Source: Pseudobutyrivibrio sp. MD2005 (GTDB taxonomy: Bacteria > Bacillota > Clostridia > Lachnospirales > Lachnospiraceae). Taken from it: a stretch of DNA of 64,000 bases. Location of the stretch: NCBI RefSeq assembly GCF_000621865.1, contig NZ_KK211358.1:124001-188000 (forward strand), given 5' to 3'. Under the pieces are notes generated by a model. The model ran no database searches and had not been told where the DNA came from. It was given only the letters and a program-made list of their open reading frames with translations. Shown piece by piece: positions 1 through 64,000 of this stretch; the first letter of the stretch is position 1, and each line of letters opens with the position of its first letter. The translations under genes and the position numbers were made by a program.

Positions 1-1
1 C

Positions 2-445
2 AATAATTTGCAGACATCTTTAGGCGATGTAGAGCTTCCAAATGGCCCATTAACTTTCGATGTAAGAACAGTGGATAGCACTAATCCATATGCTACAGAA
101 GAATATGTTCAAAAGCTGTTTAAGGAAAATGATTTGGCGCCAGTTGTCATTTGCCTTGATGAAGATTCAACTGCATCCTTCTATCAAGCTATGATTGATT
201 ACAATAAAGTTGGTTCAATTTTGCTTTTTGGAAGTAACAAATCATCTACCATTTTAACAGGGATTAAGCAAGGAGTTATTGCGAGCACTGTCTTTGTTGA
301 TGCTGCTAGCATTGGTGAAGCTGCAGCAAATGCCTATATTGAATATCGCGATACTGGATATGTATCAGATTACATCAGCGTTGATGCAAAGATAATAGAT
401 GGCGAGAATATAGGTGATGAGCTTCAGGAGGTGGAGAATGAGTAG
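2..445 (+). CDS. Sugar-binding protein, periplasmic-binding-protein family (3' end only)
   Basis: The reading frame is open to the left edge, so only the last ~148 codons are present and the start lies outside. The visible part is the C-terminal half of a type-1 periplasmic binding protein of the ribose/xylose class: a hinge-type segment (VVICLDEDSTASFYQAM), then alternating strands and helices ending in the usual GEAAANAYIEY helix. The last codons overlap the sensor-kinase start by 8 bases, so the two are translationally coupled. A binding protein directly ahead of a YesM/LytS-type kinase resembles the clostridial XylFII-LytS-YesN arrangement, where it presents sugar to the kinase. A sensing role is therefore inferred; the ligand is unknown. 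Confidence 0.75.
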   Translation, partial: NNLQTSLGDVELPNGPLTFDVRTVDSTNPYATEEYVQKLFKENDLAPVVICLDEDSTASFYQAMIDYNKVGSILLFGSNKSSTILTGIKQGVIASTVFVDAASIGEAAANAYIEYRDTGYVSDYISVDAKIIDGENIGDELQEVENE

Positions 446-1916
446 AGAGAGACTTAGATCCATTCCTCTGAGAAAAAAGATGATTATGGCATTTTGTTTG
501 CCAACAATTCTTTTGTTTTTGGTTAATATGATGCTTTATTTCGGAACAGCTCAGGTACTAGAATCATTAAACGCAGTTTATGCAAGTAACAATTCACTTA
601 ATCAGCTTAGCGGTGGACTCGATAGTTTGCAGAGCGCTACAGAGGGCTATCTTAATACCAAAACCAGTGATGCGTTAGAGCAATACTACATTTGTGCTCA
701 GAACTATAGCGATTTGTTGGCATCAATAGAAGATAACAAAGATGACAACGAGAATCGTGTAATGGAACGCAATATAAAGCGTATGTCAGAAAACTATCTA
801 GAGCTTACCAATCAGGCAGTGGAGAGTAAGCGTGGTGGTAATGTTGAAAAGTATAAGAGCATTTATGAGGAGGTTGCTAGAACCTATCGTTATATAGACG
901 CTACTATTACAAGCCTAAACAACAAGCAATTTATAAGCAATTCCAGGTCATACGGATCTATGATGTCGGCTTTGCAGACAATAGAGCAATTAAATATAGT
1001 TACTCTCATTATTATCGGTCTTGCCAACTTGTCCTTCGTTGTACTTATTGCATCAACAATCGCTAAGCCTTTGGTAGAGCTTGCTTCTACAGCTAACAGT
1101 GTTTCAAAGGGAGACTTTGATGTTACATTGCCTCAAGTTAGAAGTAACGACGAGGTAGGTGTAGTTACGATGGCATTCAATAAGATGGTGTTATCAATCA
1201 AGGACTATATCAAACGTCTTACCGAATCCATGGAGGCTACCAGAAAGCTCAGAGAAAATGAGCTTATAATGGAAAATCATATTAAGGATGCTGAGCTTAG
1301 ATATCTTCAATCTCAGATTAATCCCCATTTCCTATTCAACACCTTAAACGCAGGTGCCCAGCTTGCGATGATGGAGGGGGCAGACCGTACCAGCAATTAT
1401 ATTCAAAAGGTGGCAGATTTCTTTAGGTACAACATAAAAAAGAACAAGGATGTTGTTACTTTGAAAGAAGAAATTGAATTAGTAGATATTTACATTTATA
1501 TTTTAAATGTAAGGTTTGCCGGAGAAATACAGTTTACAAAAGAGATAGATACAGAACTTTTATCAGTGCAGATACCTAGCATGATTTTGCAGCCAATTGT
1601 AGAAAACAGTATTAATTATGGTCTTAGAAATATAGATTGGACCAAGAAAATTAAGCTATCTGTATATGAGCTGGGAGATTATATCTGTGTTAGCATAAAG
1701 GATAACGGCGTGGGAATGAGCCAAGATAAGATAGAAAAGCTTCTTAGCGGAGAGTATCAAAGTGATCCGAAAAAAGCTTCATCTAATGGAGTTGGCTTGA
1801 ATAACTGTATTGAGAGATTGAATATTTTCTATGAGCGAGATGAAGTGTTAGATATCATTTCTGACGGAGAAAATAAAGGTACGGAGACAATTCTGTATCT
1901 GCCAAAAGGGGTATAA
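438..1916 (+). CDS. Sensor histidine kinase, YesM/LytS type
   Basis: About 492-residue membrane kinase. The start at 438 is chosen because AGGAGGTG lies just upstream (426-433). TM1 is around residues 15-36, followed by an extracytoplasmic sensor region of about 150 residues, then TM2 (LNIVTLIIIGLANLSFVVLI) and a HAMP domain. The His_kinase domain carries the phospho-acceptor His297 in NPHFLFNTLN, the N box QPIVENSINYGLR and the G box DNGVGMS. It lies between a sugar-binding protein gene and a response regulator gene, so it very likely reports extracellular sugar and phosphorylates the next gene product. The regulated target is inferred to be the sugar ABC transporter downstream. Confidence 0.93.
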   Translation: MSRERLRSIPLRKKMIMAFCLPTILLFLVNMMLYFGTAQVLESLNAVYASNNSLNQLSGGLDSLQSATEGYLNTKTSDALEQYYICAQNYSDLLASIEDNKDDNENRVMERNIKRMSENYLELTNQAVESKRGGNVEKYKSIYEEVARTYRYIDATITSLNNKQFISNSRSYGSMMSALQTIEQLNIVTLIIIGLANLSFVVLIASTIAKPLVELASTANSVSKGDFDVTLPQVRSNDEVGVVTMAFNKMVLSIKDYIKRLTESMEATRKLRENELIMENHIKDAELRYLQSQINPHFLFNTLNAGAQLAMMEGADRTSNYIQKVADFFRYNIKKNKDVVTLKEEIELVDIYIYILNVRFAGEIQFTKEIDTELLSVQIPSMILQPIVENSINYGLRNIDWTKKIKLSVYELGDYICVSIKDNGVGMSQDKIEKLLSGEYQSDPKKASSNGVGLNNCIERLNIFYERDEVLDIISDGENKGTETILYLPKGV

Positions 1917-1918
1917 TA

Positions 1919-3508
1919 ATGTACAAGATAATGCTAGCTGATGACGAGGGAATCGTTATCGACTCACTTAAATTTATAATAGAAAAAGAATTTGGAAGCC
2001 AATGCGACATCAGAACTGCAAAGACTGGCAGGCAGGTGATTGAGCTTGCGGAAGAATTTCAGCCAGACATAGCTTTTATGGATATTCAAATGCCTGGTAT
2101 TAATGGTATTGAAGCTATGCGAGAAATCAGGCGTACAAATAATCATGTAGTATTTATTGTGATGACAGCTTACGACAAATTTGATTACGCAAAGGAAGCT
2201 ATTTCACTTGGGGTACTTGATTATCTGAACAAGCCGGTCAGCAAAGATGCTATTCTAGAAGTATTGAAAAAGGCAATGGGACAGATTGATGGAGAGCGAA
2301 AAAAGCGAAGCAATGATTTACAGGTTCGTGAAAAGCTTGAAACAGTGGTTCCGATTATTGAAAATGGACTTATCCAGGATCTGCTTTTTAAAGAGTACTT
2401 TAAGGAAGATATTGATAATTACAAGACTTTACTTAGCATTGATTCAGAATATGGCTACATGGCATGCATGGTTTTTGGTAGGGAGCTTGTGGGTAATTAC
2501 ATGACAAGTGCAGTTGCTGTTTCTATTCAGGCCCAGAAAGCCTATCGTGAAATTCATACGATTACAGAGGACTACATAAAGGGAATAATGGGGGCTGTAA
2601 TGTCTAACAAGATTCCTATATTAATTCCTACAGATAGTCCAACTCTTTCCTATAATGAAAGAAATCAGGTGGTAGAAAATGCCAGAGCCTTATGTCGAAA
2701 GCTTTCTGATAGATTTGACATGGATTTTAGAATAGGCTTCGGTTCGGTAAAGCCTTTGGATAGGATGGCGGAATCCTACGAGGAAGGTAATTCAGTGTTG
2801 ATTGCAACCACAAGCCATGTTGCTCATGTGGATGATATGCCAGTTACCTGTCAGTACGAGGAAAACTATCCTATGGACTTGGAAAAGAGGCTATTTGATG
2901 AGATTGGGCTTGGCAATGTAAACGAGTGTGTGGCTCTATCCCAGACATTCTTTGAATGGATGGAGGAGAATTATGCAAGCGATTGTGATAGTATAAGATT
3001 AAAGTGTTTGGAGTTCGTTTTGTGGGCAGAGCATCTTGCTTATGAAAAGACTGCAAGAATGTATGAATTCCAAAGCAGGTCTAATTATCTTTCGGATTTG
3101 TTAAACCTGTCGGGATTGCCGGAAATGAAGCATTGGTTTATAGATAAAATCAAGAATGCAGCATTTTGGGTATCAAACAAGCAGGTAGAGCAATCCATGA
3201 GTGCGGTTAATAAAGCAAAGCTTTATATAGATCAGAATTATATGAAGGAGCTTACCCTTGATGATGTTTCGAGGGTAGTTAATATCAGTTCCTACTATTT
3301 TTCGAAGTTATTTAAAGAGGAAACAGGGGAGAATTTCATAGACTATTTGACGAAGCTTAGGATTGATGCGGCCAAGACTTTGCTGAAAACTACATCAAAG
3401 TCTATGAAAGAAATTTCATCAGAGGTGGGGTATTCAGACCCAAATTATTTTTCTAGAAACTTTAAAAAATATACTGGAAAAACACCTACAGACTACGCTA
3501 AAGGCTAG
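1919..3508 (+). CDS. Response regulator with AraC-type DNA-binding domain, YesN type
   Basis: 529 residues. The receiver domain (about 1-120) has the acidic pocket DD at 8-9, phospho-acceptor Asp55 (FMDIQMPG), Thr in MTAYD and Lys in LNKPVS. A long middle region (about 130-420) of unknown fold precedes two AraC helix-turn-helix motifs in the last ~100 residues (LTLDDVSRVVNISSYYFSKLF and EISSEVGYSDPNYFSRNFKKYTG, read as separate motifs). It starts 2 bases after the kinase stop codon. Such YesN regulators activate adjacent sugar transport operons; the expected target is the promoter before position 4731. Confidence 0.93.
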   Translation: MYKIMLADDEGIVIDSLKFIIEKEFGSQCDIRTAKTGRQVIELAEEFQPDIAFMDIQMPGINGIEAMREIRRTNNHVVFIVMTAYDKFDYAKEAISLGVLDYLNKPVSKDAILEVLKKAMGQIDGERKKRSNDLQVREKLETVVPIIENGLIQDLLFKEYFKEDIDNYKTLLSIDSEYGYMACMVFGRELVGNYMTSAVAVSIQAQKAYREIHTITEDYIKGIMGAVMSNKIPILIPTDSPTLSYNERNQVVENARALCRKLSDRFDMDFRIGFGSVKPLDRMAESYEEGNSVLIATTSHVAHVDDMPVTCQYEENYPMDLEKRLFDEIGLGNVNECVALSQTFFEWMEENYASDCDSIRLKCLEFVLWAEHLAYEKTARMYEFQSRSNYLSDLLNLSGLPEMKHWFIDKIKNAAFWVSNKQVEQSMSAVNKAKLYIDQNYMKELTLDDVSRVVNISSYYFSKLFKEETGENFIDYLTKLRIDAAKTLLKTTSKSMKEISSEVGYSDPNYFSRNFKKYTGKTPTDYAKG

Positions 3509-3526
3509 TTTTTAAGGAGGAGAATA

Positions 3527-4558
3527 ATGAGGAGTAAATTAATAAGGGTGCTTGGGATTACCACAGCCTTATGTTTTGTACTGACAGGTTGTAGCAATGT
3601 GCCAGTGGTAGGAAAGGCAGAGGCGCAGCAGGAGGACGATAGCATCGAAATAGGAATATGTTTCGATTCATTTGTCATCGAGAGATGGGAGCGAGATAGA
3701 GATGTATTTGTTGATACTGCATCTAGCTTGGGCGCTACTGTAAATGTTCAAAATGCTAATGGAGATGTGGAAAAGCAGAAGGAGCAGATAGACTATCTTG
3801 TGGATAAAGGTGTAGATTGCCTGGTGATTAATCCAGTAGATGGTGGGGCTCTTGCTGATTCAGTTGCAAGGGCAAAAGAAAATGGAATACCAATTGTTTG
3901 CTATGATAGATTAATTCCAAATGCGGGAACGGATTTATATATATCATTTGATAATAATATGGTAGGCCAATTGATGGGAGAAGCTATTGCCTCCCAAGAT
4001 GTGAAAAATGTTGTAATGATTTGTGGCCCACTTACTGATAGCAATGTACCAATGGTTAATTCTGGTTTCTTAAAAGAAATGGAAAGCAATGACATCAGAA
4101 TCCTAGATACGTATTATTGTGAGGGTTGGAAGGCGGAGCTTGGAGCAGCCTATGTATACGATAATATGGACACCATCAAGAAAGCGGATGCTATAATGTG
4201 TGGAAATGATGATGTTGCTACTGCAGTAATTAGAGCACTTGCAGTAAGTCAGCTTGCAGGGGTGAAGCCTGTAGTTGGACAGGATGCAGATTTACCTGCT
4301 TGCCAGCACATTGTAGAAGGCACTCAGCTTATGACAGTCTATAAGCCAGTTGGAAAGCTTGCCGAACAGGCTGCACAATTATCTTATGTACTTGCAAGTG
4401 GAGGAGATATCAATATAGATTCATCTATTCATGATGGCAGCTATCAGATTCCATATGTGGCAGTAGAGCCAATTGCTGTTACTAAGGACAATATGAATGA
4501 AGTTGTTGTAGAGGGCGGCTTCCATGCACATGAAGATGTATATATGAATGTTGAATAG
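3527..4558 (+). CDS. Xylose-binding-like lipoprotein (substrate-binding protein)
   Basis: 343 residues with a lipoprotein signal peptide; the lipobox LTGC puts the lipid-anchored Cys at about residue 22. The body follows the XylF pattern: SFVIERWERDRDVF near the start, then VINPVDGGALADSV, IPIVCYDRLI, YISFDN and the late VGQDADLPACQHIVEGTQ block. It follows the response regulator by 18 bases with a good Shine-Dalgarno, so it belongs to the sensing operon rather than the transporter operon. It could feed the ABC transporter, or be a second sensor ligand protein for the kinase. D-xylose or another pentose is the likely ligand by family, not proven. Confidence 0.85.
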   Translation: MRSKLIRVLGITTALCFVLTGCSNVPVVGKAEAQQEDDSIEIGICFDSFVIERWERDRDVFVDTASSLGATVNVQNANGDVEKQKEQIDYLVDKGVDCLVINPVDGGALADSVARAKENGIPIVCYDRLIPNAGTDLYISFDNNMVGQLMGEAIASQDVKNVVMICGPLTDSNVPMVNSGFLKEMESNDIRILDTYYCEGWKAELGAAYVYDNMDTIKKADAIMCGNDDVATAVIRALAVSQLAGVKPVVGQDADLPACQHIVEGTQLMTVYKPVGKLAEQAAQLSYVLASGGDINIDSSIHDGSYQIPYVAVEPIAVTKDNMNEVVVEGGFHAHEDVYMNVE

Positions 4559-4581
4559 TAAAAAATTGTTGTTGATTAATA

Positions 4582-4614
4582 GGACTAGCACAAAAAAGTG
4601 CTAGTCCATTTTTT
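4582..4614 (+). terminator. Rho-independent terminator after the sensing operon
   Basis: Ten-base-pair perfect stem GGACTAGCAC / GTGCTAGTCC with an A6 loop, followed by ATTTTTTAT. It separates the sensing genes from the transporter operon. Confidence 0.9.
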
Positions 4615-4730
4615 ATGTGCTAAAAAAGTATGGCAAAAATGTGAAGAAAGTGACAACCATTTTAAGAAGCCTAAATGATAAAGTATCTATAGTAACAAAC
4701 ATACCTAAACGAAAGGGAGGTTTTTAAAGA

Positions 4731-5867
4731 ATGAAGAGAAAGTTATTAAGTGTACTTTTGACAGGTGCTTTAGCAGCTTCAATGTTTGTAGGCTGTGGAA
4801 CAAGCACAGAGACAACAGACACAGGTGCTGCAGGTGGGGACGCAGCTACAACAACAGAAGGCGGCTCAACAGCGGGAGGCGGCACAAAGGTTGGTGTTGC
4901 AATGCCTACAAAGGATCTCCAGAGATGGAATCAGGATGGTGCTAACATGCAGTCAGAGCTTGAGGCAGCTGGTTATGAAGTAGATTTACAGTATGCTTCA
5001 AACGACGTACAGACACAGGTTTCTCAGATTGAGAACATGATCAACTCAGGTTGTGACGTTCTTGTAGTTGCAGCTATCGAAGCTTCTTCACTTGGTGAGG
5101 CAATGGATATGGCTGCAGAAGCTAATATTCCAGTTATCGCTTATGACCGTTTGATTATGAACACAGATGCTGTTTCATACTACGCAACATTCGATAACTA
5201 CAAAGTTGGTACAGTTCAGGGTGAGTACATTGAGAAAGAGCTTGACTTAAAGAATGCTAAGGCAGACGGCAAGAAGTACACAATGGAAATCACAGCTGGT
5301 GACCCAGGTGATAACAATGCTGGTTTCTTCTATCAGGGTGCTATCGATGTACTTCAGCCATACATGGATGACGGCGTAATCGAAGTTAAGTCTGGTCAGA
5401 CAGAGTTCTCAGAAGTTGCTACAGCACAGTGGGCAACAGAAACAGCTCAGTCACGTATGGAGAATATCCTTTCTTCTTACTACGCTGATGGAACAAACCT
5501 TGATATCTGCCTCTGCTCAAATGATTCTACAGCACTTGGTGTTGAGAACGCACTTGCAGCAAACTACAAGGGTGACTATCCAATCGTAACAGGTCAGGAC
5601 TGTGATATTGAGAATACAAAGAACATGATCGCTGGAAAGCAGTCTATGTCAGTATTCAAGGACACACGTACACTTGCATCTCAGGTTGTTAAGATGGTAG
5701 GTCAGATTCTTAATGGCGAAGAAGTAGATGTAAACGATACAGAGACATATGACAATGGTAACAAGGTTGTAGAATCTTACCTTTGCGATCCTGTATTTGC
5801 AGATGCTAATAACTACAAAGAGTTACTTATCGATTCTGGATACTACACAGAAGATCAGTTAAAGTAA
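4731..5867 (+). CDS. chvE: ChvE-type multiple-monosaccharide-binding lipoprotein
   Basis: 378 residues. The lipoprotein signal ends at the lipobox FVGC, followed by a Thr/Gly/Ala-rich linker to about residue 55. The binding domain matches the ChvE group: VGVAMPTKDLQRWNQDG, SQIENMINSGCDVLVVAAIE, IPVIAYDRLI and CSNDSTALGVENAL. The gene has a strong GGGAGG site and heads the transporter operon. Proteins of this group bind several aldoses (glucose, galactose, arabinose, xylose) and deliver them to MmsA/MmsB. It is the abundant component, consistent with the partial terminator immediately downstream. Confidence 0.92.
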   Translation: MKRKLLSVLLTGALAASMFVGCGTSTETTDTGAAGGDAATTTEGGSTAGGGTKVGVAMPTKDLQRWNQDGANMQSELEAAGYEVDLQYASNDVQTQVSQIENMINSGCDVLVVAAIEASSLGEAMDMAAEANIPVIAYDRLIMNTDAVSYYATFDNYKVGTVQGEYIEKELDLKNAKADGKKYTMEITAGDPGDNNAGFFYQGAIDVLQPYMDDGVIEVKSGQTEFSEVATAQWATETAQSRMENILSSYYADGTNLDICLCSNDSTALGVENALAANYKGDYPIVTGQDCDIENTKNMIAGKQSMSVFKDTRTLASQVVKMVGQILNGEEVDVNDTETYDNGNKVVESYLCDPVFADANNYKELLIDSGYYTEDQLK

Positions 5868-5882
5868 ATTGGCATTTCTATG

Positions 5883-5908
5883 GGGCGAGCAATGCTCGCC
5901 CTATTTTT
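5883..5908 (+). terminator. Hairpin between binding-protein and ATPase genes (partial terminator)
   Basis: GGGCGAG / CTCGCCC stem with a short CAATG loop, followed by TATTTTT. Inside the operon it probably lets only part of the transcription reach the ATPase and permease genes, keeping the binding protein in excess. Confidence 0.75.
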
Positions 5909-5960
5909 AAGAAGAGAATAGTTTGATAAGAATAAAGTTATGTTAAGGAGGGAGACATAA

Positions 5961-7487
5961 GTGGGAAATATATTACTTGAGATGAAAAACATCACTAAAG
6001 AGTTCCCAGGTGTTAAGGCCCTTGATAATGTTAATCTCAAAGTAGAGCAAGGTGAGATTCATGCCTTAGTAGGGGAGAATGGAGCTGGAAAATCTACATT
6101 GATGAACGTATTAAGTGGTATTTATCCATTTGGATCTTACACAGGAGACATTGTATATAATGGTGAGGTTTGTCAGTTCCAAAAGATTAAAGATTCCGAA
6201 GAAAAAGGTATCGTAATTATTCATCAGGAGTTGGCTCTTATACCTTACATGTCAATTGGTGAGAATATGTTCCTTGGCAATGAGCAGGGTAAGAAATCAG
6301 CAATTGATTGGGATAAAACTTATGCTGAGGCAGACAAATATCTTAAGATGGTTGGCTTATCAGAAAGCAGCCGCGTATTAATCAAAGATATTGGTGTTGG
6401 TAAGCAGCAGCTTGTAGAAATTGCAAAAGCATTAGCAAAGCATGCAAAGCTTCTTATTCTTGATGAGCCTACTTCATCTCTTAATGAGACAGATTCAAAG
6501 GCACTTCTGGATTTACTTCTCGAATTCAAAAAGCAGGGAATGACATCTATTATTATTTCCCACAAGCTTAATGAGGTCGCTTATGTAGCAGATCATATTA
6601 CAGTAATCCGTGATGGTTCTACAATTGAGACACTGGATAAAAAGGTAGATGATTTTTCTGAAGACAGAATTATCAAGGGCATGGTTGGTCGTGCTTTGAC
6701 AGACCGTTTCCCTAAGCGTCATGACGTAAAAATCGGTGACGTTGCGATGGAAGTAAAGGATTGGACAGTGTATCATCCTCAGTATGCAGAGCGCAAAGTA
6801 GTTGATGGAGTTTCAATGAACGTTCGCAAGGGCGAAGTTGTTGGTATCGCTGGGCTTATGGGAGCGGGCCGTACAGAGCTTGCAATGAGTATTTTTGGTA
6901 AGGCTTATGGTACAAACATCTCAGGACAGCTTTTCCTTAATGGCCAAGAGGTGCATCTAAAGAATATTAAGGATGCAATCAAGCATAAGATTGCATATGT
7001 TACAGAGGATAGAAAAGGTAATGGACTTGTTCTATCAAATCCAATTAAGATTAACACAACACTTGCAAACCTTTCTGAGCTTTGTACAAACCGTGTTATT
7101 GATCAGGATAAAGAGTATCAGGTTGCAGAGGAGTATAGAGAAAAGCTTAAAACAAAGTGCCCTTCTGTAGAGCAGAATGTTGGTAATCTTTCTGGTGGTA
7201 ATCAGCAGAAGGTATTGCTTGCTAAATGGATGTTTGCTAATCCTGATGTGCTTATTCTTGATGAGCCAACTCGTGGTATTGATGTTGGTGCTAAATACGA
7301 GATTTACTGTATTATCAATGACCTTGTTGCAGAAGGTAAATCAGTAATTATGATTTCATCTGAACTTCCAGAGGTACTTGGTATGTCAGATCGTATATAC
7401 GTTATGAATGAAGGCAAGATGGTTGGTGAAATGGCTGGTGCAGAAGCATCACAGGAAAGCATCATGTCTTGTATCTTGAAGTCATAG
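5961..7487 (+). CDS. mmsA: Sugar ABC transporter double ATPase, MmsA/GguA type
   Basis: 508 residues with GTG start preceded by AAGGAGGGAG. Two ABC domains: the first has Walker [10 protein letters not shown], a signature-like [14 protein letters not shown] and Walker [12 protein letters not shown]; the second has a degenerate P-loop ([11 protein letters not shown]), signature LSGGNQQKV and Walker [15 protein letters not shown]. The segment [14 protein letters not shown] and the [19 protein letters not shown] block are typical of the MmsA/GguA group rather than RbsA. It energises uptake through the two permeases encoded next. Confidence 0.94.
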
Positions 7488-7501
7488 AAGGGAGAGAAAA
7501 C

Positions 7502-8671
7502 ATGGTTTCAAATAATATTGGAAACATACTAAAAAAATACACCATGGTAATCGCCCTGGTGGTTGTAATTGGAATTTTCTATGTTGGTACAAAGGGAACA
7601 ATCCTTTTACCACAGAATATAAACAACCTACTTTCACAGAACGCATATGTTTTTGTGCTTGCAACTGGTATGTTGATGTGTATTTTGACTGGTGGTAACA
7701 TCGATCTTTCAGTTGGTTCAGTAGTTTGTTTCGTCGGCGGTATTGGCGCCGTGCTCATGAGTAAGGGCATTAATGTTTGGGTTTCAGTTTTAGTAATGCT
7801 TTTAGCTGGTGTGTTGGTTGGCGCATGGCAGGCATTCTGGGTTGCATATATAAATGTTCCGCCATTCATTGCAACTCTTGCTGGTATGTATGCATTCCGT
7901 GGTCTTTCAAATGTCGTACTTGACGGATATGCAGTATCTATTTCAAATACAACATTCCTTAATGTATTTGGTGGTGGTGCAGATTGCTATATCCCAGATT
8001 TATTTGGTGGCGATAAATTAAACATTACCTGTTTAATAGCTGGTTTAGTTATTGTAGCAATCTATGTTATTACATCTTTTATGAATAGAATATCAGCTGC
8101 AAGAAAAGGATATTCAACAACTAGTGCAGCAAGCTTCTATGCAAAGCTAATTATCATTTCACTCGTTGTTTTATTCCTGTTCTATAAGCTTGCAGGATAC
8201 AAGGGTATTCCAACATCACTTATCTGGATTTTTGTAATAGTCCTTGCTTATCATTACTTTACAACAAAGACTACAATGGGACGTTACCTATATGCAGTCG
8301 GAGGCAACGAGAAGGCTACACAGCTTTCAGGTATCAATACAAAGAAGGTTTACTTCTTCGCATATACGAATATGGGATTCTTAACAGCTATTGCAGGTAT
8401 CCTTACAGTAGCTCGTGCAGCATCAGCTCAGCCTACTTATGGACAGTTCTACGAAATGGATGCAATCGGTGCTTGCTTCATTGGTGGTGCCAGTGCATAC
8501 GGCGGAACAGGATCTGTATTTGGAGCAATCATTGGTGCTCTTTTGATGGGTGTTATCAACCAGGGTATGTCTATTATGGGTGTTGATGCCAACTATCAGA
8601 AGGTTGTAAAAGGCCTTGTACTTCTCGCAGCGGTTATCTTTGACGTATTGTCTAAGAGAGAGAAGAAATAG
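7502..8671 (+). CDS. mmsB: Sugar ABC transporter permease, MmsB/GguB type (first copy)
   Basis: About 389 residues. The start at 7502 is preceded by GGGAGAG; a longer in-frame version would overlap mmsA without a ribosome-binding site. Many hydrophobic helices, and the BPD_transp_2 family hallmark blocks GMLMCILTGGNIDLSVGS near the front and ATQLSGINTKKVYFFAYTNM plus GASAYGGTGSVFGAIIGALLMGVINQGMS near the end. The MmsB group is longer than RbsC because of a cytoplasmic insertion, seen here around RISAARKGYSTTSAA. It forms the membrane channel with the next gene product or as a homodimer. Confidence 0.93.
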   Translation: MVSNNIGNILKKYTMVIALVVVIGIFYVGTKGTILLPQNINNLLSQNAYVFVLATGMLMCILTGGNIDLSVGSVVCFVGGIGAVLMSKGINVWVSVLVMLLAGVLVGAWQAFWVAYINVPPFIATLAGMYAFRGLSNVVLDGYAVSISNTTFLNVFGGGADCYIPDLFGGDKLNITCLIAGLVIVAIYVITSFMNRISAARKGYSTTSAASFYAKLIIISLVVLFLFYKLAGYKGIPTSLIWIFVIVLAYHYFTTKTTMGRYLYAVGGNEKATQLSGINTKKVYFFAYTNMGFLTAIAGILTVARAASAQPTYGQFYEMDAIGACFIGGASAYGGTGSVFGAIIGALLMGVINQGMSIMGVDANYQKVVKGLVLLAAVIFDVLSKREKK

Positions 8672-8688
8672 GAAGGGAGGAGCGAAAA

Positions 8689-9870
8689 GTGAAAGACAGA
8701 ATATTAAAGATAGTAAAAGAAAACACAATGCTCATTGTACTGGTCCTAGTTGTTCTCTTCTTCAATTTTAAAACTAATGGAACTATGTTGCTTCCTAGTC
8801 AGTTCAATGCGCTAATAACTCAAAATGCTTACGTTTATGTACTTGCAACTGGTATGCTTATGTGTATGCTTACCGGTGGTAACATCGATTTGTCCTGCGG
8901 CTCATTTGTTTGCTTTGTAGGTGTTATCGGTGCAAAGGTTATGGTTACAAAGGGAATGTCAACACCTGTTGGAATTCTCATCATGCTTCTCATTGGTATT
9001 GTTTATGGATGTGTGCTTGGTTATGTTATTGCATACCTTAACATTCCACCATGGATTGCAACCCTTGCCGGCTTCCTTGCACTTCGTGGATGGGGCGTAG
9101 CTTTAATGCACGGTGCATCAAATATCAGCCCACTTCCACCAGCATTCTGCAGCCTTTTCTCTGGCAAGATGAATGATCTCTTGGGAGGTCCAAGAATCGG
9201 CGGTGTTCAGTACAATATGACAAGTATTGTCATTGGACTTATTGCTTCAATTATTGTAGTTGTACTTCTTTTCAGAACTCGTGCAACAAAGATTAAGAAG
9301 GGATATGTTGCTGACTCACTTGTAACTGTAATTGTTAAGTGTGTTCTTATCGATTTCGTAATCATGCTCTTTGCTTATAAGTTCTCACTTGCAGGCGGTG
9401 TTCCATATTCACTTATTTGGGTAGCAGTAATCGTTCTTATCTACAGCTTTATTACATCTAAGACAGATGTAGGACGTTACTTCTATACAATCGGTGGTAA
9501 CGCTGAGGCTACTAGACTTTCAGGTATTGATACAAAGAGAATCATGTTTATTGCATACTTAAACATGGCTATTCTTACTGTAATATCAGCATTCCTTACA
9601 ATGGCTCGTTTCCAGGCTGCAAACTCTACAGCTGGTACAAACTATGAAATGGATGCCATTTCAGCTTGTGTAGTTGGTGGCGTTAGTGCATATGGTGGTT
9701 CTGGTTCAGTATTTGGCATGATTGTAGGTGCTACTCTTATCGGTGTAATCAACCTTGGTATGTCACTTATGGGAATTGATGCTAACTGGCAGAAAGTTGT
9801 TAAGGGTGTTGTACTTCTTGGAGCAGTAGTATTTGAAATTCTTAACAATAGAAAAAATGCAATAAGATAA
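8689..9870 (+). CDS. Sugar ABC transporter permease, MmsB/GguB type (second copy)
   Basis: 393 residues, GTG start with GGGAGG upstream, 17 bases after the first permease gene. It is a clear paralogue of that gene: shared TNGTMLLP, LATGMLMCMLTGGNIDLS, LSGIDTKRIMFIAYLNM and GSVFGMIVGATLIGVINLGMSLMG blocks, but many substitutions elsewhere (for example SNISPLPPAFCSLFSG in the periplasmic loop). One binding protein and one double ATPase with two different permeases suggests a heterodimeric channel, or two permeases with different sugar preference sharing the ATPase; both are inferences. Confidence 0.92.
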   Translation: MKDRILKIVKENTMLIVLVLVVLFFNFKTNGTMLLPSQFNALITQNAYVYVLATGMLMCMLTGGNIDLSCGSFVCFVGVIGAKVMVTKGMSTPVGILIMLLIGIVYGCVLGYVIAYLNIPPWIATLAGFLALRGWGVALMHGASNISPLPPAFCSLFSGKMNDLLGGPRIGGVQYNMTSIVIGLIASIIVVVLLFRTRATKIKKGYVADSLVTVIVKCVLIDFVIMLFAYKFSLAGGVPYSLIWVAVIVLIYSFITSKTDVGRYFYTIGGNAEATRLSGIDTKRIMFIAYLNMAILTVISAFLTMARFQAANSTAGTNYEMDAISACVVGGVSAYGGSGSVFGMIVGATLIGVINLGMSLMGIDANWQKVVKGVVLLGAVVFEILNNRKNAIR

Positions 9871-9910
9871 GATTGAGATTTATTCTTTTCATTTTATTCT
9901 CTTAATTATA

Positions 9911-9945
9911 AGCCCGCGGATTCAAACCGCGGGCTTTCGGTTTTT
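9911..9945 (+). terminator. Terminator of the sugar transporter operon
   Basis: Perfect AGCCCGCGG / CCGCGGGCT stem with a 7-base loop, followed by TTCGGTTTTT. Confidence 0.92.
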
Positions 9946-9970
9946 ATTGAAGAATGTTACTATAATTGAT

Positions 9971-10672
9971 ATGGAATATATAAAAGGATTTATTCAAAGA
10001 AAAATGGTTATATTACTTGCAGCGATTGTATTAGTATTTTTTGTTTTATTTAATGCTGGATTTTTTGGCGGAAAGGATGAGCGTATTAGAATCACCTGTG
10101 TTGGGGACAGCTTGACTTATGGAAGTGGTGTTCTGAAGACCAGGGAGCTTGATAGCTATCCTGCACAGCTTCAATCAAAGCTAGGAACATCACACGTGGT
10201 ATCTAATTTTGGATTGAGGAATGCCACAGCAGCCACATCAGGAGATTTACCATATATTGATTCTGAGGAATATAAAAAATCTCTAGAATCTAACCCAGAT
10301 ATTGTGATTCTCATGCTTGGTACTAATGATACAAAGACTTACAACTGGAACGCGGCTGATTATAAGGAAGGTCTTAAGACATTAGTTGAATCTTATCAGC
10401 AGTTGGAGTCTAAACCTACGGTTTATCTTATGCGTAGTCCCTATTGCTATGCTAAAAATGGTGGTGAAATAGCAGAGTACGAAGTGCAGCCTAGTATAGT
10501 TTCAGGCCAGCTAGGCGAGATTATTGACACAGTGGCATCTGAAACTGGAGTAGAAGTTATTGATTTGTATACGCCAACTGTTGGTAAAGAAGATTTGTAC
10601 ACTGATGGAATTCACTTTAAGGCAGAGGGATACAAGATAATTGCCAATGAAGTTTATAATGTGGTGAAATAG
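9971..10672 (+). CDS. Membrane-anchored SGNH/GDSL hydrolase
   Basis: About 233 residues. A short Lys/Arg-rich N-terminus leads into one hydrophobic helix (VILLAAIVLVFFVLFNAGFF), then an SGNH fold facing outside. Catalytic blocks are all visible: Ser in VGDSLTYG (block I), Gly in the LRNATA region, Asn in MLGTNDT (block III) and Asp/His in TDGIHF (block V). The family deacetylates or de-esterifies carbohydrates and lipids; next to sugar uptake genes a role in removing acyl groups from plant polysaccharide is possible but not shown. No Shine-Dalgarno is visible at 9971; a start at 10004 is an alternative, and a TATAAT at 9961-9966 sits immediately upstream. Confidence 0.8.
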   Translation: MEYIKGFIQRKMVILLAAIVLVFFVLFNAGFFGGKDERIRITCVGDSLTYGSGVLKTRELDSYPAQLQSKLGTSHVVSNFGLRNATAATSGDLPYIDSEEYKKSLESNPDIVILMLGTNDTKTYNWNAADYKEGLKTLVESYQQLESKPTVYLMRSPYCYAKNGGEIAEYEVQPSIVSGQLGEIIDTVASETGVEVIDLYTPTVGKEDLYTDGIHFKAEGYKIIANEVYNVVK

Positions 10673-10698
10673 TTTGAGCCGCATATAGAAAAAATACA

Positions 10699-10747
10699 AA
10701 CTACATACTATTGTAGCTGTTGGCTACAATAGTATGTAGTTTTTTTG
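10699..10747 (+). terminator. Strong terminator after the SGNH hydrolase gene
   Basis: A 19-base-pair perfect stem with a 5-base loop (arms 10699-10717 and 10723-10741) followed by a run of seven T. The stem end ACTACATA recurs in the degenerate inverted repeats that follow. Confidence 0.88.
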
Positions 10748-10774
10748 CTATTTTTAGGTGCTTAAGGTAGTGAA

Positions 10775-10969
10775 CTACATATATTCTTTGGGCTAATAGA
10801 AAAAATATGTAGAAAATACATGGTGTGGCAGAATCCATGCATGGACTGGGGGTGAAAACTACATATTATCGATGGCCAAATGCTAATAGTATGTAGAATT
10901 GCATTGCGCACAACTCATCTGGCGCCAAAAACTACCTATTATTGGTGGTTATAGTGGAAATGTATGTAG
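10775..10969 (+). repeat. Three degenerate stem-loops related to the preceding terminator
   Basis: In the 393-base gap before the next gene, three more inverted repeats reuse the arms of the terminator: 10775-10785/10802-10812, 10859-10869/10886-10896 and 10932-10942/10958-10969. All begin CTACMTA and end TATGTAG with one or two mismatches or wobbles, while loops and spacers differ. With the terminator this makes a four-unit array within about 270 bases. No coding capacity is apparent. Array function is unknown. Confidence 0.7.
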
Positions 10970-11065
10970 TATAAGGAAATATGGTATTGATTTTCAGATA
11001 ATATGGTGGTAAATTGGAAAAAGGTTATATATTATTAACTAATTTATATTTGGAGGAGAAATATA

Positions 11066-12487
11066 ATGAAAAACAAAAAGGTATTAGCACTAATTCTAGC
11101 AATTGCAATGGCAGGAGCTGTTGGCACCCCTGCACTAAAAGCTGAGGCTGCAGGTTTGTCCCAGGCGGCAGATCCAAATGCTGTGGTTTATGGCAAATTA
11201 TCAAAGTCTGAAATTGCGGTGCTTAAGGGGCTGTTTGATTACGACTATTATAAGTCTGAGAATCCGGAGGTTGTTGCTAGAATAGGGGATAGCTACGATA
11301 AGTTGTTTGAGCATTTTTATAAGTGTGGCATTTTTGAGGGACGTACATGTAACGCAAATTTTGACCCGGCAGCCTATGCTAGTGCATATCCAGATTTGAA
11401 GGAAAAATTCCAAAAAAATATCATTGATTATTATGTGCATTACGCAGCATTTGCTGATACAGGAGAGAGACCTCTCACAACAATTGCTGCCTGTGCAAAA
11501 GCGGGAATCACTGTAGAGACACTTGCTGGTGAAACAGTAAAGATTTCTCCTCAGGTTTATAAGCTTGCAACTGCAATGAGAACAAATGATTATATTGTAG
11601 TTGCAAAAGCTGCAAATAGTGTTTCTGGTGGTAGTTCATCAAGTGATTCTTCATCTAGTTCGTCATCAGATTCTTCATCTAGTGCAGTTGTTAAAACAGA
11701 TGGTGTGACATTTTTATTAGTAGCAGGAGATGCCAGTGCATATGCTGATGCTAAGGGATTGACACCAATACGATCTGAAATTTATGGTCATAGTGAACTT
11801 ACATTATTTATTATCGAAGGCGATCAAGGATATGCGGCTTATGATAATAAAGATTGGACTGGCCATGATTTTTTCAATGGCAAGACTCCAGTTTATGAGA
11901 CATCAGATTATATTGCAAAAGCTAATATGTCAACAGCTGATATTGTAGCTGTATATGAGAATAAAAGCTATCAAGGAGACAGTGAGATTTCAACAGGAAG
12001 CACAAATATTTCTGGATTAACAAATGCCCCTGCTTATTCTTTTACAGGCGAATTTCAGTATACAGCTGAAAAAGAATGTGGCACTTGTTTTGATGTTAAT
12101 TGGTCAGGAGTTAAAGGTAGCGTAAGTGATTCTGAGGAAGAAGCTACAGATTTTAATTTATATAACGGTGCATACGAGCTGACAGGTTATTATACAAATG
12201 ATAATGGTTCACAATCACACACATTTGCAAGTGATGAGGAGCGCGACGCTTGGATTGCCAGTAACTATGCTCCAGATGTTAGGCCAGATGTTTCAATGAA
12301 TGCTGATTATATTACTGGTATTGATGTGGATGGTGCAGAAGCAACTAAATACAATGTCGGCATGGACATTAAAGAAAACAATGATGGTACAATAGATGTA
12401 ACTGTTGGTGTTTATAATGATGAAAACAAATTTGGATCTGTATCAACAGTTACAGTAGATCCAGATGATAGCGAAGGCCAGCAATAG
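11066..12487 (+). CDS. Secreted protein with YPDL/EGR-type repeats and Ser-rich linker
   Basis: 473 residues with a strong ribosome-binding site and a Sec signal peptide (cleavage near AEAAG, residue ~30). Residues ~50-125 hold two copies of a repeat seen in many secreted bacterial proteins: FDYDYYKSENPEV...HFYKCGIFEGR and FDPAAYASAYPDL...HYAAFADTGERP. A Ser-only/Asp-Ser linker around residues 190-208 leads to a C-terminal region of ~260 residues that I do not recognise; it is rich in Asp, Asn, Thr and Tyr like extracellular beta-domains. The same repeat module appears in the secreted SGNH protein at 51571, suggesting a shared cell-surface or matrix attachment role (inference). Confidence 0.75.
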   Translation: MKNKKVLALILAIAMAGAVGTPALKAEAAGLSQAADPNAVVYGKLSKSEIAVLKGLFDYDYYKSENPEVVARIGDSYDKLFEHFYKCGIFEGRTCNANFDPAAYASAYPDLKEKFQKNIIDYYVHYAAFADTGERPLTTIAACAKAGITVETLAGETVKISPQVYKLATAMRTNDYIVVAKAANSVSGGSSSSDSSSSSSSDSSSSAVVKTDGVTFLLVAGDASAYADAKGLTPIRSEIYGHSELTLFIIEGDQGYAAYDNKDWTGHDFFNGKTPVYETSDYIAKANMSTADIVAVYENKSYQGDSEISTGSTNISGLTNAPAYSFTGEFQYTAEKECGTCFDVNWSGVKGSVSDSEEEATDFNLYNGAYELTGYYTNDNGSQSHTFASDEERDAWIASNYAPDVRPDVSMNADYITGIDVDGAEATKYNVGMDIKENNDGTIDVTVGVYNDENKFGSVSTVTVDPDDSEGQQ

Positions 12488-12520
12488 TATAATGCCTGAC
12501 ATAATGAAATAGTTTATCAA

Positions 12521-12560
12521 TAAACCTGTTGACATAATGTGTCAGCAGGTTTATATTTAA
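12521..12560 (+). terminator. Terminator after the secreted-protein gene
   Basis: Stem TAAACCTG-TGACA / TGTCA-CAGGTTTA with a single T/G mismatch-wobble and a short loop, followed by a TATATTTAA tract. Confidence 0.75.
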
Positions 12561-12567
12561 ATCAAAC

Positions 12568-12587
12568 ATATGAACGAATGCTCATAT
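12568..12587 (+). promoter_or_regulatory. Probable CadC/SmtB-type operator before the metal-efflux operon
   Basis: Imperfect palindrome ATATGA-8-TCATAT with a further C/G pair inside, closely resembling operators of ArsR/SmtB zinc and cadmium repressors. It lies about 35 bases before the first gene of the operon, whose last gene encodes exactly such a repressor, so metal-relieved autoregulation is likely. Confidence 0.65.
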
Positions 12588-12621
12588 ATAAAAACGATAT
12601 ATTTTTTAGGAGGAAATAAAT

Positions 12622-12840
12622 ATGAAGAAGACTTACAAGATTGAAGTAGATTGTGCTAACTGTGCAAACAAGATGGAGCAGGCTGCTAAGGAGACAGCAG
12701 GAGTTGCCGATGCCACTGTAAACTTCATGGCTCTCAAAATGAACGTAGAATTTGAAGAGGGTGCTGACGTAAAGGCTGTTATGGCAGAGGTTCTTAAGAA
12801 TTGCAAGAAGGTAGAGGATGACTGCGAAATATTTTTATAA
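12622..12840 (+). CDS. Small heavy-metal-associated (HMA) domain protein
   Basis: 72 residues, a complete HMA fold with the metal-binding CxxC in VDCANCANKM (Cys12 and Cys15 by count). Strong AGGAGG. It precedes a P1B ATPase that lacks its own N-terminal HMA domain, so it is best read as that domain encoded separately, carrying or sensing metal for the pump. Additional Cys residues near the C-terminus (NCKKVEDDCE) might add a second ligand site. Copper chaperone CopZ is the alternative family reading, but the Zn/Cd type of the neighbouring pump and repressor argues for zinc or cadmium. Confidence 0.88.
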   Translation: MKKTYKIEVDCANCANKMEQAAKETAGVADATVNFMALKMNVEFEEGADVKAVMAEVLKNCKKVEDDCEIFL

Positions 12841-12861
12841 GAAGTATTAGGAGTAATTGGC

Positions 12862-14733
12862 ATGAACAAAAAGCAAAAGAAGGTTTTAGTGAGGATAATT
12901 GCAGCAGCTGTAATGATGATAGTGTTGCTTTTATTGCCTCTTAAGGAAAAGAGTCCAATAAGATTCGTGCTGTTTTTGATTCCTTATTTTACTATAGGCT
13001 ACGACATTTTAAAAAAGGCCTTTAAGGGAATCATGAATAGACAGGTGTTTGATGAAAACTTCCTTATGGCGGTAGCTACAGTGGGGGCTATGGCACTTGG
13101 TGAATACACTGAGGGTGTAGCAGTTATGCTGTTTTATCAGATTGGAGAACTGTTCCAGTCATACGCTGTAGGAAAAAGCAGAAGAAACATTTCAGCACTG
13201 ATGGATATCAGGCCTGATTTTGCTAATGTAATGGTTGATGGAAAGCTTGAGCAGGTTGATCCAGATGAAATTGAAATAGGCAGCGAAATAGTAGTTCAGC
13301 CTGGAGAGAAGATACCAATCGATGGTGTAGTAGTTGATGGTAATTCTACTTTGGATACAGCTGCTCTCACAGGTGAAAGTGTTCCAAGAAGCGCAAAAGC
13401 AGGAGATGATGTAATTTCTGGCTGTATAAATATGACAGGCGTTTTGACAATTCGTACCACAAAAGAATTTGGTGAATCTACAGCTTCTAAGATATTGGAT
13501 TTAGTAGAGAATGCTTCTTCAAAGAAGTCAAAACCGGAGAACTTTATTTCGAAATTTGCAAGAGTATACACTCCGGTTGTATGCTACTTGGCTGTGGCTC
13601 TTGCCATATTGCCGCCAGTAATCAGATTGATTATAGGAATGGACCCATTGTGGTCGCAGTGGGTGTATAGGGCCCTTACATTTCTCGTAATCAGTTGTCC
13701 TTGCGCTTTGGTTATCAGCATTCCACTTACATTTTTTGCAGGAATCGGTGGTGCAAGCAAAGAGGGTGTGTTAGTTAAGGGTTCAAATTATTTGGATGCA
13801 CTTTCTAAAGCAAAGATTGCAGTGATGGATAAAACAGGCACATTGACAGAGGGTGTATTTAAAGTAACAAAGGTGGTGTCAAATGATATTGCTGAGGATG
13901 AGTTTCTTAGTTTAACTGCCATGGCTGAGGTATATTCAAATCATCCAATTTCCAAGAGCCTTAAGGAAGCCTATGGCAAGCCAATCGATTCCAGCAGGGT
14001 ATCAGATGTTCAGGAAATATCAGGACAAGGAATAAAGGCAACTGTTTCAGGCAAGCTAATTCATGTTGGAAACGAAAAGCTTATGGAGTCCATTGGCGTG
14101 AAAGCAAGTGAAATAATAGCGCCAGGCACAATTATCCATGTAGCGATTGAAGGATTGTATGCAGGATATATTTTGATATCTGACGAAATCAAAGCTTCAT
14201 CAAAATCTGCTATTTCAGCAATGAAGCATTCAGGAATCAGAAGTACTGTAATGCTTACAGGCGATAGCAGGCAGGTGGCTGATATTGTAGCAAAAGACTT
14301 AGGGTTAGAGAAGGTATATTCAGAATTGTTACCTCAGGATAAGGTGACAATGGTAGAAGAATTATTAGCTGACAAAACTGCGAATGAACAATTGATTTTC
14401 GTGGGCGATGGAATCAATGATGCGCCGGTACTTTCACGAGCAGATATTGGAATCGCCATGGGAGCATTAGGGTCAGATGCGGCAATAGAAGCTGCGGATA
14501 TTGTGTTAATGGATGATGATCCAAAGAAGATAGCTAAGGCTATAAATATTGCAAAAAAATGTATGAGAATCGTATATGAAAACATATACTTCGCAATAGG
14601 AATTAAGGTTGCATGTCTTATCCTTGGCGCCTTAGGCCTGGCAAATATGTGGGTTGCGATTTTTGCAGATGTAGGCGTAATGGTGATAGCTGTGCTTAAT
14701 GCAATTAGAGCTTTACGAGTACATAACTTATAG
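12862..14733 (+). CDS. cadA: Zn/Cd/Pb-exporting P1B-type ATPase
   Basis: 623 residues. Membrane helices at the start, actuator domain TGES, the ion-binding CPC motif (Cys279-Pro-Cys281 in SCPCALVIS), phosphorylation Asp323 in DKTGTLTEG, the HP motif in SNHPIS and the hinge GDGINDAP. The last helix has the Asp of the Zn/Cd subgroup (MWVAIFADVGVMVIAVLNAIRAL). No N-terminal metal-binding domain: it begins almost directly with the first helix, and the HMA domain is supplied by the gene before. It pumps divalent soft metals out of the cytoplasm. Flanked by the HMA gene (21 bases) and the repressor gene (9 bases). Confidence 0.93.
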   Translation: MNKKQKKVLVRIIAAAVMMIVLLLLPLKEKSPIRFVLFLIPYFTIGYDILKKAFKGIMNRQVFDENFLMAVATVGAMALGEYTEGVAVMLFYQIGELFQSYAVGKSRRNISALMDIRPDFANVMVDGKLEQVDPDEIEIGSEIVVQPGEKIPIDGVVVDGNSTLDTAALTGESVPRSAKAGDDVISGCINMTGVLTIRTTKEFGESTASKILDLVENASSKKSKPENFISKFARVYTPVVCYLAVALAILPPVIRLIIGMDPLWSQWVYRALTFLVISCPCALVISIPLTFFAGIGGASKEGVLVKGSNYLDALSKAKIAVMDKTGTLTEGVFKVTKVVSNDIAEDEFLSLTAMAEVYSNHPISKSLKEAYGKPIDSSRVSDVQEISGQGIKATVSGKLIHVGNEKLMESIGVKASEIIAPGTIIHVAIEGLYAGYILISDEIKASSKSAISAMKHSGIRSTVMLTGDSRQVADIVAKDLGLEKVYSELLPQDKVTMVEELLADKTANEQLIFVGDGINDAPVLSRADIGIAMGALGSDAAIEAADIVLMDDDPKKIAKAINIAKKCMRIVYENIYFAIGIKVACLILGALGLANMWVAIFADVGVMVIAVLNAIRALRVHNL

Positions 14734-14742
14734 GAGGATAGA

Positions 14743-15099
14743 ATGGGAAAACATGCAGAATGCTGTGATGAGCAGTGTGTTCACACAGAGCTAGTAAATA
14801 AAGTATTAACTGAGCTCCCTGATGAGGAAGTCCTATATGATTTAGCTGAACTTTTCAAAGTATTTGGAGATAGTACAAGAGTGAGAATTCTATTTGCTCT
14901 TTTTGAATCAGAGCTATGCGTATGTGATCTTTCGGAAGCTCTTGATATGACTCAATCAGCCATATCGCATCAGCTTCAGATACTTCGTACGAACAAGCTT
15001 GTTAAAGGGCGTCGTGAAGGTAAGCAGATGTATTACAGTCTCGCCGATGAGCATGTAGTAACAATTATTGCTCAAGGATTAAATCATATATTAGAATAA
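14743..15099 (+). CDS. cadC: ArsR/SmtB-family metal-responsive repressor, CadC type
   Basis: 118 residues, winged helix. Metal ligands of the CadC alpha-3N site are visible: N-terminal Cys cluster (AECCDEQCVH) and ELCVCDLSEAL in helix 3. The recognition helix is TQSAISHQLQILRTNKLV. The C-terminal helix DEHVVTIIAQGLNHI keeps the Asp/His pattern of the alpha-5 zinc site. Family members release DNA when Cd, Pb or Zn binds. As last gene of the operon it likely represses the palindrome at 12568. Confidence 0.93.
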   Translation: MGKHAECCDEQCVHTELVNKVLTELPDEEVLYDLAELFKVFGDSTRVRILFALFESELCVCDLSEALDMTQSAISHQLQILRTNKLVKGRREGKQMYYSLADEHVVTIIAQGLNHILE

Positions 15100-15103
15100 A
15101 ATT

Positions 15104-15141
15104 AGCCCAAGACTATTGAATTATGGTCTTGGGCTGTTTTA
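15104..15141 (+). terminator. Terminator of the metal-efflux operon
   Basis: AGCCCAAGAC / GTCTTGGGCT perfect 10-bp stem, 12-base loop, then a G and TTTT. Confidence 0.88.
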
Positions 15142-15154
15142 CGATAAACAATAC

Positions 15155-15185
15155 AAAAAAAGACATCACCAAGGTGATGTCTTTT
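15155..15185 (-). terminator. Terminator of tRNA-Glu (minus strand)
   Basis: AAAAGACATCACC / GGTGATGTCTTTT inverted repeat directly 3' of the tRNA gene on the minus strand, continued by an A-run (T-run in the transcript). Confidence 0.85.
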
Positions 15186-15187
15186 AG

Positions 15188-15259
15188 CAGTTCCTAGCGG
15201 AATCGAACCGCTGTTTTCGCCGTGAGAGGGCGACGTCTTAACCGCTTGACCAAGGAACC
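15188..15259 (-). tRNA. tRNA-Glu (CTC anticodon)
   Basis: Read on the minus strand: acceptor GGTTCCT pairing with AGGAACT (a G-U end pair, as in other Firmicutes tRNA-Glu), D arm GGTCAAGCGGTTAAGAC, anticodon loop CTCTCAC giving CTC, and T arm GCGGTTCGATTCCGC. The discriminator base is G and the 3' CCA is not encoded. A promoter lies upstream at 15292-15320 and a terminator immediately after. Confidence 0.95.
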
Positions 15260-15291
15260 ATATTTGTTTCGCTGCCTCAGCAACGAAGATA

Positions 15292-15320
15292 ATAATACAG
15301 TATAATTTTCTATAAGTCAA
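15292..15320 (-). promoter_or_regulatory. Promoter of tRNA-Glu
   Basis: Minus-strand TTGACT - 17 bases - TATTAT, with a TG directly before the -10 box. The remainder of the gap to glgC (15321-15512) is very AT-rich and holds no gene I can support. Confidence 0.8.
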
Positions 15321-15512
15321 CAACTTTTTTTATTTTTTTTTATATTGTTTTCATTCGCCATAACTATTACAAAAAAATCCTTTAAAAATCAGTATTTCGT
15401 TGCGTATTATAGGCAAAACAATTAAACTAGAAATATATTAATTTTTGAGGGATTGGGTTTAGCTTTCGGGCTGAATCTGAGAGCATGAAAGAATTTGAAG
15501 GGGGTATAAGTT

Positions 15513-16652
15513 ATGGCTCAAACTAACATGCTGGCAATGATATTAGCCGGTGGAAGAGGCAGCAGATTGCATGAGTTGACTAATAAGGTCGCAAAGCCTG
15601 CGGTAGCTTACGGCGGTAAATATCGCATTATCGATTTCCCACTTAGCAATTGCGCTAACAGTGGTATCGATATAGTAGGAGTACTTACACAGTACGAATC
15701 TGTTTTACTTAACAGCTATGTAGCTGCAGGTGGCAGATGGGGACTAGACACAAAAGATAGTGGTGTCTTTGTCCTAACACCAAGAGAGAAGGCTGATTCT
15801 GGATTAGATGTATACAGAGGCACAGCCGACGCTATCTCACAGAACATCGATTTCATCGATGCATACGAACCAGAGTATTTACTTGTTTTATCTGGTGATC
15901 ATATCTATAAAATGAATTACTCTAAGATGCTTGATTTCCACAAGCAAAATGGGGCAGATGCCACAATTGCAGTGCGTGGTGTTCCAATGAAAGAGGCTAG
16001 TCGCTTTGGTATCATGAATACTGATGACGAGCGTAGAATCATTGAGTTCGAAGAAAAGCCTGAAAAGCCAAAGAGTAATTTAGCATCTATGGGTATTTAT
16101 ATCTTTAATTGGAAGACAATGCGAAAGCTTCTTGTTGAGGATATGAAGAATCCTGATTCAAGTCATGATTTCGGAAATGACATTATTCCAAAGATGATTA
16201 ATGCTGGCAAAAAGCTTTATGCATATGAATTCTCAGGCTACTGGAAGGATGTAGGAACTATCGATTCATTATGGGAAGCTAATATGGATCTTCTTGATAG
16301 TGACAATGAGTTAAATCTTGATGATACATCATGGAAGATTTATACAGAGGACATTGGAACAATTCCTCAGTATATTGCAGATTCAGCAAAGATTGATTGT
16401 GCATACATCAATCAGGGTGCTCATATCGGGGGTTCAGTTACAAAATCTGTAATTTTCGGTAATGTAAAGATCGCACCTAACGCCAAGGTAATCGATTCAG
16501 TGCTTATGCCTGGTTCAATCGTAGAAGAGGGTGCTACCGTTACTAGAGCGCTAGTTGCTCCAAATATCAGAATTGGCAAAAATGCGACAGTAGGCAATAA
16601 AAAGAGCGAGGAAATCCTTCTCGTGGCTAAGAACGTAAAGGGGGAGGATTAA
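15513..16652 (+). CDS. glgC: Glucose-1-phosphate adenylyltransferase, catalytic subunit
   Basis: 379 residues. Nucleotidyltransferase domain with [12 protein letters not shown] and [19 protein letters not shown], followed by substrate motifs ([50 protein letters not shown]). The C-terminal third is a left-handed beta-helix with hexapeptide repeats. It makes ADP-glucose for glycogen synthesis. GGGGG Shine-Dalgarno; the next gene starts 2 bases after the stop, giving a GlgC/GlgD pair as in Bacillus and Lachnospiraceae. Confidence 0.95.
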
Positions 16653-16653
16653 T

Positions 16654-17772
16654 ATGGCAACTAAAGCATTTGGAATTATAAATTCTGCAGCAAACTATAT
16701 AAGAGTTGAGGGCCTTCACGATTATAGACCAATCGGAGCCTTCTCATTTTTAGGAAGATTCCGCGTTATCGATTTTCCTATTTCAAATATGAGCAATAGT
16801 GGTTTAGATAGAATCCATGTGTATTTGAACTCTAGACCTCGCTCAATTGTTGAGCATATTGGCGATGGCCGTCACTATAATATCAACTCTAAGAGAGGTA
16901 ACATACAGCTTCTCTTTACACAGAACAATGGCGCCAGCTCAATCTACAACACAGACATTAATTCATATCTTGAAAATCTTGAGCAGATCGAAAGAATGCC
17001 TCAGGATTATGTAGTAGTAGCACCTAGCTACATGGTATACAAGCAGGATTATCAGCAGCTTTTAAATGCACATGTAGAGTCTGGAGCTGATATCACTTTG
17101 CTATATCATAAGGTAGATCAGGCTAAAGAATATTACAGAGCATGCAATGTTGTGACTCTTAATAAGCAAAAGGGTGTTGAGTCACTTGAAAGAAACATGG
17201 GTACTGCTAAGGAAAAGAACATTAGCATGGATACCTATGTTATGTCTAAAGAAATCTTTATCGACCTGGTTAAAAAGGCTAAAAAAGAATCTTCAGCATA
17301 TTCACTTGCAGATATGATTGCTATTGCTTGTGACACACTTGATGTTAGAGGATATCAGCACAAAGGATTTTTCGCAGCAATCACAAGCTTGGATGATTAT
17401 TACAGAGCTAATATGGAGCTCTTAGAATATTCCACAGCAATGGATTTCTTCAAGACAGATTGGCCATTCTACACCAAGACAACAGATGCCTGCCCTACAC
17501 AGTATTTCCATGGTGCATCAGTTACTCACTCAATGGTATGTAATGCAGGTCTCATCGAGGGAACTGTTGAAAATTCAATCATTGGACGTAATGTGCATAT
17601 TGGTAAGGGCGCAGTTATTAAGAATTCAATTATTCTTTCTTATACAGATATAGGAGATGGCGCTCATATCGAAAATGCGGTAGTAGATAAATGGGTGAAG
17701 GTTAATAAAGTTAAGAGAATTATCTCTGAAAATCTTACCCCAGCCTATGTAAAGCGAAACGACGTATTATAA
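16654..17772 (+). CDS. glgD: Glucose-1-phosphate adenylyltransferase, regulatory subunit
   Basis: 372 residues, a GlgC paralogue. The position of the catalytic GGxGxRL motif is replaced by AFGIINSAANYIRVEGL, while FRVIDFPISNMSNSG and the C-terminal hexapeptide helix are kept. This is the classic GlgD pattern: poor or no catalysis alone, forms heterotetramers with GlgC and alters its affinity and activity. Confidence 0.94.
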   Translation: MATKAFGIINSAANYIRVEGLHDYRPIGAFSFLGRFRVIDFPISNMSNSGLDRIHVYLNSRPRSIVEHIGDGRHYNINSKRGNIQLLFTQNNGASSIYNTDINSYLENLEQIERMPQDYVVVAPSYMVYKQDYQQLLNAHVESGADITLLYHKVDQAKEYYRACNVVTLNKQKGVESLERNMGTAKEKNISMDTYVMSKEIFIDLVKKAKKESSAYSLADMIAIACDTLDVRGYQHKGFFAAITSLDDYYRANMELLEYSTAMDFFKTDWPFYTKTTDACPTQYFHGASVTHSMVCNAGLIEGTVENSIIGRNVHIGKGAVIKNSIILSYTDIGDGAHIENAVVDKWVKVNKVKRIISENLTPAYVKRNDVL

Positions 17773-17781
17773 GATTATTAG

Positions 17782-17810
17782 TATCCCCCTGTTCATTCAG
17801 GGGGATATTT
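17782..17810 (+). terminator. Terminator of glgC-glgD
   Basis: TATCCCCCT / AGGGGGATA perfect stem, 8-base loop, then TTTCT. Confidence 0.85.
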
Positions 17811-17908
17811 CTGTCTATACAGATAAATGGTTAGAGAAGACTTACTCGCCTTTTTTTTCAATGTATGATAAAATTGGAGCCGATGATTTATTTAGGAGGG
17901 ATATAAAT

Positions 17909-18175
17909 ATGTTACCAGAGCAGTCAATTGAATTTAGATATGACACTCAGCTTCTTATTGAAGGAGAGGATCTTGATGAGGATGCAATCAACGATTACAT
18001 CACTGAGAATTTTGTTGGAGACAGCTTACTTGCTGTAGGCGATGAGGAGCTTATCAAGATTCATTACCATACAAATGAGCCATGGAAGGTACTTGAGTAT
18101 TGCCGTTCACTTGGCGAGATTTATGATATCGTTGTTGAAGATATGGACAGACAGGCCAGAGGTCTTCAGGGCTAG
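17909..18175 (+). CDS. Orphan FakA/DegV-like domain (kinase to dihydroxyacetone kinase family)
   Basis: 88 residues; the start at 17909 follows AGGAGGG, whereas an in-frame start at 17861 has no ribosome-binding site. The sequence YDTQLLIEG...DYITENFVGDSLLAVGDEELIKIHYHTNEPWKVLEYCRSLGEI matches the short central module of FakA/YloV proteins (the part with GDSxxVVG and HTNxPGKALE). The DhaL kinase domain and the C-terminal half are absent. It may be a stand-alone regulatory or lipid-handling module; function unknown. Guanine deaminase follows after 8 bases. A TG-TAAAAT extended -10 at 17865-17873 is a possible promoter. Confidence 0.8.
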   Translation: MLPEQSIEFRYDTQLLIEGEDLDEDAINDYITENFVGDSLLAVGDEELIKIHYHTNEPWKVLEYCRSLGEIYDIVVEDMDRQARGLQG

Positions 18176-18183
18176 GAGATATT

Positions 18184-19473
18184 ATGAACAATAGCTTCAT
18201 CCTTAGAGGAGGTATAGCCTTTTCTAATGGAAAGAATAATATAATTACATATAGCAAGGGCTACGTTGTTTGTGTTGATGGAGTTTGTAAAGGAGCTTTT
18301 GCAGATCTTCCTGATATGTATAAAGGATTGCGTGTATATGATTATGGCAATAATCTTATCATCCCAGGTATGTCTGATTTGCATGTTCATGCTCCACAGT
18401 ACACATTCCGTGGCATAGGTATGGATGAAGAGCTTTTGGAGTGGCTTAGCAGATACACTTTCCCAGAAGAAGCTAAGTATGCCAATCTTGACTATGCAAT
18501 AAAGGCCTACACTTATTTCACTGAGGATTTACGTCGATGCTTCACTACCAGAGCAGTTGTTTTTGCTACACTTCACAATGAAGCTACCATAGAGCTTATG
18601 AATCAGTTGGAAAAGACTGGTGTAATCACTTACGTTGGTAAGGTTAATATGGATAGGAACGGTGGCGAGAATTTGCAGGAAGCCAGTGCTGAGCAGTCTC
18701 TTAAGGATACTGTTGCATGGCTTGATGCTATTGCCGGCAAATACAAGAACACAATGCCAATACTTACACCAAGATTCATCCCATCATGCTCAGATGAATT
18801 GATGAGAGGCATAGGAAAGCTTTCCAAAGAAAGAGGAATTCCTATTCAGTCACATCTTTCAGAAAACAAATCCGAAATTGCCTGGGTACAGGAGCTTGTT
18901 CCAGAATCCACCTGTTATGCAAATGCATACGAAATGTTTGATACTATGGGTTCAAAGGAGCTTCCAACAATTATGGCCCACTGCGTATATTCCGACCGTT
19001 TGGAGATGCAGATTCTTAAAAAGCATGGCGCGTATATTGCTCACTGTGCTGATTCAAATATGAATCTTACATCAGGAATTGCACCTATCAAAAAGTTTTT
19101 GGATGCAGGTGTTAACATCGGACTTGGTACAGATGTTGCAGCAGGTTCATCTATGAACATGCTAAAGACGATGCTTATTTCATTACAGGCTTCCAAGATG
19201 TATTATCGCCTAGTGGATACAAGCGTAAAGCCACTTACATTTGAGGAAATGTTTTATCTTGCTACTGAAGGTGGCGGAAGCTATTTTGGCAAGGTTGGTA
19301 CATTCAAGGATGGTTATGATTTTGATGCTGTAGTCATTGATGATAGCAAAATGTTTTCAATGCGCGATATGTCTGTTCGAGAGAGAATAGAGCGCATGTG
19401 TTACAATGACGCAGATGTATCAATTAGAGACAAATTTGTCAAAGGAAAAAAGATTTTTAGTGCAATTATTTAG
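18184..19473 (+). CDS. guaD: Guanine deaminase (amidohydrolase family)
   Basis: 429 residues. Metal motif DLHVHAPQYTFRGIGMD, then LLEWLSRYTFPEE, TPRFIPSCSDELM, QSHLSENKSEI, AHCVYSD and GTDVAAGSSMNML, which together are the guanine-deaminase signature set (guanine to xanthine plus ammonia, one zinc). One deviation: the usual HCPxSN block reads HCADSNMNLTSG. The enzyme belongs to purine salvage; with guaB and purE-M-N-D also present this window is rich in purine genes. Shine-Dalgarno TAGGAG, likely co-transcribed with the small gene before. Confidence 0.88.
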   Translation: MNNSFILRGGIAFSNGKNNIITYSKGYVVCVDGVCKGAFADLPDMYKGLRVYDYGNNLIIPGMSDLHVHAPQYTFRGIGMDEELLEWLSRYTFPEEAKYANLDYAIKAYTYFTEDLRRCFTTRAVVFATLHNEATIELMNQLEKTGVITYVGKVNMDRNGGENLQEASAEQSLKDTVAWLDAIAGKYKNTMPILTPRFIPSCSDELMRGIGKLSKERGIPIQSHLSENKSEIAWVQELVPESTCYANAYEMFDTMGSKELPTIMAHCVYSDRLEMQILKKHGAYIAHCADSNMNLTSGIAPIKKFLDAGVNIGLGTDVAAGSSMNMLKTMLISLQASKMYYRLVDTSVKPLTFEEMFYLATEGGGSYFGKVGTFKDGYDFDAVVIDDSKMFSMRDMSVRERIERMCYNDADVSIRDKFVKGKKIFSAII

Positions 19474-19515
19474 CGCTAAATCTAATGTTAAAAAGAATTG
19501 AAAAAACTGTTAAAT

Positions 19516-19548
19516 AAAAGTGTCTAGCATTGCCTAGACACTTTTTTA
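19516..19548 (+). terminator. Terminator after guaD
   Basis: AAAAGTGTCTAG / CTAGACACTTTT stem with a 6-base loop and T-run; the flanking A-run makes it potentially bidirectional. Confidence 0.88.
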
Positions 19549-19573
19549 GGTGTATCTTGAAAACAGATGTTTT

Positions 19574-19762
19574 AGACTTTAGCAGAAAAGTAAAGCCTAG
19601 TCTGGTAATGGTATTTACGATTCCTGAAAAACTGATGTTTTTTAGGAATCTATACACATTGCCTAATTTGTATCTTATATTTTTGTGTGAAAAGTCTAAA
19701 ATAGGGTTTGTGTCGGGCAAATCATGTCTGCCCGGACAAGATAAAGATAAGGAGGTGTTTTT
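19574..19762 (+). promoter_or_regulatory. Leader of the ATP synthase operon with two hairpins and a repeated start segment
   Basis: The gap before atpB holds a hairpin at 19619-19650 (GATTCCT/AGGAATC plus AAAAAC/GTTTTT) and another at 19711-19738 (GGGCA/TGCCC core), the latter ending 13 bases before the AAGGAGG site. The 16-base string GACTTTAGCAGAAAAG occurs at about 19575-19590 and again across the atpB start. No confident promoter hexamers were identified. A role in controlling operon translation is a guess. Confidence 0.45.
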
Positions 19763-20449
19763 TTGACTTTAGCAGAAAAGCTTGTAGAAGAGCTAAATTG
19801 CGAAGAGGTATTTAGCCTCCATATTGGTGGTTTTGAAATCCCAATCATGGAATCAGTTGTTGTTACCTGGATCGTAATGGCAGTGCTTATTCTCTTGGCC
19901 ATTTTTTTGACTACGGGACTAAAGACACAAAACATCAGTAAAAAGCAGGCTTTTGCCGAGCTTATTTATGAGAAACTAAATGCTATAGTTGGAGCAACAT
20001 TAGGTGAAGAGGGAAAGGCATATACTGGTTACCTTATCACTATACTTTTGTATATTGGTTTGTCCAACGTAATAGGATTGTTTGGTTTCAAGTCACCAAC
20101 TAAGGATGTTAATGTTACAGCAGCGCTTGCACTTATGAGTATTGTGTTAGTTGAAGCTGCTGGTATTTATCAGAAAGGTGTAAAGAAATGGTTACATTCA
20201 TTTGTTGAGCCAGTTGCAATAGTGACACCATTCAACATTCTTGATGTATTTACACGACCATTGTCGTTATGTATGCGACTTTTTGGTAATGTACTTGGTG
20301 CCTTTGTTATCATGGAATTACTTAAGATAGTGGTTCCACCAGTTATTCCTGCTGTATTTTCATTATACTTTGATTTGTTTGATGGATTACTTCAGGCGTA
20401 TGTATTTGTATTTTTAACATCATTATATTTAAAAGAAGCAATTGAGTAG
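19763..20449 (+). CDS. atpB: F-type ATP synthase subunit a
   Basis: 228 residues, TTG start with AAGGAGGTG upstream. Hydrophobic protein with the a-subunit block SLCMRLFGNVLGAFVIMELL, whose Arg is the essential proton-channel arginine, and a C-terminal DGLLQAYVFVFLTSLYL helix. It forms the proton half-channels against the c-ring. First gene of the B-E-F-HA-G-D-C operon; no atpI was seen upstream. Confidence 0.95.
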   Translation: MTLAEKLVEELNCEEVFSLHIGGFEIPIMESVVVTWIVMAVLILLAIFLTTGLKTQNISKKQAFAELIYEKLNAIVGATLGEEGKAYTGYLITILLYIGLSNVIGLFGFKSPTKDVNVTAALALMSIVLVEAAGIYQKGVKKWLHSFVEPVAIVTPFNILDVFTRPLSLCMRLFGNVLGAFVIMELLKIVVPPVIPAVFSLYFDLFDGLLQAYVFVFLTSLYLKEAIE

Positions 20450-20461
20450 GAGGAAAAATTT

Positions 20462-20683
20462 ATGAACACTTTAATCGCAGTTGGAGCAGGTATCGCAGTA
20501 GTAACAGGTCTTGGTGCTGGTATTGGTATCGGTATTGCAACAGGTAAGGCTTGCGAAGGTATCGCACGTCAGCCAGAAGCAGAGAGCAAGATTCAGAAGA
20601 ACCTTATCTTAGGTTGTGCCCTTGCCGAGGCAACAGCTATTTACGGTTTCGTTATCGCTCTTATGATTATGTTTGTATTATAA
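20462..20683 (+). CDS. atpE: F-type ATP synthase subunit c
   Basis: 73 residues, two helices joined by the polar loop ARQPEA. The ion-carrying carboxylate is Glu56 in ALAEATAIYGF. In sodium-type c-subunits such as Ilyobacter the first helix has Gln and the residue after the Glu is Ser; here the aligned residues are Ile23 and Ala57, so two sodium ligands are missing and proton coupling is predicted. Strong AGGAGG site. Confidence 0.95.
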   Translation: MNTLIAVGAGIAVVTGLGAGIGIGIATGKACEGIARQPEAESKIQKNLILGCALAEATAIYGFVIALMIMFVL

Positions 20684-20724
20684 TAAACACTTTCTATTTT
20701 AAATTTAAAGGATAGGTAATAGAT

Positions 20725-21207
20725 ATGATTAACGTTTCATTTTGGAGTATTCTTTGGACAGTAGTCAATCTTCTTATCCTAGTTGTAGCTTTCAGAATTT
20801 TCTTCTTTAAGCCAATTGGTAACATTATTGCCAAGCGCCAGGAAGAAGCAAATGAGATTTATGCAAAGGCTGCAGCAAAGGAGAACGAAGCTAAAGACCT
20901 TGCAACACAGTATGAGCAGAAGGTAGCTGAGGCTGAGTCAGAGAAGAAGCAGATCATTGCTGATGCAAGAAAGAGTGCTGATACTCAGTATCAGAAAATC
21001 GTTGCTGATGCAAAGAATGATGCAAAGAACATTAAAGATGCAGCAGTAGCAGAAGCTAACCAGGAAAAGAGCAAGATCATTGCTGGTGCTAAGAAAGAGA
21101 TTGCTGATATCGTTGTTGATGCAACCACAAAGGTTGTTGGTAGTAAAACAGGGGCTGAAGTTGACAGTGAACTGTTTGATGAATTTTTAGATAAAGCAGG
21201 TGAATAA
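20725..21207 (+). CDS. atpF: F-type ATP synthase subunit b
   Basis: 160 residues: one N-terminal membrane helix ([23 protein letters not shown]) followed by a long charged coiled-coil rich in Ala, Lys and Glu. It forms the peripheral stalk joining the a-subunit to the delta-alpha head. Ribosome-binding site AAAGGATAGG. Stop codon lies 2 bases before the fused delta-alpha gene. Confidence 0.94.
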
Positions 21208-21209
21208 AA

Positions 21210-23222
21210 GTGACAGAGAAATCTTTAAATTACGCCCGTGATTTACAGAATCAGCCAGAGGCTATGAATTTAATGCAGACTGCCGCTTCTATACTAGAGG
21301 CTGTACCTGCCATTGGAGAGGAATTATCTGATCCTACTGTTGCTATTGCTAAAAAGCATATAGTAATCGATAGAATTTTCCCTCTAGAAATTCGTAATTT
21401 CTTAAAGCTGTTATGTGATAATGGCGATTTCGATTTATTTAATGATGTAAACACTGCTCTCAGAGAGTCTATAGAGTCGAAGACAACTACTGTAGATAAG
21501 GCTAAGTTACGTTTTGTGACAGCACCTTCAGACGAGCAGCTTGCTGGCATCAAGGCATTCCTTGCTAAAGAATTTGGTAAGGAAATCGAGGTAGAATTAA
21601 TTCAGGATTCCACATTAAAGAGTGGATTTATCCTTTCAGTTGGAACTAAAGAATACGACTGGAGCGAAAAGGGTCGTATTGAACAGCTTGCTACAAAGAT
21701 TAACGCAGCAGTTGGAGTTAGTGCTGTTGACGAGAGCATTCTCTCAATCTTAAAAACAAGCGTTGAAGATTTTGAACTTCAGGCTAAAGAGCAGGAAGTT
21801 GGTATCGTAAAATGGGTTGGTGATGGTATCGCAAATGTTGACGGTATTGATCATGCATTTTATGGTGAGATTGTTATCTTTGATAGTGGTGTTAAGGGTA
21901 TGGTGCAGGATGTACGTCGTGACGAAATCGGCGTTATTTTGTTTGGCCGTGACACAGAAATCAAAGAAGGCTCAAAGGTTGTTCGTACAGGTAAGATGGC
22001 AGGTCTTCCAGTTGGCGATGGCTTCTTAGGCCGTATCGTTGATGCACTTGGTTCGCCACTTGACGGAAAGGGCGAAATCCCAGCAGCAGGCTTCAGACCA
22101 GTAGAGTGCCCAGCTCCAAGTATCGTTGACAGAAAATCAGTTACTCAGCCTATGGAGACTGGTATTCTTTCAATCGATTCAATGTTCCCAATCGGACGTG
22201 GACAGCGTGAGCTTATCATTGGTGATAGACAGACAGGTAAGACATCTATTGCAACTGATACAATTATCAATCAGAAGGGCAAGGATGTTGTTTGCGTATA
22301 TGTTGCCATTGGTCAGAAGGCTTCAACAATTGCCAAGCTTGTAAATACACTTAAAGAAAATGGTGCAATGGATTACACAATTATTGTCAGTGCTACAGCA
22401 TCTGATCCAGCACCACTTCAGTATATTGCGCCTTATGCAGGTACAGCTTTATCTGAGTATTTCATGTATTCAGGCAAGGATGTACTCATCATCTATGATG
22501 ATTTGTCTAAGCATGCCGTTGCATATCGTGCTATTTCACTTTTGCTTGAGCGTTCACCAGGACGTGAAGCATACCCAGGTGATGTTTTCTATCTTCACTC
22601 AAGATTATTGGAGAGAAGTGCGCGTATTACTGAGGAAGCAGGCGGTGGTTCAATCACAGCTCTTCCAATCATTGAGACACAGGCAGGTGACCTTTCTGCA
22701 TACATTCCTACAAATGTTATTTCTATTACAGATGGTCAGATTTTCCTTGAGTCTGAGTTATTCAACGCTGGTCAGCGTCCAGCCGTAAACGTTGGTCTTT
22801 CTGTATCCCGTGTTGGTGGTGCAGCTCAGACAAAGGCTATGAAAAAGGCCGCTGGTTCAATTCGTATCGACTTGGCTCAGTATCGTGAGATGGAAGTATT
22901 TACTCAGTTCTCATCTGATCTTGATGATGCAACTAAGAAGCAGCTTGCTCATGGACGTGCTCTTATGGAGCTTCTAAAGCAGCCATTAAGTAAGCCATTT
23001 TCTATGGCACAGCAGGTTATTATTCTTGTTGCAGCAAACGCTCATATCTTCAGTGATGTTGATAGTTCTTCTATCAAGAAGTTCAGAGCAGAAATGTTAG
23101 ATTATTTTGCAGCAGAGCATAATGATATTATTAGTCAGCTTAACACTTCAAAGGATTTAACAGATGATTTGAAGGAAGCCATCATCGATGCTTGTGAGGA
23201 ATTTAAGAAGAATCAGGAGTAA
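21210..23222 (+). CDS. atpHA: Fused F-type ATP synthase delta-alpha subunit
   Basis: 670 residues in one uninterrupted frame, GTG start. Residues ~1-175 are subunit delta: helical N-domain ([14 protein letters not shown]...), [17 protein letters not shown], and the closing [25 protein letters not shown] block. After a short linker (~175-190) a full alpha subunit begins at [13 protein letters not shown], then [10 protein letters not shown], Walker A GDRQTGKT (338-345), the adjacent [34 protein letters not shown], the Arg-finger region [16 protein letters not shown] and the C-terminal helical bundle. In most bacteria atpH and atpA are separate. No stop, start or ribosome-binding site separates the halves. 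All delta and alpha hallmarks are kept, so a working fusion rather than an error is likely. Confidence 0.93.
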
Positions 23223-23225
23223 ATC

Positions 23226-25648
<2,423 letters not shown>

Positions 25649-25651
25649 CTT

Positions 25652-26065
25652 ATGGCAACATTATATAATCTAAAAGTAACTGCATGCGACGGCGTCTTTT
25701 ATGATGGGGATTGCGAAATCTTGGTTTTGCCTGGTATTGATGGACAGTTGGCTATTTTAGCTCATCATGAAACTTTCACTGGTGTAGTAGAAATAGGTGA
25801 GCTGCGTTTCAAAGATGGTGAAGGCCAGTGGCATTACGCAGTAATATCTGATGGATTGATTACCGTTTATGGGGATGGCTCAGTGAAGATACTTGCATAT
25901 TCTTGTGAGCGACCAGAAGACATTGATGAATTCCGTGCACAGGAAGCTTTAGAGCGTGCCCAAGAGCAACTCCAGCAGAAACAAAGCCGCATAGAATACG
26001 AGATTTCTACCGCAAATATGGCACGTGCTATGGCACGACTTAAGAGCGTTAGTAGAGGTAAATAA
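25652..26065 (+). CDS. atpC: F-type ATP synthase subunit epsilon
   Basis: 137 residues. N-terminal beta-barrel (LPGIDGQLAILAHHETF, the usual GxxGxLxxLxxH region), then a two-helix C-terminal arm (RAQEALERAQEQLQQKQS, ARAMARLKSV). It closes the operon and connects rotor to c-ring; the arm may inhibit reverse hydrolysis. Confidence 0.94.
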   Translation: MATLYNLKVTACDGVFYDGDCEILVLPGIDGQLAILAHHETFTGVVEIGELRFKDGEGQWHYAVISDGLITVYGDGSVKILAYSCERPEDIDEFRAQEALERAQEQLQQKQSRIEYEISTANMARAMARLKSVSRGK

Positions 26066-26072
26066 ATCATTA

Positions 26073-26103
26073 AAAAAACTGCCAATTTTTTGGCAGTTTT
26101 TTG
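26073..26103 (+). terminator. Terminator of the ATP synthase operon
   Basis: AAAAAACTGCCAA / TTGGCAGTTTTTT perfect stem, 4-base T loop. Confidence 0.93.
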
Positions 26104-26132
26104 TTGCTTTTAGAACGTCATTATGATATATT
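26104..26132 (+). promoter_or_regulatory. Promoter of tRNA-Leu
   Basis: TTGCTT - 17 bases - TATATT with TG one base before the -10 (extended -10). Confidence 0.75.
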
Positions 26133-26191
26133 ATTCTTCGTCGATGAGCCGACGTCGAGGCGGTAGATTTTAATCGAAACCTTGATAACAA

Positions 26192-26271
26192 GCGGGTGTG
26201 GCGGAATTGGCAGACGCGCTAGATTTAGGTTCTAGTGGGCGACCGTGCAGGTTCAAGTCCTGTCACCCGCA
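26192..26271 (+). tRNA. tRNA-Leu (TAG anticodon)
   Basis: Acceptor GCGGGTG pairs with CACCCGC, D arm GGCGGAATTGGCAGACGCGC, anticodon arm CTAGA-TTTAGGT-TCTAG giving TAG, a variable arm typical of class II tRNAs (GGGCGACC region) and T arm GCAGGTTCAAGTCCTGT. Discriminator A; the CCA end is not encoded. Confidence 0.95.
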
Positions 26272-26273
26272 TT

Positions 26274-26308
26274 ATCTCACATACATCTGTATGTGAGATT
26301 TCTTTTTT
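26274..26308 (+). terminator. Terminator of tRNA-Leu
   Basis: ATCTCACATAC / GTATGTGAGAT perfect stem with a 4-base loop and TTTCTTTTTTT tail. Confidence 0.92.
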
Positions 26309-26375
26309 TCATTTACTATCATTTCGATAGTGGTTTCAATTGTGAAATCGACTTAAAAGAAACAGAATAAGATAG

Positions 26376-26413
26376 AAAAAGAAGCTAACATATTTAGGTG
26401 TTAGCTTCTTTTT
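26376..26413 (-). terminator. Terminator of the P1 peptidase gene, symmetric
   Basis: AAAAAGAAGCTAACA / TGTTAGCTTCTTTTT perfect 15-bp inverted repeat, A-run on one side and T-run on the other, so it could stop transcription from either direction. The rest of the 26066-26425 gap is tRNA-Leu and its signals. Confidence 0.88.
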
Positions 26414-26425
26414 TGATAATTGGCA

Positions 26426-27358
26426 TTATTTAACTGTTCGTTTAATAGCTTCGCACATGACATGATTTGCTAGAGTGCCTACAGCATCGAGTGTTGCTGA
26501 GACATCACCTAAGGACATGGCATAGATGCTGTCGCCGTCCATAGATGTGTGGATAGGGCGAATGCAGCGGGCATAACCATCGTGTGTCATGCCTGCTAGC
26601 TTGCAAAGCTGAGTTTTGTTGAATTTAGCATTGGTTAATACGATGCCGATGGTAGTGTTGGCTGCAAAATCTGTCTGTGGTGCATTAAGCATTTCATACA
26701 TCATTTCTTCGCAGGAAACATCATTTAAGGCTGAGCCATCCTCGGTGCGGATGCCGGCAATCATTTTGCCAGTCTTGTAGTCATAAATATCACCAATGGC
26801 ATTGGTGCATACAATTGCTCCCACCTTTAATTCTCCAATTTGTACAGCATAGCTTGCTATTCCTGTTTTGGTGCATCTTTCCATTCCAAGTAGCTTGCCT
26901 ACAGTAGCGCCACAGCCTGCACCATAATCTCCAGCTTTAAAATTACCACCTGCCCCTTCGAAAGCAGCAGTGGCAGCTTTGTATCCCATTTCTTTATCAG
27001 GGTATATATTAGAAGCTTTGTATCCCAAATCAAAAATGTCTGATTGGCAGACAAGAGGCACAACAACATCCCCAACAGGGAAGCCTATACCATGTTCGGA
27101 TAAATATTTCATAACACCGCCAGCGGCATCTAGGCCAAAGGCTGAACCACCACCTAATACTACAGCGTGAACAATGTCTGCAGCAGCAAGTGGGTCCATA
27201 AGTCCTGACTCGCGACTGGCAGGCCCACCACCGCGTATATCTAAACCACAAGGTGCGCTGTCAGGAGCAATGATAACTGTCACACCTGTACCAGCAGCTT
27301 CATTTTCAGCTTGTCCAATTTTGACATTCCCAATATCAGTTATATTGATTTCTTGCAT
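26426..27358 (-). CDS. P1-family (S58, DmpA-like) peptidase
   Basis: 310 residues, start preceded by GGAGGAGG on the minus strand. Family blocks: GVTVIIAPDSAPCGLDIRGGGPASRESGLMDP, VHAVVLGGGSAFGLDAAGGVMKYL, GYKAATAAFEGAGGNFKAGDYGAGCGATVGK and, before the last quarter, ANTTIGIVLTNAKF, where this N-terminal-nucleophile family self-cleaves ahead of its Ser/Thr nucleophile (here Thr). No signal peptide, so cytoplasmic. Members include aminopeptidases of varied specificity; the substrate cannot be predicted. Single gene. Confidence 0.88.
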   Translation of the reverse strand: MQEINITDIGNVKIGQAENEAAGTGVTVIIAPDSAPCGLDIRGGGPASRESGLMDPLAAADIVHAVVLGGGSAFGLDAAGGVMKYLSEHGIGFPVGDVVVPLVCQSDIFDLGYKASNIYPDKEMGYKAATAAFEGAGGNFKAGDYGAGCGATVGKLLGMERCTKTGIASYAVQIGELKVGAIVCTNAIGDIYDYKTGKMIAGIRTEDGSALNDVSCEEMMYEMLNAPQTDFAANTTIGIVLTNAKFNKTQLCKLAGMTHDGYARCIRPIHTSMDGDSIYAMSLGDVSATLDAVGTLANHVMCEAIKRTVK

Positions 27359-27432
27359 AAACCTCCTCCTTATAAGCTTTTTCTTAATAATACATCATAT
27401 ATGAATAAATAGAAATATTTTTGAAAATGGTG

Positions 27433-27479
27433 TTGACAGGGATATATCACTAGTGTACTATCTATATAGTACACTAGTG
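27433..27479 (+). promoter_or_regulatory. GntR operon promoter with overlapping 32-bp perfect palindromic operator
   Basis: TTGACA (27433-27438) - 17 bases - TACTAT (27456-27461). The -10 lies inside a perfect inverted repeat, CACTAGTGTACTA / TAGTACACTAGTG with a TCTATA spacer (27448-27479). Each arm also contains the small palindrome CACTAGTG. This is almost certainly the binding site of the GntR/YtrA-type repressor encoded directly downstream. Confidence 0.88.
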
Positions 27480-27501
27480 AATGAGGTTAGGAGGAGTATT
27501 T

Positions 27502-27855
27502 ATGCAATATGATTCAAAATTGCCTATTTATTTACAAGTAATTAATGCTATCAAAATGGATATCATTAATGAACGCATTAAATGTGGTCAAAAGCTGCCA
27601 TCCAACCGAGAGTTAGCTGTTACATACACAATCAACCCAAACACAGCAGCCAGAGTTTATCAGGAGCTAGAACGTGAGGGTGTGTGCTTTACCAGACGTG
27701 GCATGGGCACATTTGTAACAGAAGACGAGACAATAATTAAGGACATACGAACTCAAATGGCAGATGAAGCTATTGTGGAATTCCTAAAGAAAATAAATGA
27801 ACTTGGAATTTCTGTAGAAGAGGCTGTTAACATGATCAGACAAAGGGAGGAATAA
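27502..27855 (+). CDS. GntR-family repressor, YtrA subfamily
   Basis: 117 residues from the ATG at 27502, which has AGGAGG at the right distance; an ATG at 27481 without a site would add seven residues. The winged helix is typical: SKLPIYLQVINAIKMDIINERIKCGQKLPSNRELA, TINPNTAARVYQELEREGVCFTRRGMGTFV. The short C-terminal helix and the position before an ABC ATPase and ABC-2 membrane gene define the YtrA group, often induced by cell-envelope antibiotics. Likely autorepressor through the palindrome at its promoter. Confidence 0.9.
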   Translation: MQYDSKLPIYLQVINAIKMDIINERIKCGQKLPSNRELAVTYTINPNTAARVYQELEREGVCFTRRGMGTFVTEDETIIKDIRTQMADEAIVEFLKKINELGISVEEAVNMIRQREE

Positions 27856-27860
27856 GATTT

Positions 27861-28571
27861 ATGTTAGAAAGTATACAAATCACAAAGAAATTTGTAGGAA
27901 AAACAGCAGTAGATGGTATTTCAATGCGACTAGAGCAGGGACATATTTATGCCTTACTTGGCCCAAATGGAAGTGGTAAGACCACTTGGATGAAGATGGT
28001 GTCAGGCTTGATTAAGCCTACCTCTGGTGAAATCAGATATAATGGAAATCTCATAGGTATTGGCACTAGAAAAGAAATCGCTTACATGTCAACAGAACCA
28101 TATTTCTATAATTGGATGACAGTTGAAAACGTAGGTAAGTACTATCAGGATTTCTTCGATGATTTTTCAATGGATAGATACAATCTTATGATTCAGAATA
28201 TGGATTTAACAGGGAAGCTCAAAGTTAAATCTCTTTCATCAGGTATGATGGCAAAGCTTAAGGTTGCAGTTACAATGGCACGCGACGCAAAGATTTATCT
28301 TCTTGATGAGCCTTTAAATGGAATCGATCTTTTAGCTAGAGATGCTGTTATGAATATGATTTTGCAGGCAGCATCAAATGATAAGACACTTATTATCTCA
28401 AGCCACCTGGTAGAAGAGCTGGAGACAGTTGTTGATAAGGCTATCTTTATTAAAGAATCACATCTTGCTGGAGTTTATGATGTGGAAGCTCTTAGAGTTT
28501 ACGATAACATTTCATTGGCTGATAAATACCGTGAAGTATTTTCTAACGTAAGTATGGGAGGTGTAAGATAA
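27861..28571 (+). CDS. ABC transporter ATP-binding protein, YtrB-like
   Basis: 236 residues. Walker A GPNGSGKTT, Q-loop replaced by a MSTEPYFYNW segment, signature LSSGMMAKLKVA (LSxGM variant common in this subfamily), Walker B IYLLDEPLNGID and switch His in ISSHLVEELE. Six bases after the GntR gene; overlaps the membrane gene by one base. Substrate unknown. Confidence 0.9.
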   Translation: MLESIQITKKFVGKTAVDGISMRLEQGHIYALLGPNGSGKTTWMKMVSGLIKPTSGEIRYNGNLIGIGTRKEIAYMSTEPYFYNWMTVENVGKYYQDFFDDFSMDRYNLMIQNMDLTGKLKVKSLSSGMMAKLKVAVTMARDAKIYLLDEPLNGIDLLARDAVMNMILQAASNDKTLIISSHLVEELETVVDKAIFIKESHLAGVYDVEALRVYDNISLADKYREVFSNVSMGGVR

Positions 28572-29317
28572 TGGGAAATCTTATTAAATATGAATTTAGA
28601 AAGACAATGGCTTTAAAAGGAATTATCCTTGTTATTACTGCAATTTTTGAAGCAATGTTTCTTATTGGAATTGGGGCTGATGATGAAGATATGATTGGGC
28701 TTTCAGTGGGACTATTAACCCTTGCAACATTCTTTGGTGTGTTAATCATTGGTGTTTTTGGAATCTATACACTTAGTAAGGATTTGAATACAAAACGAAG
28801 CTATATGCTTTTTATGACACCACACAGCAGCTATTCAATACTTGGCGCAAAGCTTATTGAGAATGCAACTTCCATTTTCTTAGGCGGATTGTTTTTTATT
28901 CTCCTTGCTGTTGTAGATTTTACTACATTGGCTGCACATTATGGAGAGGTTGATGAATTTTTTAGATTACTGCGAATGTTTTTTAATATAAATATAGAGA
29001 CATCTGATTGGATTGTGATGGGATTGGAAACTCTTTCTTCATGGACATATGTTGTTGTCGTAGGATTTTTTGCAGTTATAGTTTGCGCAAGTTTGTTGAA
29101 TGGAAGAAAGTTTAATGGGTTAATTAGCTTTTTAATCTTCATATTTATATGTATTATATTTGGAAAAATACATCATGCGTTTCTAGAGGGTATTTTTGGT
29201 GATATATTAACCTACTCTTTTGAAGCTGTTATGTTCAGCATATTCTACTACATTATGCTCTCATGCATTATGTACGTAATTTCTGCATGGATTATGGATA
29301 ATAAACTGTCTGTCTAA
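28571..29317 (+). CDS. ABC-2-type membrane subunit
   Basis: 248 residues, about six hydrophobic helices (for example GLLTLATFFGVLIIGVFGIYTL, NGLISFLIFIFICIIFG, IFYYIMLSCIMYVISAWIM) and the motif LNTKRSYMLFMTPHSSYSILGAKL typical of ABC-2 permeases in GntR/YtrA operons. It partners the preceding ATPase, in antibiotic or peptide stress response or export by analogy. Confidence 0.85.
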   Translation: MGNLIKYEFRKTMALKGIILVITAIFEAMFLIGIGADDEDMIGLSVGLLTLATFFGVLIIGVFGIYTLSKDLNTKRSYMLFMTPHSSYSILGAKLIENATSIFLGGLFFILLAVVDFTTLAAHYGEVDEFFRLLRMFFNINIETSDWIVMGLETLSSWTYVVVVGFFAVIVCASLLNGRKFNGLISFLIFIFICIIFGKIHHAFLEGIFGDILTYSFEAVMFSIFYYIMLSCIMYVISAWIMDNKLSV

Positions 29318-29333
29318 ATATAAAAAATATATT

Positions 29334-29367
29334 AAAAAGCAAGGTGAGATATTTACTTTGCTTTTTA
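29334..29367 (+). terminator. Terminator of the GntR-ABC operon
   Basis: AAAAAGCAAGG / CTTTGCTTTTT stem with one mismatch, then TAATAA. Confidence 0.75.
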
Positions 29368-29372
29368 ATAAG

Positions 29373-29403
29373 TCTAAACTAACTTCAAATGGATTAGTTT
29401 AGA
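29373..29403 (+). promoter_or_regulatory. Inverted repeat upstream of the first MacA-like gene (candidate operator)
   Basis: TCTAAACTAA / TTAGTTTAGA perfect 10-bp arms with an 11-base spacer, 27 bases before the start codon. No clear promoter was assigned. Confidence 0.5.
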
Positions 29404-29430
29404 GGGACACATTTTACGGAGGATGAACAA

Positions 29431-30912
29431 TTGAAGGTATTGAAAAAGTTTGGAAGCTTTTTTAAGAGAATCGGAGGTTTTCTTAAAAAGCATCTTAAGT
29501 TAGTAATTATTCTTGCGATTATTCTCGCGATTGTGCTATTTGTACGCCACAAGGTTAAGGTGGCTCAGGAAGCTATGCTTGCAGCCGCTAATGAGCCAGT
29601 TACTGCAGAAATCAAGAAGATGGATTTGCAGCAGTCGGTAGCCGTAACAGGAACACTTACTGCCAACGATACAAAGACAGTTACATCCACGATTGGAGGA
29701 TCTGGAATCACTGGTATCAAGGTAGAAAAGGTTAATTATCACGAAGGTGATTATGTTGAGGCAGGCACTGTTGTAGTTGAGTTTGATGGCGATGATTACG
29801 ATAGAAAGCTTGTAGAGCTTAATGCTCAGAACAATATCGATAATCTTCAGAGTGCAAAGGATATCTCTGATTATCAGCAGAAGATTGTAGATGCTCAGAA
29901 GGAAATCGACGACTTACAGAAGGACATCAACGAAGATCAGGAATGGCTTGATAAGAATGCTGTTTATTATCAGGATATAAAGGATGCCTTCGAGAATGGC
30001 CAGAAGGATGCATACAATGGTGAGACTCAAAGATATTTAGAGCAGAGTGCTATTGTTCAAGAGCGTTATGGATTTACAATCGAAAGCTATGAGGCTAAGC
30101 AAAAGGCACTTGATAAGAACAAGGACACTATCAAGACCTTGCAGGATTCTATCGCAAGCTACGAAAAGTTAATCGAAATCGGAGAGCTTAAGCAGAGCTA
30201 CGCCCAGAATTATTCTCAGGTAGATGCTAAGGATGATATATACGAGAGTATGGAAAAGACACAGGTTTCAGCTCCTATTTCTGGTTATATCATTACAATG
30301 AACGTTGAAGCGGGAAATAACTATACACAGGGTAATACCGTATTTACGATAGCAGATACAAGCCAGTTTGTAGTAGAGGCAACAGTTAATGAATATGATG
30401 TAGCGAACATCAAGCAGGAATTGCCAGCAAACATCAAATTTGAAGCTACAGGAGATGAGGAATTCCCAGGAACAGTTACATTTGTTTCTGTTGCTTCAGA
30501 AGGAACAATCTCTGGTTCAAGTACAGCACCGGTATCAGGATACTCTAATACAACGTCAACAAATATGTCAGGAACTGCTACATACAAAATCAAGATTAAG
30601 CTTGATGAAAATGATGAAAGACTTAGAGTTGGTATGACAGCAAAGGCAAGTGTAGTGCTTGATTCTGTTTCTAATGTACTTGCTGTTCCTTATGATTGCG
30701 TCCAGACTGATGACAATGGCAAGACTTTTGTAACTGTCATTGAAAAAGATGGCACAAAGAAAGATATCGATGTGAAAAAAGGCCTAGAGAGCGACTATTA
30801 TGTTGAAATCAGTGGTGAGGGCCTTAAGGAAGGTATGACAGTAGAGGCAATCGTAACAGATGCTCCAAGTACAGATGTTATGGATTACATCACAGACTAC
30901 GAGGAGTACTAG
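29431..30912 (+). CDS. MacA/HlyD-type membrane fusion protein (set 1)
   Basis: 493 residues, TTG start 8 bases after ACGGAGGA. A basic N-terminus is followed by one membrane helix (LVIILAIILAIVLFV), an extracellular barrel-lipoyl half (VEKVNYHEGDYVEAGTVVVEFDGDDY), a long coiled-coil hairpin (~residues 110-270), the second lipoyl half (TQVSAPISGYIITMNVEAGNNYTQGNTVFTIAD) and beta-barrel/MP domains ending in RVGMTAKASVVLD. In a Gram-positive it couples with the MacB-like ATPase and permease encoded next, for export of peptides or similar compounds; substrate unknown. Confidence 0.9.
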   Translation: MKVLKKFGSFFKRIGGFLKKHLKLVIILAIILAIVLFVRHKVKVAQEAMLAAANEPVTAEIKKMDLQQSVAVTGTLTANDTKTVTSTIGGSGITGIKVEKVNYHEGDYVEAGTVVVEFDGDDYDRKLVELNAQNNIDNLQSAKDISDYQQKIVDAQKEIDDLQKDINEDQEWLDKNAVYYQDIKDAFENGQKDAYNGETQRYLEQSAIVQERYGFTIESYEAKQKALDKNKDTIKTLQDSIASYEKLIEIGELKQSYAQNYSQVDAKDDIYESMEKTQVSAPISGYIITMNVEAGNNYTQGNTVFTIADTSQFVVEATVNEYDVANIKQELPANIKFEATGDEEFPGTVTFVSVASEGTISGSSTAPVSGYSNTTSTNMSGTATYKIKIKLDENDERLRVGMTAKASVVLDSVSNVLAVPYDCVQTDDNGKTFVTVIEKDGTKKDIDVKKGLESDYYVEISGEGLKEGMTVEAIVTDAPSTDVMDYITDYEEY

Positions 30913-30930
30913 GATATTAAGGAGGAAACA

Positions 30931-31659
30931 GTGGCAGATTCAAATATAATGCTTGACCTTCGCGATATCCATAAAAGCTTTTTTATTGGCACTCCAAATG
31001 AGTTTGAAGTTTTGCATGGTGTTAATTTCACGGTAAACAAAGGTGAATTTGTATCCATTGTAGGACAGTCTGGTTCAGGTAAATCCACACTGATGAATAT
31101 CATCGGCGCATTGGATAGACCTACATCCGGAGAATATACTCTTGATGGAGTAGATATTGAGAAGGCAAAGGATCATGAGCTTTCAGCTCTTAGAAATAAA
31201 AAAATCGGGTTCGTATTTCAGACCTACAACCTAATAGCTCGTACAAATGCGTTGAAAAATGTGGAGCTCCCTATGATGTATGCAGGAATGGGGCGTGGAG
31301 AGAGAACGGACCGTGCAAAGATGCTTCTTGAAGAAGTTGGAATGAAAGACAGAATGCATCACAATCCCGATGAGCTTTCAGGTGGTCAGAAACAACGTGT
31401 GGCTATTGCACGTGCTATGGCAAATGACCCGGCAATTATCCTTGCTGATGAGCCTACAGGTGCGTTAGATTCGGCTACAGGTAGAATGATTATGGATATT
31501 TTCCATAAGCTTCATGAAGAGCAGGGCAAGACAATCGTACTTATTACTCACTCTCCAGAATTATCACAGGAAACAGAGCGTATTATCACTCTAAAGGATG
31601 GCGATATTATCGGTCAGGCCCAGGGACACTGGGATAAAAAAGCAGGGGAGGTGGTGTAA
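30931..31659 (+). CDS. MacB-like ABC ATPase (set 1)
   Basis: 242 residues, GTG start with AAGGAGG. Walker A GQSGSGKST, Q-loop FVFQTYNLIARTNALKNVELP, signature LSGGQKQRVAIARA, Walker B IILADEPTGALD, switch His in LITHSPEL: the LolD/MacB/FtsE class. The stop codon overlaps the permease start (TAATG). Confidence 0.93.
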   Translation: MADSNIMLDLRDIHKSFFIGTPNEFEVLHGVNFTVNKGEFVSIVGQSGSGKSTLMNIIGALDRPTSGEYTLDGVDIEKAKDHELSALRNKKIGFVFQTYNLIARTNALKNVELPMMYAGMGRGERTDRAKMLLEEVGMKDRMHHNPDELSGGQKQRVAIARAMANDPAIILADEPTGALDSATGRMIMDIFHKLHEEQGKTIVLITHSPELSQETERIITLKDGDIIGQAQGHWDKKAGEVV

Positions 31660-32948
31660 TGTTATTTACAGAAAATGTCCTCGTTGCTTTAGCTGGTCTT
31701 AAAGCGAATATAATGCGTTCGCTTTTGACAATGCTTGGAATTATCATTGGTATAGCATCTGTTATTGCAATCATGACAGTTGGTAATTCTATCACTTTGA
31801 TTGTTAACACCACCATGCAGGATCTTGGTGCAAACAACCTTGAAATGGGTGTAATGCAGAAATCTGTTGATAAAGAAACTACAGATTCTGGTGCCAGCTA
31901 CGGTGCTGGATATGTTCGTGATATGACCGATCAAGATCTTATCACAGAAGACATGGTTACAGCTTTCAGACAGGAGTATCCAGATGATGTAAAATATATC
32001 ATTCGACAGGAAAGTGTTGGTGATAAGGGAACTGTCTCAAGAGGAAACAAAAATGCCAATGTAAAAATAGTTGGATATAACAATGATTATTTCCATTTCA
32101 AAGATATAAAGCTTCAAGACGGCCGTCAGTTTTTGAACCAGGATTTTGAAAATCATAAAAAGGTCTGTCTTGTAACAGATAAGCTTGTTGAAAGAGTTTT
32201 TGACGGAGATAGTGATGCTGCCCTTGGTCAGGAAATCGAGGTTAATATTTCCGGAACATATTATAGCTACTATATTGTAGGTGTATATGAGTATGTTCAG
32301 GATCAATTCTCTTTTGGTGTTTCTGACAACCCAACTACAGAATTGGTTATCCCTTATGAGACTGCAAGATATCAGAATCATAACCAAAATAAGGGTGATT
32401 ATTATTTCACTATAGTTACATCCGTCAATACAAATAATGACGAGTTCGCTACAAAAGTAAGAGACTTCTTCAATGTGAACTATTACGCTAGAAATGATGC
32501 CTATGAAGTTATGGTTATCAGTATGTCATCAATGATGGATTCCATGAATTCGATGATTGGAACAATCCAACTAGCGCTTTCAGTTATTGCAGGAATATCT
32601 CTTGTTGTTGGTGGTATCGGCGTTATGAACATAATGCTTGTATCTATCACAGAGCGTACCAAGGAAATCGGTACAAGAAAAGCGCTCGGTGCAACCAATG
32701 GCTCAATCAGATTGCAGTTCATTACAGAATCTGTTGTAATCTGTTTGATTGGTGGTGTAATAGGTATTGCCCTTGGTGTGGCTTTAGGCTTGCTTGCAGT
32801 TAAGCTTATGGGTTACTCAGGACTTGTATCAGTGGAAAGTATCATCATAGCTGTAGGTTTTTCTATGGCAATCGGTGTATTCTTTGGATACTATCCAGCC
32901 AATAAGGCTGCCAAGCTTAATCCTATCGATGCACTTCGATACGAGTAA
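31659..32948 (+). CDS. MacB-like FtsX-fold permease (set 1)
   Basis: 429 residues. N-terminal helix with the typical SLLTMLGIIIGIASVIAIMTVG, a large extracellular MacB-PCD domain (~50-290), then three C-terminal helices with GGIGVMNIMLVSITERTKEIGTRKALGATNGSI. Mechanotransmission-type permease working with the ATPase and the adaptor. Confidence 0.93.
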   Translation: MLFTENVLVALAGLKANIMRSLLTMLGIIIGIASVIAIMTVGNSITLIVNTTMQDLGANNLEMGVMQKSVDKETTDSGASYGAGYVRDMTDQDLITEDMVTAFRQEYPDDVKYIIRQESVGDKGTVSRGNKNANVKIVGYNNDYFHFKDIKLQDGRQFLNQDFENHKKVCLVTDKLVERVFDGDSDAALGQEIEVNISGTYYSYYIVGVYEYVQDQFSFGVSDNPTTELVIPYETARYQNHNQNKGDYYFTIVTSVNTNNDEFATKVRDFFNVNYYARNDAYEVMVISMSSMMDSMNSMIGTIQLALSVIAGISLVVGGIGVMNIMLVSITERTKEIGTRKALGATNGSIRLQFITESVVICLIGGVIGIALGVALGLLAVKLMGYSGLVSVESIIIAVGFSMAIGVFFGYYPANKAAKLNPIDALRYE

Positions 32949-33040
32949 AATCATCAAAATTGCTTGTTATGTGATGAGTATTTGATGGGTTATGTGAACA
33001 AAAACTGAATAATTCTGAATCCTATGTGGAATCGGTTTAC

Positions 33041-33090
33041 TTGTAAGATAAATCCTCCTATAGTATGTAAAGTCGACGTGAGTATTACAT
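33041..33090 (+). promoter_or_regulatory. Candidate promoter and inverted repeat before the second MacA-like gene
   Basis: TTGTAA - 17 bases - TATGTA (33064-33069). The -10 lies in the left arm of an inverted repeat TATGTAA / TTACATA (33064-33070 and 33084-33090). Confidence 0.45.
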
Positions 33091-33110
33091 ATTATCAGGA
33101 GGATTTTATT

Positions 33111-34641
33111 ATGTCCAAAGAGACTACGAAGGAAGAAAAAAAAGCCTGGAAAACTAAAAAGGTTTTTTGGCAAAATTGGAAGATTTATAAAGGGGCATAA
33201 ACTGCTTTGTATTATTTTACTGATATTGATTGCGGTAGGTGCATTTGTTGGCAAGAAATTCTTAGTGAAGGCTAAGCCATCAGATAAAGATGAGCAGACA
33301 ACTCTTACAACCGCAGTTGAGGTGATGGACTTGCAGTCATCGGTAAGTGTTACTGGAACACTTGCTGCAGGTCAGTCACAAAGCGTGACATCTACTGTCG
33401 CTACAGGTACTGAGGTTGCAGCAGTATACTATTCCGTTGGTGATTACGTTGAAGCAGGAGCGGTTGTTGTTGAGTTTGACGCTGATGACTACGCAACAAA
33501 GCTTGCGGAGCTAAATGCAAAGTACAACATCACTGATAAGAAGAACGCTAAAGAATTGCAGGATTATTTAGATGAAATAGAAGATTATCAGGAAGAGATG
33601 ACAGAAATTCAGGAATGGCTGGATGAATACGAAATCTATTATCTTGATGTGAAGGATGCATATGAGAATTATCAGAAGTATCCATATTCAGATGAAAAAT
33701 CCAGATATGAAACACAGGCAGCGGCTGTAAAATCTCTGTATGGATTTACTATGGAAGATTATGAATCTAAGGAGGACGAGCTAGAAGAGCTTCAAGATAA
33801 AATTGAGGAAGCTCAGTACAATTATGAGCTGGCTCAGTTGCAGCAGGAGTATGATACCACCTACACAAAGAGTGATGAGTATGAGTCGGTAACAGAAAGC
33901 CAGTCTGGAACACAGGTTGTTGCACCATTTTCTGGATATATTACAGCAATCAATGTGGAGGAAGGTAACAACTATACACAGGGTAATACCGTATTTACGA
34001 TATCGAATACAGACTCTTATGTAGTTGAGGCAACAGTTGACGAGTATGATATAGCATCTCTTTCAGAAGGGCTGTCAGCGGTTGTAAAGTTCGATGCAAC
34101 TGATGATGAAGAATTTACAGGTACACTTACATACGTTGCTGTCACATCTGATTCTACAACAACTTCATCCAGCTCATCATCTAACTCTAACTCGGGAGGA
34201 AGTAGTTCATCTAGCAGTTCCTCAGCAAGCTATGAAGTAAAAATCACACTTGATGATACAGACGATAGACTTAGAGTTGGTATGACTGCTAAAGCATCAG
34301 TAATCTTAGAATCTGCAGAAGGAGCATTTGCAGTTGCTTACGATTGCGTTGAAACTGATTCAGATGGAAATAGCTATGTTACAGCTGTGGATGATGAAGG
34401 AAATGAGACAAAGGTAACTGTCACACTTGGACTTGAAAGTGATTATTATGTACAGATTATAAGCGATGATTTATACGAAGGAATGCTTGTAAAAGCTACA
34501 GCTTCTAGCACAACCAAAAGCTCAGATGATTCAGCAGGAGATATGATGATGAATATGGGCGGTGGCCAAGGCGGAAACATGGGCGGCGGTCAAGGCGGCC
34601 CAGGCGGCGGTGGCCAGGGTGGCCCAGGTGGCGGATTCTAG
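33111..34641 (+). CDS. MacA/HlyD-type membrane fusion protein (set 2), N-terminal frameshift
   Basis: Translation should begin at ATG 33111, eight bases after AGGAGG, but that frame stops at 33200 after 29 codons. Removing one A from the run of eight A at 33136-33143 joins the start to the downstream frame and gives a ~509-residue protein with basic tail, membrane helix (LLCIILLILIAVGAFVG), lipoyl halves, coiled coil and barrel closely matching set 1. A TTG at 33226 would give 471 residues but lose most of the membrane helix and has no ribosome-binding site. The C-terminus carries Met/Gly/Gln-rich repeats (about 30 residues). The frameshift may be a sequencing error, phase variation, slippage or early decay. 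Confidence 0.8.
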
Positions 34642-34651
34642 GAGGTGTGAT

Positions 34652-35383
34652 ATGGCAGCAGGAGATATTATGTTAGATCTTCGTGATATACACAAAAGCT
34701 TTTTTATAGGTACACCTAATGAGTTCGAAGTACTTCATGGAGTTAATTTTTCAGTCCGCGAGGGTGAGTTTGTTTCAATTGTAGGTCAGTCTGGCTCAGG
34801 AAAATCTACATTGATGAACATTATTGGAGCCCTAGATAGGCCAACAAGCGGCGAATATACTTTGGACGGAGTGGATATCGAAAAAGCAAAAGATCACGAG
34901 TTATCGATTCTTAGAAATAAAAAAATCGGATTTGTTTTTCAGACTTACAATCTTATTGCCCGAACCAACGCAATCAAAAATGTTGAACTACCAATGATGT
35001 ATGCAGGTGTAGGTCGTGCAGAGCGAAACGAGCGAGCAAAGATGCTATTAGAGCAAGTGGGCATGACAAACCGAATGATTCACAATCCTGATGAATTATC
35101 AGGTGGCCAGAAACAGCGTGTGGCAATTGCCAGGGCTATGGCCAATGACCCAGCAATTATACTGGCAGATGAGCCAACAGGAGCTCTAGATTCTGCCACT
35201 GGACGTTTAATAATGGACATTTTCCATAGATTGCATGAGGAGCAGGGAAAAACAATAGTTTTAATAACCCACTCCCCAGAGTTATCGCAGGAGACAGAAC
35301 GCATAATTACTTTACGAGACGGCGACATCAAAGGGGAGACGGCTGGTCGCTGGGAAGAGATAAAGGAGGGACTTGCATGTTAA
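34652..35383 (+). CDS. MacB-like ABC ATPase (set 2)
   Basis: 243 residues from ATG 34652 (AGGAGG just before it); a longer frame reading back into the previous gene is an artefact of its Gly-rich repeats. Nearly identical to the set 1 ATPase over long stretches: DLRDIHKSFFIGTPNEFEVL, Walker A GQSGSGKST, LSGGQKQRVAIARA, ILADEPTGALDSATG. Overlaps the permease start by 7 bases. Confidence 0.93.
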   Translation: MAAGDIMLDLRDIHKSFFIGTPNEFEVLHGVNFSVREGEFVSIVGQSGSGKSTLMNIIGALDRPTSGEYTLDGVDIEKAKDHELSILRNKKIGFVFQTYNLIARTNAIKNVELPMMYAGVGRAERNERAKMLLEQVGMTNRMIHNPDELSGGQKQRVAIARAMANDPAIILADEPTGALDSATGRLIMDIFHRLHEEQGKTIVLITHSPELSQETERIITLRDGDIKGETAGRWEEIKEGLAC

Positions 35384-36663
35384 TACTTGAAAATGTCCTT
35401 CTTGCTCTAGCCGGACTGAAGTCAAATATAATGCGTTCTCTTCTGACGATGCTTGGAATTATTATTGGTATAGCCTCAGTTATTGCAATTATGACTGTTG
35501 GTAATTCTATCACCGTAATGGTAAACACCCAGATGCAGGAGATGGGGGCTAACAACCTTACTGTAGGTGTTTCAGCTAAAAGTACCTCTGAGGAGACTAC
35601 TTCATCTGGTTTGCACTTTGGAGCCGGCAACAGGCGAACCATGGATACAGATGACTATATGACAGATGATATGCTTGATTCATTTTTAGAAGAGTATGGC
35701 AGTAACGTCAAATACACCTTGCTAGAATCTTCCGTAGGTTCCGGAACAGCCATCGATGGAGATTTATATGCCTATGTTAACATCATCGGCTACAACCAGG
35801 ACTACATGGATTACACTGATTTGGATATGCTTGCAGGACGTTCATTTATCGACAAGGACTATGAGAATGCCCAAAAGGTGTGTATTGTATCCGACTACTT
35901 TGTTAACAACATGTTTGATGGTGACGCCAATGCTGCTCTTGGCTCTGCAGTGGAGATAAGCATTAGTGGAAAATACTACACTTATTACATAGTAGGTGTG
36001 TATCAGTATGATGCCAGCACCTGGTCTAGCGATTCAACAGAAGATACCACTACAGATTTTTATATTCCATTTGATACAGCACGCAACCAGCTTCACACTT
36101 CAAATGAAGGCTATTCTAGCATCACCTTAGTTACTACAATCGACACAGATTCGGAAGCATTTGCCGATACAGTGGAAAGCTACTTTAACACCATGTTTTA
36201 TTCAAACAACGAGGACTACGAGGTGACTGTTACAAGCATGGCCAGCATGATTGAATCAATGACTACCATGATAGGCACCATAGAACTGGCCCTTGCCATT
36301 ATCGCAGGTATATCCCTTGTAGTCGGTGGTATAGGCGTTATGAACATTATGCTTGTATCTATCACAGAACGTACAAAGGAAATAGGAACCAGAAAAGCTC
36401 TTGGTGCCACAAACGGTTCAATCCGTTTGCAGTTTATTACTGAATCCGTAGTAATCTGCATAATGGGTGGCCTAATAGGCATAATCTTTGGTGTAGCTCT
36501 TGGTTCCATTGCTGCAACCTACATGGGATATTCAGCATCAGTATCTGTCATCGCCATTGTGATAGCCGTAGGCTTCTCCATGGCCATCGGAGTCTTCTTT
36601 GGATACTACCCAGCTAACAAGGCCGCAAAGCTCAACCCAATCGAAGCCCTCCGCTACGAATAA
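35377..36663 (+). CDS. MacB-like FtsX-fold permease (set 2)
   Basis: 428 residues. N- and C-terminal membrane blocks almost identical to set 1 (SLLTMLGIIIGIASVIAIMTVG; GGIGVMNIMLVSITERTKEI). The extracellular domain diverges strongly (for example TSSGLHFGAGNRRTMDTDDYM), suggesting the two sets share the engine but recognise different substrates or adaptors. Likely a tandem duplication. Confidence 0.93.
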   Translation: MLILENVLLALAGLKSNIMRSLLTMLGIIIGIASVIAIMTVGNSITVMVNTQMQEMGANNLTVGVSAKSTSEETTSSGLHFGAGNRRTMDTDDYMTDDMLDSFLEEYGSNVKYTLLESSVGSGTAIDGDLYAYVNIIGYNQDYMDYTDLDMLAGRSFIDKDYENAQKVCIVSDYFVNNMFDGDANAALGSAVEISISGKYYTYYIVGVYQYDASTWSSDSTEDTTTDFYIPFDTARNQLHTSNEGYSSITLVTTIDTDSEAFADTVESYFNTMFYSNNEDYEVTVTSMASMIESMTTMIGTIELALAIIAGISLVVGGIGVMNIMLVSITERTKEIGTRKALGATNGSIRLQFITESVVICIMGGLIGIIFGVALGSIAATYMGYSASVSVIAIVIAVGFSMAIGVFFGYYPANKAAKLNPIEALRYE

Positions 36664-37322
36664 AATTGTGCCATTCACAGCTGTGTCTGTTGGGCTCCGC
36701 CCCCTCATGGATGCCGTGGCCCACCCTCACCCGTGCCAGGCTGACCGCCCACTCTTTGCGCATTGCAAGAATATTGTGTTTTTCTAATGGGCCATTTATG
36801 CATCTTTAATTTACATGTGTCTTTTGCAGGCCTGTACAATTTTGAAAAAGGTTTTTGGGTGGCGGACACACAGCTTAATACTATTTGTACTTCTTAGGCT
36901 GAAGGGGACTTGGTTGATTTTGGAGCGAGCTTAGTAACATAAAAGCAGGTTTTGCAATATATAGGTATGCGCTGCCATGGACGGCAGCGCAAGTGGTCAC
37001 TTAAAACACGATGTTGAATGTGCCACGGTACCTATATATGCAAAACCTGCTTTGTCATGTTACTTAGCAAGCGGAATATGAAACCAAGTCCCCTCAGCCT
37101 GAGAAGTACATAAAAAGCTCCAGTGTCCGCCACCTGAAAAACATTTTTCAAAATGGTTCATTCCGCAACAAGACACATGTGCGATGCATAAATTTGGCCC
37201 ATAAGAAAAACAGCTATATTCGCAAAATCACGCAAAGAGTGGGCGGTCAGCCTAGCACGGGTGGTGGGCCGCGGCATCCATGAGGGGGCGGGCTGTTTTA
37301 TAATCGCTGTGAATGGCAACAA
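36664..37322. repeat. Long imperfect palindrome, about 650 bp, non-coding
   Basis: The 741-base gap between the second MacB-like permease and the AI-2E-family gene is almost wholly one inverted repeat. Left arm about 36665-36967, right arm about 37026-37321, with many perfect blocks (GCCATTCACAGC with GCTGTGAATGGC; CCCCCTCATGGATGCC; GGCTGACCGCCCACTCTTTG) separated by small mismatches and indels. The centre holds its own perfect hairpin TGCGCTGCC / GGCAGCGCA (36968-36976, 36983-36991) and a GTGG/CCAC pair. I see no open frame with gene-like features and no flanking target duplication. It could be a large structured RNA, a dead or non-autonomous mobile element, or a two-sided transcription barrier. 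Confidence 0.9.
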
Positions 37323-37407
37323 TTTAACATTTTTTTAAGAATTTTGACCTTGCTTTTGCGAGGTCTTTTTGACATATTAGAAATAGATAGACATGTGGAG
37401 GTGAATG

Positions 37408-38544
37408 ATGAGAAACATAAAGAATAAGCCTTGGTATTCTCTTACAGTATCGATATGTATAGGAGTTATTTTGTTTGTGGTGCTATTAAGGTTTTCTAGC
37501 GTTTTATCTGCAGTGGGAACCTTTTTGGGGTTTTTCTCAACTATATTTTTGGGCGCTATTATTGCGTATATTATTAATCCACTGGCTATGTTTTATAGAC
37601 GGAAGATTTTTGGAAAGCTGAAGAATGAGAAGCTGAAGGCTACATTTGGGAATACACTAGCTTTTATGACGGTGATTGCCTTTTTGATGATGGTATTGCT
37701 TCTTGTGGTTCCACAGCTTGTGGATAGTATAAGTATGTTTGCGAAGAATTTTAATGGGTATGTAAAGAGCCTTGAAAAGACTTTGGAAATCATAGGGATG
37801 TCATCAGTTGTAGATTTAGATGATTTAATATCTTCATCTACAGAGATTCTTGATTACATGGCAACTTACGTGACAGATAATATGGGCACAATACTTTCAA
37901 CTACAGCAAATATTGGCTCATCTATGGGGCATTTCTTTATAGCGCTGCTGTTGTCTATGTATTTCTTGGCAGGCAAAGATAATCTTAAGAAGGGTGGAGC
38001 AAGATTTTTAAAGGCTGTATTTAAAGAGAATTATCCAGAGGTTAGACATTTCATAAAAAGAAGTGATGAGATATTAAATTGCTATATCGTTTTTAATCTT
38101 ATTGATGCCATTATTGTAGGTATCGTAAATGCGATATTCATGACGGTGATGGGAATGCCTTATGTGGGATTGGTATCCATTATCGTTGCGCTTACAAATA
38201 TCATTCCAACCTTCGGACCATTTGTTGGAGGCGCAATTGGGGCATTTTTCCTATTATTGGTTGAGCCTTGGTATGCTGCAGCATTTTTGATTTTCGTATT
38301 AGTGCTTCAGACTATAGATGGCTATATTTTAAAGCCAAAGTTATTTGGAGATTCTCTTGGAGTATCAGGGCTATGGATTTTGATTGGCGTGGTAGCCTTG
38401 GGAAGTATGTTTGGTATGATAGGCGTTTTGCTTGCAATACCGGGAGTGGCTATTTTAGATATGGTTTACCATGAATATGTTTTAGCTTTTCTAGAAAGAG
38501 AAGATGTTGAAGAAGTAGAAGAAGACATAAAAAAAGAGGATTAA
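37408..38544 (+). CDS. AI-2E-family (PerM/YtvI-like) membrane transporter
   Basis: About 378 residues; ATG 37408 is spaced best from GGAGGTG, though ATG 37405 is adjacent. Seven to eight helices with a soluble loop in the middle, and the family blocks VGIVNAIFMTVMGMPYVGLVSIIVALTNIIPTFGPFVGG and LGVSGLWILIGVVALGSMFGMIGVLLAIPG. Family members include autoinducer-2 exporters and Na+/H+ antiporters; specific function cannot be assigned. Acidic C-terminal tail (EDVEEVEEDIKKED). Convergent with nth, overlapping by 4 bases. Confidence 0.88.
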   Translation: MRNIKNKPWYSLTVSICIGVILFVVLLRFSSVLSAVGTFLGFFSTIFLGAIIAYIINPLAMFYRRKIFGKLKNEKLKATFGNTLAFMTVIAFLMMVLLLVVPQLVDSISMFAKNFNGYVKSLEKTLEIIGMSSVVDLDDLISSSTEILDYMATYVTDNMGTILSTTANIGSSMGHFFIALLLSMYFLAGKDNLKKGGARFLKAVFKENYPEVRHFIKRSDEILNCYIVFNLIDAIIVGIVNAIFMTVMGMPYVGLVSIIVALTNIIPTFGPFVGGAIGAFFLLLVEPWYAAAFLIFVLVLQTIDGYILKPKLFGDSLGVSGLWILIGVVALGSMFGMIGVLLAIPGVAILDMVYHEYVLAFLEREDVEEVEEDIKKED

Positions 38545-38555
38545 ATCCTCTTTTT
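38531..38555. terminator. Two-way terminator within the overlapping 3' ends of two genes
   Basis: AAAAAGAGGAT / ATCCTCTTTTT perfect 11-bp inverted repeat with a 3-base centre containing both stop codons (TAA for the permease, TTA complement for nth). The last codons of both genes double as the terminator. Confidence 0.8.
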
Positions 38556-39173
38556 GCAAACATCATTAAGACAGCATCTGTCGCAATATGGGGCAGTGCG
38601 AGCGGTACAAATTGCACGACCATGATCCACCAGTCGATGGCATAATTCATTGCCTTCCTCTGGTGGAATTATTTTTCTAAGGGCCATTTCGACCTTCGTT
38701 GGCTCTTTTATATTGTCCACAAGTCCGATTCGATTTGATAATCTGATGGCATGAGTGTCGGTGACTATGGCAGGCAACTTAAATACATCACCTAAAATAA
38801 GATTGGCAGATTTTCTGCCTACGCCTGGTAGAGCCAGTAAATCTTCCATAGTATTTGGAACCTGACAATGATAGACATCTCTTAACATTTTCATACAGCC
38901 GACGATATCTTTCGCTTTTGACTTGCCAAGTCCACAAGGCCGCACAATAGCTTCAACCTCGTTTACATCAGCGTCAGCAATAGCTTCGATAGTGGGAAAC
39001 TTTGCATAGAGCTTAGGGACAATTTCGTTGACTCTGGCGTCGGTACACTGAGCGGCAAGGCGAACAGATACTAAAAGCTTCCATGCTTCGTCGTAGTCCA
39101 ATGTACAATCGCTATATGGATATTCTTTTTTTAATCTTTCAATTACGATAAGTGCTAATTCTTTTTTTCTCAT
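38541..39173 (-). CDS. nth: Endonuclease III
   Basis: 210 residues. HhH-GPD fold: LLALPGVGRKSANLILGDVF with catalytic Lys121 and VTDTHAIRLSNRIG with Asp139, equivalent to Lys120/Asp138 of E. coli. The C-terminal iron-sulfur Cys set is C-x7-C-x2-C-x5-C, one residue longer in the first gap than the common C-x6 form. Bifunctional DNA glycosylase/AP lyase for oxidised pyrimidines. The start codon has no Shine-Dalgarno, and a TGT-TATAAT extended -10 lies 6 bases upstream, so the mRNA is probably leaderless. Confidence 0.95.
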   Translation of the reverse strand: MRKKELALIVIERLKKEYPYSDCTLDYDEAWKLLVSVRLAAQCTDARVNEIVPKLYAKFPTIEAIADADVNEVEAIVRPCGLGKSKAKDIVGCMKMLRDVYHCQVPNTMEDLLALPGVGRKSANLILGDVFKLPAIVTDTHAIRLSNRIGLVDNIKEPTKVEMALRKIIPPEEGNELCHRLVDHGRAICTARTAPYCDRCCLNDVCKKRI

Positions 39174-39179
39174 GAAAGT

Positions 39180-39188
39180 ATTATAACA
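39180..39188 (-). promoter_or_regulatory. Extended -10 promoter of nth, leaderless
   Basis: Minus-strand TG-T-TATAAT with TATAAT at 39185-39180. The A of the start codon (39173) is 7 bases beyond, the expected transcription start. Confidence 0.65.
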
Positions 39189-39262
39189 TGTCCGCCATGT
39201 AAAATGCCTTCCCTTTTGTCTGTATTAACTAAAATTTAGAAAGAAGAATTGGTATTGTTCGA

Positions 39263-39291
39263 TTGAAATGATAAGTCTTCTATGGTACAAT
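39263..39291 (+). promoter_or_regulatory. Promoter of pyrE
   Basis: TTGAAA - 17 bases - TACAAT, with TGG directly before the -10 (extended -10). Confidence 0.8.
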
Positions 39292-39330
39292 CGCATTGTT
39301 TGTGAGAATCTTTAGTATAGGAGATTTTTT

Positions 39331-40017
39331 ATGGAAAATTATAAGTCAGAATTTATAGAGTTTATGGTGGAGGCAGATGTCCTTAAGTTTGGTGATTTCA
39401 CACTAAAGTCAGGGCGTAAGTCTCCTTTTTTTATGAATGCAGGTGCCTATGTTACAGGCAGCCAGCTTATGCGCTTAGGCGAGTATTATGCTAAGGCTAT
39501 CCACGAAGCATACGGAGAGGATTTCGATGTTCTTTTTGGTCCAGCATACAAGGGTATTCCACTTGCAGTTATCACAGCAGAGGCTTTTTATAAGCTTTAT
39601 GGCAAGGAAGTAAAATACTGCAGCAATCGTAAGGAAGAGAAGGACCATGGAGCAGATAAGGGCTCTTTACTTGGTTACAATATTCAGTCTGGCGATAGAG
39701 TTGTTATGATTGAAGACGTGACAACATCTGGAAAGAGCATGGAAGAGACAGTGCCAATCGTTAGATCACAGGGCGATGTTACAATCGTTGGTCTTATGGT
39801 TTCGCTTAATCGCCAGGAGGTAGGTCTTTCAGGAGATACAAGCAAGACTGCTCTTGATGAAGTTGCAGATACATACGGCTTTAAGACTGGTGCAATTGTT
39901 TCCATGTCAGAGGTTGTTGAGCACCTTTACAATCGTCAGTGCCAGGGCAGAGTCGTTATCGATGATGAGATGAAGTCACGCATTGATGCTTATTATAAGG
40001 AGTACGGAGTTAAATAA
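39331..40017 (+). CDS. pyrE: Orotate phosphoribosyltransferase
   Basis: 228 residues. PRPP loop VVMIEDVTTSGKSMEE, substrate block FTLKSGRKSPFFMNAG, LFGPAYKGIPLAV and the flexible-loop basic motif NRKEEKDHG. Converts orotate plus PRPP to OMP in pyrimidine synthesis. Ends one base into the next gene (TAATG), so translation is coupled to the small membrane protein. Confidence 0.95.
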   Translation: MENYKSEFIEFMVEADVLKFGDFTLKSGRKSPFFMNAGAYVTGSQLMRLGEYYAKAIHEAYGEDFDVLFGPAYKGIPLAVITAEAFYKLYGKEVKYCSNRKEEKDHGADKGSLLGYNIQSGDRVVMIEDVTTSGKSMEETVPIVRSQGDVTIVGLMVSLNRQEVGLSGDTSKTALDEVADTYGFKTGAIVSMSEVVEHLYNRQCQGRVVIDDEMKSRIDAYYKEYGVK

Positions 40018-40352
40018 TGGCACGAGGACGTAAAAGAAGACGCAGTTCATATGGTAATCAGCTTAAGGCCCTGCCTATAGAGGCTATGTATGCTTCTGGG
40101 GTGTCCCTTTTTACGTTGTTTTTGCATGTGATAATAATCATTATTGCGGTTTACCTTGCAGGTGAGACACCAAAGTGGCTTGGTGGCATTGGCACCCTGG
40201 GATTTATCGCAGCGGCAGTCGCCTTGATATTCAACATCAGGCAGATGAGCACCAAGACAGAGTTTAAATATCGATTGATTTGTTTGGGAGTTAGCTCATT
40301 TGTAATGATTGTTTGGATGAGTACTCTTATTATTGGACTTGTTAGAGGATAG
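40017..40352 (+). CDS. Small membrane protein of unknown function
   Basis: 111 residues. A very basic N-terminus (ARGRKRRRSSYGNQ) and three predicted helices (SLFTLFLHVIIIIIAVYLAG, GTLGFIAAAVALIFNI, LICLGVSSFVMIVWMSTLII) with a positive loop MSTKTEFKYR. I do not recognise a named function. It lies between pyrE (overlap 1 base) and a metallopeptidase-like gene (4 bases), in one operon. Confidence 0.8.
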   Translation: MARGRKRRRSSYGNQLKALPIEAMYASGVSLFTLFLHVIIIIIAVYLAGETPKWLGGIGTLGFIAAAVALIFNIRQMSTKTEFKYRLICLGVSSFVMIVWMSTLIIGLVRG

Positions 40353-40356
40353 ATTT

Positions 40357-42411
40357 ATGAGTAAGACATTTTATCAAGAATCAGATGATATAATGGAACG
40401 CTTCGAGCTTGCTACAGAGCGAATCTCTACTATCAAAGATGATAGAGATTTGCCTGAAAAGTTACAGCAGTATTTTATAGAAGTAGCAGAGTTTATAATG
40501 ACTGTTCTTTCTGTTATGAATAAGGCAATATCAGGAAGCTTAAGTGAGCGCTCACTAGAAGAGTGCGAGAGGGACAATGCAGCTATCTTTGGGATTTATG
40601 CCAAGGACAGATACGAAAAAAGCTTTTTATGTCCTACATACGCAGCTGCTCAGTTGGGACAGGAATTAGGTGGACCTTTATCTGCGGTTTTCTACGAGGT
40701 TACAGGCATTATTGCAGCGGCATTTGCAGGTCGTACAGATAGATTCACTATCTACCTGGAGCTTTTCCTTCAGATATATGGCGAGTGCCAGATGGAAGAG
40801 GAAGATAAATATCGCAGAGAAAGCATCATAGATGCTCTTTATTCGTTTAAGCATGATTATAGCCAGCTGTTTATTTCAGAGCAAGTTATAAGCATGATTG
40901 ATTCAGAATATGATTTCTACAGCAATATCATCATGAAGGATGATTTGTCTGATGATAGATATATGTACAAGTATGGAATGTACATTGGCCCTAATGAAAG
41001 ACAGATTGCAGCTCATCTTCGTAGCCTTCCAAAGGAAGATGTGGTAGCCATGGCTCGCACCTACGTGGATGGATATATCAAAGGGTTTGAGGTATGTGGC
41101 AAGGACATTTCCATTAAAGAGACAGTTGGAGTTGAATCACCTGTAGGCTTTGAGCTTATGACCCGTGAAGCAATTCGCTTGTTTAATGAGGCAGGGCTTT
41201 CTTGTACAGTTAGATTTGGTGGCACAACAAGCCGTAATCTTTATTCTACTGTTCCAAACAAACAGTGCTTATACGATCACAAGGACGATAGAGCATATTA
41301 TTGGGATAAGGGTATGGCTGATAGAATGCTTGAAGTTCTTAAGAATACATACGAAAAACATAAAGAGCTTGCTGCTGTTTTTGGCGGCCCTGCGGTCATC
41401 GAAACATTTGGCGAGGCGCCTTTCGAGCCAGCCAATTTCGAAGCAAATGCCAAATACACTGACAAGCAGAATGAAATCAATGTTTATTATGCAAGTCAGA
41501 GTGGACAGATTACAAACGAATATATCCATGGTGAGGAGCGCAGCTTTACTATTATTGCTTATCCAATCCCAGAAATCGGCAAGGATTTCAACGAAATCTT
41601 CAATGAGACTGTAGCTGTTAACAGAATGGATTACGATTTATATAAGAACATTCAGCAGCACATTATTGATGTGCTTGACCAAGGTGAAAGTGTTCATATC
41701 ACAGGCCGTGGTGATAATCATACTGATATTGTTGTAAAGCTTCATCATTTAGATGATCCAGCTCATCAGACTAATTTTGAAAATTGCGTAGCAGATGTTA
41801 ACATTCCAGTTGGGGAGGTGTTTACATCACCAGTGCTTGAAGGTACAAATGGTGTGCTTCACGTGACTCAGGTCTACTTAAATGAGCTTTGCTACAAGAA
41901 TCTTGAGTTAAAGTTTGAGGATGGTAAGATTGCGTCATACACATGTAGCAATTTTGAATCTGAAGAAGAGAATAAAAAATTCATATATGACAATGTATTG
42001 TTCAAGCATGACACACTTCCAATGGGTGAATTTGCAATTGGAACAAACACAAGAGCTTACGTTATGGGACAGAAGTATGGCATAGCTGACAAGCTACCTA
42101 TTTTGATAGCAGAAAAGACTGGGCCACACTTTGCAGTGGGAGATACATGCTATTCTCACGCAGAAGATGTTCCAATGTATAATCCAGATGGTAAAGAATG
42201 TATAGCTAGGGATAATTCCTGCTCTATTCTTAGAAATGAAGATATCTCAAAGGCATATTTTAACTGCCATACAGATATAACCATACCTTATTATGAGCTT
42301 GGTGACATCACCGTACTTTGCGCCGATGGTCGAAAGCTACCCGTCATCGTAGATGGCAAGTTCGTGGTAGAAGGCACCGAAGAGCTTAATAAGGTATTAG
42401 AACAAGTATAA
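40357..42411 (+). CDS. M29-family (thermophilic aminopeptidase-like) metallopeptidase with long N-terminal extension
   Basis: 684 residues from ATG 40357 (AGAGGA upstream); a TTG at 40333 is in frame but unlikely. The C-terminal ~400 residues follow the M29 aminopeptidase pattern, with all dinuclear metal ligands visible: Glu487 (VGEVFTSP), Glu558 (MGEFAIGTN), His591 (GPHFAVGDTCY), catalytic-type Tyr599, and His638/Asp640 (CHTD). Normal M29 enzymes are ~410 residues; here ~220 extra N-terminal residues form an apparently helical domain with no recognised match. Probably a cytoplasmic aminopeptidase releasing N-terminal residues; what the extension does is unknown. Confidence 0.82.
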   Translation: MSKTFYQESDDIMERFELATERISTIKDDRDLPEKLQQYFIEVAEFIMTVLSVMNKAISGSLSERSLEECERDNAAIFGIYAKDRYEKSFLCPTYAAAQLGQELGGPLSAVFYEVTGIIAAAFAGRTDRFTIYLELFLQIYGECQMEEEDKYRRESIIDALYSFKHDYSQLFISEQVISMIDSEYDFYSNIIMKDDLSDDRYMYKYGMYIGPNERQIAAHLRSLPKEDVVAMARTYVDGYIKGFEVCGKDISIKETVGVESPVGFELMTREAIRLFNEAGLSCTVRFGGTTSRNLYSTVPNKQCLYDHKDDRAYYWDKGMADRMLEVLKNTYEKHKELAAVFGGPAVIETFGEAPFEPANFEANAKYTDKQNEINVYYASQSGQITNEYIHGEERSFTIIAYPIPEIGKDFNEIFNETVAVNRMDYDLYKNIQQHIIDVLDQGESVHITGRGDNHTDIVVKLHHLDDPAHQTNFENCVADVNIPVGEVFTSPVLEGTNGVLHVTQVYLNELCYKNLELKFEDGKIASYTCSNFESEEENKKFIYDNVLFKHDTLPMGEFAIGTNTRAYVMGQKYGIADKLPILIAEKTGPHFAVGDTCYSHAEDVPMYNPDGKECIARDNSCSILRNEDISKAYFNCHTDITIPYYELGDITVLCADGRKLPVIVDGKFVVEGTEELNKVLEQV

Positions 42412-42414
42412 ATA

Positions 42415-42500
42415 GCCAGTAGGTAACAAGCTATTAGGTTTCTTAAGCGGAGCTTTCCATGCGAAGCGTAGAAACACTAATGCTTGTTGCCGTAACTGGC
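42415..42500 (+). ncRNA. Structured hairpin element, class copy A (upstream of purE)
   Basis: Outer stem GCCAGT/ACTGGC, asymmetric loop AGGTA opposite GCCGTA, stem AACAAGC/GCTTGTT, then GTTTC/GAAAC and a small apical hairpin with GA-rich internal loop (GGAGC...GCGAAGC). There is no T-run after it, so it is not a simple terminator. It lies in the purE 5' leader, ending 25 bases before the start codon. Sequence and shape recur at 44308 and 49831. Confidence 0.65.
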
Positions 42501-42525
42501 GAGAGAACAACTAGGAGGATATGTA

Positions 42526-43032
42526 ATGGCAAAAGTAAGTATTGTTATGGGAAGCGATAGCGACATGCCTGTAATGGCTAAAGCGGTGGAAATCCTTGAG
42601 AGATTTGGCGTGGATTATGAGATGCGAATTATCTCAGCTCATAGGGAGCCGGATATCTTTGTTGAGTATGCAAAGACTGCAAAGGACCGTGGGGTTCAGT
42701 GCATCATCGCAGGCGCAGGTAAAGCAGCACATCTTCCTGGTATGTGTGCGGCTATTTTTGAAGGGCCAGTTATTGGTATCCCTATGAAGACTAGCGATTT
42801 AGGTGGGGTGGATTCCCTTTATTCGATTGTTCAGATGCCTACAGGTGTACCTGTAGCTACAGTGGCTATTAATGGTGGAGCAAACGCAGGTATCCTTGCG
42901 GTTAAAATGCTTGCCATGACAGATTCTGCACTTGCGTCTAAATTACACGATTTCATCGTAGAGCAGAAGGAACAGGTGGAGTCTAAGGATTCACGTTTGC
43001 AGCGTGATGGTTATAAAGCGTTTTTATCATGA
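42526..43032 (+). CDS. purE: N5-carboxyaminoimidazole ribonucleotide mutase
   Basis: 168 residues, class I PurE: MGSDSDMPVM, SAHREPD (catalytic His), AGAGKAAHLPGMCAA and SLYSIVQMPTGVPVATVAI. Moves the carboxyl group of N5-CAIR to form CAIR in purine synthesis. First of purE-M-N-D, each separated by 110-385 bases of structured DNA. Confidence 0.95.
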   Translation: MAKVSIVMGSDSDMPVMAKAVEILERFGVDYEMRIISAHREPDIFVEYAKTAKDRGVQCIIAGAGKAAHLPGMCAAIFEGPVIGIPMKTSDLGGVDSLYSIVQMPTGVPVATVAINGGANAGILAVKMLAMTDSALASKLHDFIVEQKEQVESKDSRLQRDGYKAFLS

Positions 43033-43042
43033 TGTAAATATA

Positions 43043-43076
43043 AGAAACTCTTGCATTATTCAAGGGTTTCTTTTTA
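43043..43076 (+). terminator. Terminator after purE
   Basis: AGAAACTCTTG / CAAGGGTTTCT 11-bp stem (one T-G wobble), 7-base loop and TTTTTATTT. Confidence 0.88.
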
Positions 43077-43093
43077 TTTAATATTTAAAAAGA

Positions 43094-43237
43094 GCTAGCA
43101 CTCGTTAAAATTGGCGAGCGCTAGCAGGGAAGTATCGCGCCGTGCAAGGAGGGGGACCCCCACGCCGGCGGGGGAGGTTCCCTTGCACGAGTGCGAGGGG
43201 TGCCCTGCGGGAGCATGAAAAATATGGATGTGCTAGC
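43094..43237 (+). ncRNA. GC-rich structured leader element before purM, switch-like
   Basis: GCTAGCAC (43094-43101) can pair either with GTGCTAGC (43230-43237), closing the element, or with the nearer GCGCTAGC (43118-43125) together with CTCG/CGAG; these are mutually exclusive. Inside, CAGGG/CCCTG, TCGC/GCGA, CGTGCAAGG/CCTTGCACG and CCCCC/GGGGG stack into a long hairpin. The region is far more GC-rich than its surroundings. It follows the purE terminator and precedes the purM ribosome-binding site. No known riboswitch class was recognised. Confidence 0.6.
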
Positions 43238-43266
43238 GGACTAAGGTAAAGAAAAAGGAGAGAAAC

Positions 43267-44292
43267 ATGGATTACAAGAGTTCAGGAGTGGATATTGAGG
43301 CAGGATATGAGTCAGTGGAGCTCATGAAGAAGTTTGTGAAGGGCACTATGAGACCAGAGGTTCTTGGTGGTCTTGGCGGATTTTCAGGCGCTTTTGACTT
43401 GAGCGCAATTAAGAATATGGATGAGCCAGTGCTTTTATCTGGTACAGATGGCTGCGGTACAAAGGTTAAGCTTGCATTTTTAATGGATAAGCATGACACA
43501 ATCGGTATTGACGCAGTTGCAATGTGCGTAAATGACGTTGCATGTGCAGGTGGCGAGCCACTTTTCTTCCTTGATTACATTGCTTGTGGTAAGAATATCC
43601 CAGAGAAGATTGCAACAATCGTAAGTGGTGTTGCTGAGGGTTGTAAGCAGTCTGGCTGCGCCCTTGTAGGTGGTGAGACAGCAGAGCACCCAGGCCTTAT
43701 GCCTGAGGAAGAGTACGATCTTGCAGGCTTTGCAGTAGGTATCGTTGATAAGAAGGACATCATCACAGGTAAGGAATTAAAGGATGGCGATGTTCTTATT
43801 GGTATGGCATCAACAGGTGTTCATTCAAATGGTTTCTCTCTTGTTCGTAAGATTTTCGAAATGACAAAGGAAAGTCTTGATACATATTATGATGAACTTG
43901 GCTGCACTCTTGGTGAGGCACTTATTGCTCCAACACGTATTTACGTTAAGGCTCTTAAGGCTGTAAAGGATGCAGGTGTACGTGTAAAGGCTTGCTCACA
44001 TATTACAGGTGGCGGATTCTACGAGAATATTCCACGTATGCTTCCAGAAGGCAAGCGTGCAGTTGTAGAGAAGAACTCATACGAAGTACCAGCTATCTTC
44101 AAGCTTATGGCTAAGAAGGGTAACGTAGATGAGCAGATGATGTACAACACATACAACATGGGTCTTGGTATGATTGTTGCTGTTGATCCAGCTGACGTTG
44201 ATAAGACAATGGAAGCTATGCGCTCAGCAGGCGATACACCTTACGTAGTAGGTAAGATTGTAGACGGTGAAAAGGGCGTAGACTTGGTATAA
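43267..44292 (+). CDS. purM: Phosphoribosylformylglycinamidine cyclo-ligase (AIR synthetase)
   Basis: 341 residues. DYKSSGVDIEAGYESVE start typical of PurM, then LLSGTDGCGTKVKLAF, DAVAMCVNDVACAGGEPLFFLDYIA, GETAEHPGLM and HITGGGFYENIPRML. ATP-dependent ring closure of FGAM to AIR. Strong AAGGAG. Likely has its own promoter, since a terminator follows purE. Confidence 0.96.
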   Translation: MDYKSSGVDIEAGYESVELMKKFVKGTMRPEVLGGLGGFSGAFDLSAIKNMDEPVLLSGTDGCGTKVKLAFLMDKHDTIGIDAVAMCVNDVACAGGEPLFFLDYIACGKNIPEKIATIVSGVAEGCKQSGCALVGGETAEHPGLMPEEEYDLAGFAVGIVDKKDIITGKELKDGDVLIGMASTGVHSNGFSLVRKIFEMTKESLDTYYDELGCTLGEALIAPTRIYVKALKAVKDAGVRVKACSHITGGGFYENIPRMLPEGKRAVVEKNSYEVPAIFKLMAKKGNVDEQMMYNTYNMGLGMIVAVDPADVDKTMEAMRSAGDTPYVVGKIVDGEKGVDLV

Positions 44293-44307
44293 TCATAAAT
44301 AAGGTGA

Positions 44308-44387
44308 CTTCTAGTTAACAATCTCAAAGTTTAATGAATGAGACATGTGGTCGAATGAATTAAGCTTTGGATTGTGGATGTAAGAAG
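44308..44387 (+). ncRNA. Structured hairpin element, class copy B (between purM and purN)
   Basis: CTTCT/AGAAG, asymmetric loop AGTTA opposite GGATGTA, ACAAT/ATTGT, CAAAG/CTTTG, TTAAT/ATTAA, then a GA-flanked apical hairpin GAC-ATGTG-GTC. The layout matches copies A and C, including the 5' AG..A and 3' G..GTA of the asymmetric loop, while the stem sequences differ. No T-run. It ends 21 bases before purN. Confidence 0.6.
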
Positions 44388-44408
44388 GCGCCGCAGTTAG
44401 GAGAATAA

Positions 44409-45035
44409 ATGAAGATTGCAGTTTGTGTGTCCGGAGGTGGTACAAACCTCCAGGCGATTATAGACAAGATTAATTCTGGCGAAATTCACAATACTGAGAT
44501 TGCAGTTGTAATTGCTAATAATAAAAACGCATATGCGTTAGAGCGAGCAGCTAAAGCAGGTATTGAGGGCGTTTGCGTTAGCCCGAAGGATTATGCTTCC
44601 CGTGAAGAATTCAATAAAGCATTTTTAGAGAAGCTGGATTCTTATAATGTCGATTTGGTTGTCCTTGCTGGCTTCTTAGTTGTGATACCACCAGAGATGA
44701 TTCGTAAATACGTTAATAGAATTATCAATATTCATCCATCTCTTATTCCAAGCTTTTGCGGTACAGGATATTATGGATTGAAGGTACACGAGGGCGTTCT
44801 CGCTCGTGGTGTAAAAGTCACTGGAGCCACATGTCACTTTGTGGACGAAGGCACTGACACAGGCCCAATCATCTTGCAGAAGGCAGTAGAGGTTCTTGAA
44901 GGCGACACTCCTGAAATCCTCCAGCGCCGCGTAATGGAGCAGGCTGAGTGGATAATCATGCCCCGTGCCATTGACTTAATCGCCCGTGGTTGCGTAAGCG
45001 TGGTCGAGGGCAAGGTACATATCGCTGAAAACTAA
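44409..45035 (+). CDS. purN: Phosphoribosylglycinamide formyltransferase
   Basis: 208 residues. CVSGGGTNLQAIID, catalytic Asn/His region NIHPSLIPSF and HFVDEGTDTGPII with the Asp. Transfers a formyl group from 10-formyl-THF to GAR. Start has TTAGGAG. Confidence 0.95.
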   Translation: MKIAVCVSGGGTNLQAIIDKINSGEIHNTEIAVVIANNKNAYALERAAKAGIEGVCVSPKDYASREEFNKAFLEKLDSYNVDLVVLAGFLVVIPPEMIRKYVNRIINIHPSLIPSFCGTGYYGLKVHEGVLARGVKVTGATCHFVDEGTDTGPIILQKAVEVLEGDTPEILQRRVMEQAEWIIMPRAIDLIARGCVSVVEGKVHIAEN

Positions 45036-45039
45036 ATCA

Positions 45040-45393
45040 ATTACCACTGTGAGAAGCAAAATGTAACATACAGTGGTAAAAGAAGAGAGGTATTACCACT
45101 GTAGGAAGAAAAGCATGAAATACAGAGGTAAAATAAGGGCGACATTACCACTGTGAGAAGAGAAATGCGAAATACAGAGGTAAAAGAAGAGCAGTATTAC
45201 CACTGTAGGAAGAAAAGCATGAAATACAGTGGTAAAAGAAGAGAGGTATTACCACTGTAGGAAGAAAAATGTGAAATACAGAGGTAAAAGAAGGACAGTA
45301 TTACCACTGTAGGAAGAAAAATATAATATACAGAGGTAATCAAGCAAATTATTACCACTATCATGACTGTGAAAGTAGCTATGCTAGTGGTAA
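45040..45393 (+). repeat. Tandem array of 52-bp inverted-repeat units between purN and purD
   Basis: Seven units start at 45040, 45092, 45144, 45196, 45248, 45300 and 45351. Units 1-6 each hold arms TTACCACTGT and ACAGWGGTAA around a purine-rich ~18-base loop, then a purine-rich ~12-base linker. Unit 7 is longer and diverged in the loop but keeps TTACCACTAT/CTAGTGGTAA. The arm ends are the best conserved part; the loop and linker drift between units. This fills the 383-base gap, ending 26 bases before the purD start. No open frame of note. Confidence 0.93.
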
Positions 45394-45418
45394 TGGAGCA
45401 AATATTGGAGGATAAGTC

Positions 45419-46687
45419 ATGAAAGTTTTAATAGTAGGTAGTGGCGGAAGAGAGCATGCGATAGCACTTGCTGTTTCGAGAAGCCCACAGGTAGATAAGA
45501 TTTACTGTGCCCCAGGCAACGCAGGTATTGCAGAGCTTGCAGAGTGCGTAGATATCAAGGCTATGGAGTTTGATAAGCTTGTAGCTTTTGCAAAGGAAAA
45601 GGAGATTGACCTTACAGTAATTGGTATGGATGACCCACTTGTAGGTGGTGTTGTAGATAAGTTTGAGGAGGCTGGCCTTCGCTGCTTTGGCCCTAGAAAG
45701 AATGCAGCTATTATCGAAGGCTCAAAGGCTTTTTCAAAGGATTTGATGAAGAAGTACAATATCCCTACTGCAGGCTATGAGAATTTTACAGACCCGGAGG
45801 CTGCTTTAAAGTATCTTGAGACAGCCAAGTATCCAATCGTTTTAAAGGCTGATGGCCTTGCGCTTGGCAAGGGGGTACTTATTTGCGAAAACCATGAGCA
45901 GGCAGTTGCAGGTGTTGCAGAAATCATGACTGATAAGAAGTTTGGCGATGCTGGTAACACTATGGTTATCGAAGAATTCATGACAGGCCGCGAGGTTTCA
46001 GTTCTTTCTTTCGTAGATGGTAACACAGTAAAGATTATGTCATCTGCTCAGGATCATAAGCGCGCAGGTGATGGTGATACAGGTCTTAACACAGGTGGAA
46101 TGGGCAACTTCTCACCATCTCCATTCTTCACAAAGGAGATAGAAGAGTTCTGTCAGAAGAATATCTTCCAGGCTACTGTAGATGCTATGAAGGCAGAGGG
46201 TAGAGAGTTTAAGGGAGTTATCTTCTTTGGTCTTATGCTTACAGAGGAAGGCCCTAAAGTGTTAGAGTACAATGCACGTTTTGGTGACCCAGAGGCACAG
46301 GTTGTACTTCCTCGTCTTGAGAATGATATTATCGATGTATTTAATGCATGTATCGATGGAACACTCGATAAGATTGATCTTAAGTTCTCTGACGAAGCAT
46401 GTGTATGTGTTGTGCTTGCTTCTGATGGATATCCTGTTTCTTATGAGAAGGGATTTCCTATAACAGGATTTGAGAAGTTTAATAATAAGGATTATTATTG
46501 CTTCCACGCTGGCACAGCAAAAAATGACAAGGGTGAGATAGTTACAAACGGTGGTCGTGTTCTTGGCATTACAGCCCTTGGAAAAGATTTAGTAGAAGCT
46601 AGAGCAAAAGCTTATGAGGCTACAGAATGGATTCAGTTTGAAAACAAATATATGAGACATGATATCGCAAATGCGATATTGAAATAG
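45419..46687 (+). CDS. purD: Phosphoribosylamine-glycine ligase
   Basis: 422 residues, ATP-grasp enzyme. VGSGGREHAIALAV start, PIVLKADGLALGKGV, DHKRAGDGDTGLNTGGMGNFSPSP and EYNARFGDPEAQVVLPRL. Joins glycine to phosphoribosylamine. Ribosome-binding site GGAGGATAAG. purH and purF are not in the window. Confidence 0.96.
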   Translation: MKVLIVGSGGREHAIALAVSRSPQVDKIYCAPGNAGIAELAECVDIKAMEFDKLVAFAKEKEIDLTVIGMDDPLVGGVVDKFEEAGLRCFGPRKNAAIIEGSKAFSKDLMKKYNIPTAGYENFTDPEAALKYLETAKYPIVLKADGLALGKGVLICENHEQAVAGVAEIMTDKKFGDAGNTMVIEEFMTGREVSVLSFVDGNTVKIMSSAQDHKRAGDGDTGLNTGGMGNFSPSPFFTKEIEEFCQKNIFQATVDAMKAEGREFKGVIFFGLMLTEEGPKVLEYNARFGDPEAQVVLPRLENDIIDVFNACIDGTLDKIDLKFSDEACVCVVLASDGYPVSYEKGFPITGFEKFNNKDYYCFHAGTAKNDKGEIVTNGGRVLGITALGKDLVEARAKAYEATEWIQFENKYMRHDIANAILK

Positions 46688-46700
46688 TACTAATAAATAT

Positions 46701-46732
46701 GGGGCTGTGGATTTTCCACAGCCCCTGTTTTG
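46701..46732 (+). terminator. Terminator of purD
   Basis: GGGGCTGTGG / CCACAGCCCC perfect stem with 5-base loop and TGTTTTGT tail. Confidence 0.9.
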
Positions 46733-46749
46733 TCAGCAAGAAGTCATAT

Positions 46750-47478
46750 TTATTTTTGAGTAAAGTAGCTATCTATTCCGTTGGCTATTCCGAGAGCCAT
46801 TTCTGATTGATAATCGTCTGTTACAAGCTTTTCTTCGTCATTCTTGTTTGTGATTGCACCAACTTCTACGATTGCTGTAGGAACTTCGCACCAATTGATT
46901 GCAGCTTTGTCATCCATTTCTTCTACTGTGGCATCGTTTGTGTTGGTGTTTTGTGATACAGAACCAACAATAGCATCGGATAGGAGTCTGCCGTCTTTGT
47001 AGTTGCCGTAGTTGTAAGGATTATCTTCAGACTGGCATACAACTGATATACCTGGGTTTTCTTTACCACTGATTACAACAAACACATCAGCACCAGCAGT
47101 GTTTGCAATCATTGCTCTGCCGCTGTTGCTAATATCTACATCGTTAGATTCACGTGTAAGTAAAACGGTGTAGCCCTGGTCTTTTAGGATATCCTGAAGC
47201 TTAAGTGCTATCTGTAGATTGATATCATAATCTGCGCAACCAGTTTTTGCACCATTTTCACTTGTAGGTGTTTCAGCTGTTGTTTTAAATGCTCCAGGCC
47301 CTACAGGTTCCTTTCTCTTATTGGCAGTTTCTTGACCACTAGGGTCTATTACAATTATTTTGGTTGGGTCAGCTGTAGTAACTTGTTTTGCCTCAACATT
47401 CATGGTAGGGAATACCATAACCGCTAGGAGCATTGCAACTATACATTTTCTGCCCTTAAGTTTTGTTGTTTTTTTCAT
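46750..47478 (-). CDS. Secreted amidase_3-like protein lacking zinc ligands
   Basis: 242 residues from ATG 47478, with Sec signal peptide (cleavage near VEAKQ, residue ~30). The sequence tracks N-acetylmuramoyl-L-alanine amidase family 3: IIVIDPSGQ, KEPVGPGAFKTTAETPTSENG, NLQIALKLQDILKDQGYTVLLTRESNDVDISN, RAMIAN and PTAIVEVGAITNKNDEEKL. The zinc ligands are replaced: His of PGHQ is Gly48, Glu of EYxxNL is Asp83, and His of the iHADG segment is Ser137. The catalytic Glu of VEVG is kept. So it probably binds but does not cleave peptidoglycan, or uses different chemistry. Single gene. Confidence 0.82.
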   Translation of the reverse strand: MKKTTKLKGRKCIVAMLLAVMVFPTMNVEAKQVTTADPTKIIVIDPSGQETANKRKEPVGPGAFKTTAETPTSENGAKTGCADYDINLQIALKLQDILKDQGYTVLLTRESNDVDISNSGRAMIANTAGADVFVVISGKENPGISVVCQSEDNPYNYGNYKDGRLLSDAIVGSVSQNTNTNDATVEEMDDKAAINWCEVPTAIVEVGAITNKNDEEKLVTDDYQSEMALGIANGIDSYFTQK

Positions 47479-47594
47479 ATGTAAATCACACTCCCTTCCC
47501 AAAAAATTATCTAAGTATATTATCGGACATTTGTGTGAAAAAATCATGTGTTTTCTGAAAATTTGTCAGAAAAATTTATTATTGATAATAAGAC

Positions 47595-47656
47595 TTGACA
47601 TACTTCATCTGTCGTAGTATATTTACTTCAACAAACGTACTACGACAGTCGTAGTA
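47595..47656 (+). promoter_or_regulatory. PadR operon promoter with palindromic operator
   Basis: TTGACA (47595-47600) - 17 bases - TATATT (47618-47623). An 11-bp perfect inverted repeat CTGTCGTAGTA / TACTACGACAG (47609-47619, 47638-47648) overlaps the -10, and a third half-site GTCGTAGTA follows at 47648-47656. Likely the PadR regulator's own binding sites. Confidence 0.85.
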
Positions 47657-47681
47657 CGTCAGACATAGTAAGGAGAATCAA

Positions 47682-48017
47682 ATGGTTGAAATCAGTAGCG
47701 ATGTTATTAGGGGCTACAATGATACGATTATCCTTAGTATTCTGATGAATGAACCATCATATGGTTATGAAATCTCAAAGCAGATTAAGCAGATTACAGA
47801 TGGAAAATATGTAATAAAAGAAACCACTCTATATTCTGCCTTCACCAGAATGGAGAAGAATGGATACATTGAATCATTTGTGGCAAGTCAGGACTTGGAA
47901 GGTAATAGTAAAAAGCGTACTTATTACAGAATTACAGAGGCAGGGCGTGAGTTCTATAAGGCCAAATGTGCTGAATGGGAACTGACAAAGGATGTAGTTG
48001 AAAAGTTTATTAGATAG
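47682..48017 (+). CDS. PadR-family transcriptional regulator
   Basis: 111 residues. Winged helix with the PadR hallmarks ILSILMNEPSYGYEISKQI, TTLYSAFTRMEKNGYIES and RTYYRITEAGREFY. Short type without the long C-terminal dimerisation arm. It heads a three-gene operon with two membrane or surface proteins, the arrangement used for envelope-stress or antimicrobial-responsive PadR systems. Strong AAGGAG. Confidence 0.92.
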   Translation: MVEISSDVIRGYNDTIILSILMNEPSYGYEISKQIKQITDGKYVIKETTLYSAFTRMEKNGYIESFVASQDLEGNSKKRTYYRITEAGREFYKAKCAEWELTKDVVEKFIR

Positions 48018-48035
48018 GATATCAAAGGAGAAGAA

Positions 48036-49004
48036 ATGGAAACAATTAAGAGTTATCTGGATGCAATGTTTGCCAATATGCCAAACACAGCTGAGGTTAG
48101 AAAGGCAAAGGAAGAGCTATTTTGCATGATGAAGGATAAATATAACGATCTTATTGCTGAGGGTGAAACCGAAAATAGTGCCATTGGAACTGTTATTTCT
48201 GAATTCGGAAATTTGGATGAGCTTGCTGAGGACTTGGGTCTTGAAGAAGAGGTTAAAGAGACTCGTGAAAGAGAAAAGACAAATCCTAGCCGCTTGCTTA
48301 GTTATGGCGAGATAATGGAATATCTTGATGTGACTAAAAGCAATGGTTTGTTGGTTGGAATTGGGGTTATGCTTTGTATTATAGCAGCTGCGCCAAATAT
48401 CATCATAGAAGAGATGAATTACGGGCGTACTACATCATACGGATTTGTATTGATGTTTGCATTTATTGCAGTGGCAGTTGGGTTGTTCATTTTTTCGTCA
48501 TCTAGAGGTAGTGATTGGGATTTTATCAAGAAGGAGCCTTGTCAGATAGATGCCACTACAGCTGATGCAGTAAAAGAAAGAAAAAAAGATTATAAGCTGA
48601 CACATGCGATTTTGATGGCAGTTGGTGTAATTCTATGTGCCTTTTCTTGGGTTCCTGCCATTGTTGCAGACCCTGATATATTTGTTGCGTTTATGCTGGC
48701 AGCTATTGGCGTTGGCGTTTTTATTCTGATTTATACCGGCACAAGAATGGGAAGTTATGAGCAGGTCCTCAAGATAAATGATAAGTCTACAATGGCTGGC
48801 ACATATGGTAAAGAAGATGTGTATATCAACAAAGCTGCTACAGCCATCATGGAAGTGTATTGGACAACAGTTACCTGTATTTATCTAGTCATCAGTTTCA
48901 TAACCTTTGATTGGGAAACTACATGGATTATTTGGCCTGTTGCTGGGATTCTTCACAAGATACTGAAAATCGTATTTACGAAGGAGGCTGTAGATGGAGA
49001 ATAA
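48036..49004 (+). CDS. Membrane protein with HAAS-type N-terminal domain
   Basis: 322 residues. The first ~80 residues (IKSYLDAMFANMPNTAEVRKAKEELFCMMKDKYNDLIAEGETENSA as consecutive helices, with SEFGNLDELAEDL) are the helical permease-prefix/HAAS domain usually found beside PadR regulators. Then about five membrane helices in two groups. The domain is thought to interact with PadR or transport partners. The last 11 bases overlap the next gene. Confidence 0.8.
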   Translation: METIKSYLDAMFANMPNTAEVRKAKEELFCMMKDKYNDLIAEGETENSAIGTVISEFGNLDELAEDLGLEEEVKETREREKTNPSRLLSYGEIMEYLDVTKSNGLLVGIGVMLCIIAAAPNIIIEEMNYGRTTSYGFVLMFAFIAVAVGLFIFSSSRGSDWDFIKKEPCQIDATTADAVKERKKDYKLTHAILMAVGVILCAFSWVPAIVADPDIFVAFMLAAIGVGVFILIYTGTRMGSYEQVLKINDKSTMAGTYGKEDVYINKAATAIMEVYWTTVTCIYLVISFITFDWETTWIIWPVAGILHKILKIVFTKEAVDGE

Positions 49005-49776
49005 ATGTAAAAAGAAATATCAACTAATTATATGGACGATTACTCTTGTGATAGTGGTCTGTGCTCTTATATACCACTTCGGTGGAGCTTTGAATCTAGG
49101 CTCCAATGATGATCCAGTGGATATGCAAGAATTTGATTTTACTGGAGAAGATGTTAAACGCATTGTAGTAGAGCTTGATGCGGCAAATGTAGAAGTTACC
49201 TGTGGTGATAAGTTTAGCGTAAGCCATAATATTCCAGAAAAATATGCTCCAGAAATAAAAAGCGATGGCGATACACTTACAGTATCTCAAAAGAATATAA
49301 AAGCAAATATAAATCCTATTGCAAAGAACTATAAAGTAAAAATTATTGTACCAGGCGATAACTCTTTGACTGCTTTGCATGCCGAGGTTGATGCAGGTAA
49401 TGTGGAGGTATCAGCTTTGAATGGTGATGCTATTAAGGCTGAGGTTGACAAAGGAAATATAATAATCTCTGATTCAGAGTTTAATAGTTCTATATTGAGT
49501 GCAGATATGGGTAACATTCAGATTGAAAGCTCTAATCTTGGAGATATGGATTATACAGTTGATATGGGAAATGTATCATTGCAAAATTCAGATGTATCAT
49601 CAGGAGAGATTACTACTGATATTGGCAATATAACAATAGATGGAAACATAGATTATTTATATGCTAGTAGTGAAATTGGCAGCATCGAAATCACCACGCC
49701 AAATCCTGAAAAAGCACACTTAAAACTGGAGTGCGAGATAGGTTCTGCCTCGGTAAATGGCGAAGCCTGGAAGTAA
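48994..49776 (+). CDS. DUF4097-family beta-helix surface protein
   Basis: 260 residues. N-terminal membrane anchor (LIIWTITLVIVVCALIYHFGG), then a repetitive beta-helix in which GNVEVSAL, GNIIISDS, GNIQIESS, GNVSLQNS, GNITIDG and GSIEITTP recur at about 20-residue steps. This is the pattern of DUF4097 proteins that accompany PadR/HAAS genes. Topology puts the helix outside. Function unknown; a role in envelope stress is suggested only by context. Confidence 0.85.
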   Translation: MENKCKKKYQLIIWTITLVIVVCALIYHFGGALNLGSNDDPVDMQEFDFTGEDVKRIVVELDAANVEVTCGDKFSVSHNIPEKYAPEIKSDGDTLTVSQKNIKANINPIAKNYKVKIIVPGDNSLTALHAEVDAGNVEVSALNGDAIKAEVDKGNIIISDSEFNSSILSADMGNIQIESSNLGDMDYTVDMGNVSLQNSDVSSGEITTDIGNITIDGNIDYLYASSEIGSIEITTPNPEKAHLKLECEIGSASVNGEAWK

Positions 49777-49830
49777 TTCGTTGAATACTAACTATGTTGC
49801 ATGAAAGCATGAAGGCATAAAGGATATTAA

Positions 49831-49927
49831 AAAGCCCCTAGTAGGCATCAAGGTTTTATAGTTCTTGAGCGAGGCGTTCTAAGCCGAGCGGAGAACTATA
49901 AGGCTTGTAGCCGTAACTAGGGGCTTT
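49831..49927. ncRNA. Structured hairpin element, class copy C (between convergent genes, beside guaB)
   Basis: Outer stem AAAGCCCCTAGT/ACTAGGGGCTTT (12 bp), asymmetric loop AGGCA opposite TAGCCGTA, CAAG/CTTG, TATAGTTCT/AGAACTATA, then apical GGC-GTTCTAA-GCC flanked by GA on both sides. It shares AGTAGG, CAAG, TTCTT-AGCG, GCTTGT and GCCGTAACT with copy A in the same order. A-run and T-run flanks mean it can also terminate transcription from both the DUF4097 and guaB sides. Confidence 0.7.
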
Positions 49928-49939
49928 GTGTATTTTAGA

Positions 49940-51467
<1,528 letters not shown>

Positions 51468-51494
51468 TGATAAGTTAGAGGGGATGGGGATTTC

Positions 51495-51522
51495 TTGACA
51501 TTGGCAGTGGGTAAAATATAAT
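51495..51522 (+). promoter_or_regulatory. Promoter of the secreted SGNH gene
   Basis: TTGACA - 16 bases - TATAAT, about 48 bases before the start codon. Confidence 0.8.
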
Positions 51523-51570
51523 TATAATTGTCAAAAAATGCGACAAAATAAATTATAGATAGGGGTCAAT

Positions 51571-52485
51571 ATGAAAAAGAAATTAATGACATTAGTGTTT
51601 GCACTTTCTGTTGTGGTAGCAGTAGGTGCGTTTAAGATGGATGCTAAGGCAGCTGTCTACTCTGATCCAGACGGATCTACATTCGATGCTCAGTTTTATG
51701 CAGCTACATATCCAGATGTTGCAGCAATCGTAGGTGCTGATGCAAAAGCCCTTTGCAATCATTACATTACAGCTGGTAAGGCAGAGGGGCGTTTTCCTAA
51801 TGCGACAATTGCAACAGAGGCGATGAATGGAACTTATCCAGTGCCTGCAATCAAAGACCCGGCTACACAGGTGGATGATGGTATTTATAATGTGCTTGCC
51901 ATCGGCAACAGTATCACAATTCATCCCGTATGCAATTACTGGTGGGGCAGTTGGGGAATGGCAGCCTCAAGTCCAGACAAGGATTATGCACATCAGGTAG
52001 CCTTAGGTCTTCAGCAGGTATATGGAAATGTTAATTTAGATGTATATCGTTCAGGTTGGGAGGGCAGTTCCAATAGAAACATGATGCTTCCTAATATGGA
52101 TGAAACTCTCAAGAACAATTACGATCTTGTTGTTATTCAGCTTGGTGAGAATGTTAAGCGTATGTCTACATTTGAGGATGATTTCACTATGCTTATTAAC
52201 TATGTTAGACAGAGCCAGCCAACAGCAAAAATTGTTGTTGTAGGAGATTATTGGTATGCAGCAGGAAGAGACGCTATCAAACAGCGAGTAGCAGAGAACA
52301 CTGGCAGTGTCTTTGTAGACATTAGTGCTATTCGTGGAGTGGCAAAATATCGTTCAAATATTGGTGCAAAAGTTCAAGGTTATGATGGAAAGATTCATTC
52401 TGTTTATACAGGTGATGTTGCAATGCATCCAAATGATGCTGGTATGGCATATATTGCAGGCCGTGTACTTGAGTCCATACAATAG
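51571..52485 (+). CDS. Secreted SGNH-like protein with YPDV/EGR repeat
   Basis: 304 residues. Sec signal peptide (cleavage near AKAAV, residue ~28). Residues ~33-70 carry one copy of the FDAQFYAATYPDVAAIVG...HYITAGKAEGRFP repeat also found in the protein at 11066. From ~105 an SGNH fold: LAIGNSITIHP (block I Ser, with N in place of the usual D before it), VIQLGENV as the block III equivalent with Glu-Asn, and a C-terminal MHPNDAGMAYIAG with His/Asp order reversed from the common DxxH. It is probably an esterase acting on extracellular carbohydrate, perhaps with altered catalysis. Confidence 0.78.
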   Translation: MKKKLMTLVFALSVVVAVGAFKMDAKAAVYSDPDGSTFDAQFYAATYPDVAAIVGADAKALCNHYITAGKAEGRFPNATIATEAMNGTYPVPAIKDPATQVDDGIYNVLAIGNSITIHPVCNYWWGSWGMAASSPDKDYAHQVALGLQQVYGNVNLDVYRSGWEGSSNRNMMLPNMDETLKNNYDLVVIQLGENVKRMSTFEDDFTMLINYVRQSQPTAKIVVVGDYWYAAGRDAIKQRVAENTGSVFVDISAIRGVAKYRSNIGAKVQGYDGKIHSVYTGDVAMHPNDAGMAYIAGRVLESIQ

Positions 52486-52526
52486 ATTTTGTACTCCAAA
52501 ATGAACAGAATTCACAGTTTGTTCTG

Positions 52527-52555
52527 TTGAAAAATATTCTCATTAGTTCTATTAT
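52527..52555 (+). promoter_or_regulatory. Promoter of nifJ
   Basis: TTGAAA - 17 bases - TATTAT. The ~85-base leader contains a small hairpin AACTAT/ATAGTT just before the ribosome-binding site. Confidence 0.7.
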
Positions 52556-52643
52556 AAAATTACGACATTTTGGGATAGTAATCCGGTTTATTTATGCTAT
52601 CTCAGTAACTATAGATGTCATAGTTAACAAGGAGGATTTAAAA

Positions 52644-55600
52644 ATGCCAAGAGCAAAACAGTCTATGGATGGAAACCAGGCTGCAGCACACGTAGCTTAT
52701 GCGTTTACTGATGTCGCTGCTATTTACCCTATTACACCATCCAGCCCAATGGCCGATTTTGTTGACCAGTGGTCAGCAGCAGGCCTTGAAAACATTTTTG
52801 GAAATCAGGTAAAGGTTGTAGAGATGGAGTCTGAGGCAGGTGCCGCAGGTGCCGTTCACGGTTCACTTGGTGCAGGTGCACTCACAACTACATTCACAGC
52901 TTCACAGGGTCTTCTTCTTATGATCCCTAATATGTACAAGATCGCTGCAGAGCAGCTTCCTTGTGTATTCGATGTATCAGCTCGTACAGTTGCTACACAG
53001 TCACTTAACATCTTTGGTGATCACTCAGATGTTTACGCTTGTCGTCAGACAGGTTTCGCTATGTTATGCGAGACAAATCCACAGGAAGTTATGGATCTTG
53101 CTCCAGTAGCTCACCTTGCAGCTATCGAGGGTAAGGTACCTGTACTTAACTTCTTCGATGGTTTCCGTACATCACACGAAATCCAGAAGATCGAGAAGTG
53201 GGATTATGCAGATCTTAAAGAAATGGTTAACATGGATGCAATCAACGAGTTCCGTGCTCGTGCACTTAATCCAGAGCATCCTACAATGCGTGGTTCTCAC
53301 GAAAACGGTGACGTTTTCTTCCAGCACAGAGAAGCATGCAATACATACTATGATAACTTCCCAGCAGTTGTTCAGAAGTACATGGACAAGGTAAATGCAA
53401 AGCTTGGTACAGATTACAAGCTTTTCAACTACTATGGTGCTGCTGATGCTGATAGAATCATCATCGCTATGGGTTCTATCAACGACGTTGCAGAAGAGGT
53501 TATTGATTACCTCAACGCACACGGCGAGAAGGTTGGTGTACTTAAGGTTCGTCTTTACAGGCCATGGTCTTCAGAGGCATTCCTTGCTGCACTTCCAAAG
53601 ACAGCTAAGAAGATCGCTATCCTTGATAGAACAAAGGAGCCAGGTGCTCTTGCTGATCCTCTTTACCTTGATGTTGCTACAACACTTCGTGAAGCAGGTC
53701 TTAACGACATCGTTATCTGCGGTGGTAGATACGGTCTTGGTTCAAAGGATACTCCTCCTTCATCAGTATTCGCTGTATACAAGGAATTAGAGAAGGATGC
53801 TCCTAAGGCTAGATTTACAATCGGTATCGTTGATGATGTTACTAACCTTTCACTTCCAGAGGTTAAGCCAGCTCCTATCACTTCAGCTCCAGGTACAAAG
53901 GAGTGCAAGTTCTGGGGCCTCGGCGGTGATGGTACTGTAGGTGCTAACAAGAACTCTACAAAGATCATCGGTGATCACACAGATAAGTACATCCAGGCAT
54001 ACTTCCAGTATGATTCAAAGAAGACTGGTGGTGTTACAATTTCTCACTTGAGATTTGGTGACAACCCAATCAAGTCTCCTTACTATATTAACCAGGCAGA
54101 CTTCGTAGCTTGCCACAACCCAGCTTACGTTACACAGGGCATGAAGATGGTTCAGGACGTTAAGCCAGGCGGAGTATTCATGATCAACTGCCAGTGGTCA
54201 GACGAAGAGCTCGAGCAGAAGCTCAACGCTGAAGCTAAGAAGTACATTGCTGATAACAACATCCAGCTCTACACAATCAATGCTATCGATAAGGCTATCG
54301 AAATTGGTATGGGTAAGAGAACAAACACAATCCTTCAGTCTGCATTCTTCAAGCTTGCTGACGTAATGCCTATCGACCAGGCTGTTGAGTACATGAAGGC
54401 AGCTGCTAAGAAGTCATACGGTAAGAAGGGTGATGACGTTGTTCAGATGAACTACAACGCTATCGACGCTGGTGTTGATGCTGTACATAAGGTAAATGTT
54501 CCAGATTCATGGAAGAACCCTACTCCAGATGCTGAGAAGCCAGCTCTTGAGGGTCGTCCAGAGGTTATTAAGATGGTTAAGAACCTCCTTGAGCCTATCT
54601 CTAAGATGGATGGAGATTCACTTCCAGTTTCTGCATTCTCAGAGAATCCAAACGGACAGTTCGAGCTTGGTGCTGCAGCTTACGAGAAGCGTGGTACAGC
54701 CGTAATGGTTCCTACATGGGATCCAGAGAAGTGTATCCAGTGTAACCAGTGTGCATTCGTATGTTCACACGCTACAATCCGTCCTTACATGCTTTCAGAG
54801 GATGAGGTTAAGGCAGCTCCAGCAAACATTAAGCTTGCTGATACAAAGCCAAAGGCTTCTGAGTTCAAGTACACAATGTCTGTATCTCCACTTGACTGTA
54901 TGGGATGTGGTGAGTGTACAACTGTATGTCCAGTTGGTGCTATCACAATGGTTCCACAGGCAGACGAAGCAGATGAGCAGCCAGTATTCAACTACTTAGT
55001 AGCTAATGTTGGACGTAAGGAAGCAGCAGGTTCTGACCTTACAGTTAAGGGCTCACAGTTCAATCAGCCACTCCTTGAGTTCTCAGGATCATGTGCAGGT
55101 TGTGCTGAGACTTCATACGCAAGACTTATTACACAGCTCTTTGGTGAGCATATGTATATTTCAAACGCTACAGGATGTTCTTCAATTTGGGGTGGTCCTG
55201 CAGCTACATCACCATTCACAGTTAACAAGGATTCTAAGAAGGGTCCAGCTTGGTGTAACTCACTCTTCGAGGACAACGCACAGCACGGTTTAGGTATGGA
55301 AGTTGGACAGAAGTACCTCCGCGAGCGCGCTATCGAGTCTGCAAAGAAGGCAGCTGAGGCTGGTTCTGCAGAGCTTAAGGACGCATTTGCTAAGTTCGAA
55401 GAGACAATGAACTCTACACGTGAGAACGGTGCAGCAACAGACGTACTCGTAGCTGAGCTCGAGAAGAACGGTTCTGAGGACGCTAAGGCAGCACTTGCTC
55501 TTAAGGATTACCTCGCTAAGAAGTCTGTATGGATCTTCGGTGGTGACGGTTGGGCATACGATATCGGATTCGGTGGTCTTGATCACGTACTTGCTTCTGG

Positions 55601-56177
55601 TGAGAACGTTAACGTTATGGTATTCGATACAGAGATGTACTCTAACACTGGTGGACAGGCTTCTAAGGCTTCTAACATCGGTGAGGTTTGCCAGTTCGCT
55701 GCTTCAGGTAAGGAGATGTCTAAGAAGTCTCTTTCTGAGATCGCTATGTCATACGGTTATGTATATGTAGCTCAGATCGCACTTGGTGCAAACATGGCAC
55801 AGGCTGTTAAGGTTCTTGCTGAGGCAGAAGCTTACAACGGACCTTCACTTATCATCGGATACGCTCCATGTGAGCTTCACGGTGTTAAGGGTGGTATGAA
55901 CCACTGCCAGGATGAGATGAAGAAGGCTGTAGAGGCTGGTTACTGGAACCTCTTCTCATTCAACCCAGATGCTAAGAAGGAAGGAAAGAATCCATTCACT
56001 CTTACATCTAAGGAAGGTGACTACAGCAAGTATCAGGACTTCCTCAAGAACGAGACACGTTATGCTCGTCTTACAAAGGCATTCCCAGAGCGTGCTGATA
56101 GACTCTTCGCACTCAACGAGGAGACAGCTAAGGAGCGTTATGCTCACTTAAAGAAGTTAGTAGATCTTTATTCATAA
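52644..56177 (+). CDS. nifJ: Pyruvate:ferredoxin (flavodoxin) oxidoreductase
   Basis: 1177 residues from ATG 52644, six bases after AAGGAGGATTT; an upstream in-frame ATG at 52527 has no site and lies in the promoter. Single-chain PFOR: domain I YPITPSSPMADFVD, domain II VLKVRLYRPWSSEAF, gamma domain, two [4Fe-4S] clusters (CIQCNQCAFVC and CMGCGECTTVC), the cluster-A Cys region CAGCAETSYARLITQLFG and the TPP site GGDGWAYDIGFGGLDHVLASG. Converts pyruvate and CoA to acetyl-CoA, CO2 and reduced ferredoxin. Codon use is strongly biased, as expected for a very highly expressed gene. Confidence 0.97.
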   Translation: MPRAKQSMDGNQAAAHVAYAFTDVAAIYPITPSSPMADFVDQWSAAGLENIFGNQVKVVEMESEAGAAGAVHGSLGAGALTTTFTASQGLLLMIPNMYKIAAEQLPCVFDVSARTVATQSLNIFGDHSDVYACRQTGFAMLCETNPQEVMDLAPVAHLAAIEGKVPVLNFFDGFRTSHEIQKIEKWDYADLKEMVNMDAINEFRARALNPEHPTMRGSHENGDVFFQHREACNTYYDNFPAVVQKYMDKVNAKLGTDYKLFNYYGAADADRIIIAMGSINDVAEEVIDYLNAHGEKVGVLKVRLYRPWSSEAFLAALPKTAKKIAILDRTKEPGALADPLYLDVATTLREAGLNDIVICGGRYGLGSKDTPPSSVFAVYKELEKDAPKARFTIGIVDDVTNLSLPEVKPAPITSAPGTKECKFWGLGGDGTVGANKNSTKIIGDHTDKYIQAYFQYDSKKTGGVTISHLRFGDNPIKSPYYINQADFVACHNPAYVTQGMKMVQDVKPGGVFMINCQWSDEELEQKLNAEAKKYIADNNIQLYTINAIDKAIEIGMGKRTNTILQSAFFKLADVMPIDQAVEYMKAAAKKSYGKKGDDVVQMNYNAIDAGVDAVHKVNVPDSWKNPTPDAEKPALEGRPEVIKMVKNLLEPISKMDGDSLPVSAFSENPNGQFELGAAAYEKRGTAVMVPTWDPEKCIQCNQCAFVCSHATIRPYMLSEDEVKAAPANIKLADTKPKASEFKYTMSVSPLDCMGCGECTTVCPVGAITMVPQADEADEQPVFNYLVANVGRKEAAGSDLTVKGSQFNQPLLEFSGSCAGCAETSYARLITQLFGEHMYISNATGCSSIWGGPAATSPFTVNKDSKKGPAWCNSLFEDNAQHGLGMEVGQKYLRERAIESAKKAAEAGSAELKDAFAKFEETMNSTRENGAATDVLVAELEKNGSEDAKAALALKDYLAKKSVWIFGGDGWAYDIGFGGLDHVLASGENVNVMVFDTEMYSNTGGQASKASNIGEVCQFAASGKEMSKKSLSEIAMSYGYVYVAQIALGANMAQAVKVLAEAEAYNGPSLIIGYAPCELHGVKGGMNHCQDEMKKAVEAGYWNLFSFNPDAKKEGKNPFTLTSKEGDYSKYQDFLKNETRYARLTKAFPERADRLFALNEETAKERYAHLKKLVDLYS

Positions 56178-56199
56178 GATTTAGCTAATATAAAAATTT

Positions 56200-56263
56200 A
56201 GCCACTTGGTTAAGCTATCAACTTTGAGTTTTCTCAAGGTTGAGGCCACCAAGTGGCTTTTTT
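56200..56263 (+). terminator. Terminator of nifJ, two-part hairpin
   Basis: Outer AGCCACTTGGT/ACCAAGTGGCT, an internal loop, inner TCAACTTTGAG/CTCAAGGTTGA, then TTTTTTAT. Longer than most terminators in the window. Confidence 0.9.
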
Positions 56264-56274
56264 ATACCTATTTC

Positions 56275-56303
56275 TTGCATACTTGTGTCGAAACTGATAA
56301 AAT
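56275..56303 (+). promoter_or_regulatory. Promoter of nrdR
   Basis: TTGCAT - 17 bases - TAAAAT, TG one base before the -10. Confidence 0.7.
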
Positions 56304-56348
56304 ATTACTAGATATTGTGGTACGAACTATATTTTTAGGGAGGATTTT

Positions 56349-56801
56349 ATGAAGTGTCCATTTTGTGGTAGCAATGATACAAGTGTAATCGATTCAAGAC
56401 CAGCGGATGACAACACAAGTATTAGACGTCGTCGTTCTTGTCCAGAATGCGGTAAGCGTTTTACTACCTATGAAAAGGTTGAGACTATTCCTTTGATTGT
56501 TATTAAAAAGGATAATAATCGTGAGCCATACGATAGAACAAAGATTGAAAAGGGTGTTCTTATCGCATGTAGAAAACGTCCTGTTTCTGCAGCGCAGATT
56601 TCAAAGGTTGTAGATGAAATCGAGACAGAAATATTTTCATTAGAGGAGAAAGAGATTCCTAGCACCAAGATTGGTGAAATCGTAATGGAACATCTTGAGA
56701 CAGTTGATCCAGTTGCATATGTTAGATTTGCATCTGTTTATCGTGAGTTCAAGGATGTTAATACATTTATGGATGAATTAAAGCGGGTTTTAGATAAGTA
56801 A
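56349..56801 (+). CDS. nrdR: Transcriptional repressor NrdR
   Basis: 150 residues. Zinc ribbon with four Cys (MKCPFC and SCPECG), RRRRSCPECGKRFTTYE basic patch, then the ATP-cone (VIKKDNNREPYDRTKIEKGVL). It senses ATP/dATP and represses ribonucleotide reductase genes. Strong GGGAGG. Confidence 0.96.
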   Translation: MKCPFCGSNDTSVIDSRPADDNTSIRRRRSCPECGKRFTTYEKVETIPLIVIKKDNNREPYDRTKIEKGVLIACRKRPVSAAQISKVVDEIETEIFSLEEKEIPSTKIGEIVMEHLETVDPVAYVRFASVYREFKDVNTFMDELKRVLDK

Positions 56802-56876
56802 TTTTTTTAATTGGGGAGTTAAGTATTTACTTTTTATGACGATATATATTGGAAAGTAAGTATGGAGTAATGTGTA

Positions 56877-57275
56877 ATGAATATATCAGGTATTCGCCCA
56901 GCAGTAGGGTTTTATAATGAAAATTCAATAAGATTTAGACCGGATTTCAATCAGAAGCCAGTTGAAGAAGAAATTATTCCAAAGCTTCCAGCTGAGGATA
57001 ATAATAAAGCTAAGGTTGTTTCAGATGAAGAAATTGCATCAGCTAGACAGGGACAGACATTTGGCTCATACGATTTTGCCAGTCAATACAAGCCAAGCAC
57101 TGTTCATGAAATGAAGGGGGCAGATAGCGATATCAAATCTCTTGATGTTGAGAAGGCTGTTGATGAAATGAAAAAAGATTCAGCTATTCATAGATATCAG
57201 TATTTTGTTCAGAATAAGCCAAAGGTAGAGCTAGAAAGCACAGATGTTAGAGGGCCAGAGAACTTCACATTGTGA
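56877..57275 (+). CDS. Small protein of unknown function
   Basis: 132 residues, no signal peptide or membrane helix, highly charged. N-terminus MNISGIRPAVGFYNEN; C-terminal part GADSDIKSLDVEKAVDEMKKDSAIHRYQYFVQNK looks like a conserved amphipathic helix plus strand. The pattern reminds me of small cytoplasmic proteins associated with flagellar or surface genes in Lachnospiraceae, but I cannot name it. The ribosome-binding site is weak (GGAGT); followed by its own terminator. Confidence 0.65.
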   Translation: MNISGIRPAVGFYNENSIRFRPDFNQKPVEEEIIPKLPAEDNNKAKVVSDEEIASARQGQTFGSYDFASQYKPSTVHEMKGADSDIKSLDVEKAVDEMKKDSAIHRYQYFVQNKPKVELESTDVRGPENFTL

Positions 57276-57291
57276 TTTATTTTAGATTTTT

Positions 57292-57320
57292 AAGGGCGCA
57301 TCAATTGATGTGTCCTTTTT
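57292..57320 (+). terminator. Terminator after the small protein gene
   Basis: AAGGGCGCATCA / TGATGTGTCCTT, fully paired with two G-U wobbles, then TTTT. Confidence 0.8.
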
Positions 57321-57324
57321 ATTA

Positions 57325-57333
57325 TGTTAAAAT
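57325..57333 (+). promoter_or_regulatory. Extended -10 promoter of the YqeG-like gene, leaderless
   Basis: TG-T-TAAAAT with TAAAAT at 57328-57333; the start codon ATG begins 8 bases after the -10 box, at the expected transcription start. Confidence 0.6.
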
Positions 57334-57340
57334 CGAGCCT

Positions 57341-57877
57341 ATGAGTAGAAATTTATATCCAAGAGACTATGTAGATAGTACTTATTCAATCGATTTTAAA
57401 AAACTATACGAACAGGGGTATAGAGGTGTTATATTCGATGTGGACAATACTTTGGTTCCACACAATGCACCTGCAGACGATAGAGCAATAGCTTTCTTTA
57501 AAGAGCTCAATGATATAGGCTTTCAGGCGTTGCTTTTATCTAACAATAAAGAACCTAGAGTGAAGAAATTCAAAGAAGCAGTTACCTATTGTAGCTATAT
57601 ATACAAGGCTGGTAAGCCGGGAAAGGCTGGCTATGAAAAAGCTATGGATCAAATGGGGACAGATGCTTCTAACACTATATTTGTTGGAGATCAGATACTT
57701 ACAGATATCTGGGGCGCTAATCGTGCTGGAATTCGCTCAGTAATGGTTAAGCCAGTGTTAAAATGGCATGAGGAAATCCAAATAATCTTCAAACGCTTTT
57801 TGGAAGCGATTATTTTGTTGGGTTACAGAGTTTATACAATCTATGGAAAAGAAATAAATAAAGTACCTGTTAAATAA
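57341..57877 (+). CDS. YqeG-family HAD-type phosphatase
   Basis: 178 residues from ATG 57341. HAD motifs: I FDVDNTLVPHNAP (nucleophile and acid Asp), II LLLSNNK, the Lys of GKPGKAGYEKAM, and IV FVGDQILTDIWGANRAG. The YqeG family hydrolyses phosphate monoesters (phosphatidylglycerophosphate phosphatase activity is known for relatives). A longer frame from 57272 would run through the terminator. No Shine-Dalgarno; expected leaderless. rpiB follows after 12 bases. Confidence 0.88.
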   Translation: MSRNLYPRDYVDSTYSIDFKKLYEQGYRGVIFDVDNTLVPHNAPADDRAIAFFKELNDIGFQALLLSNNKEPRVKKFKEAVTYCSYIYKAGKPGKAGYEKAMDQMGTDASNTIFVGDQILTDIWGANRAGIRSVMVKPVLKWHEEIQIIFKRFLEAIILLGYRVYTIYGKEINKVPVK

Positions 57878-57889
57878 AAGGAGAATAAA

Positions 57890-58333
57890 ATGAAAATTGT
57901 TATCGCAAACGATCATGCTGCAGTAGAGTTGAAAAACGAAGTAAAAGAGTACATCGAAAGCTTAGGTCACGAAGTAATCAACATCGGTACAGATTCAAAT
58001 GAAAGCTGCAATTATCCAGAGTATGGCAAAAAGGCTGCACTTATGGTGGCAAACCATGAAGTAGATTTAGGTGTACTCATTTGTGGTACAGGCGTAGGAA
58101 TCTCTCTTGCTGCTAATAAGGTAAAGGGAATCAGATGTGGTGTATGTTCAGAAACAACCACAGCTCGCTTGATTCGTCAGCACAACAACGCAAATATGAT
58201 TGCATTTGGCGCGAGAATCGTTGGTTCTGAGTTGGCAAAGGATATTGTTAAGACATTTATAGAGTCAGAATTTCAAGGCGGAAGACATCAGATTAGAATC
58301 GATATGATTACAGCTATTGAAAATGAAGACTAA
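57890..58333 (+). CDS. rpiB: Ribose-5-phosphate isomerase B
   Basis: 147 residues. IANDHAAVELKNEVKEY, catalytic Cys in LICGTGVGISLAANKVKGIRCG, HNNANMIAFGAR. Interconverts ribose 5-phosphate and ribulose 5-phosphate. AAGGAG upstream. Confidence 0.95.
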   Translation: MKIVIANDHAAVELKNEVKEYIESLGHEVINIGTDSNESCNYPEYGKKAALMVANHEVDLGVLICGTGVGISLAANKVKGIRCGVCSETTTARLIRQHNNANMIAFGARIVGSELAKDIVKTFIESEFQGGRHQIRIDMITAIENED

Positions 58334-58345
58334 TTCTGATATAAT
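58317..58345 (+). promoter_or_regulatory. Promoter of tig
   Basis: TTGAAA (58317-58322, inside the rpiB end) - 17 bases - TATAAT with TG one base upstream. A small palindrome AGACT/AGTCT lies in the leader near 58378-58390. Confidence 0.8.
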
Positions 58346-58423
58346 TTGTCAGTCTGCGAAGTTTGACGTAAATAAAAGACTATTTAGTCTACCTATATAT
58401 ATTTAGAGGAGGAATATTAGTAA

Positions 58424-59812
58424 ATGAACGTACAGGTAGAAAATCTTGAGAAGAATATGGCAAAGCTTACAGTCACAGTTGACGCAGCTGAGCTCGAGAA
58501 GGCTATTACAAAGGCATATAACAAGCAGAAGAACAGCATTTCTGTTCCAGGTTTCCGTAAGGGAAAGGTACCACAGAACATGGTAGAAAAGATGTATGGT
58601 GCAGAGATTTTCTATGAGGACGCTGCTAATATCATTATGCAGGAGACATATCCACAGGCATATGATGAGTCAAAGCTTGATATTGTTTCTCAGCCAAAGA
58701 TCGACATTACACAGCTTGAAAAGGGCAAGGATTTCATCTACACAGCAGAAGTTGCTGTTAAGCCAGAAGTTAAGCTTGGTAAGTACAAGGGCGTATCTGT
58801 AACAAAGGTTGATTCAAAGGTTACAGCTACAGAAGTTAACAACACAATTAAGGCTGAGCTTGAAAGAGATGCTCGTATGGTTTCTAAGACAGGTAAGGCT
58901 TCTAAGGGTGATACAGCAGTTATCGATTTCGAAGGCTTCATCGATGATAAGGCATTCGAAGGTGGTAAGGGTGAGAACTATGATCTTGAGCTTGGTTCAG
59001 GTTCATTCATTCCAGGTTTCGAAGATCAGCTTATCGGTCACAAGGCTGGCGAGGATGTTGATGTTGAGGTTACATTCCCAGAGAACTACCAGGCAGAGGA
59101 TCTTGCTGGAAAGCCTGCAGTATTCAAGTGCCACATCCACGAAGTAAAGAGCAAGGATGTTCCAAAGCTTGATGATGAGTATGTATCAGATCACACAGAT
59201 TTTGAGACAGTAGATGAGTACAAGGCTTCTGTTAAGGAACGTCTTGAGAACAATAAGAAGGCAGAAGGACGTCGCGCTCAGGAAGACGAAGCTATCGCTA
59301 AGATCGTTGAGGATTCTGAGATGGAGATTCCAGATGCAATGCTTGACTACCAGGTTGAGAACATGATTAATGATTTTGCTAACAACATGGCTCAGCAGGG
59401 ACTTTCACTTCAGCAGTACATGCAGTTCACAGGTATGACAATGGATTCATTCCGTGATCAGGTTCGTCCAGATGCACTTTCACGTACACAGTCTTCACTT
59501 GTACTTGAGGCTATTGCAAAGGCTGAGAAGATCGAAGCTACAGATGCTGATGTTGATGCTAAGCTTGAGGAAATGTCTAAGCAGTATGGCATGGAGCTTG
59601 ATCAGCTTAAGACACTTGTTGGCGACAACGAGAAGGATTCTATGAAGAAGGACATTGCTATCGAGAAGGCTATCGAGCTTATCATGGACAATGTTAAGGA
59701 AACAGCTAAGAAGAAGGCTACTAAGAAGGCTGCTGATGCTGAGGAATCAGCTGATGAGGAGAAGCCAGCTAAGAAGACTACAAAGAAGGCTGCTAAGAAA
59801 GAAGAAGAATAA
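58424..59812 (+). CDS. tig: Trigger factor
   Basis: 462 residues. Ribosome-binding signature GFRKGKVPQNMVEKMYG, central FKBP domain (KGDTAVIDFEGFIDDKAFEGGKGENYDLELGSGSFIPGFEDQLIG as successive blocks) and helical C-domain. Typical length is ~430; the last ~35 residues are an added tail rich in Lys, Ala and Glu (KKKATKKAADAEESAD, then KKTTKKAAKKEEE). Ribosome-bound folding chaperone and prolyl isomerase, upstream of clpP-clpX as is usual. Confidence 0.95.
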   Translation: MNVQVENLEKNMAKLTVTVDAAELEKAITKAYNKQKNSISVPGFRKGKVPQNMVEKMYGAEIFYEDAANIIMQETYPQAYDESKLDIVSQPKIDITQLEKGKDFIYTAEVAVKPEVKLGKYKGVSVTKVDSKVTATEVNNTIKAELERDARMVSKTGKASKGDTAVIDFEGFIDDKAFEGGKGENYDLELGSGSFIPGFEDQLIGHKAGEDVDVEVTFPENYQAEDLAGKPAVFKCHIHEVKSKDVPKLDDEYVSDHTDFETVDEYKASVKERLENNKKAEGRRAQEDEAIAKIVEDSEMEIPDAMLDYQVENMINDFANNMAQQGLSLQQYMQFTGMTMDSFRDQVRPDALSRTQSSLVLEAIAKAEKIEATDADVDAKLEEMSKQYGMELDQLKTLVGDNEKDSMKKDIAIEKAIELIMDNVKETAKKKATKKAADAEESADEEKPAKKTTKKAAKKEEE

Positions 59813-59869
59813 AATAGTAAAATTTTATTAACTTTTTGTAAAATCCAAGACATAGCGACATAAAATATA

Positions 59870-59923
59870 TATAATAAATATCGAGGTCAAACACTAGCCT
59901 GGGCGTACGCTCGGGCTTAGTGT
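59870..59923 (+). promoter_or_regulatory. Region between tig and clpP: -10 box and hairpin
   Basis: TATAAT at 59870-59875 (17 bases after a weak AAGACA) could be the clpP promoter. ACACTA/TAGTGT with AGCC/GGGCT (59891-59923) forms a hairpin followed by CTATTTA; it is either the tig terminator or a clpP leader structure. Confidence 0.5.
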
Positions 59924-59967
59924 CTATTTAACAGATACTAAATTTTGCTAACAGGAGGACAAAAATA

Positions 59968-60552
59968 ATGGCAACAATACCTTATGTCATTGAACAGAAT
60001 TCTCGCGGTGAGCGTTCTTATGATATTTATTCCAGATTATTAAAGGATCGTATTATTTTCTTAGGTGAGGAAGTTAACGAGACAACAGCATCTCTTACAG
60101 TTGCTCAGCTTCTTTTCCTTGAGTCAGAAGATCCTAGCAAAGATATTCATCTTTATATCAACAGCCCAGGCGGAAGTGTTACTGCTGGTATGGCTATCTA
60201 CGACACAATGCAGTACATCAAGCCTGATGTTTCTACTATCTGTATCGGTATGGCAGCATCTATGGGTGCTTTCCTTCTTGCAGGTGGTCAGAAGGGCAAG
60301 AGATTTGCACTTCCAAATGCAGAGGTTATGATTCACCAGCCACTTGGTGGAGCAAAGGGACAGGCTACAGAAATTGAAATTGCAGCTAAGAATATCTTAA
60401 AGACAAGAGAAAGATTAAACCGTATGTTAGCTGAAAATACAGGAAAGCCATACGAGCAGGTTTGCTTAGATACAGAGCGTGATCACTGGCTTGATGCACA
60501 GGAAGCTTTAGATTACGGATTAATCGACGAAATTATTACAAAGAAAAACTAG
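59968..60552 (+). CDS. clpP: ATP-dependent Clp protease proteolytic subunit
   Basis: 194 residues. Catalytic Ser in [14 protein letters not shown], His in [12 protein letters not shown], Asp in [19 protein letters not shown]; substrate-loop [19 protein letters not shown]. Forms the 14-mer degradation chamber with ClpX. AGGAGG site. Confidence 0.97.
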
Positions 60553-60610
60553 CAGTTGTCCGATATATTAATTGTTAGGGGATTATAGATTTTAGATTTA
60601 TGAGGTAATT

Positions 60611-61894
60611 ATGGCAAGAAACGATGACAGAGTTCGCTGCTCTTTCTGCGGAAAGACACAAAATCAGGTTCGTAAGCTTATAGCAGGACCAAATGGGGCA
60701 TTTATCTGCGACGAATGTGTAGACATTTGCCAGGAGATTATAGTTGAAGAATTAGAGGATTTTGAGCCAGCTGAGAATCCTGATTCAATCGAGATTAATC
60801 TTCAGAAGCCAGAGGATATGAAGGCATTCCTTGATCAGTATGTTATTGGTCAGGATGAGGCAAAGAAGGTTCTTTCTGTAGCTGTTTACAATCATTACAA
60901 GCGTATCATGGCTAATCCAGATGATATCGATGTTGAGCTTCAGAAGAGTAATGTTCTTATGCTTGGACCAACAGGTTCAGGTAAGACGCTTCTAGCACAG
61001 ACATTAGCCAGAATTCTTGGTGTTCCATTTGCTATTGCAGATGCTACAACACTTACAGAGGCTGGATATGTTGGTGAAGACGTTGAAAATATCTTACTTA
61101 AGCTTATTCAGGCAGCAGAATTCGATATCAAAAAAGCAGAAATCGGTATTGTCTACATCGATGAGATAGATAAGATTACAAAGAAGTCAGAGAACGTTTC
61201 TATTACTCGTGATGTATCTGGTGAAGGTGTTCAGCAGGCCCTTCTTAAGATTATCGAGGGTACTGTAGCTAATGTGCCACCTCAGGGCGGACGTAAGCAT
61301 CCACAGCAGGAGACAATTGCTATCGACACTAAGAATATCTTATTTATCTGCGGTGGTGCATTTGAAGGTCTAGAGAAAATTATTTCTCAGCGTACAGATG
61401 TTAGCCAGATTGGTTTTGGTGCAGACATAAAAGACAAAAACAATCAAAAGATAGATGATTTACTTCAGCAGGCCCTTCCTCAGGATTTCATCAAATACGG
61501 TCTTATTCCTGAGTTTATTGGTCGTGTGCCTATCAATGTTTCATTGAAGGAACTCACAGAGGACGATATGATTAGAATCCTTAGAGAGCCAAAGAACTCA
61601 CTTACAAGACAGTATCAGGCTTTATTCAAGATGGATGGAGTTAAGCTTGAGTTTGAAGAGGATGCTCTTCGTGAAATCGCTAAGAAGTCTATCGAGAGAA
61701 AGACTGGCGCTAGAGGACTTAGAGCAATTGTTGAAAGTGTTATGATGGATTACATGTATCATGTACCATCAGACGAAAATATTACAGAAATCACTGTTAC
61801 TAAAGAAATGGTTGATAGCAACCTTTTACTCATCGACAAGGGTGAAGACGAAAATGTTGTTGCAATCGAAGATAAGAAAGAAAAGAGCGCATAA
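60611..61894 (+). CDS. clpX: ATP-dependent Clp protease ATPase subunit ClpX
   Basis: 427 residues. N-terminal zinc finger CSFCGKTQ...CDECVDIC, Walker A GPTGSGKT, pore loop GYVGEDVE, Walker [13 protein letters not shown] loop for ClpP docking visible as QIGFGAD, and sensor 2 GARGLRAI. Unfolds substrates for ClpP. Its stop codon overlaps the engB start by one base. Confidence 0.97.
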
Positions 61895-62514
61895 TGGTAA
61901 TCAGATCTTGCAATCTTGAAACAGTATGTGGCCCTACATCCACCTTGCCTAAGAACGATTTACCTGAGGTAGCGTTCGCAGGCAAGTCCAATGTAGGAAA
62001 GTCATCTCTTATAAATGCGGTTATGAACCGCAAGGCATTAGCCAGAGTATCAGCTCAGCCGGGTAAGACTCAGACAATAAATTTCTACAATATTAATGAT
62101 GAGATTTATGTGGTGGACTTGCCTGGCTACGGCTTTGCTAAAGCCTCTGAGAAAGAGCGTGAAAGATGGGGCAAAATGATAGAGACTTATCTGAACACAT
62201 CTGACCAAATCAGAGCCGTGTTCCTATTAGTTGATATCAGACATAAGCCATCTGCCAATGATAAGCAGATGTTTGATTGGATGGCATACGTAGGATACGA
62301 TCCAATCGTCATTGCGACCAAGGCTGATAAGATTAAGCGAAGTCAGCTTGATAAGCAGATAAAGCTTCTTCGTGAAGGACTTGGTGCAGATAAGGACACA
62401 ATTATTGTTCCATTCTCATCTCAGACAAAGCAGGGCCTTGATACAATACAGGATTTTCTTGACCAGGTAATTGAAAACGAAGCCAGTTTGACAGACGTTG
62501 AGGACCTAGATTAA
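61894..62514 (+). CDS. engB: Ribosome-biogenesis GTPase EngB/YsxC
   Basis: 206 residues. P-loop GKSNVGKSSLIN, switch PGKTQTINFY, DLPGYGFAKAS (G3) and TKADK (G4), SSQTKQGLD (G5). Needed for 50S subunit assembly. One-base overlaps with clpX and with the next gene (TAATG) place it in one operon. Confidence 0.95.
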   Translation: MVIRSCNLETVCGPTSTLPKNDLPEVAFAGKSNVGKSSLINAVMNRKALARVSAQPGKTQTINFYNINDEIYVVDLPGYGFAKASEKERERWGKMIETYLNTSDQIRAVFLLVDIRHKPSANDKQMFDWMAYVGYDPIVIATKADKIKRSQLDKQIKLLREGLGADKDTIIVPFSSQTKQGLDTIQDFLDQVIENEASLTDVEDLD

Positions 62515-63482
62515 TGAAAAATAAATTTTTATTTGTGCTACTATTGCTTACATCCATTAGTGTGATTTGCTTTTGTGGCACATTTTTTTATGTGAAAAAT
62601 ACAGATAAACAAAATACGGATGATTCAATCGTGGTTATGACCAGCTGTAATCCGGTATATCTTGCAACGGTTAATGTTGTTGGAGATATTGATGGTGTTA
62701 CAGTGCAGAATCTTTCTCAGCCTACCACAGGGTGCCTACACGACTACACACTCACAACAGAGGACATGAAAAATCTTTCTGAGGCGGATGTGTTAGTTGT
62801 AAATGGTGGCGGCATGGAAGGCTATCTGGAAGATGTTATAGAAGCTTATCCATCTCTTACTATAATAGATACCTTTGAAAGTGTTGAAGATTCCTATCCA
62901 GTTATAATTGAAGACGAGGACGAGGCAGAAGAAAGCCATACTCACGGTGTTGAATCAGAAGAGCATCATCATGATTCAGGAGCCAACAGTCATATCTGGA
63001 TGAGCGAAGCTATCTACGCAGGCCAGGTACAGGCTATAGCAGAAGGCCTTGGCCAGATTGATGCTGCTGACAAGGCAGCATACGATTCAAATGCAGCTAC
63101 ATTCCTTAGTGTGATGGATTCCCAGATTGATATGCAAGGATTAGATGAAGAGCTAGCTGGTACTAATGTGGCAGTTCTTCATGAGGCATTCGCATATACT
63201 GCACAATCCCTTGGAACTAATGTAGTTGCTACAATGGATCTTGATGAGGAGCGACAGGTGAGTGCAGGTGAAGTTAGTGCATTCATTGATTCTATCAATG
63301 AAAATGATGTAAAAATCGTTTTTGCAGAATATGATTATGGTCATGCCATGGGAGAGCTTATTACAGAGCAGACTGATGCTAAGGTGGTATATCTTGAGAC
63401 ATTAGTTCATGGTGATTATAGCGGGCTTGATTATATTACCGTACTAAATAAGAATTACGCGTTGATTAAAAATAGTTTGTAG
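62514..63482 (+). CDS. Zinc-type metal ABC transporter binding protein (ZnuA-like)
   Basis: 322 residues. N-terminal membrane segment (FLFVLLLLTSISVICFCGTFFYV) that may be an uncleaved anchor or signal with Cys at ~20. Cluster A-I fold: metal His in TGCLHDYTLT, His-rich loop EESHTHGVESEEHHHDSG, second His in NSHIWMS, third in LHEAFAY and acid in AEYDYGHAMGELI. His-rich loop argues for zinc. Translation-coupled to engB, an unusual place for a zinc uptake gene. Confidence 0.88.
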   Translation: MKNKFLFVLLLLTSISVICFCGTFFYVKNTDKQNTDDSIVVMTSCNPVYLATVNVVGDIDGVTVQNLSQPTTGCLHDYTLTTEDMKNLSEADVLVVNGGGMEGYLEDVIEAYPSLTIIDTFESVEDSYPVIIEDEDEAEESHTHGVESEEHHHDSGANSHIWMSEAIYAGQVQAIAEGLGQIDAADKAAYDSNAATFLSVMDSQIDMQGLDEELAGTNVAVLHEAFAYTAQSLGTNVVATMDLDEERQVSAGEVSAFIDSINENDVKIVFAEYDYGHAMGELITEQTDAKVVYLETLVHGDYSGLDYITVLNKNYALIKNSL

Positions 63483-63510
63483 CATATAAGTAAGATACAA
63501 GGAACATTAT

Positions 63511-64000
63511 ATGAAAAAAATTATTCCATGTGGTTTTCACTGTATAAAGTTTAATAATCTAGGTGTTTCATTTGGTGACCAAAAAGTACTTGAGAATATA
63601 AATCTTCACGTACATTGTGGACAAATGACAGCTATCATCGGCCGAAATGGGGCTGGTAAATCAACATTGATTAGAGCTATTTTAGGCGAGGTTCCATATA
63701 CAGGTGAGATTCAGTTTAAAAATAAAATGAATGGTAATATGGCGAAATTGAAGATGGGGTATGTTCCACAGAGTATAAACATAGATAGAACTACACCTCT
63801 TTCTGTGTACGATTTATTTCAATCGTTTACAGGAAAATTACCTATTTTATTTAGAAATAAAAAAGAACATGCTCATATCAGCGAAGCGCTGGCAGAGTTT
63901 GATGTGGAGAGTCTTATTGATCAGCCTGTAGGTACACTTTCTGGAGGACAGCTCCAAAGAGTTCTTCTTGCTATGGCTGTTCATGATACACCGAATCTTC
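63511..64000 (+). CDS. Metal ABC transporter ATPase (5' part)
   Basis: Runs off the right edge with 163 codons present. Walker A GRNGAGKST, Q-loop YVPQSINIDRTTPLS, signature LSGGQLQRVLLAMAV; Walker B should follow just outside. Close to ZnuC/MntB ATPases and directly behind the binding protein. The N-terminal CGFHCIKFNNL segment has two Cys residues and is unusual but seen at the start of clostridial relatives. Confidence 0.88.
   Translation, partial: MKKIIPCGFHCIKFNNLGVSFGDQKVLENINLHVHCGQMTAIIGRNGAGKSTLIRAILGEVPYTGEIQFKNKMNGNMAKLKMGYVPQSINIDRTTPLSVYDLFQSFTGKLPILFRNKKEHAHISEALAEFDVESLIDQPVGTLSGGQLQRVLLAMAVHDTPNL

Follow-up and report, generated by a model that had tools for sequence, protein, structure and literature searches.

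What is the long palindrome that fills an intergenic gap in the genome of Pseudobutyrivibrio sp. MD2005, and what keeps its arms complementary? We have studied this in a 64,000-nucleotide stretch of the genome, termed the window, whose numbering is used for all positions below.

A 654-bp Palindrome with a Known RNA Motif at Its Centre

A search of the window for inverted repeats identified a palindrome of 654 bp from tip to tip, at 36667-37320. The arms and coordinates agree with those given in an earlier note on this DNA: nine nested inverted-repeat pairs, 74-100% complementary, share one centre, the outermost being 36661-36681/37306-37326 and the innermost 36942-36956/37039-37053. As RNA, 36667-37320 is calculated to fold with −414 kcal/mol, compared with −198 ± 6.7 kcal/mol for 20 shuffled sequences (z = −32). 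The palindrome is genuine, and far beyond chance. The opposite strand folds to −411 kcal/mol and is thus of about equal stability. A perfect hairpin noticed earlier at the centre is indeed present, as GCGCTGCC-ATGGAC-GGCAGCGC. The features of the locus are as follows.

36667-37320, + strand: whole element, 654 bp; tips located, inverted repeats
36667-36680, + strand: left terminal inverted repeat TGTGCCATTCACAG, 3 mismatches to GTTACCATTCACAG
37307-37320, − strand: right terminal inverted repeat CTGTGAATGGCAAC, 1 mismatch
36659-36666, no strand: left flank AATAAAAT, compared with AATTTAAC at 37321-37328, 5/8 matching; possible degenerate 8-bp target duplication
36697-36757, + strand: left outer stem, pairing with the right one at 97% complementarity in its main blocks
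36758-37235, + strand: core common to other copies in the genome, up to 96% identical
36918-37079, + strand: apex, TwoAYGGAY RNA (RF01731), covariance-model match
36977-36982, + strand: AUGGAC hairpin loop (CsrA-type GGA loop), from sequence and copy comparison
37006-37014, + strand: second loop ACACGAUGU, without GGA in the window copy, from sequence and copy comparison
37234-37291, + strand: right outer stem, partner of 36697-36757, from inverted-repeat and genome searches
37346-37365, + strand: terminator-like hairpin ending in a T tail, on the downstream side of the element, from a scan

An ABC-permease-like ORF occupies 35377-36663, and the element follows its stop codon (36661-36663) after three bases; the next ORF starts at 37405, 84 bases past the end of the element. 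The position of the terminator-like hairpin just past the element suggests that the latter was inserted between the upstream gene and its terminator. There are three terminator-like sites in 36400-37600, where 1.7 are expected from shuffles. The ORF list of the window contains no transposase ORF in the hairpin element. Upstream, 31659-36663 holds a pair of similar ABC-permease-like ORFs, of 429 and 428 aa, around membrane-fusion-like and ATPase-like ORFs, a set that by its appearance we take to resemble a MacB-like cluster. The window also contains two tRNA genes, at 15188-15259 (− strand) and 26192-26271 (+ strand).

The earlier note knew of no named family that fits. However, the centre matches the TwoAYGGAY family over the full length of the covariance model (1-168 of 168) with 79.2 bits, against a gathering score of 43. 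One paper counts TwoAYGGAY among probable RNAs, from gut, gamma-Proteobacteria and Clostridiales (PMC2864571), and another describes it as a family whose function is unknown and as a candidate for an sRNA that binds CsrA (PMC4333381); the accessible portions of these two papers make no mention of mobility. GGA hairpin loops are a trait of the family; in the window copy the first loop is AUGGAC, and the second, ACACGAUGU, lacks GGA. Since the centre is itself a known structured-RNA family, an RNA role is possible, and it is for the apex that it is best supported.

Copies in the Genome and Beyond

A covariance-model search of the same genome gave 49 matches to RF01731. These were taken with their flanks, one of them stopping at a contig end and one running into N, and the arms were extended outward from the motif; they reach at least 200 bp in 43 of the 49. 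In other copies the core, of ~476 bp, reaches up to 96% identity. All 49 carry a [CT]A[TCA]GGA[CT]G-type string in the apex, and the second loop is of ACAGGACGT type in 11, of ACACGATGT type in 31 and of another type in 7. Rough ORF calling found no ORF spanning any of the 49. Six of the RF01731 copies (L095, L097, L114, L118, L119 and L120) differ in their ends and have arms that hardly resemble the window core, so several subfamilies exist side by side in one genome.

The motif is present in 27 of 29 genomes of the genus, with 0-49 copies each; one single-contig genome (G001) has none. Among 38 stretches of named records that contain its 5′ segment, 31 are from Pseudobutyrivibrio, one is from Butyrivibrio fibrisolvens and six are from unrelated bacteria, probably by chance; the contigs of P. 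xylanivorans DSM 14809 carry this segment. In a phylum sample of 398 genomes, with few candidates scored per genome, 51 match RF01731 at E ≤ 0.001, and 34 score above the gathering score. Taking the best match of each genome in other genera (19 loci), the extra arms are 23-85 bp long in 16 and extend further, with weak scores, in 3. Here, by contrast, the motif sits on arms of 200-320 bp that carry terminal repeats and target duplications. As far as a single locus from each of these other genomes can tell, the giant hairpin seems to have developed in this genus.

An assembly artefact was rejected, as many species carry the element, including genomes assembled into 2-3 contigs (10 matches in G003 and 8 in G028). 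Spread by phages or plasmids was likewise rejected, the core having no match in either collection.

Pairing and Divergence of the Outer Stem

The core is conserved and the outer stems are not. Column identity in 21 aligned copies of the tip-bounded family is ~0.9 over most of the core (0.69 in one bin) and falls to 0.39-0.55 in the outer stems. Into the left outer stem of the window copy the genome search aligned just two other copies, from ~36718 and ~36725, and past ~37238 in the right one it aligned none. Despite this diversity the outer stems are well paired. With six of the 49 copies omitted for short or cut arms, and gapped positions left out, 1694 of 1892 aligned pairs (45 positions, 43 copies) are Watson-Crick. 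In bin-wise counts, from which copies under the arm thresholds were omitted, the 160-200-nt bin is the best paired (92% in this genome and 96% in relatives of the genus), topped only by a bin of three positions. For 38 of 43 copies the best partner of the left arm is its own right arm; within the tip-bounded family this holds for 16 of 21. The outer stem is 62% G+C, compared with 39% in the flanks; the left arm has the C and the right arm the G.

Such pairing could be maintained if the element were transcribed as a functional rod of 650 nt under selection for RNA pairing. The earlier note raised this possibility, pointing to several differences between the arms that keep a G-U pair and to others that do not. 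There are six G-T pairs of this kind in the window copy, together with four A-C pairs, 21 other mismatches and 27 gap positions. RNA selection on pairing would favour G-U on the transcribed strand, and over the apex there is such a preference, with 40 G-U and 14 A-C pairs among 76 distinct sequences, although 14 of the 40 fall in one column pair. The extreme stability of the fold (−414 kcal/mol), the known RNA family at the centre and the position of the window copy, which has a stop codon before it and a terminator-like site after it and is perhaps read as a 3′ UTR, are all in keeping with a long RNA. The bias is absent from the outer stem, however, with 44 G-T and 53 A-C mismatches in 43 copies and 11 of each in relatives of the genus, and from the arms as a whole (294 against 308 in this genome, 150 against 188 in the genus). 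The pairing of the outer stem is therefore not explained by RNA selection. Moreover, the two strands are about equally stable, a consensus scan found no sigma-70-like site inside the element, and the orientation relative to neighbouring genes is even: both neighbours are co-oriented with the element at 16 copies and both opposed at 16, with 12 convergent, 4 divergent and 1 unassigned. We consider a long functional RNA improbable, and the proposed 650-nt rod is not supported by these data.

Terminal Repeats, Target Duplications, and a Putative Mobilizer

The tips GTTACCATTCACAG...CTGTGAATGGTAAC bound 23 of the 49 copies, allowing up to 4 mismatches per tip and a spacing of 480-700 bp; one locus with a negative length (L099) was dropped as an artefact. 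The exact tip motif GTTACYATTCACAG occurs 21 times in the genome, compared with 0 for a reversed control pattern; once two mismatches are allowed, the motif is no commoner than the control (94 against 105). The 8 bases outside the tips match at 8/8 positions in four of the 23 copies and at 7/8 in one, and five such copies arose in 0 of 20,000 permutations of flank partners. The mean flank match peaks at a length of 8 (0.51), compared with 0.24-0.41 at lengths 4-7 and 9-12. The earlier view that there is no flanking duplication thus does not hold family-wide, and in the window copy itself the flanks match at 5 of 8 positions. A search for multiple copies with target duplications had been suggested as a check, and it yielded 49 copies, with perfect 8-bp duplications in four and a 7/8 duplication in one. 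One further pair of tips (L140, 631 bp, C2:302273-302903) has neither an RF01731 match at the gathering score nor long arms, and was set aside as probably due to chance.

Which transposase might act on these ends? One candidate was found in another genome of the genus. G021 carries an element of 2.96 kb (L335:1279-4241, on G021:C31) with tips ATTACTATTCACAG/CTGTGAATAGTAAC and a perfect 8-bp duplication, CGCATAAA. Its ORFs encode 135 aa, 581 aa (an open transposase frame) and 182 aa, the last without a Pfam match. The transposase matches the IS66 DDE domain (PF03050, 8.3e-18), and is a distant match to the IS66 model. IS66 elements make 8-bp target duplications, and their layout is one of three genes, tnpA-tnpB-tnpC. 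Of 37 PF03050 places listed in the genus, we searched eight stretches for the tips, allowing 3 mismatches at most, and a pair was found only at the G021 element; two G028 stretches, the two stretches at the IS66 of the MD2005 genome and two others gave none, and one gave a single hit with 3 mismatches. The single PF03050 match in the MD2005 genome is not bounded by such tips. The sole other transposase family searched was the ISL3 type (PF01610); this had no match in the MD2005 genome, and an ISL3 mobilizer was rejected on that ground.

The element has several of the features by which MITEs are recognized: it is multi-copy and non-coding, and has terminal inverted repeats and target duplications of 8 bp. 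No autonomous transposon with these ends was found in the MD2005 genome, nearly the same ends occurring on the G021 transposon only. Judged from these sequence features, it is a MITE-like, mobile element. The earlier note had reasoned that terminally duplicated copies would make this a dead mobile element. Such copies exist and mobility is borne out, but deadness is not supported, because four copies keep perfect 8-bp duplications.

Could the tips and the flank matches instead be remnants, and the copies recombination relics of an old repeat family that did not spread by transposition? Clear target duplications are lacking in 18 of the 23 tip-bounded copies, no matching transposase was seen in the MD2005 genome, and many of the 49 copies have other ends, all of which would fit such relics. 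Against this, exact 8-bp duplications abut the tips in four copies, the flanking sequences differ from copy to copy, and near-identical tips occur both on the IS66-type element, with its duplication, and on a second element of ~192 bp. We regard this explanation as quite unlikely.

The second element, of 192-195 bp with tips GTTACTATTCACAG, was observed at L305:1501-1692 and at L309, L313, L319, L320, L325 and L329, in other genomes of the genus. The L305 copy has a branched, almost fully paired fold of −89 kcal/mol. By eye, the loops of L305, L309 and L329 are alike, and their stems differ yet are complementary. No Rfam match was found in the five of these seven copies that were searched. This element has the same design principle with other cargo.

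Exchanges at Orthologous Sites in Sister Species

We compared eleven pairs of orthologous loci between sister species; one of these (L185/L193) could be followed on one side only. In L179/L189 the interior (~520 bp) is inverted in place, with 36-40 of 40 bases per window matching in reverse only and the flanks matching forward. In L186/L192 most of the arms match reversed and the apex matches forward; exchanges at two levels are therefore needed. In L205/L214 the arms are kept and ~110 nt of apex has been replaced, and in L199/L202 the outer arms are kept and the inner arms and apex have been replaced; by eye, the other version keeps the GGA strings on the same strand in both cases. The remaining seven pairs exhibit no inversion of this kind and no apex replacement, a single 40-nt window of L212/L213 matching better reversed. 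Within the MD2005 genome the arms of L113 are flipped relative to the apex and L074 and L079 have one flipped segment, i.e., 3 of 43 copies, five of which are uninformative; 3 of 26 genus copies also have one flipped segment. Copies under the arm thresholds were omitted from these counts. Of the earlier suggestions, that of a cruciform-prone or replication-sensitive DNA site fits these inversions and apex replacements better than does an RNA rod.

Base-pair changes were counted in eight orthologue pairs. The counts were 1306 for pairs that stayed unchanged, 154 for changes in a single arm, 12 for paired changes and 2 for paired indels, along with 62 arm-exchanged columns, 304 positions unpaired in both and 40 others. 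About 1.4 paired changes would be expected by chance. Correction between the arms is real but slow, since single-arm changes far exceed paired changes and paired indels.

The cores of L206 and L207 are 99.2% identical (that of L207 is 96.3% identical to its orthologue L217), and by eye their outer stems seem unrelated. This would be expected if outer stems were rewritten at each transposition, e.g., by hairpin-primed synthesis from one arm, but we find that very unlikely, because the five copies with the best target duplications (L090, L102, L108, L109 and L111) by eye have most of the outer stem in common and differ mainly in ~10-14 bp mid-stem, and stems are thus largely inherited on transposition.

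Association with csrA

The binding of CsrA by TwoAYGGAY has been proposed before, in the accessible portion of PMC4333381. The apex of the element may bind CsrA. Within the phylum sample csrA is present in 49 of the 51 motif genomes, compared with 236 of the 347 others (Fisher p = 4e-6, uncorrected for kinship); G210 and G264 are the motif genomes that lack it. With the strict set, scoring over the gathering score, the figures are 33 of 34 and 252 of 364 (p = 2e-4, likewise uncorrected for kinship). The case for a role with CsrA is weaker because 31 of the 49 copies in the MD2005 genome have a second loop without GGA, and because the scan of the element revealed no promoter-like site.

This genome has one csrA gene, and a TwoAYGGAY copy with arms of ~290 bp lies ~370 bp downstream of it (L114:7001-7160; G000:C1:230041-230200). 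It stands between csrA and ORFs resembling FlaG, FliD and FliS, names that we assume from their appearance. We rejected a conserved csrA neighbourhood and take this position to be a chance insertion: the motif is absent from 29 other csrA loci in 27 other genomes of the genus, with flanks of ~1.5 kb where the contig allows.

Discussion

We describe a MITE-like element that bears a TwoAYGGAY apex on stems that are modular, hypervariable and matched to themselves. We favour, with a probability of about 0.7, a reading in which it is non-autonomous, mobilized in trans by an IS66-type transposase, built of concentric modules and kept complementary in its stem mainly at the level of DNA. Transposition would proceed by way of the short terminal repeats and leave 8-bp duplications, the transposase probably being supplied in trans, as the near-identical ends of the G021 element suggest. 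From the outside in, the hairpin modules would be the tips, a variable GC-rich outer stem, a conserved core stem and the TwoAYGGAY apex. The inversions were seen directly; the arms may swap by recombination or by template switching during replication, and this exchange would keep them alike over long times. Apex replacement was also seen, and points to a process in which interior hairpins are replaced as units across the centre by conversion between copies; the core stem may be replaced in the same way. Each copy would thereby keep its own matched outer arms around a common core. Unit replacement fits L206 and L207, because their cores are so alike and their outer stems seem unrelated. The apex would be derived from a stand-alone RNA, probably CsrA-binding, in line with the earlier proposal and with the co-occurrence described above.

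Bacterial MITEs such as the Correia elements are similar in being non-coding and intergenic, with terminal repeats, target duplications and tens of copies, and Correia elements are reported to invert in the accessible text of PMC10969869. Unlike them, the present element measures ~600 bp and pairs with itself almost throughout; its stems are hypervariable but matched, and its apex is a structured RNA. It has nearly the same tips as the G021 IS66-type element and the same length of duplication as IS66-family insertion sequences, but in contrast to these it has no transposase ORF. The homogenization of arms together with inversion of the spacer recalls quasipalindrome template-switch mutation. 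In yeast both are outcomes of template switching (PMC8604942), which can maintain hairpin stems (PMC8794818), as far as the accessible parts of these papers go; the former deals there with short inverted repeats, whereas here the arms are ~230 bp, multi-copy and mobile. Searches on TwoAYGGAY, on Pseudobutyrivibrio/Butyrivibrio inverted repeats, on MITE with CsrA and on IS66 with MITE, covering few subscription journals, found no description of the element.

Paired changes in a stem are usually taken as proof of RNA function. The present elements form a large natural set of diverse, well-paired stems in which inversions are visible and the stem bears no sign of RNA selection, a warning that DNA exchange, too, can give rise to stem covariation. 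An orphan Rfam family also gains a genomic setting, mobile in one genus and short-armed in most other genera sampled, and a co-occurrence test has been added to its proposed link with CsrA.

A more far-reaching reading, which we hold to be doubtful, is that a transposon family captured a regulatory RNA that binds CsrA and spreads it as decoys on a hairpin of interchangeable concentric modules, with stems that diverge and stay matched through unit exchange and arm swaps. If so, CsrA, a global regulator, could be tuned by copy number (0-49 per genome), and in this family bacterial palindrome recombination would have left a natural record.
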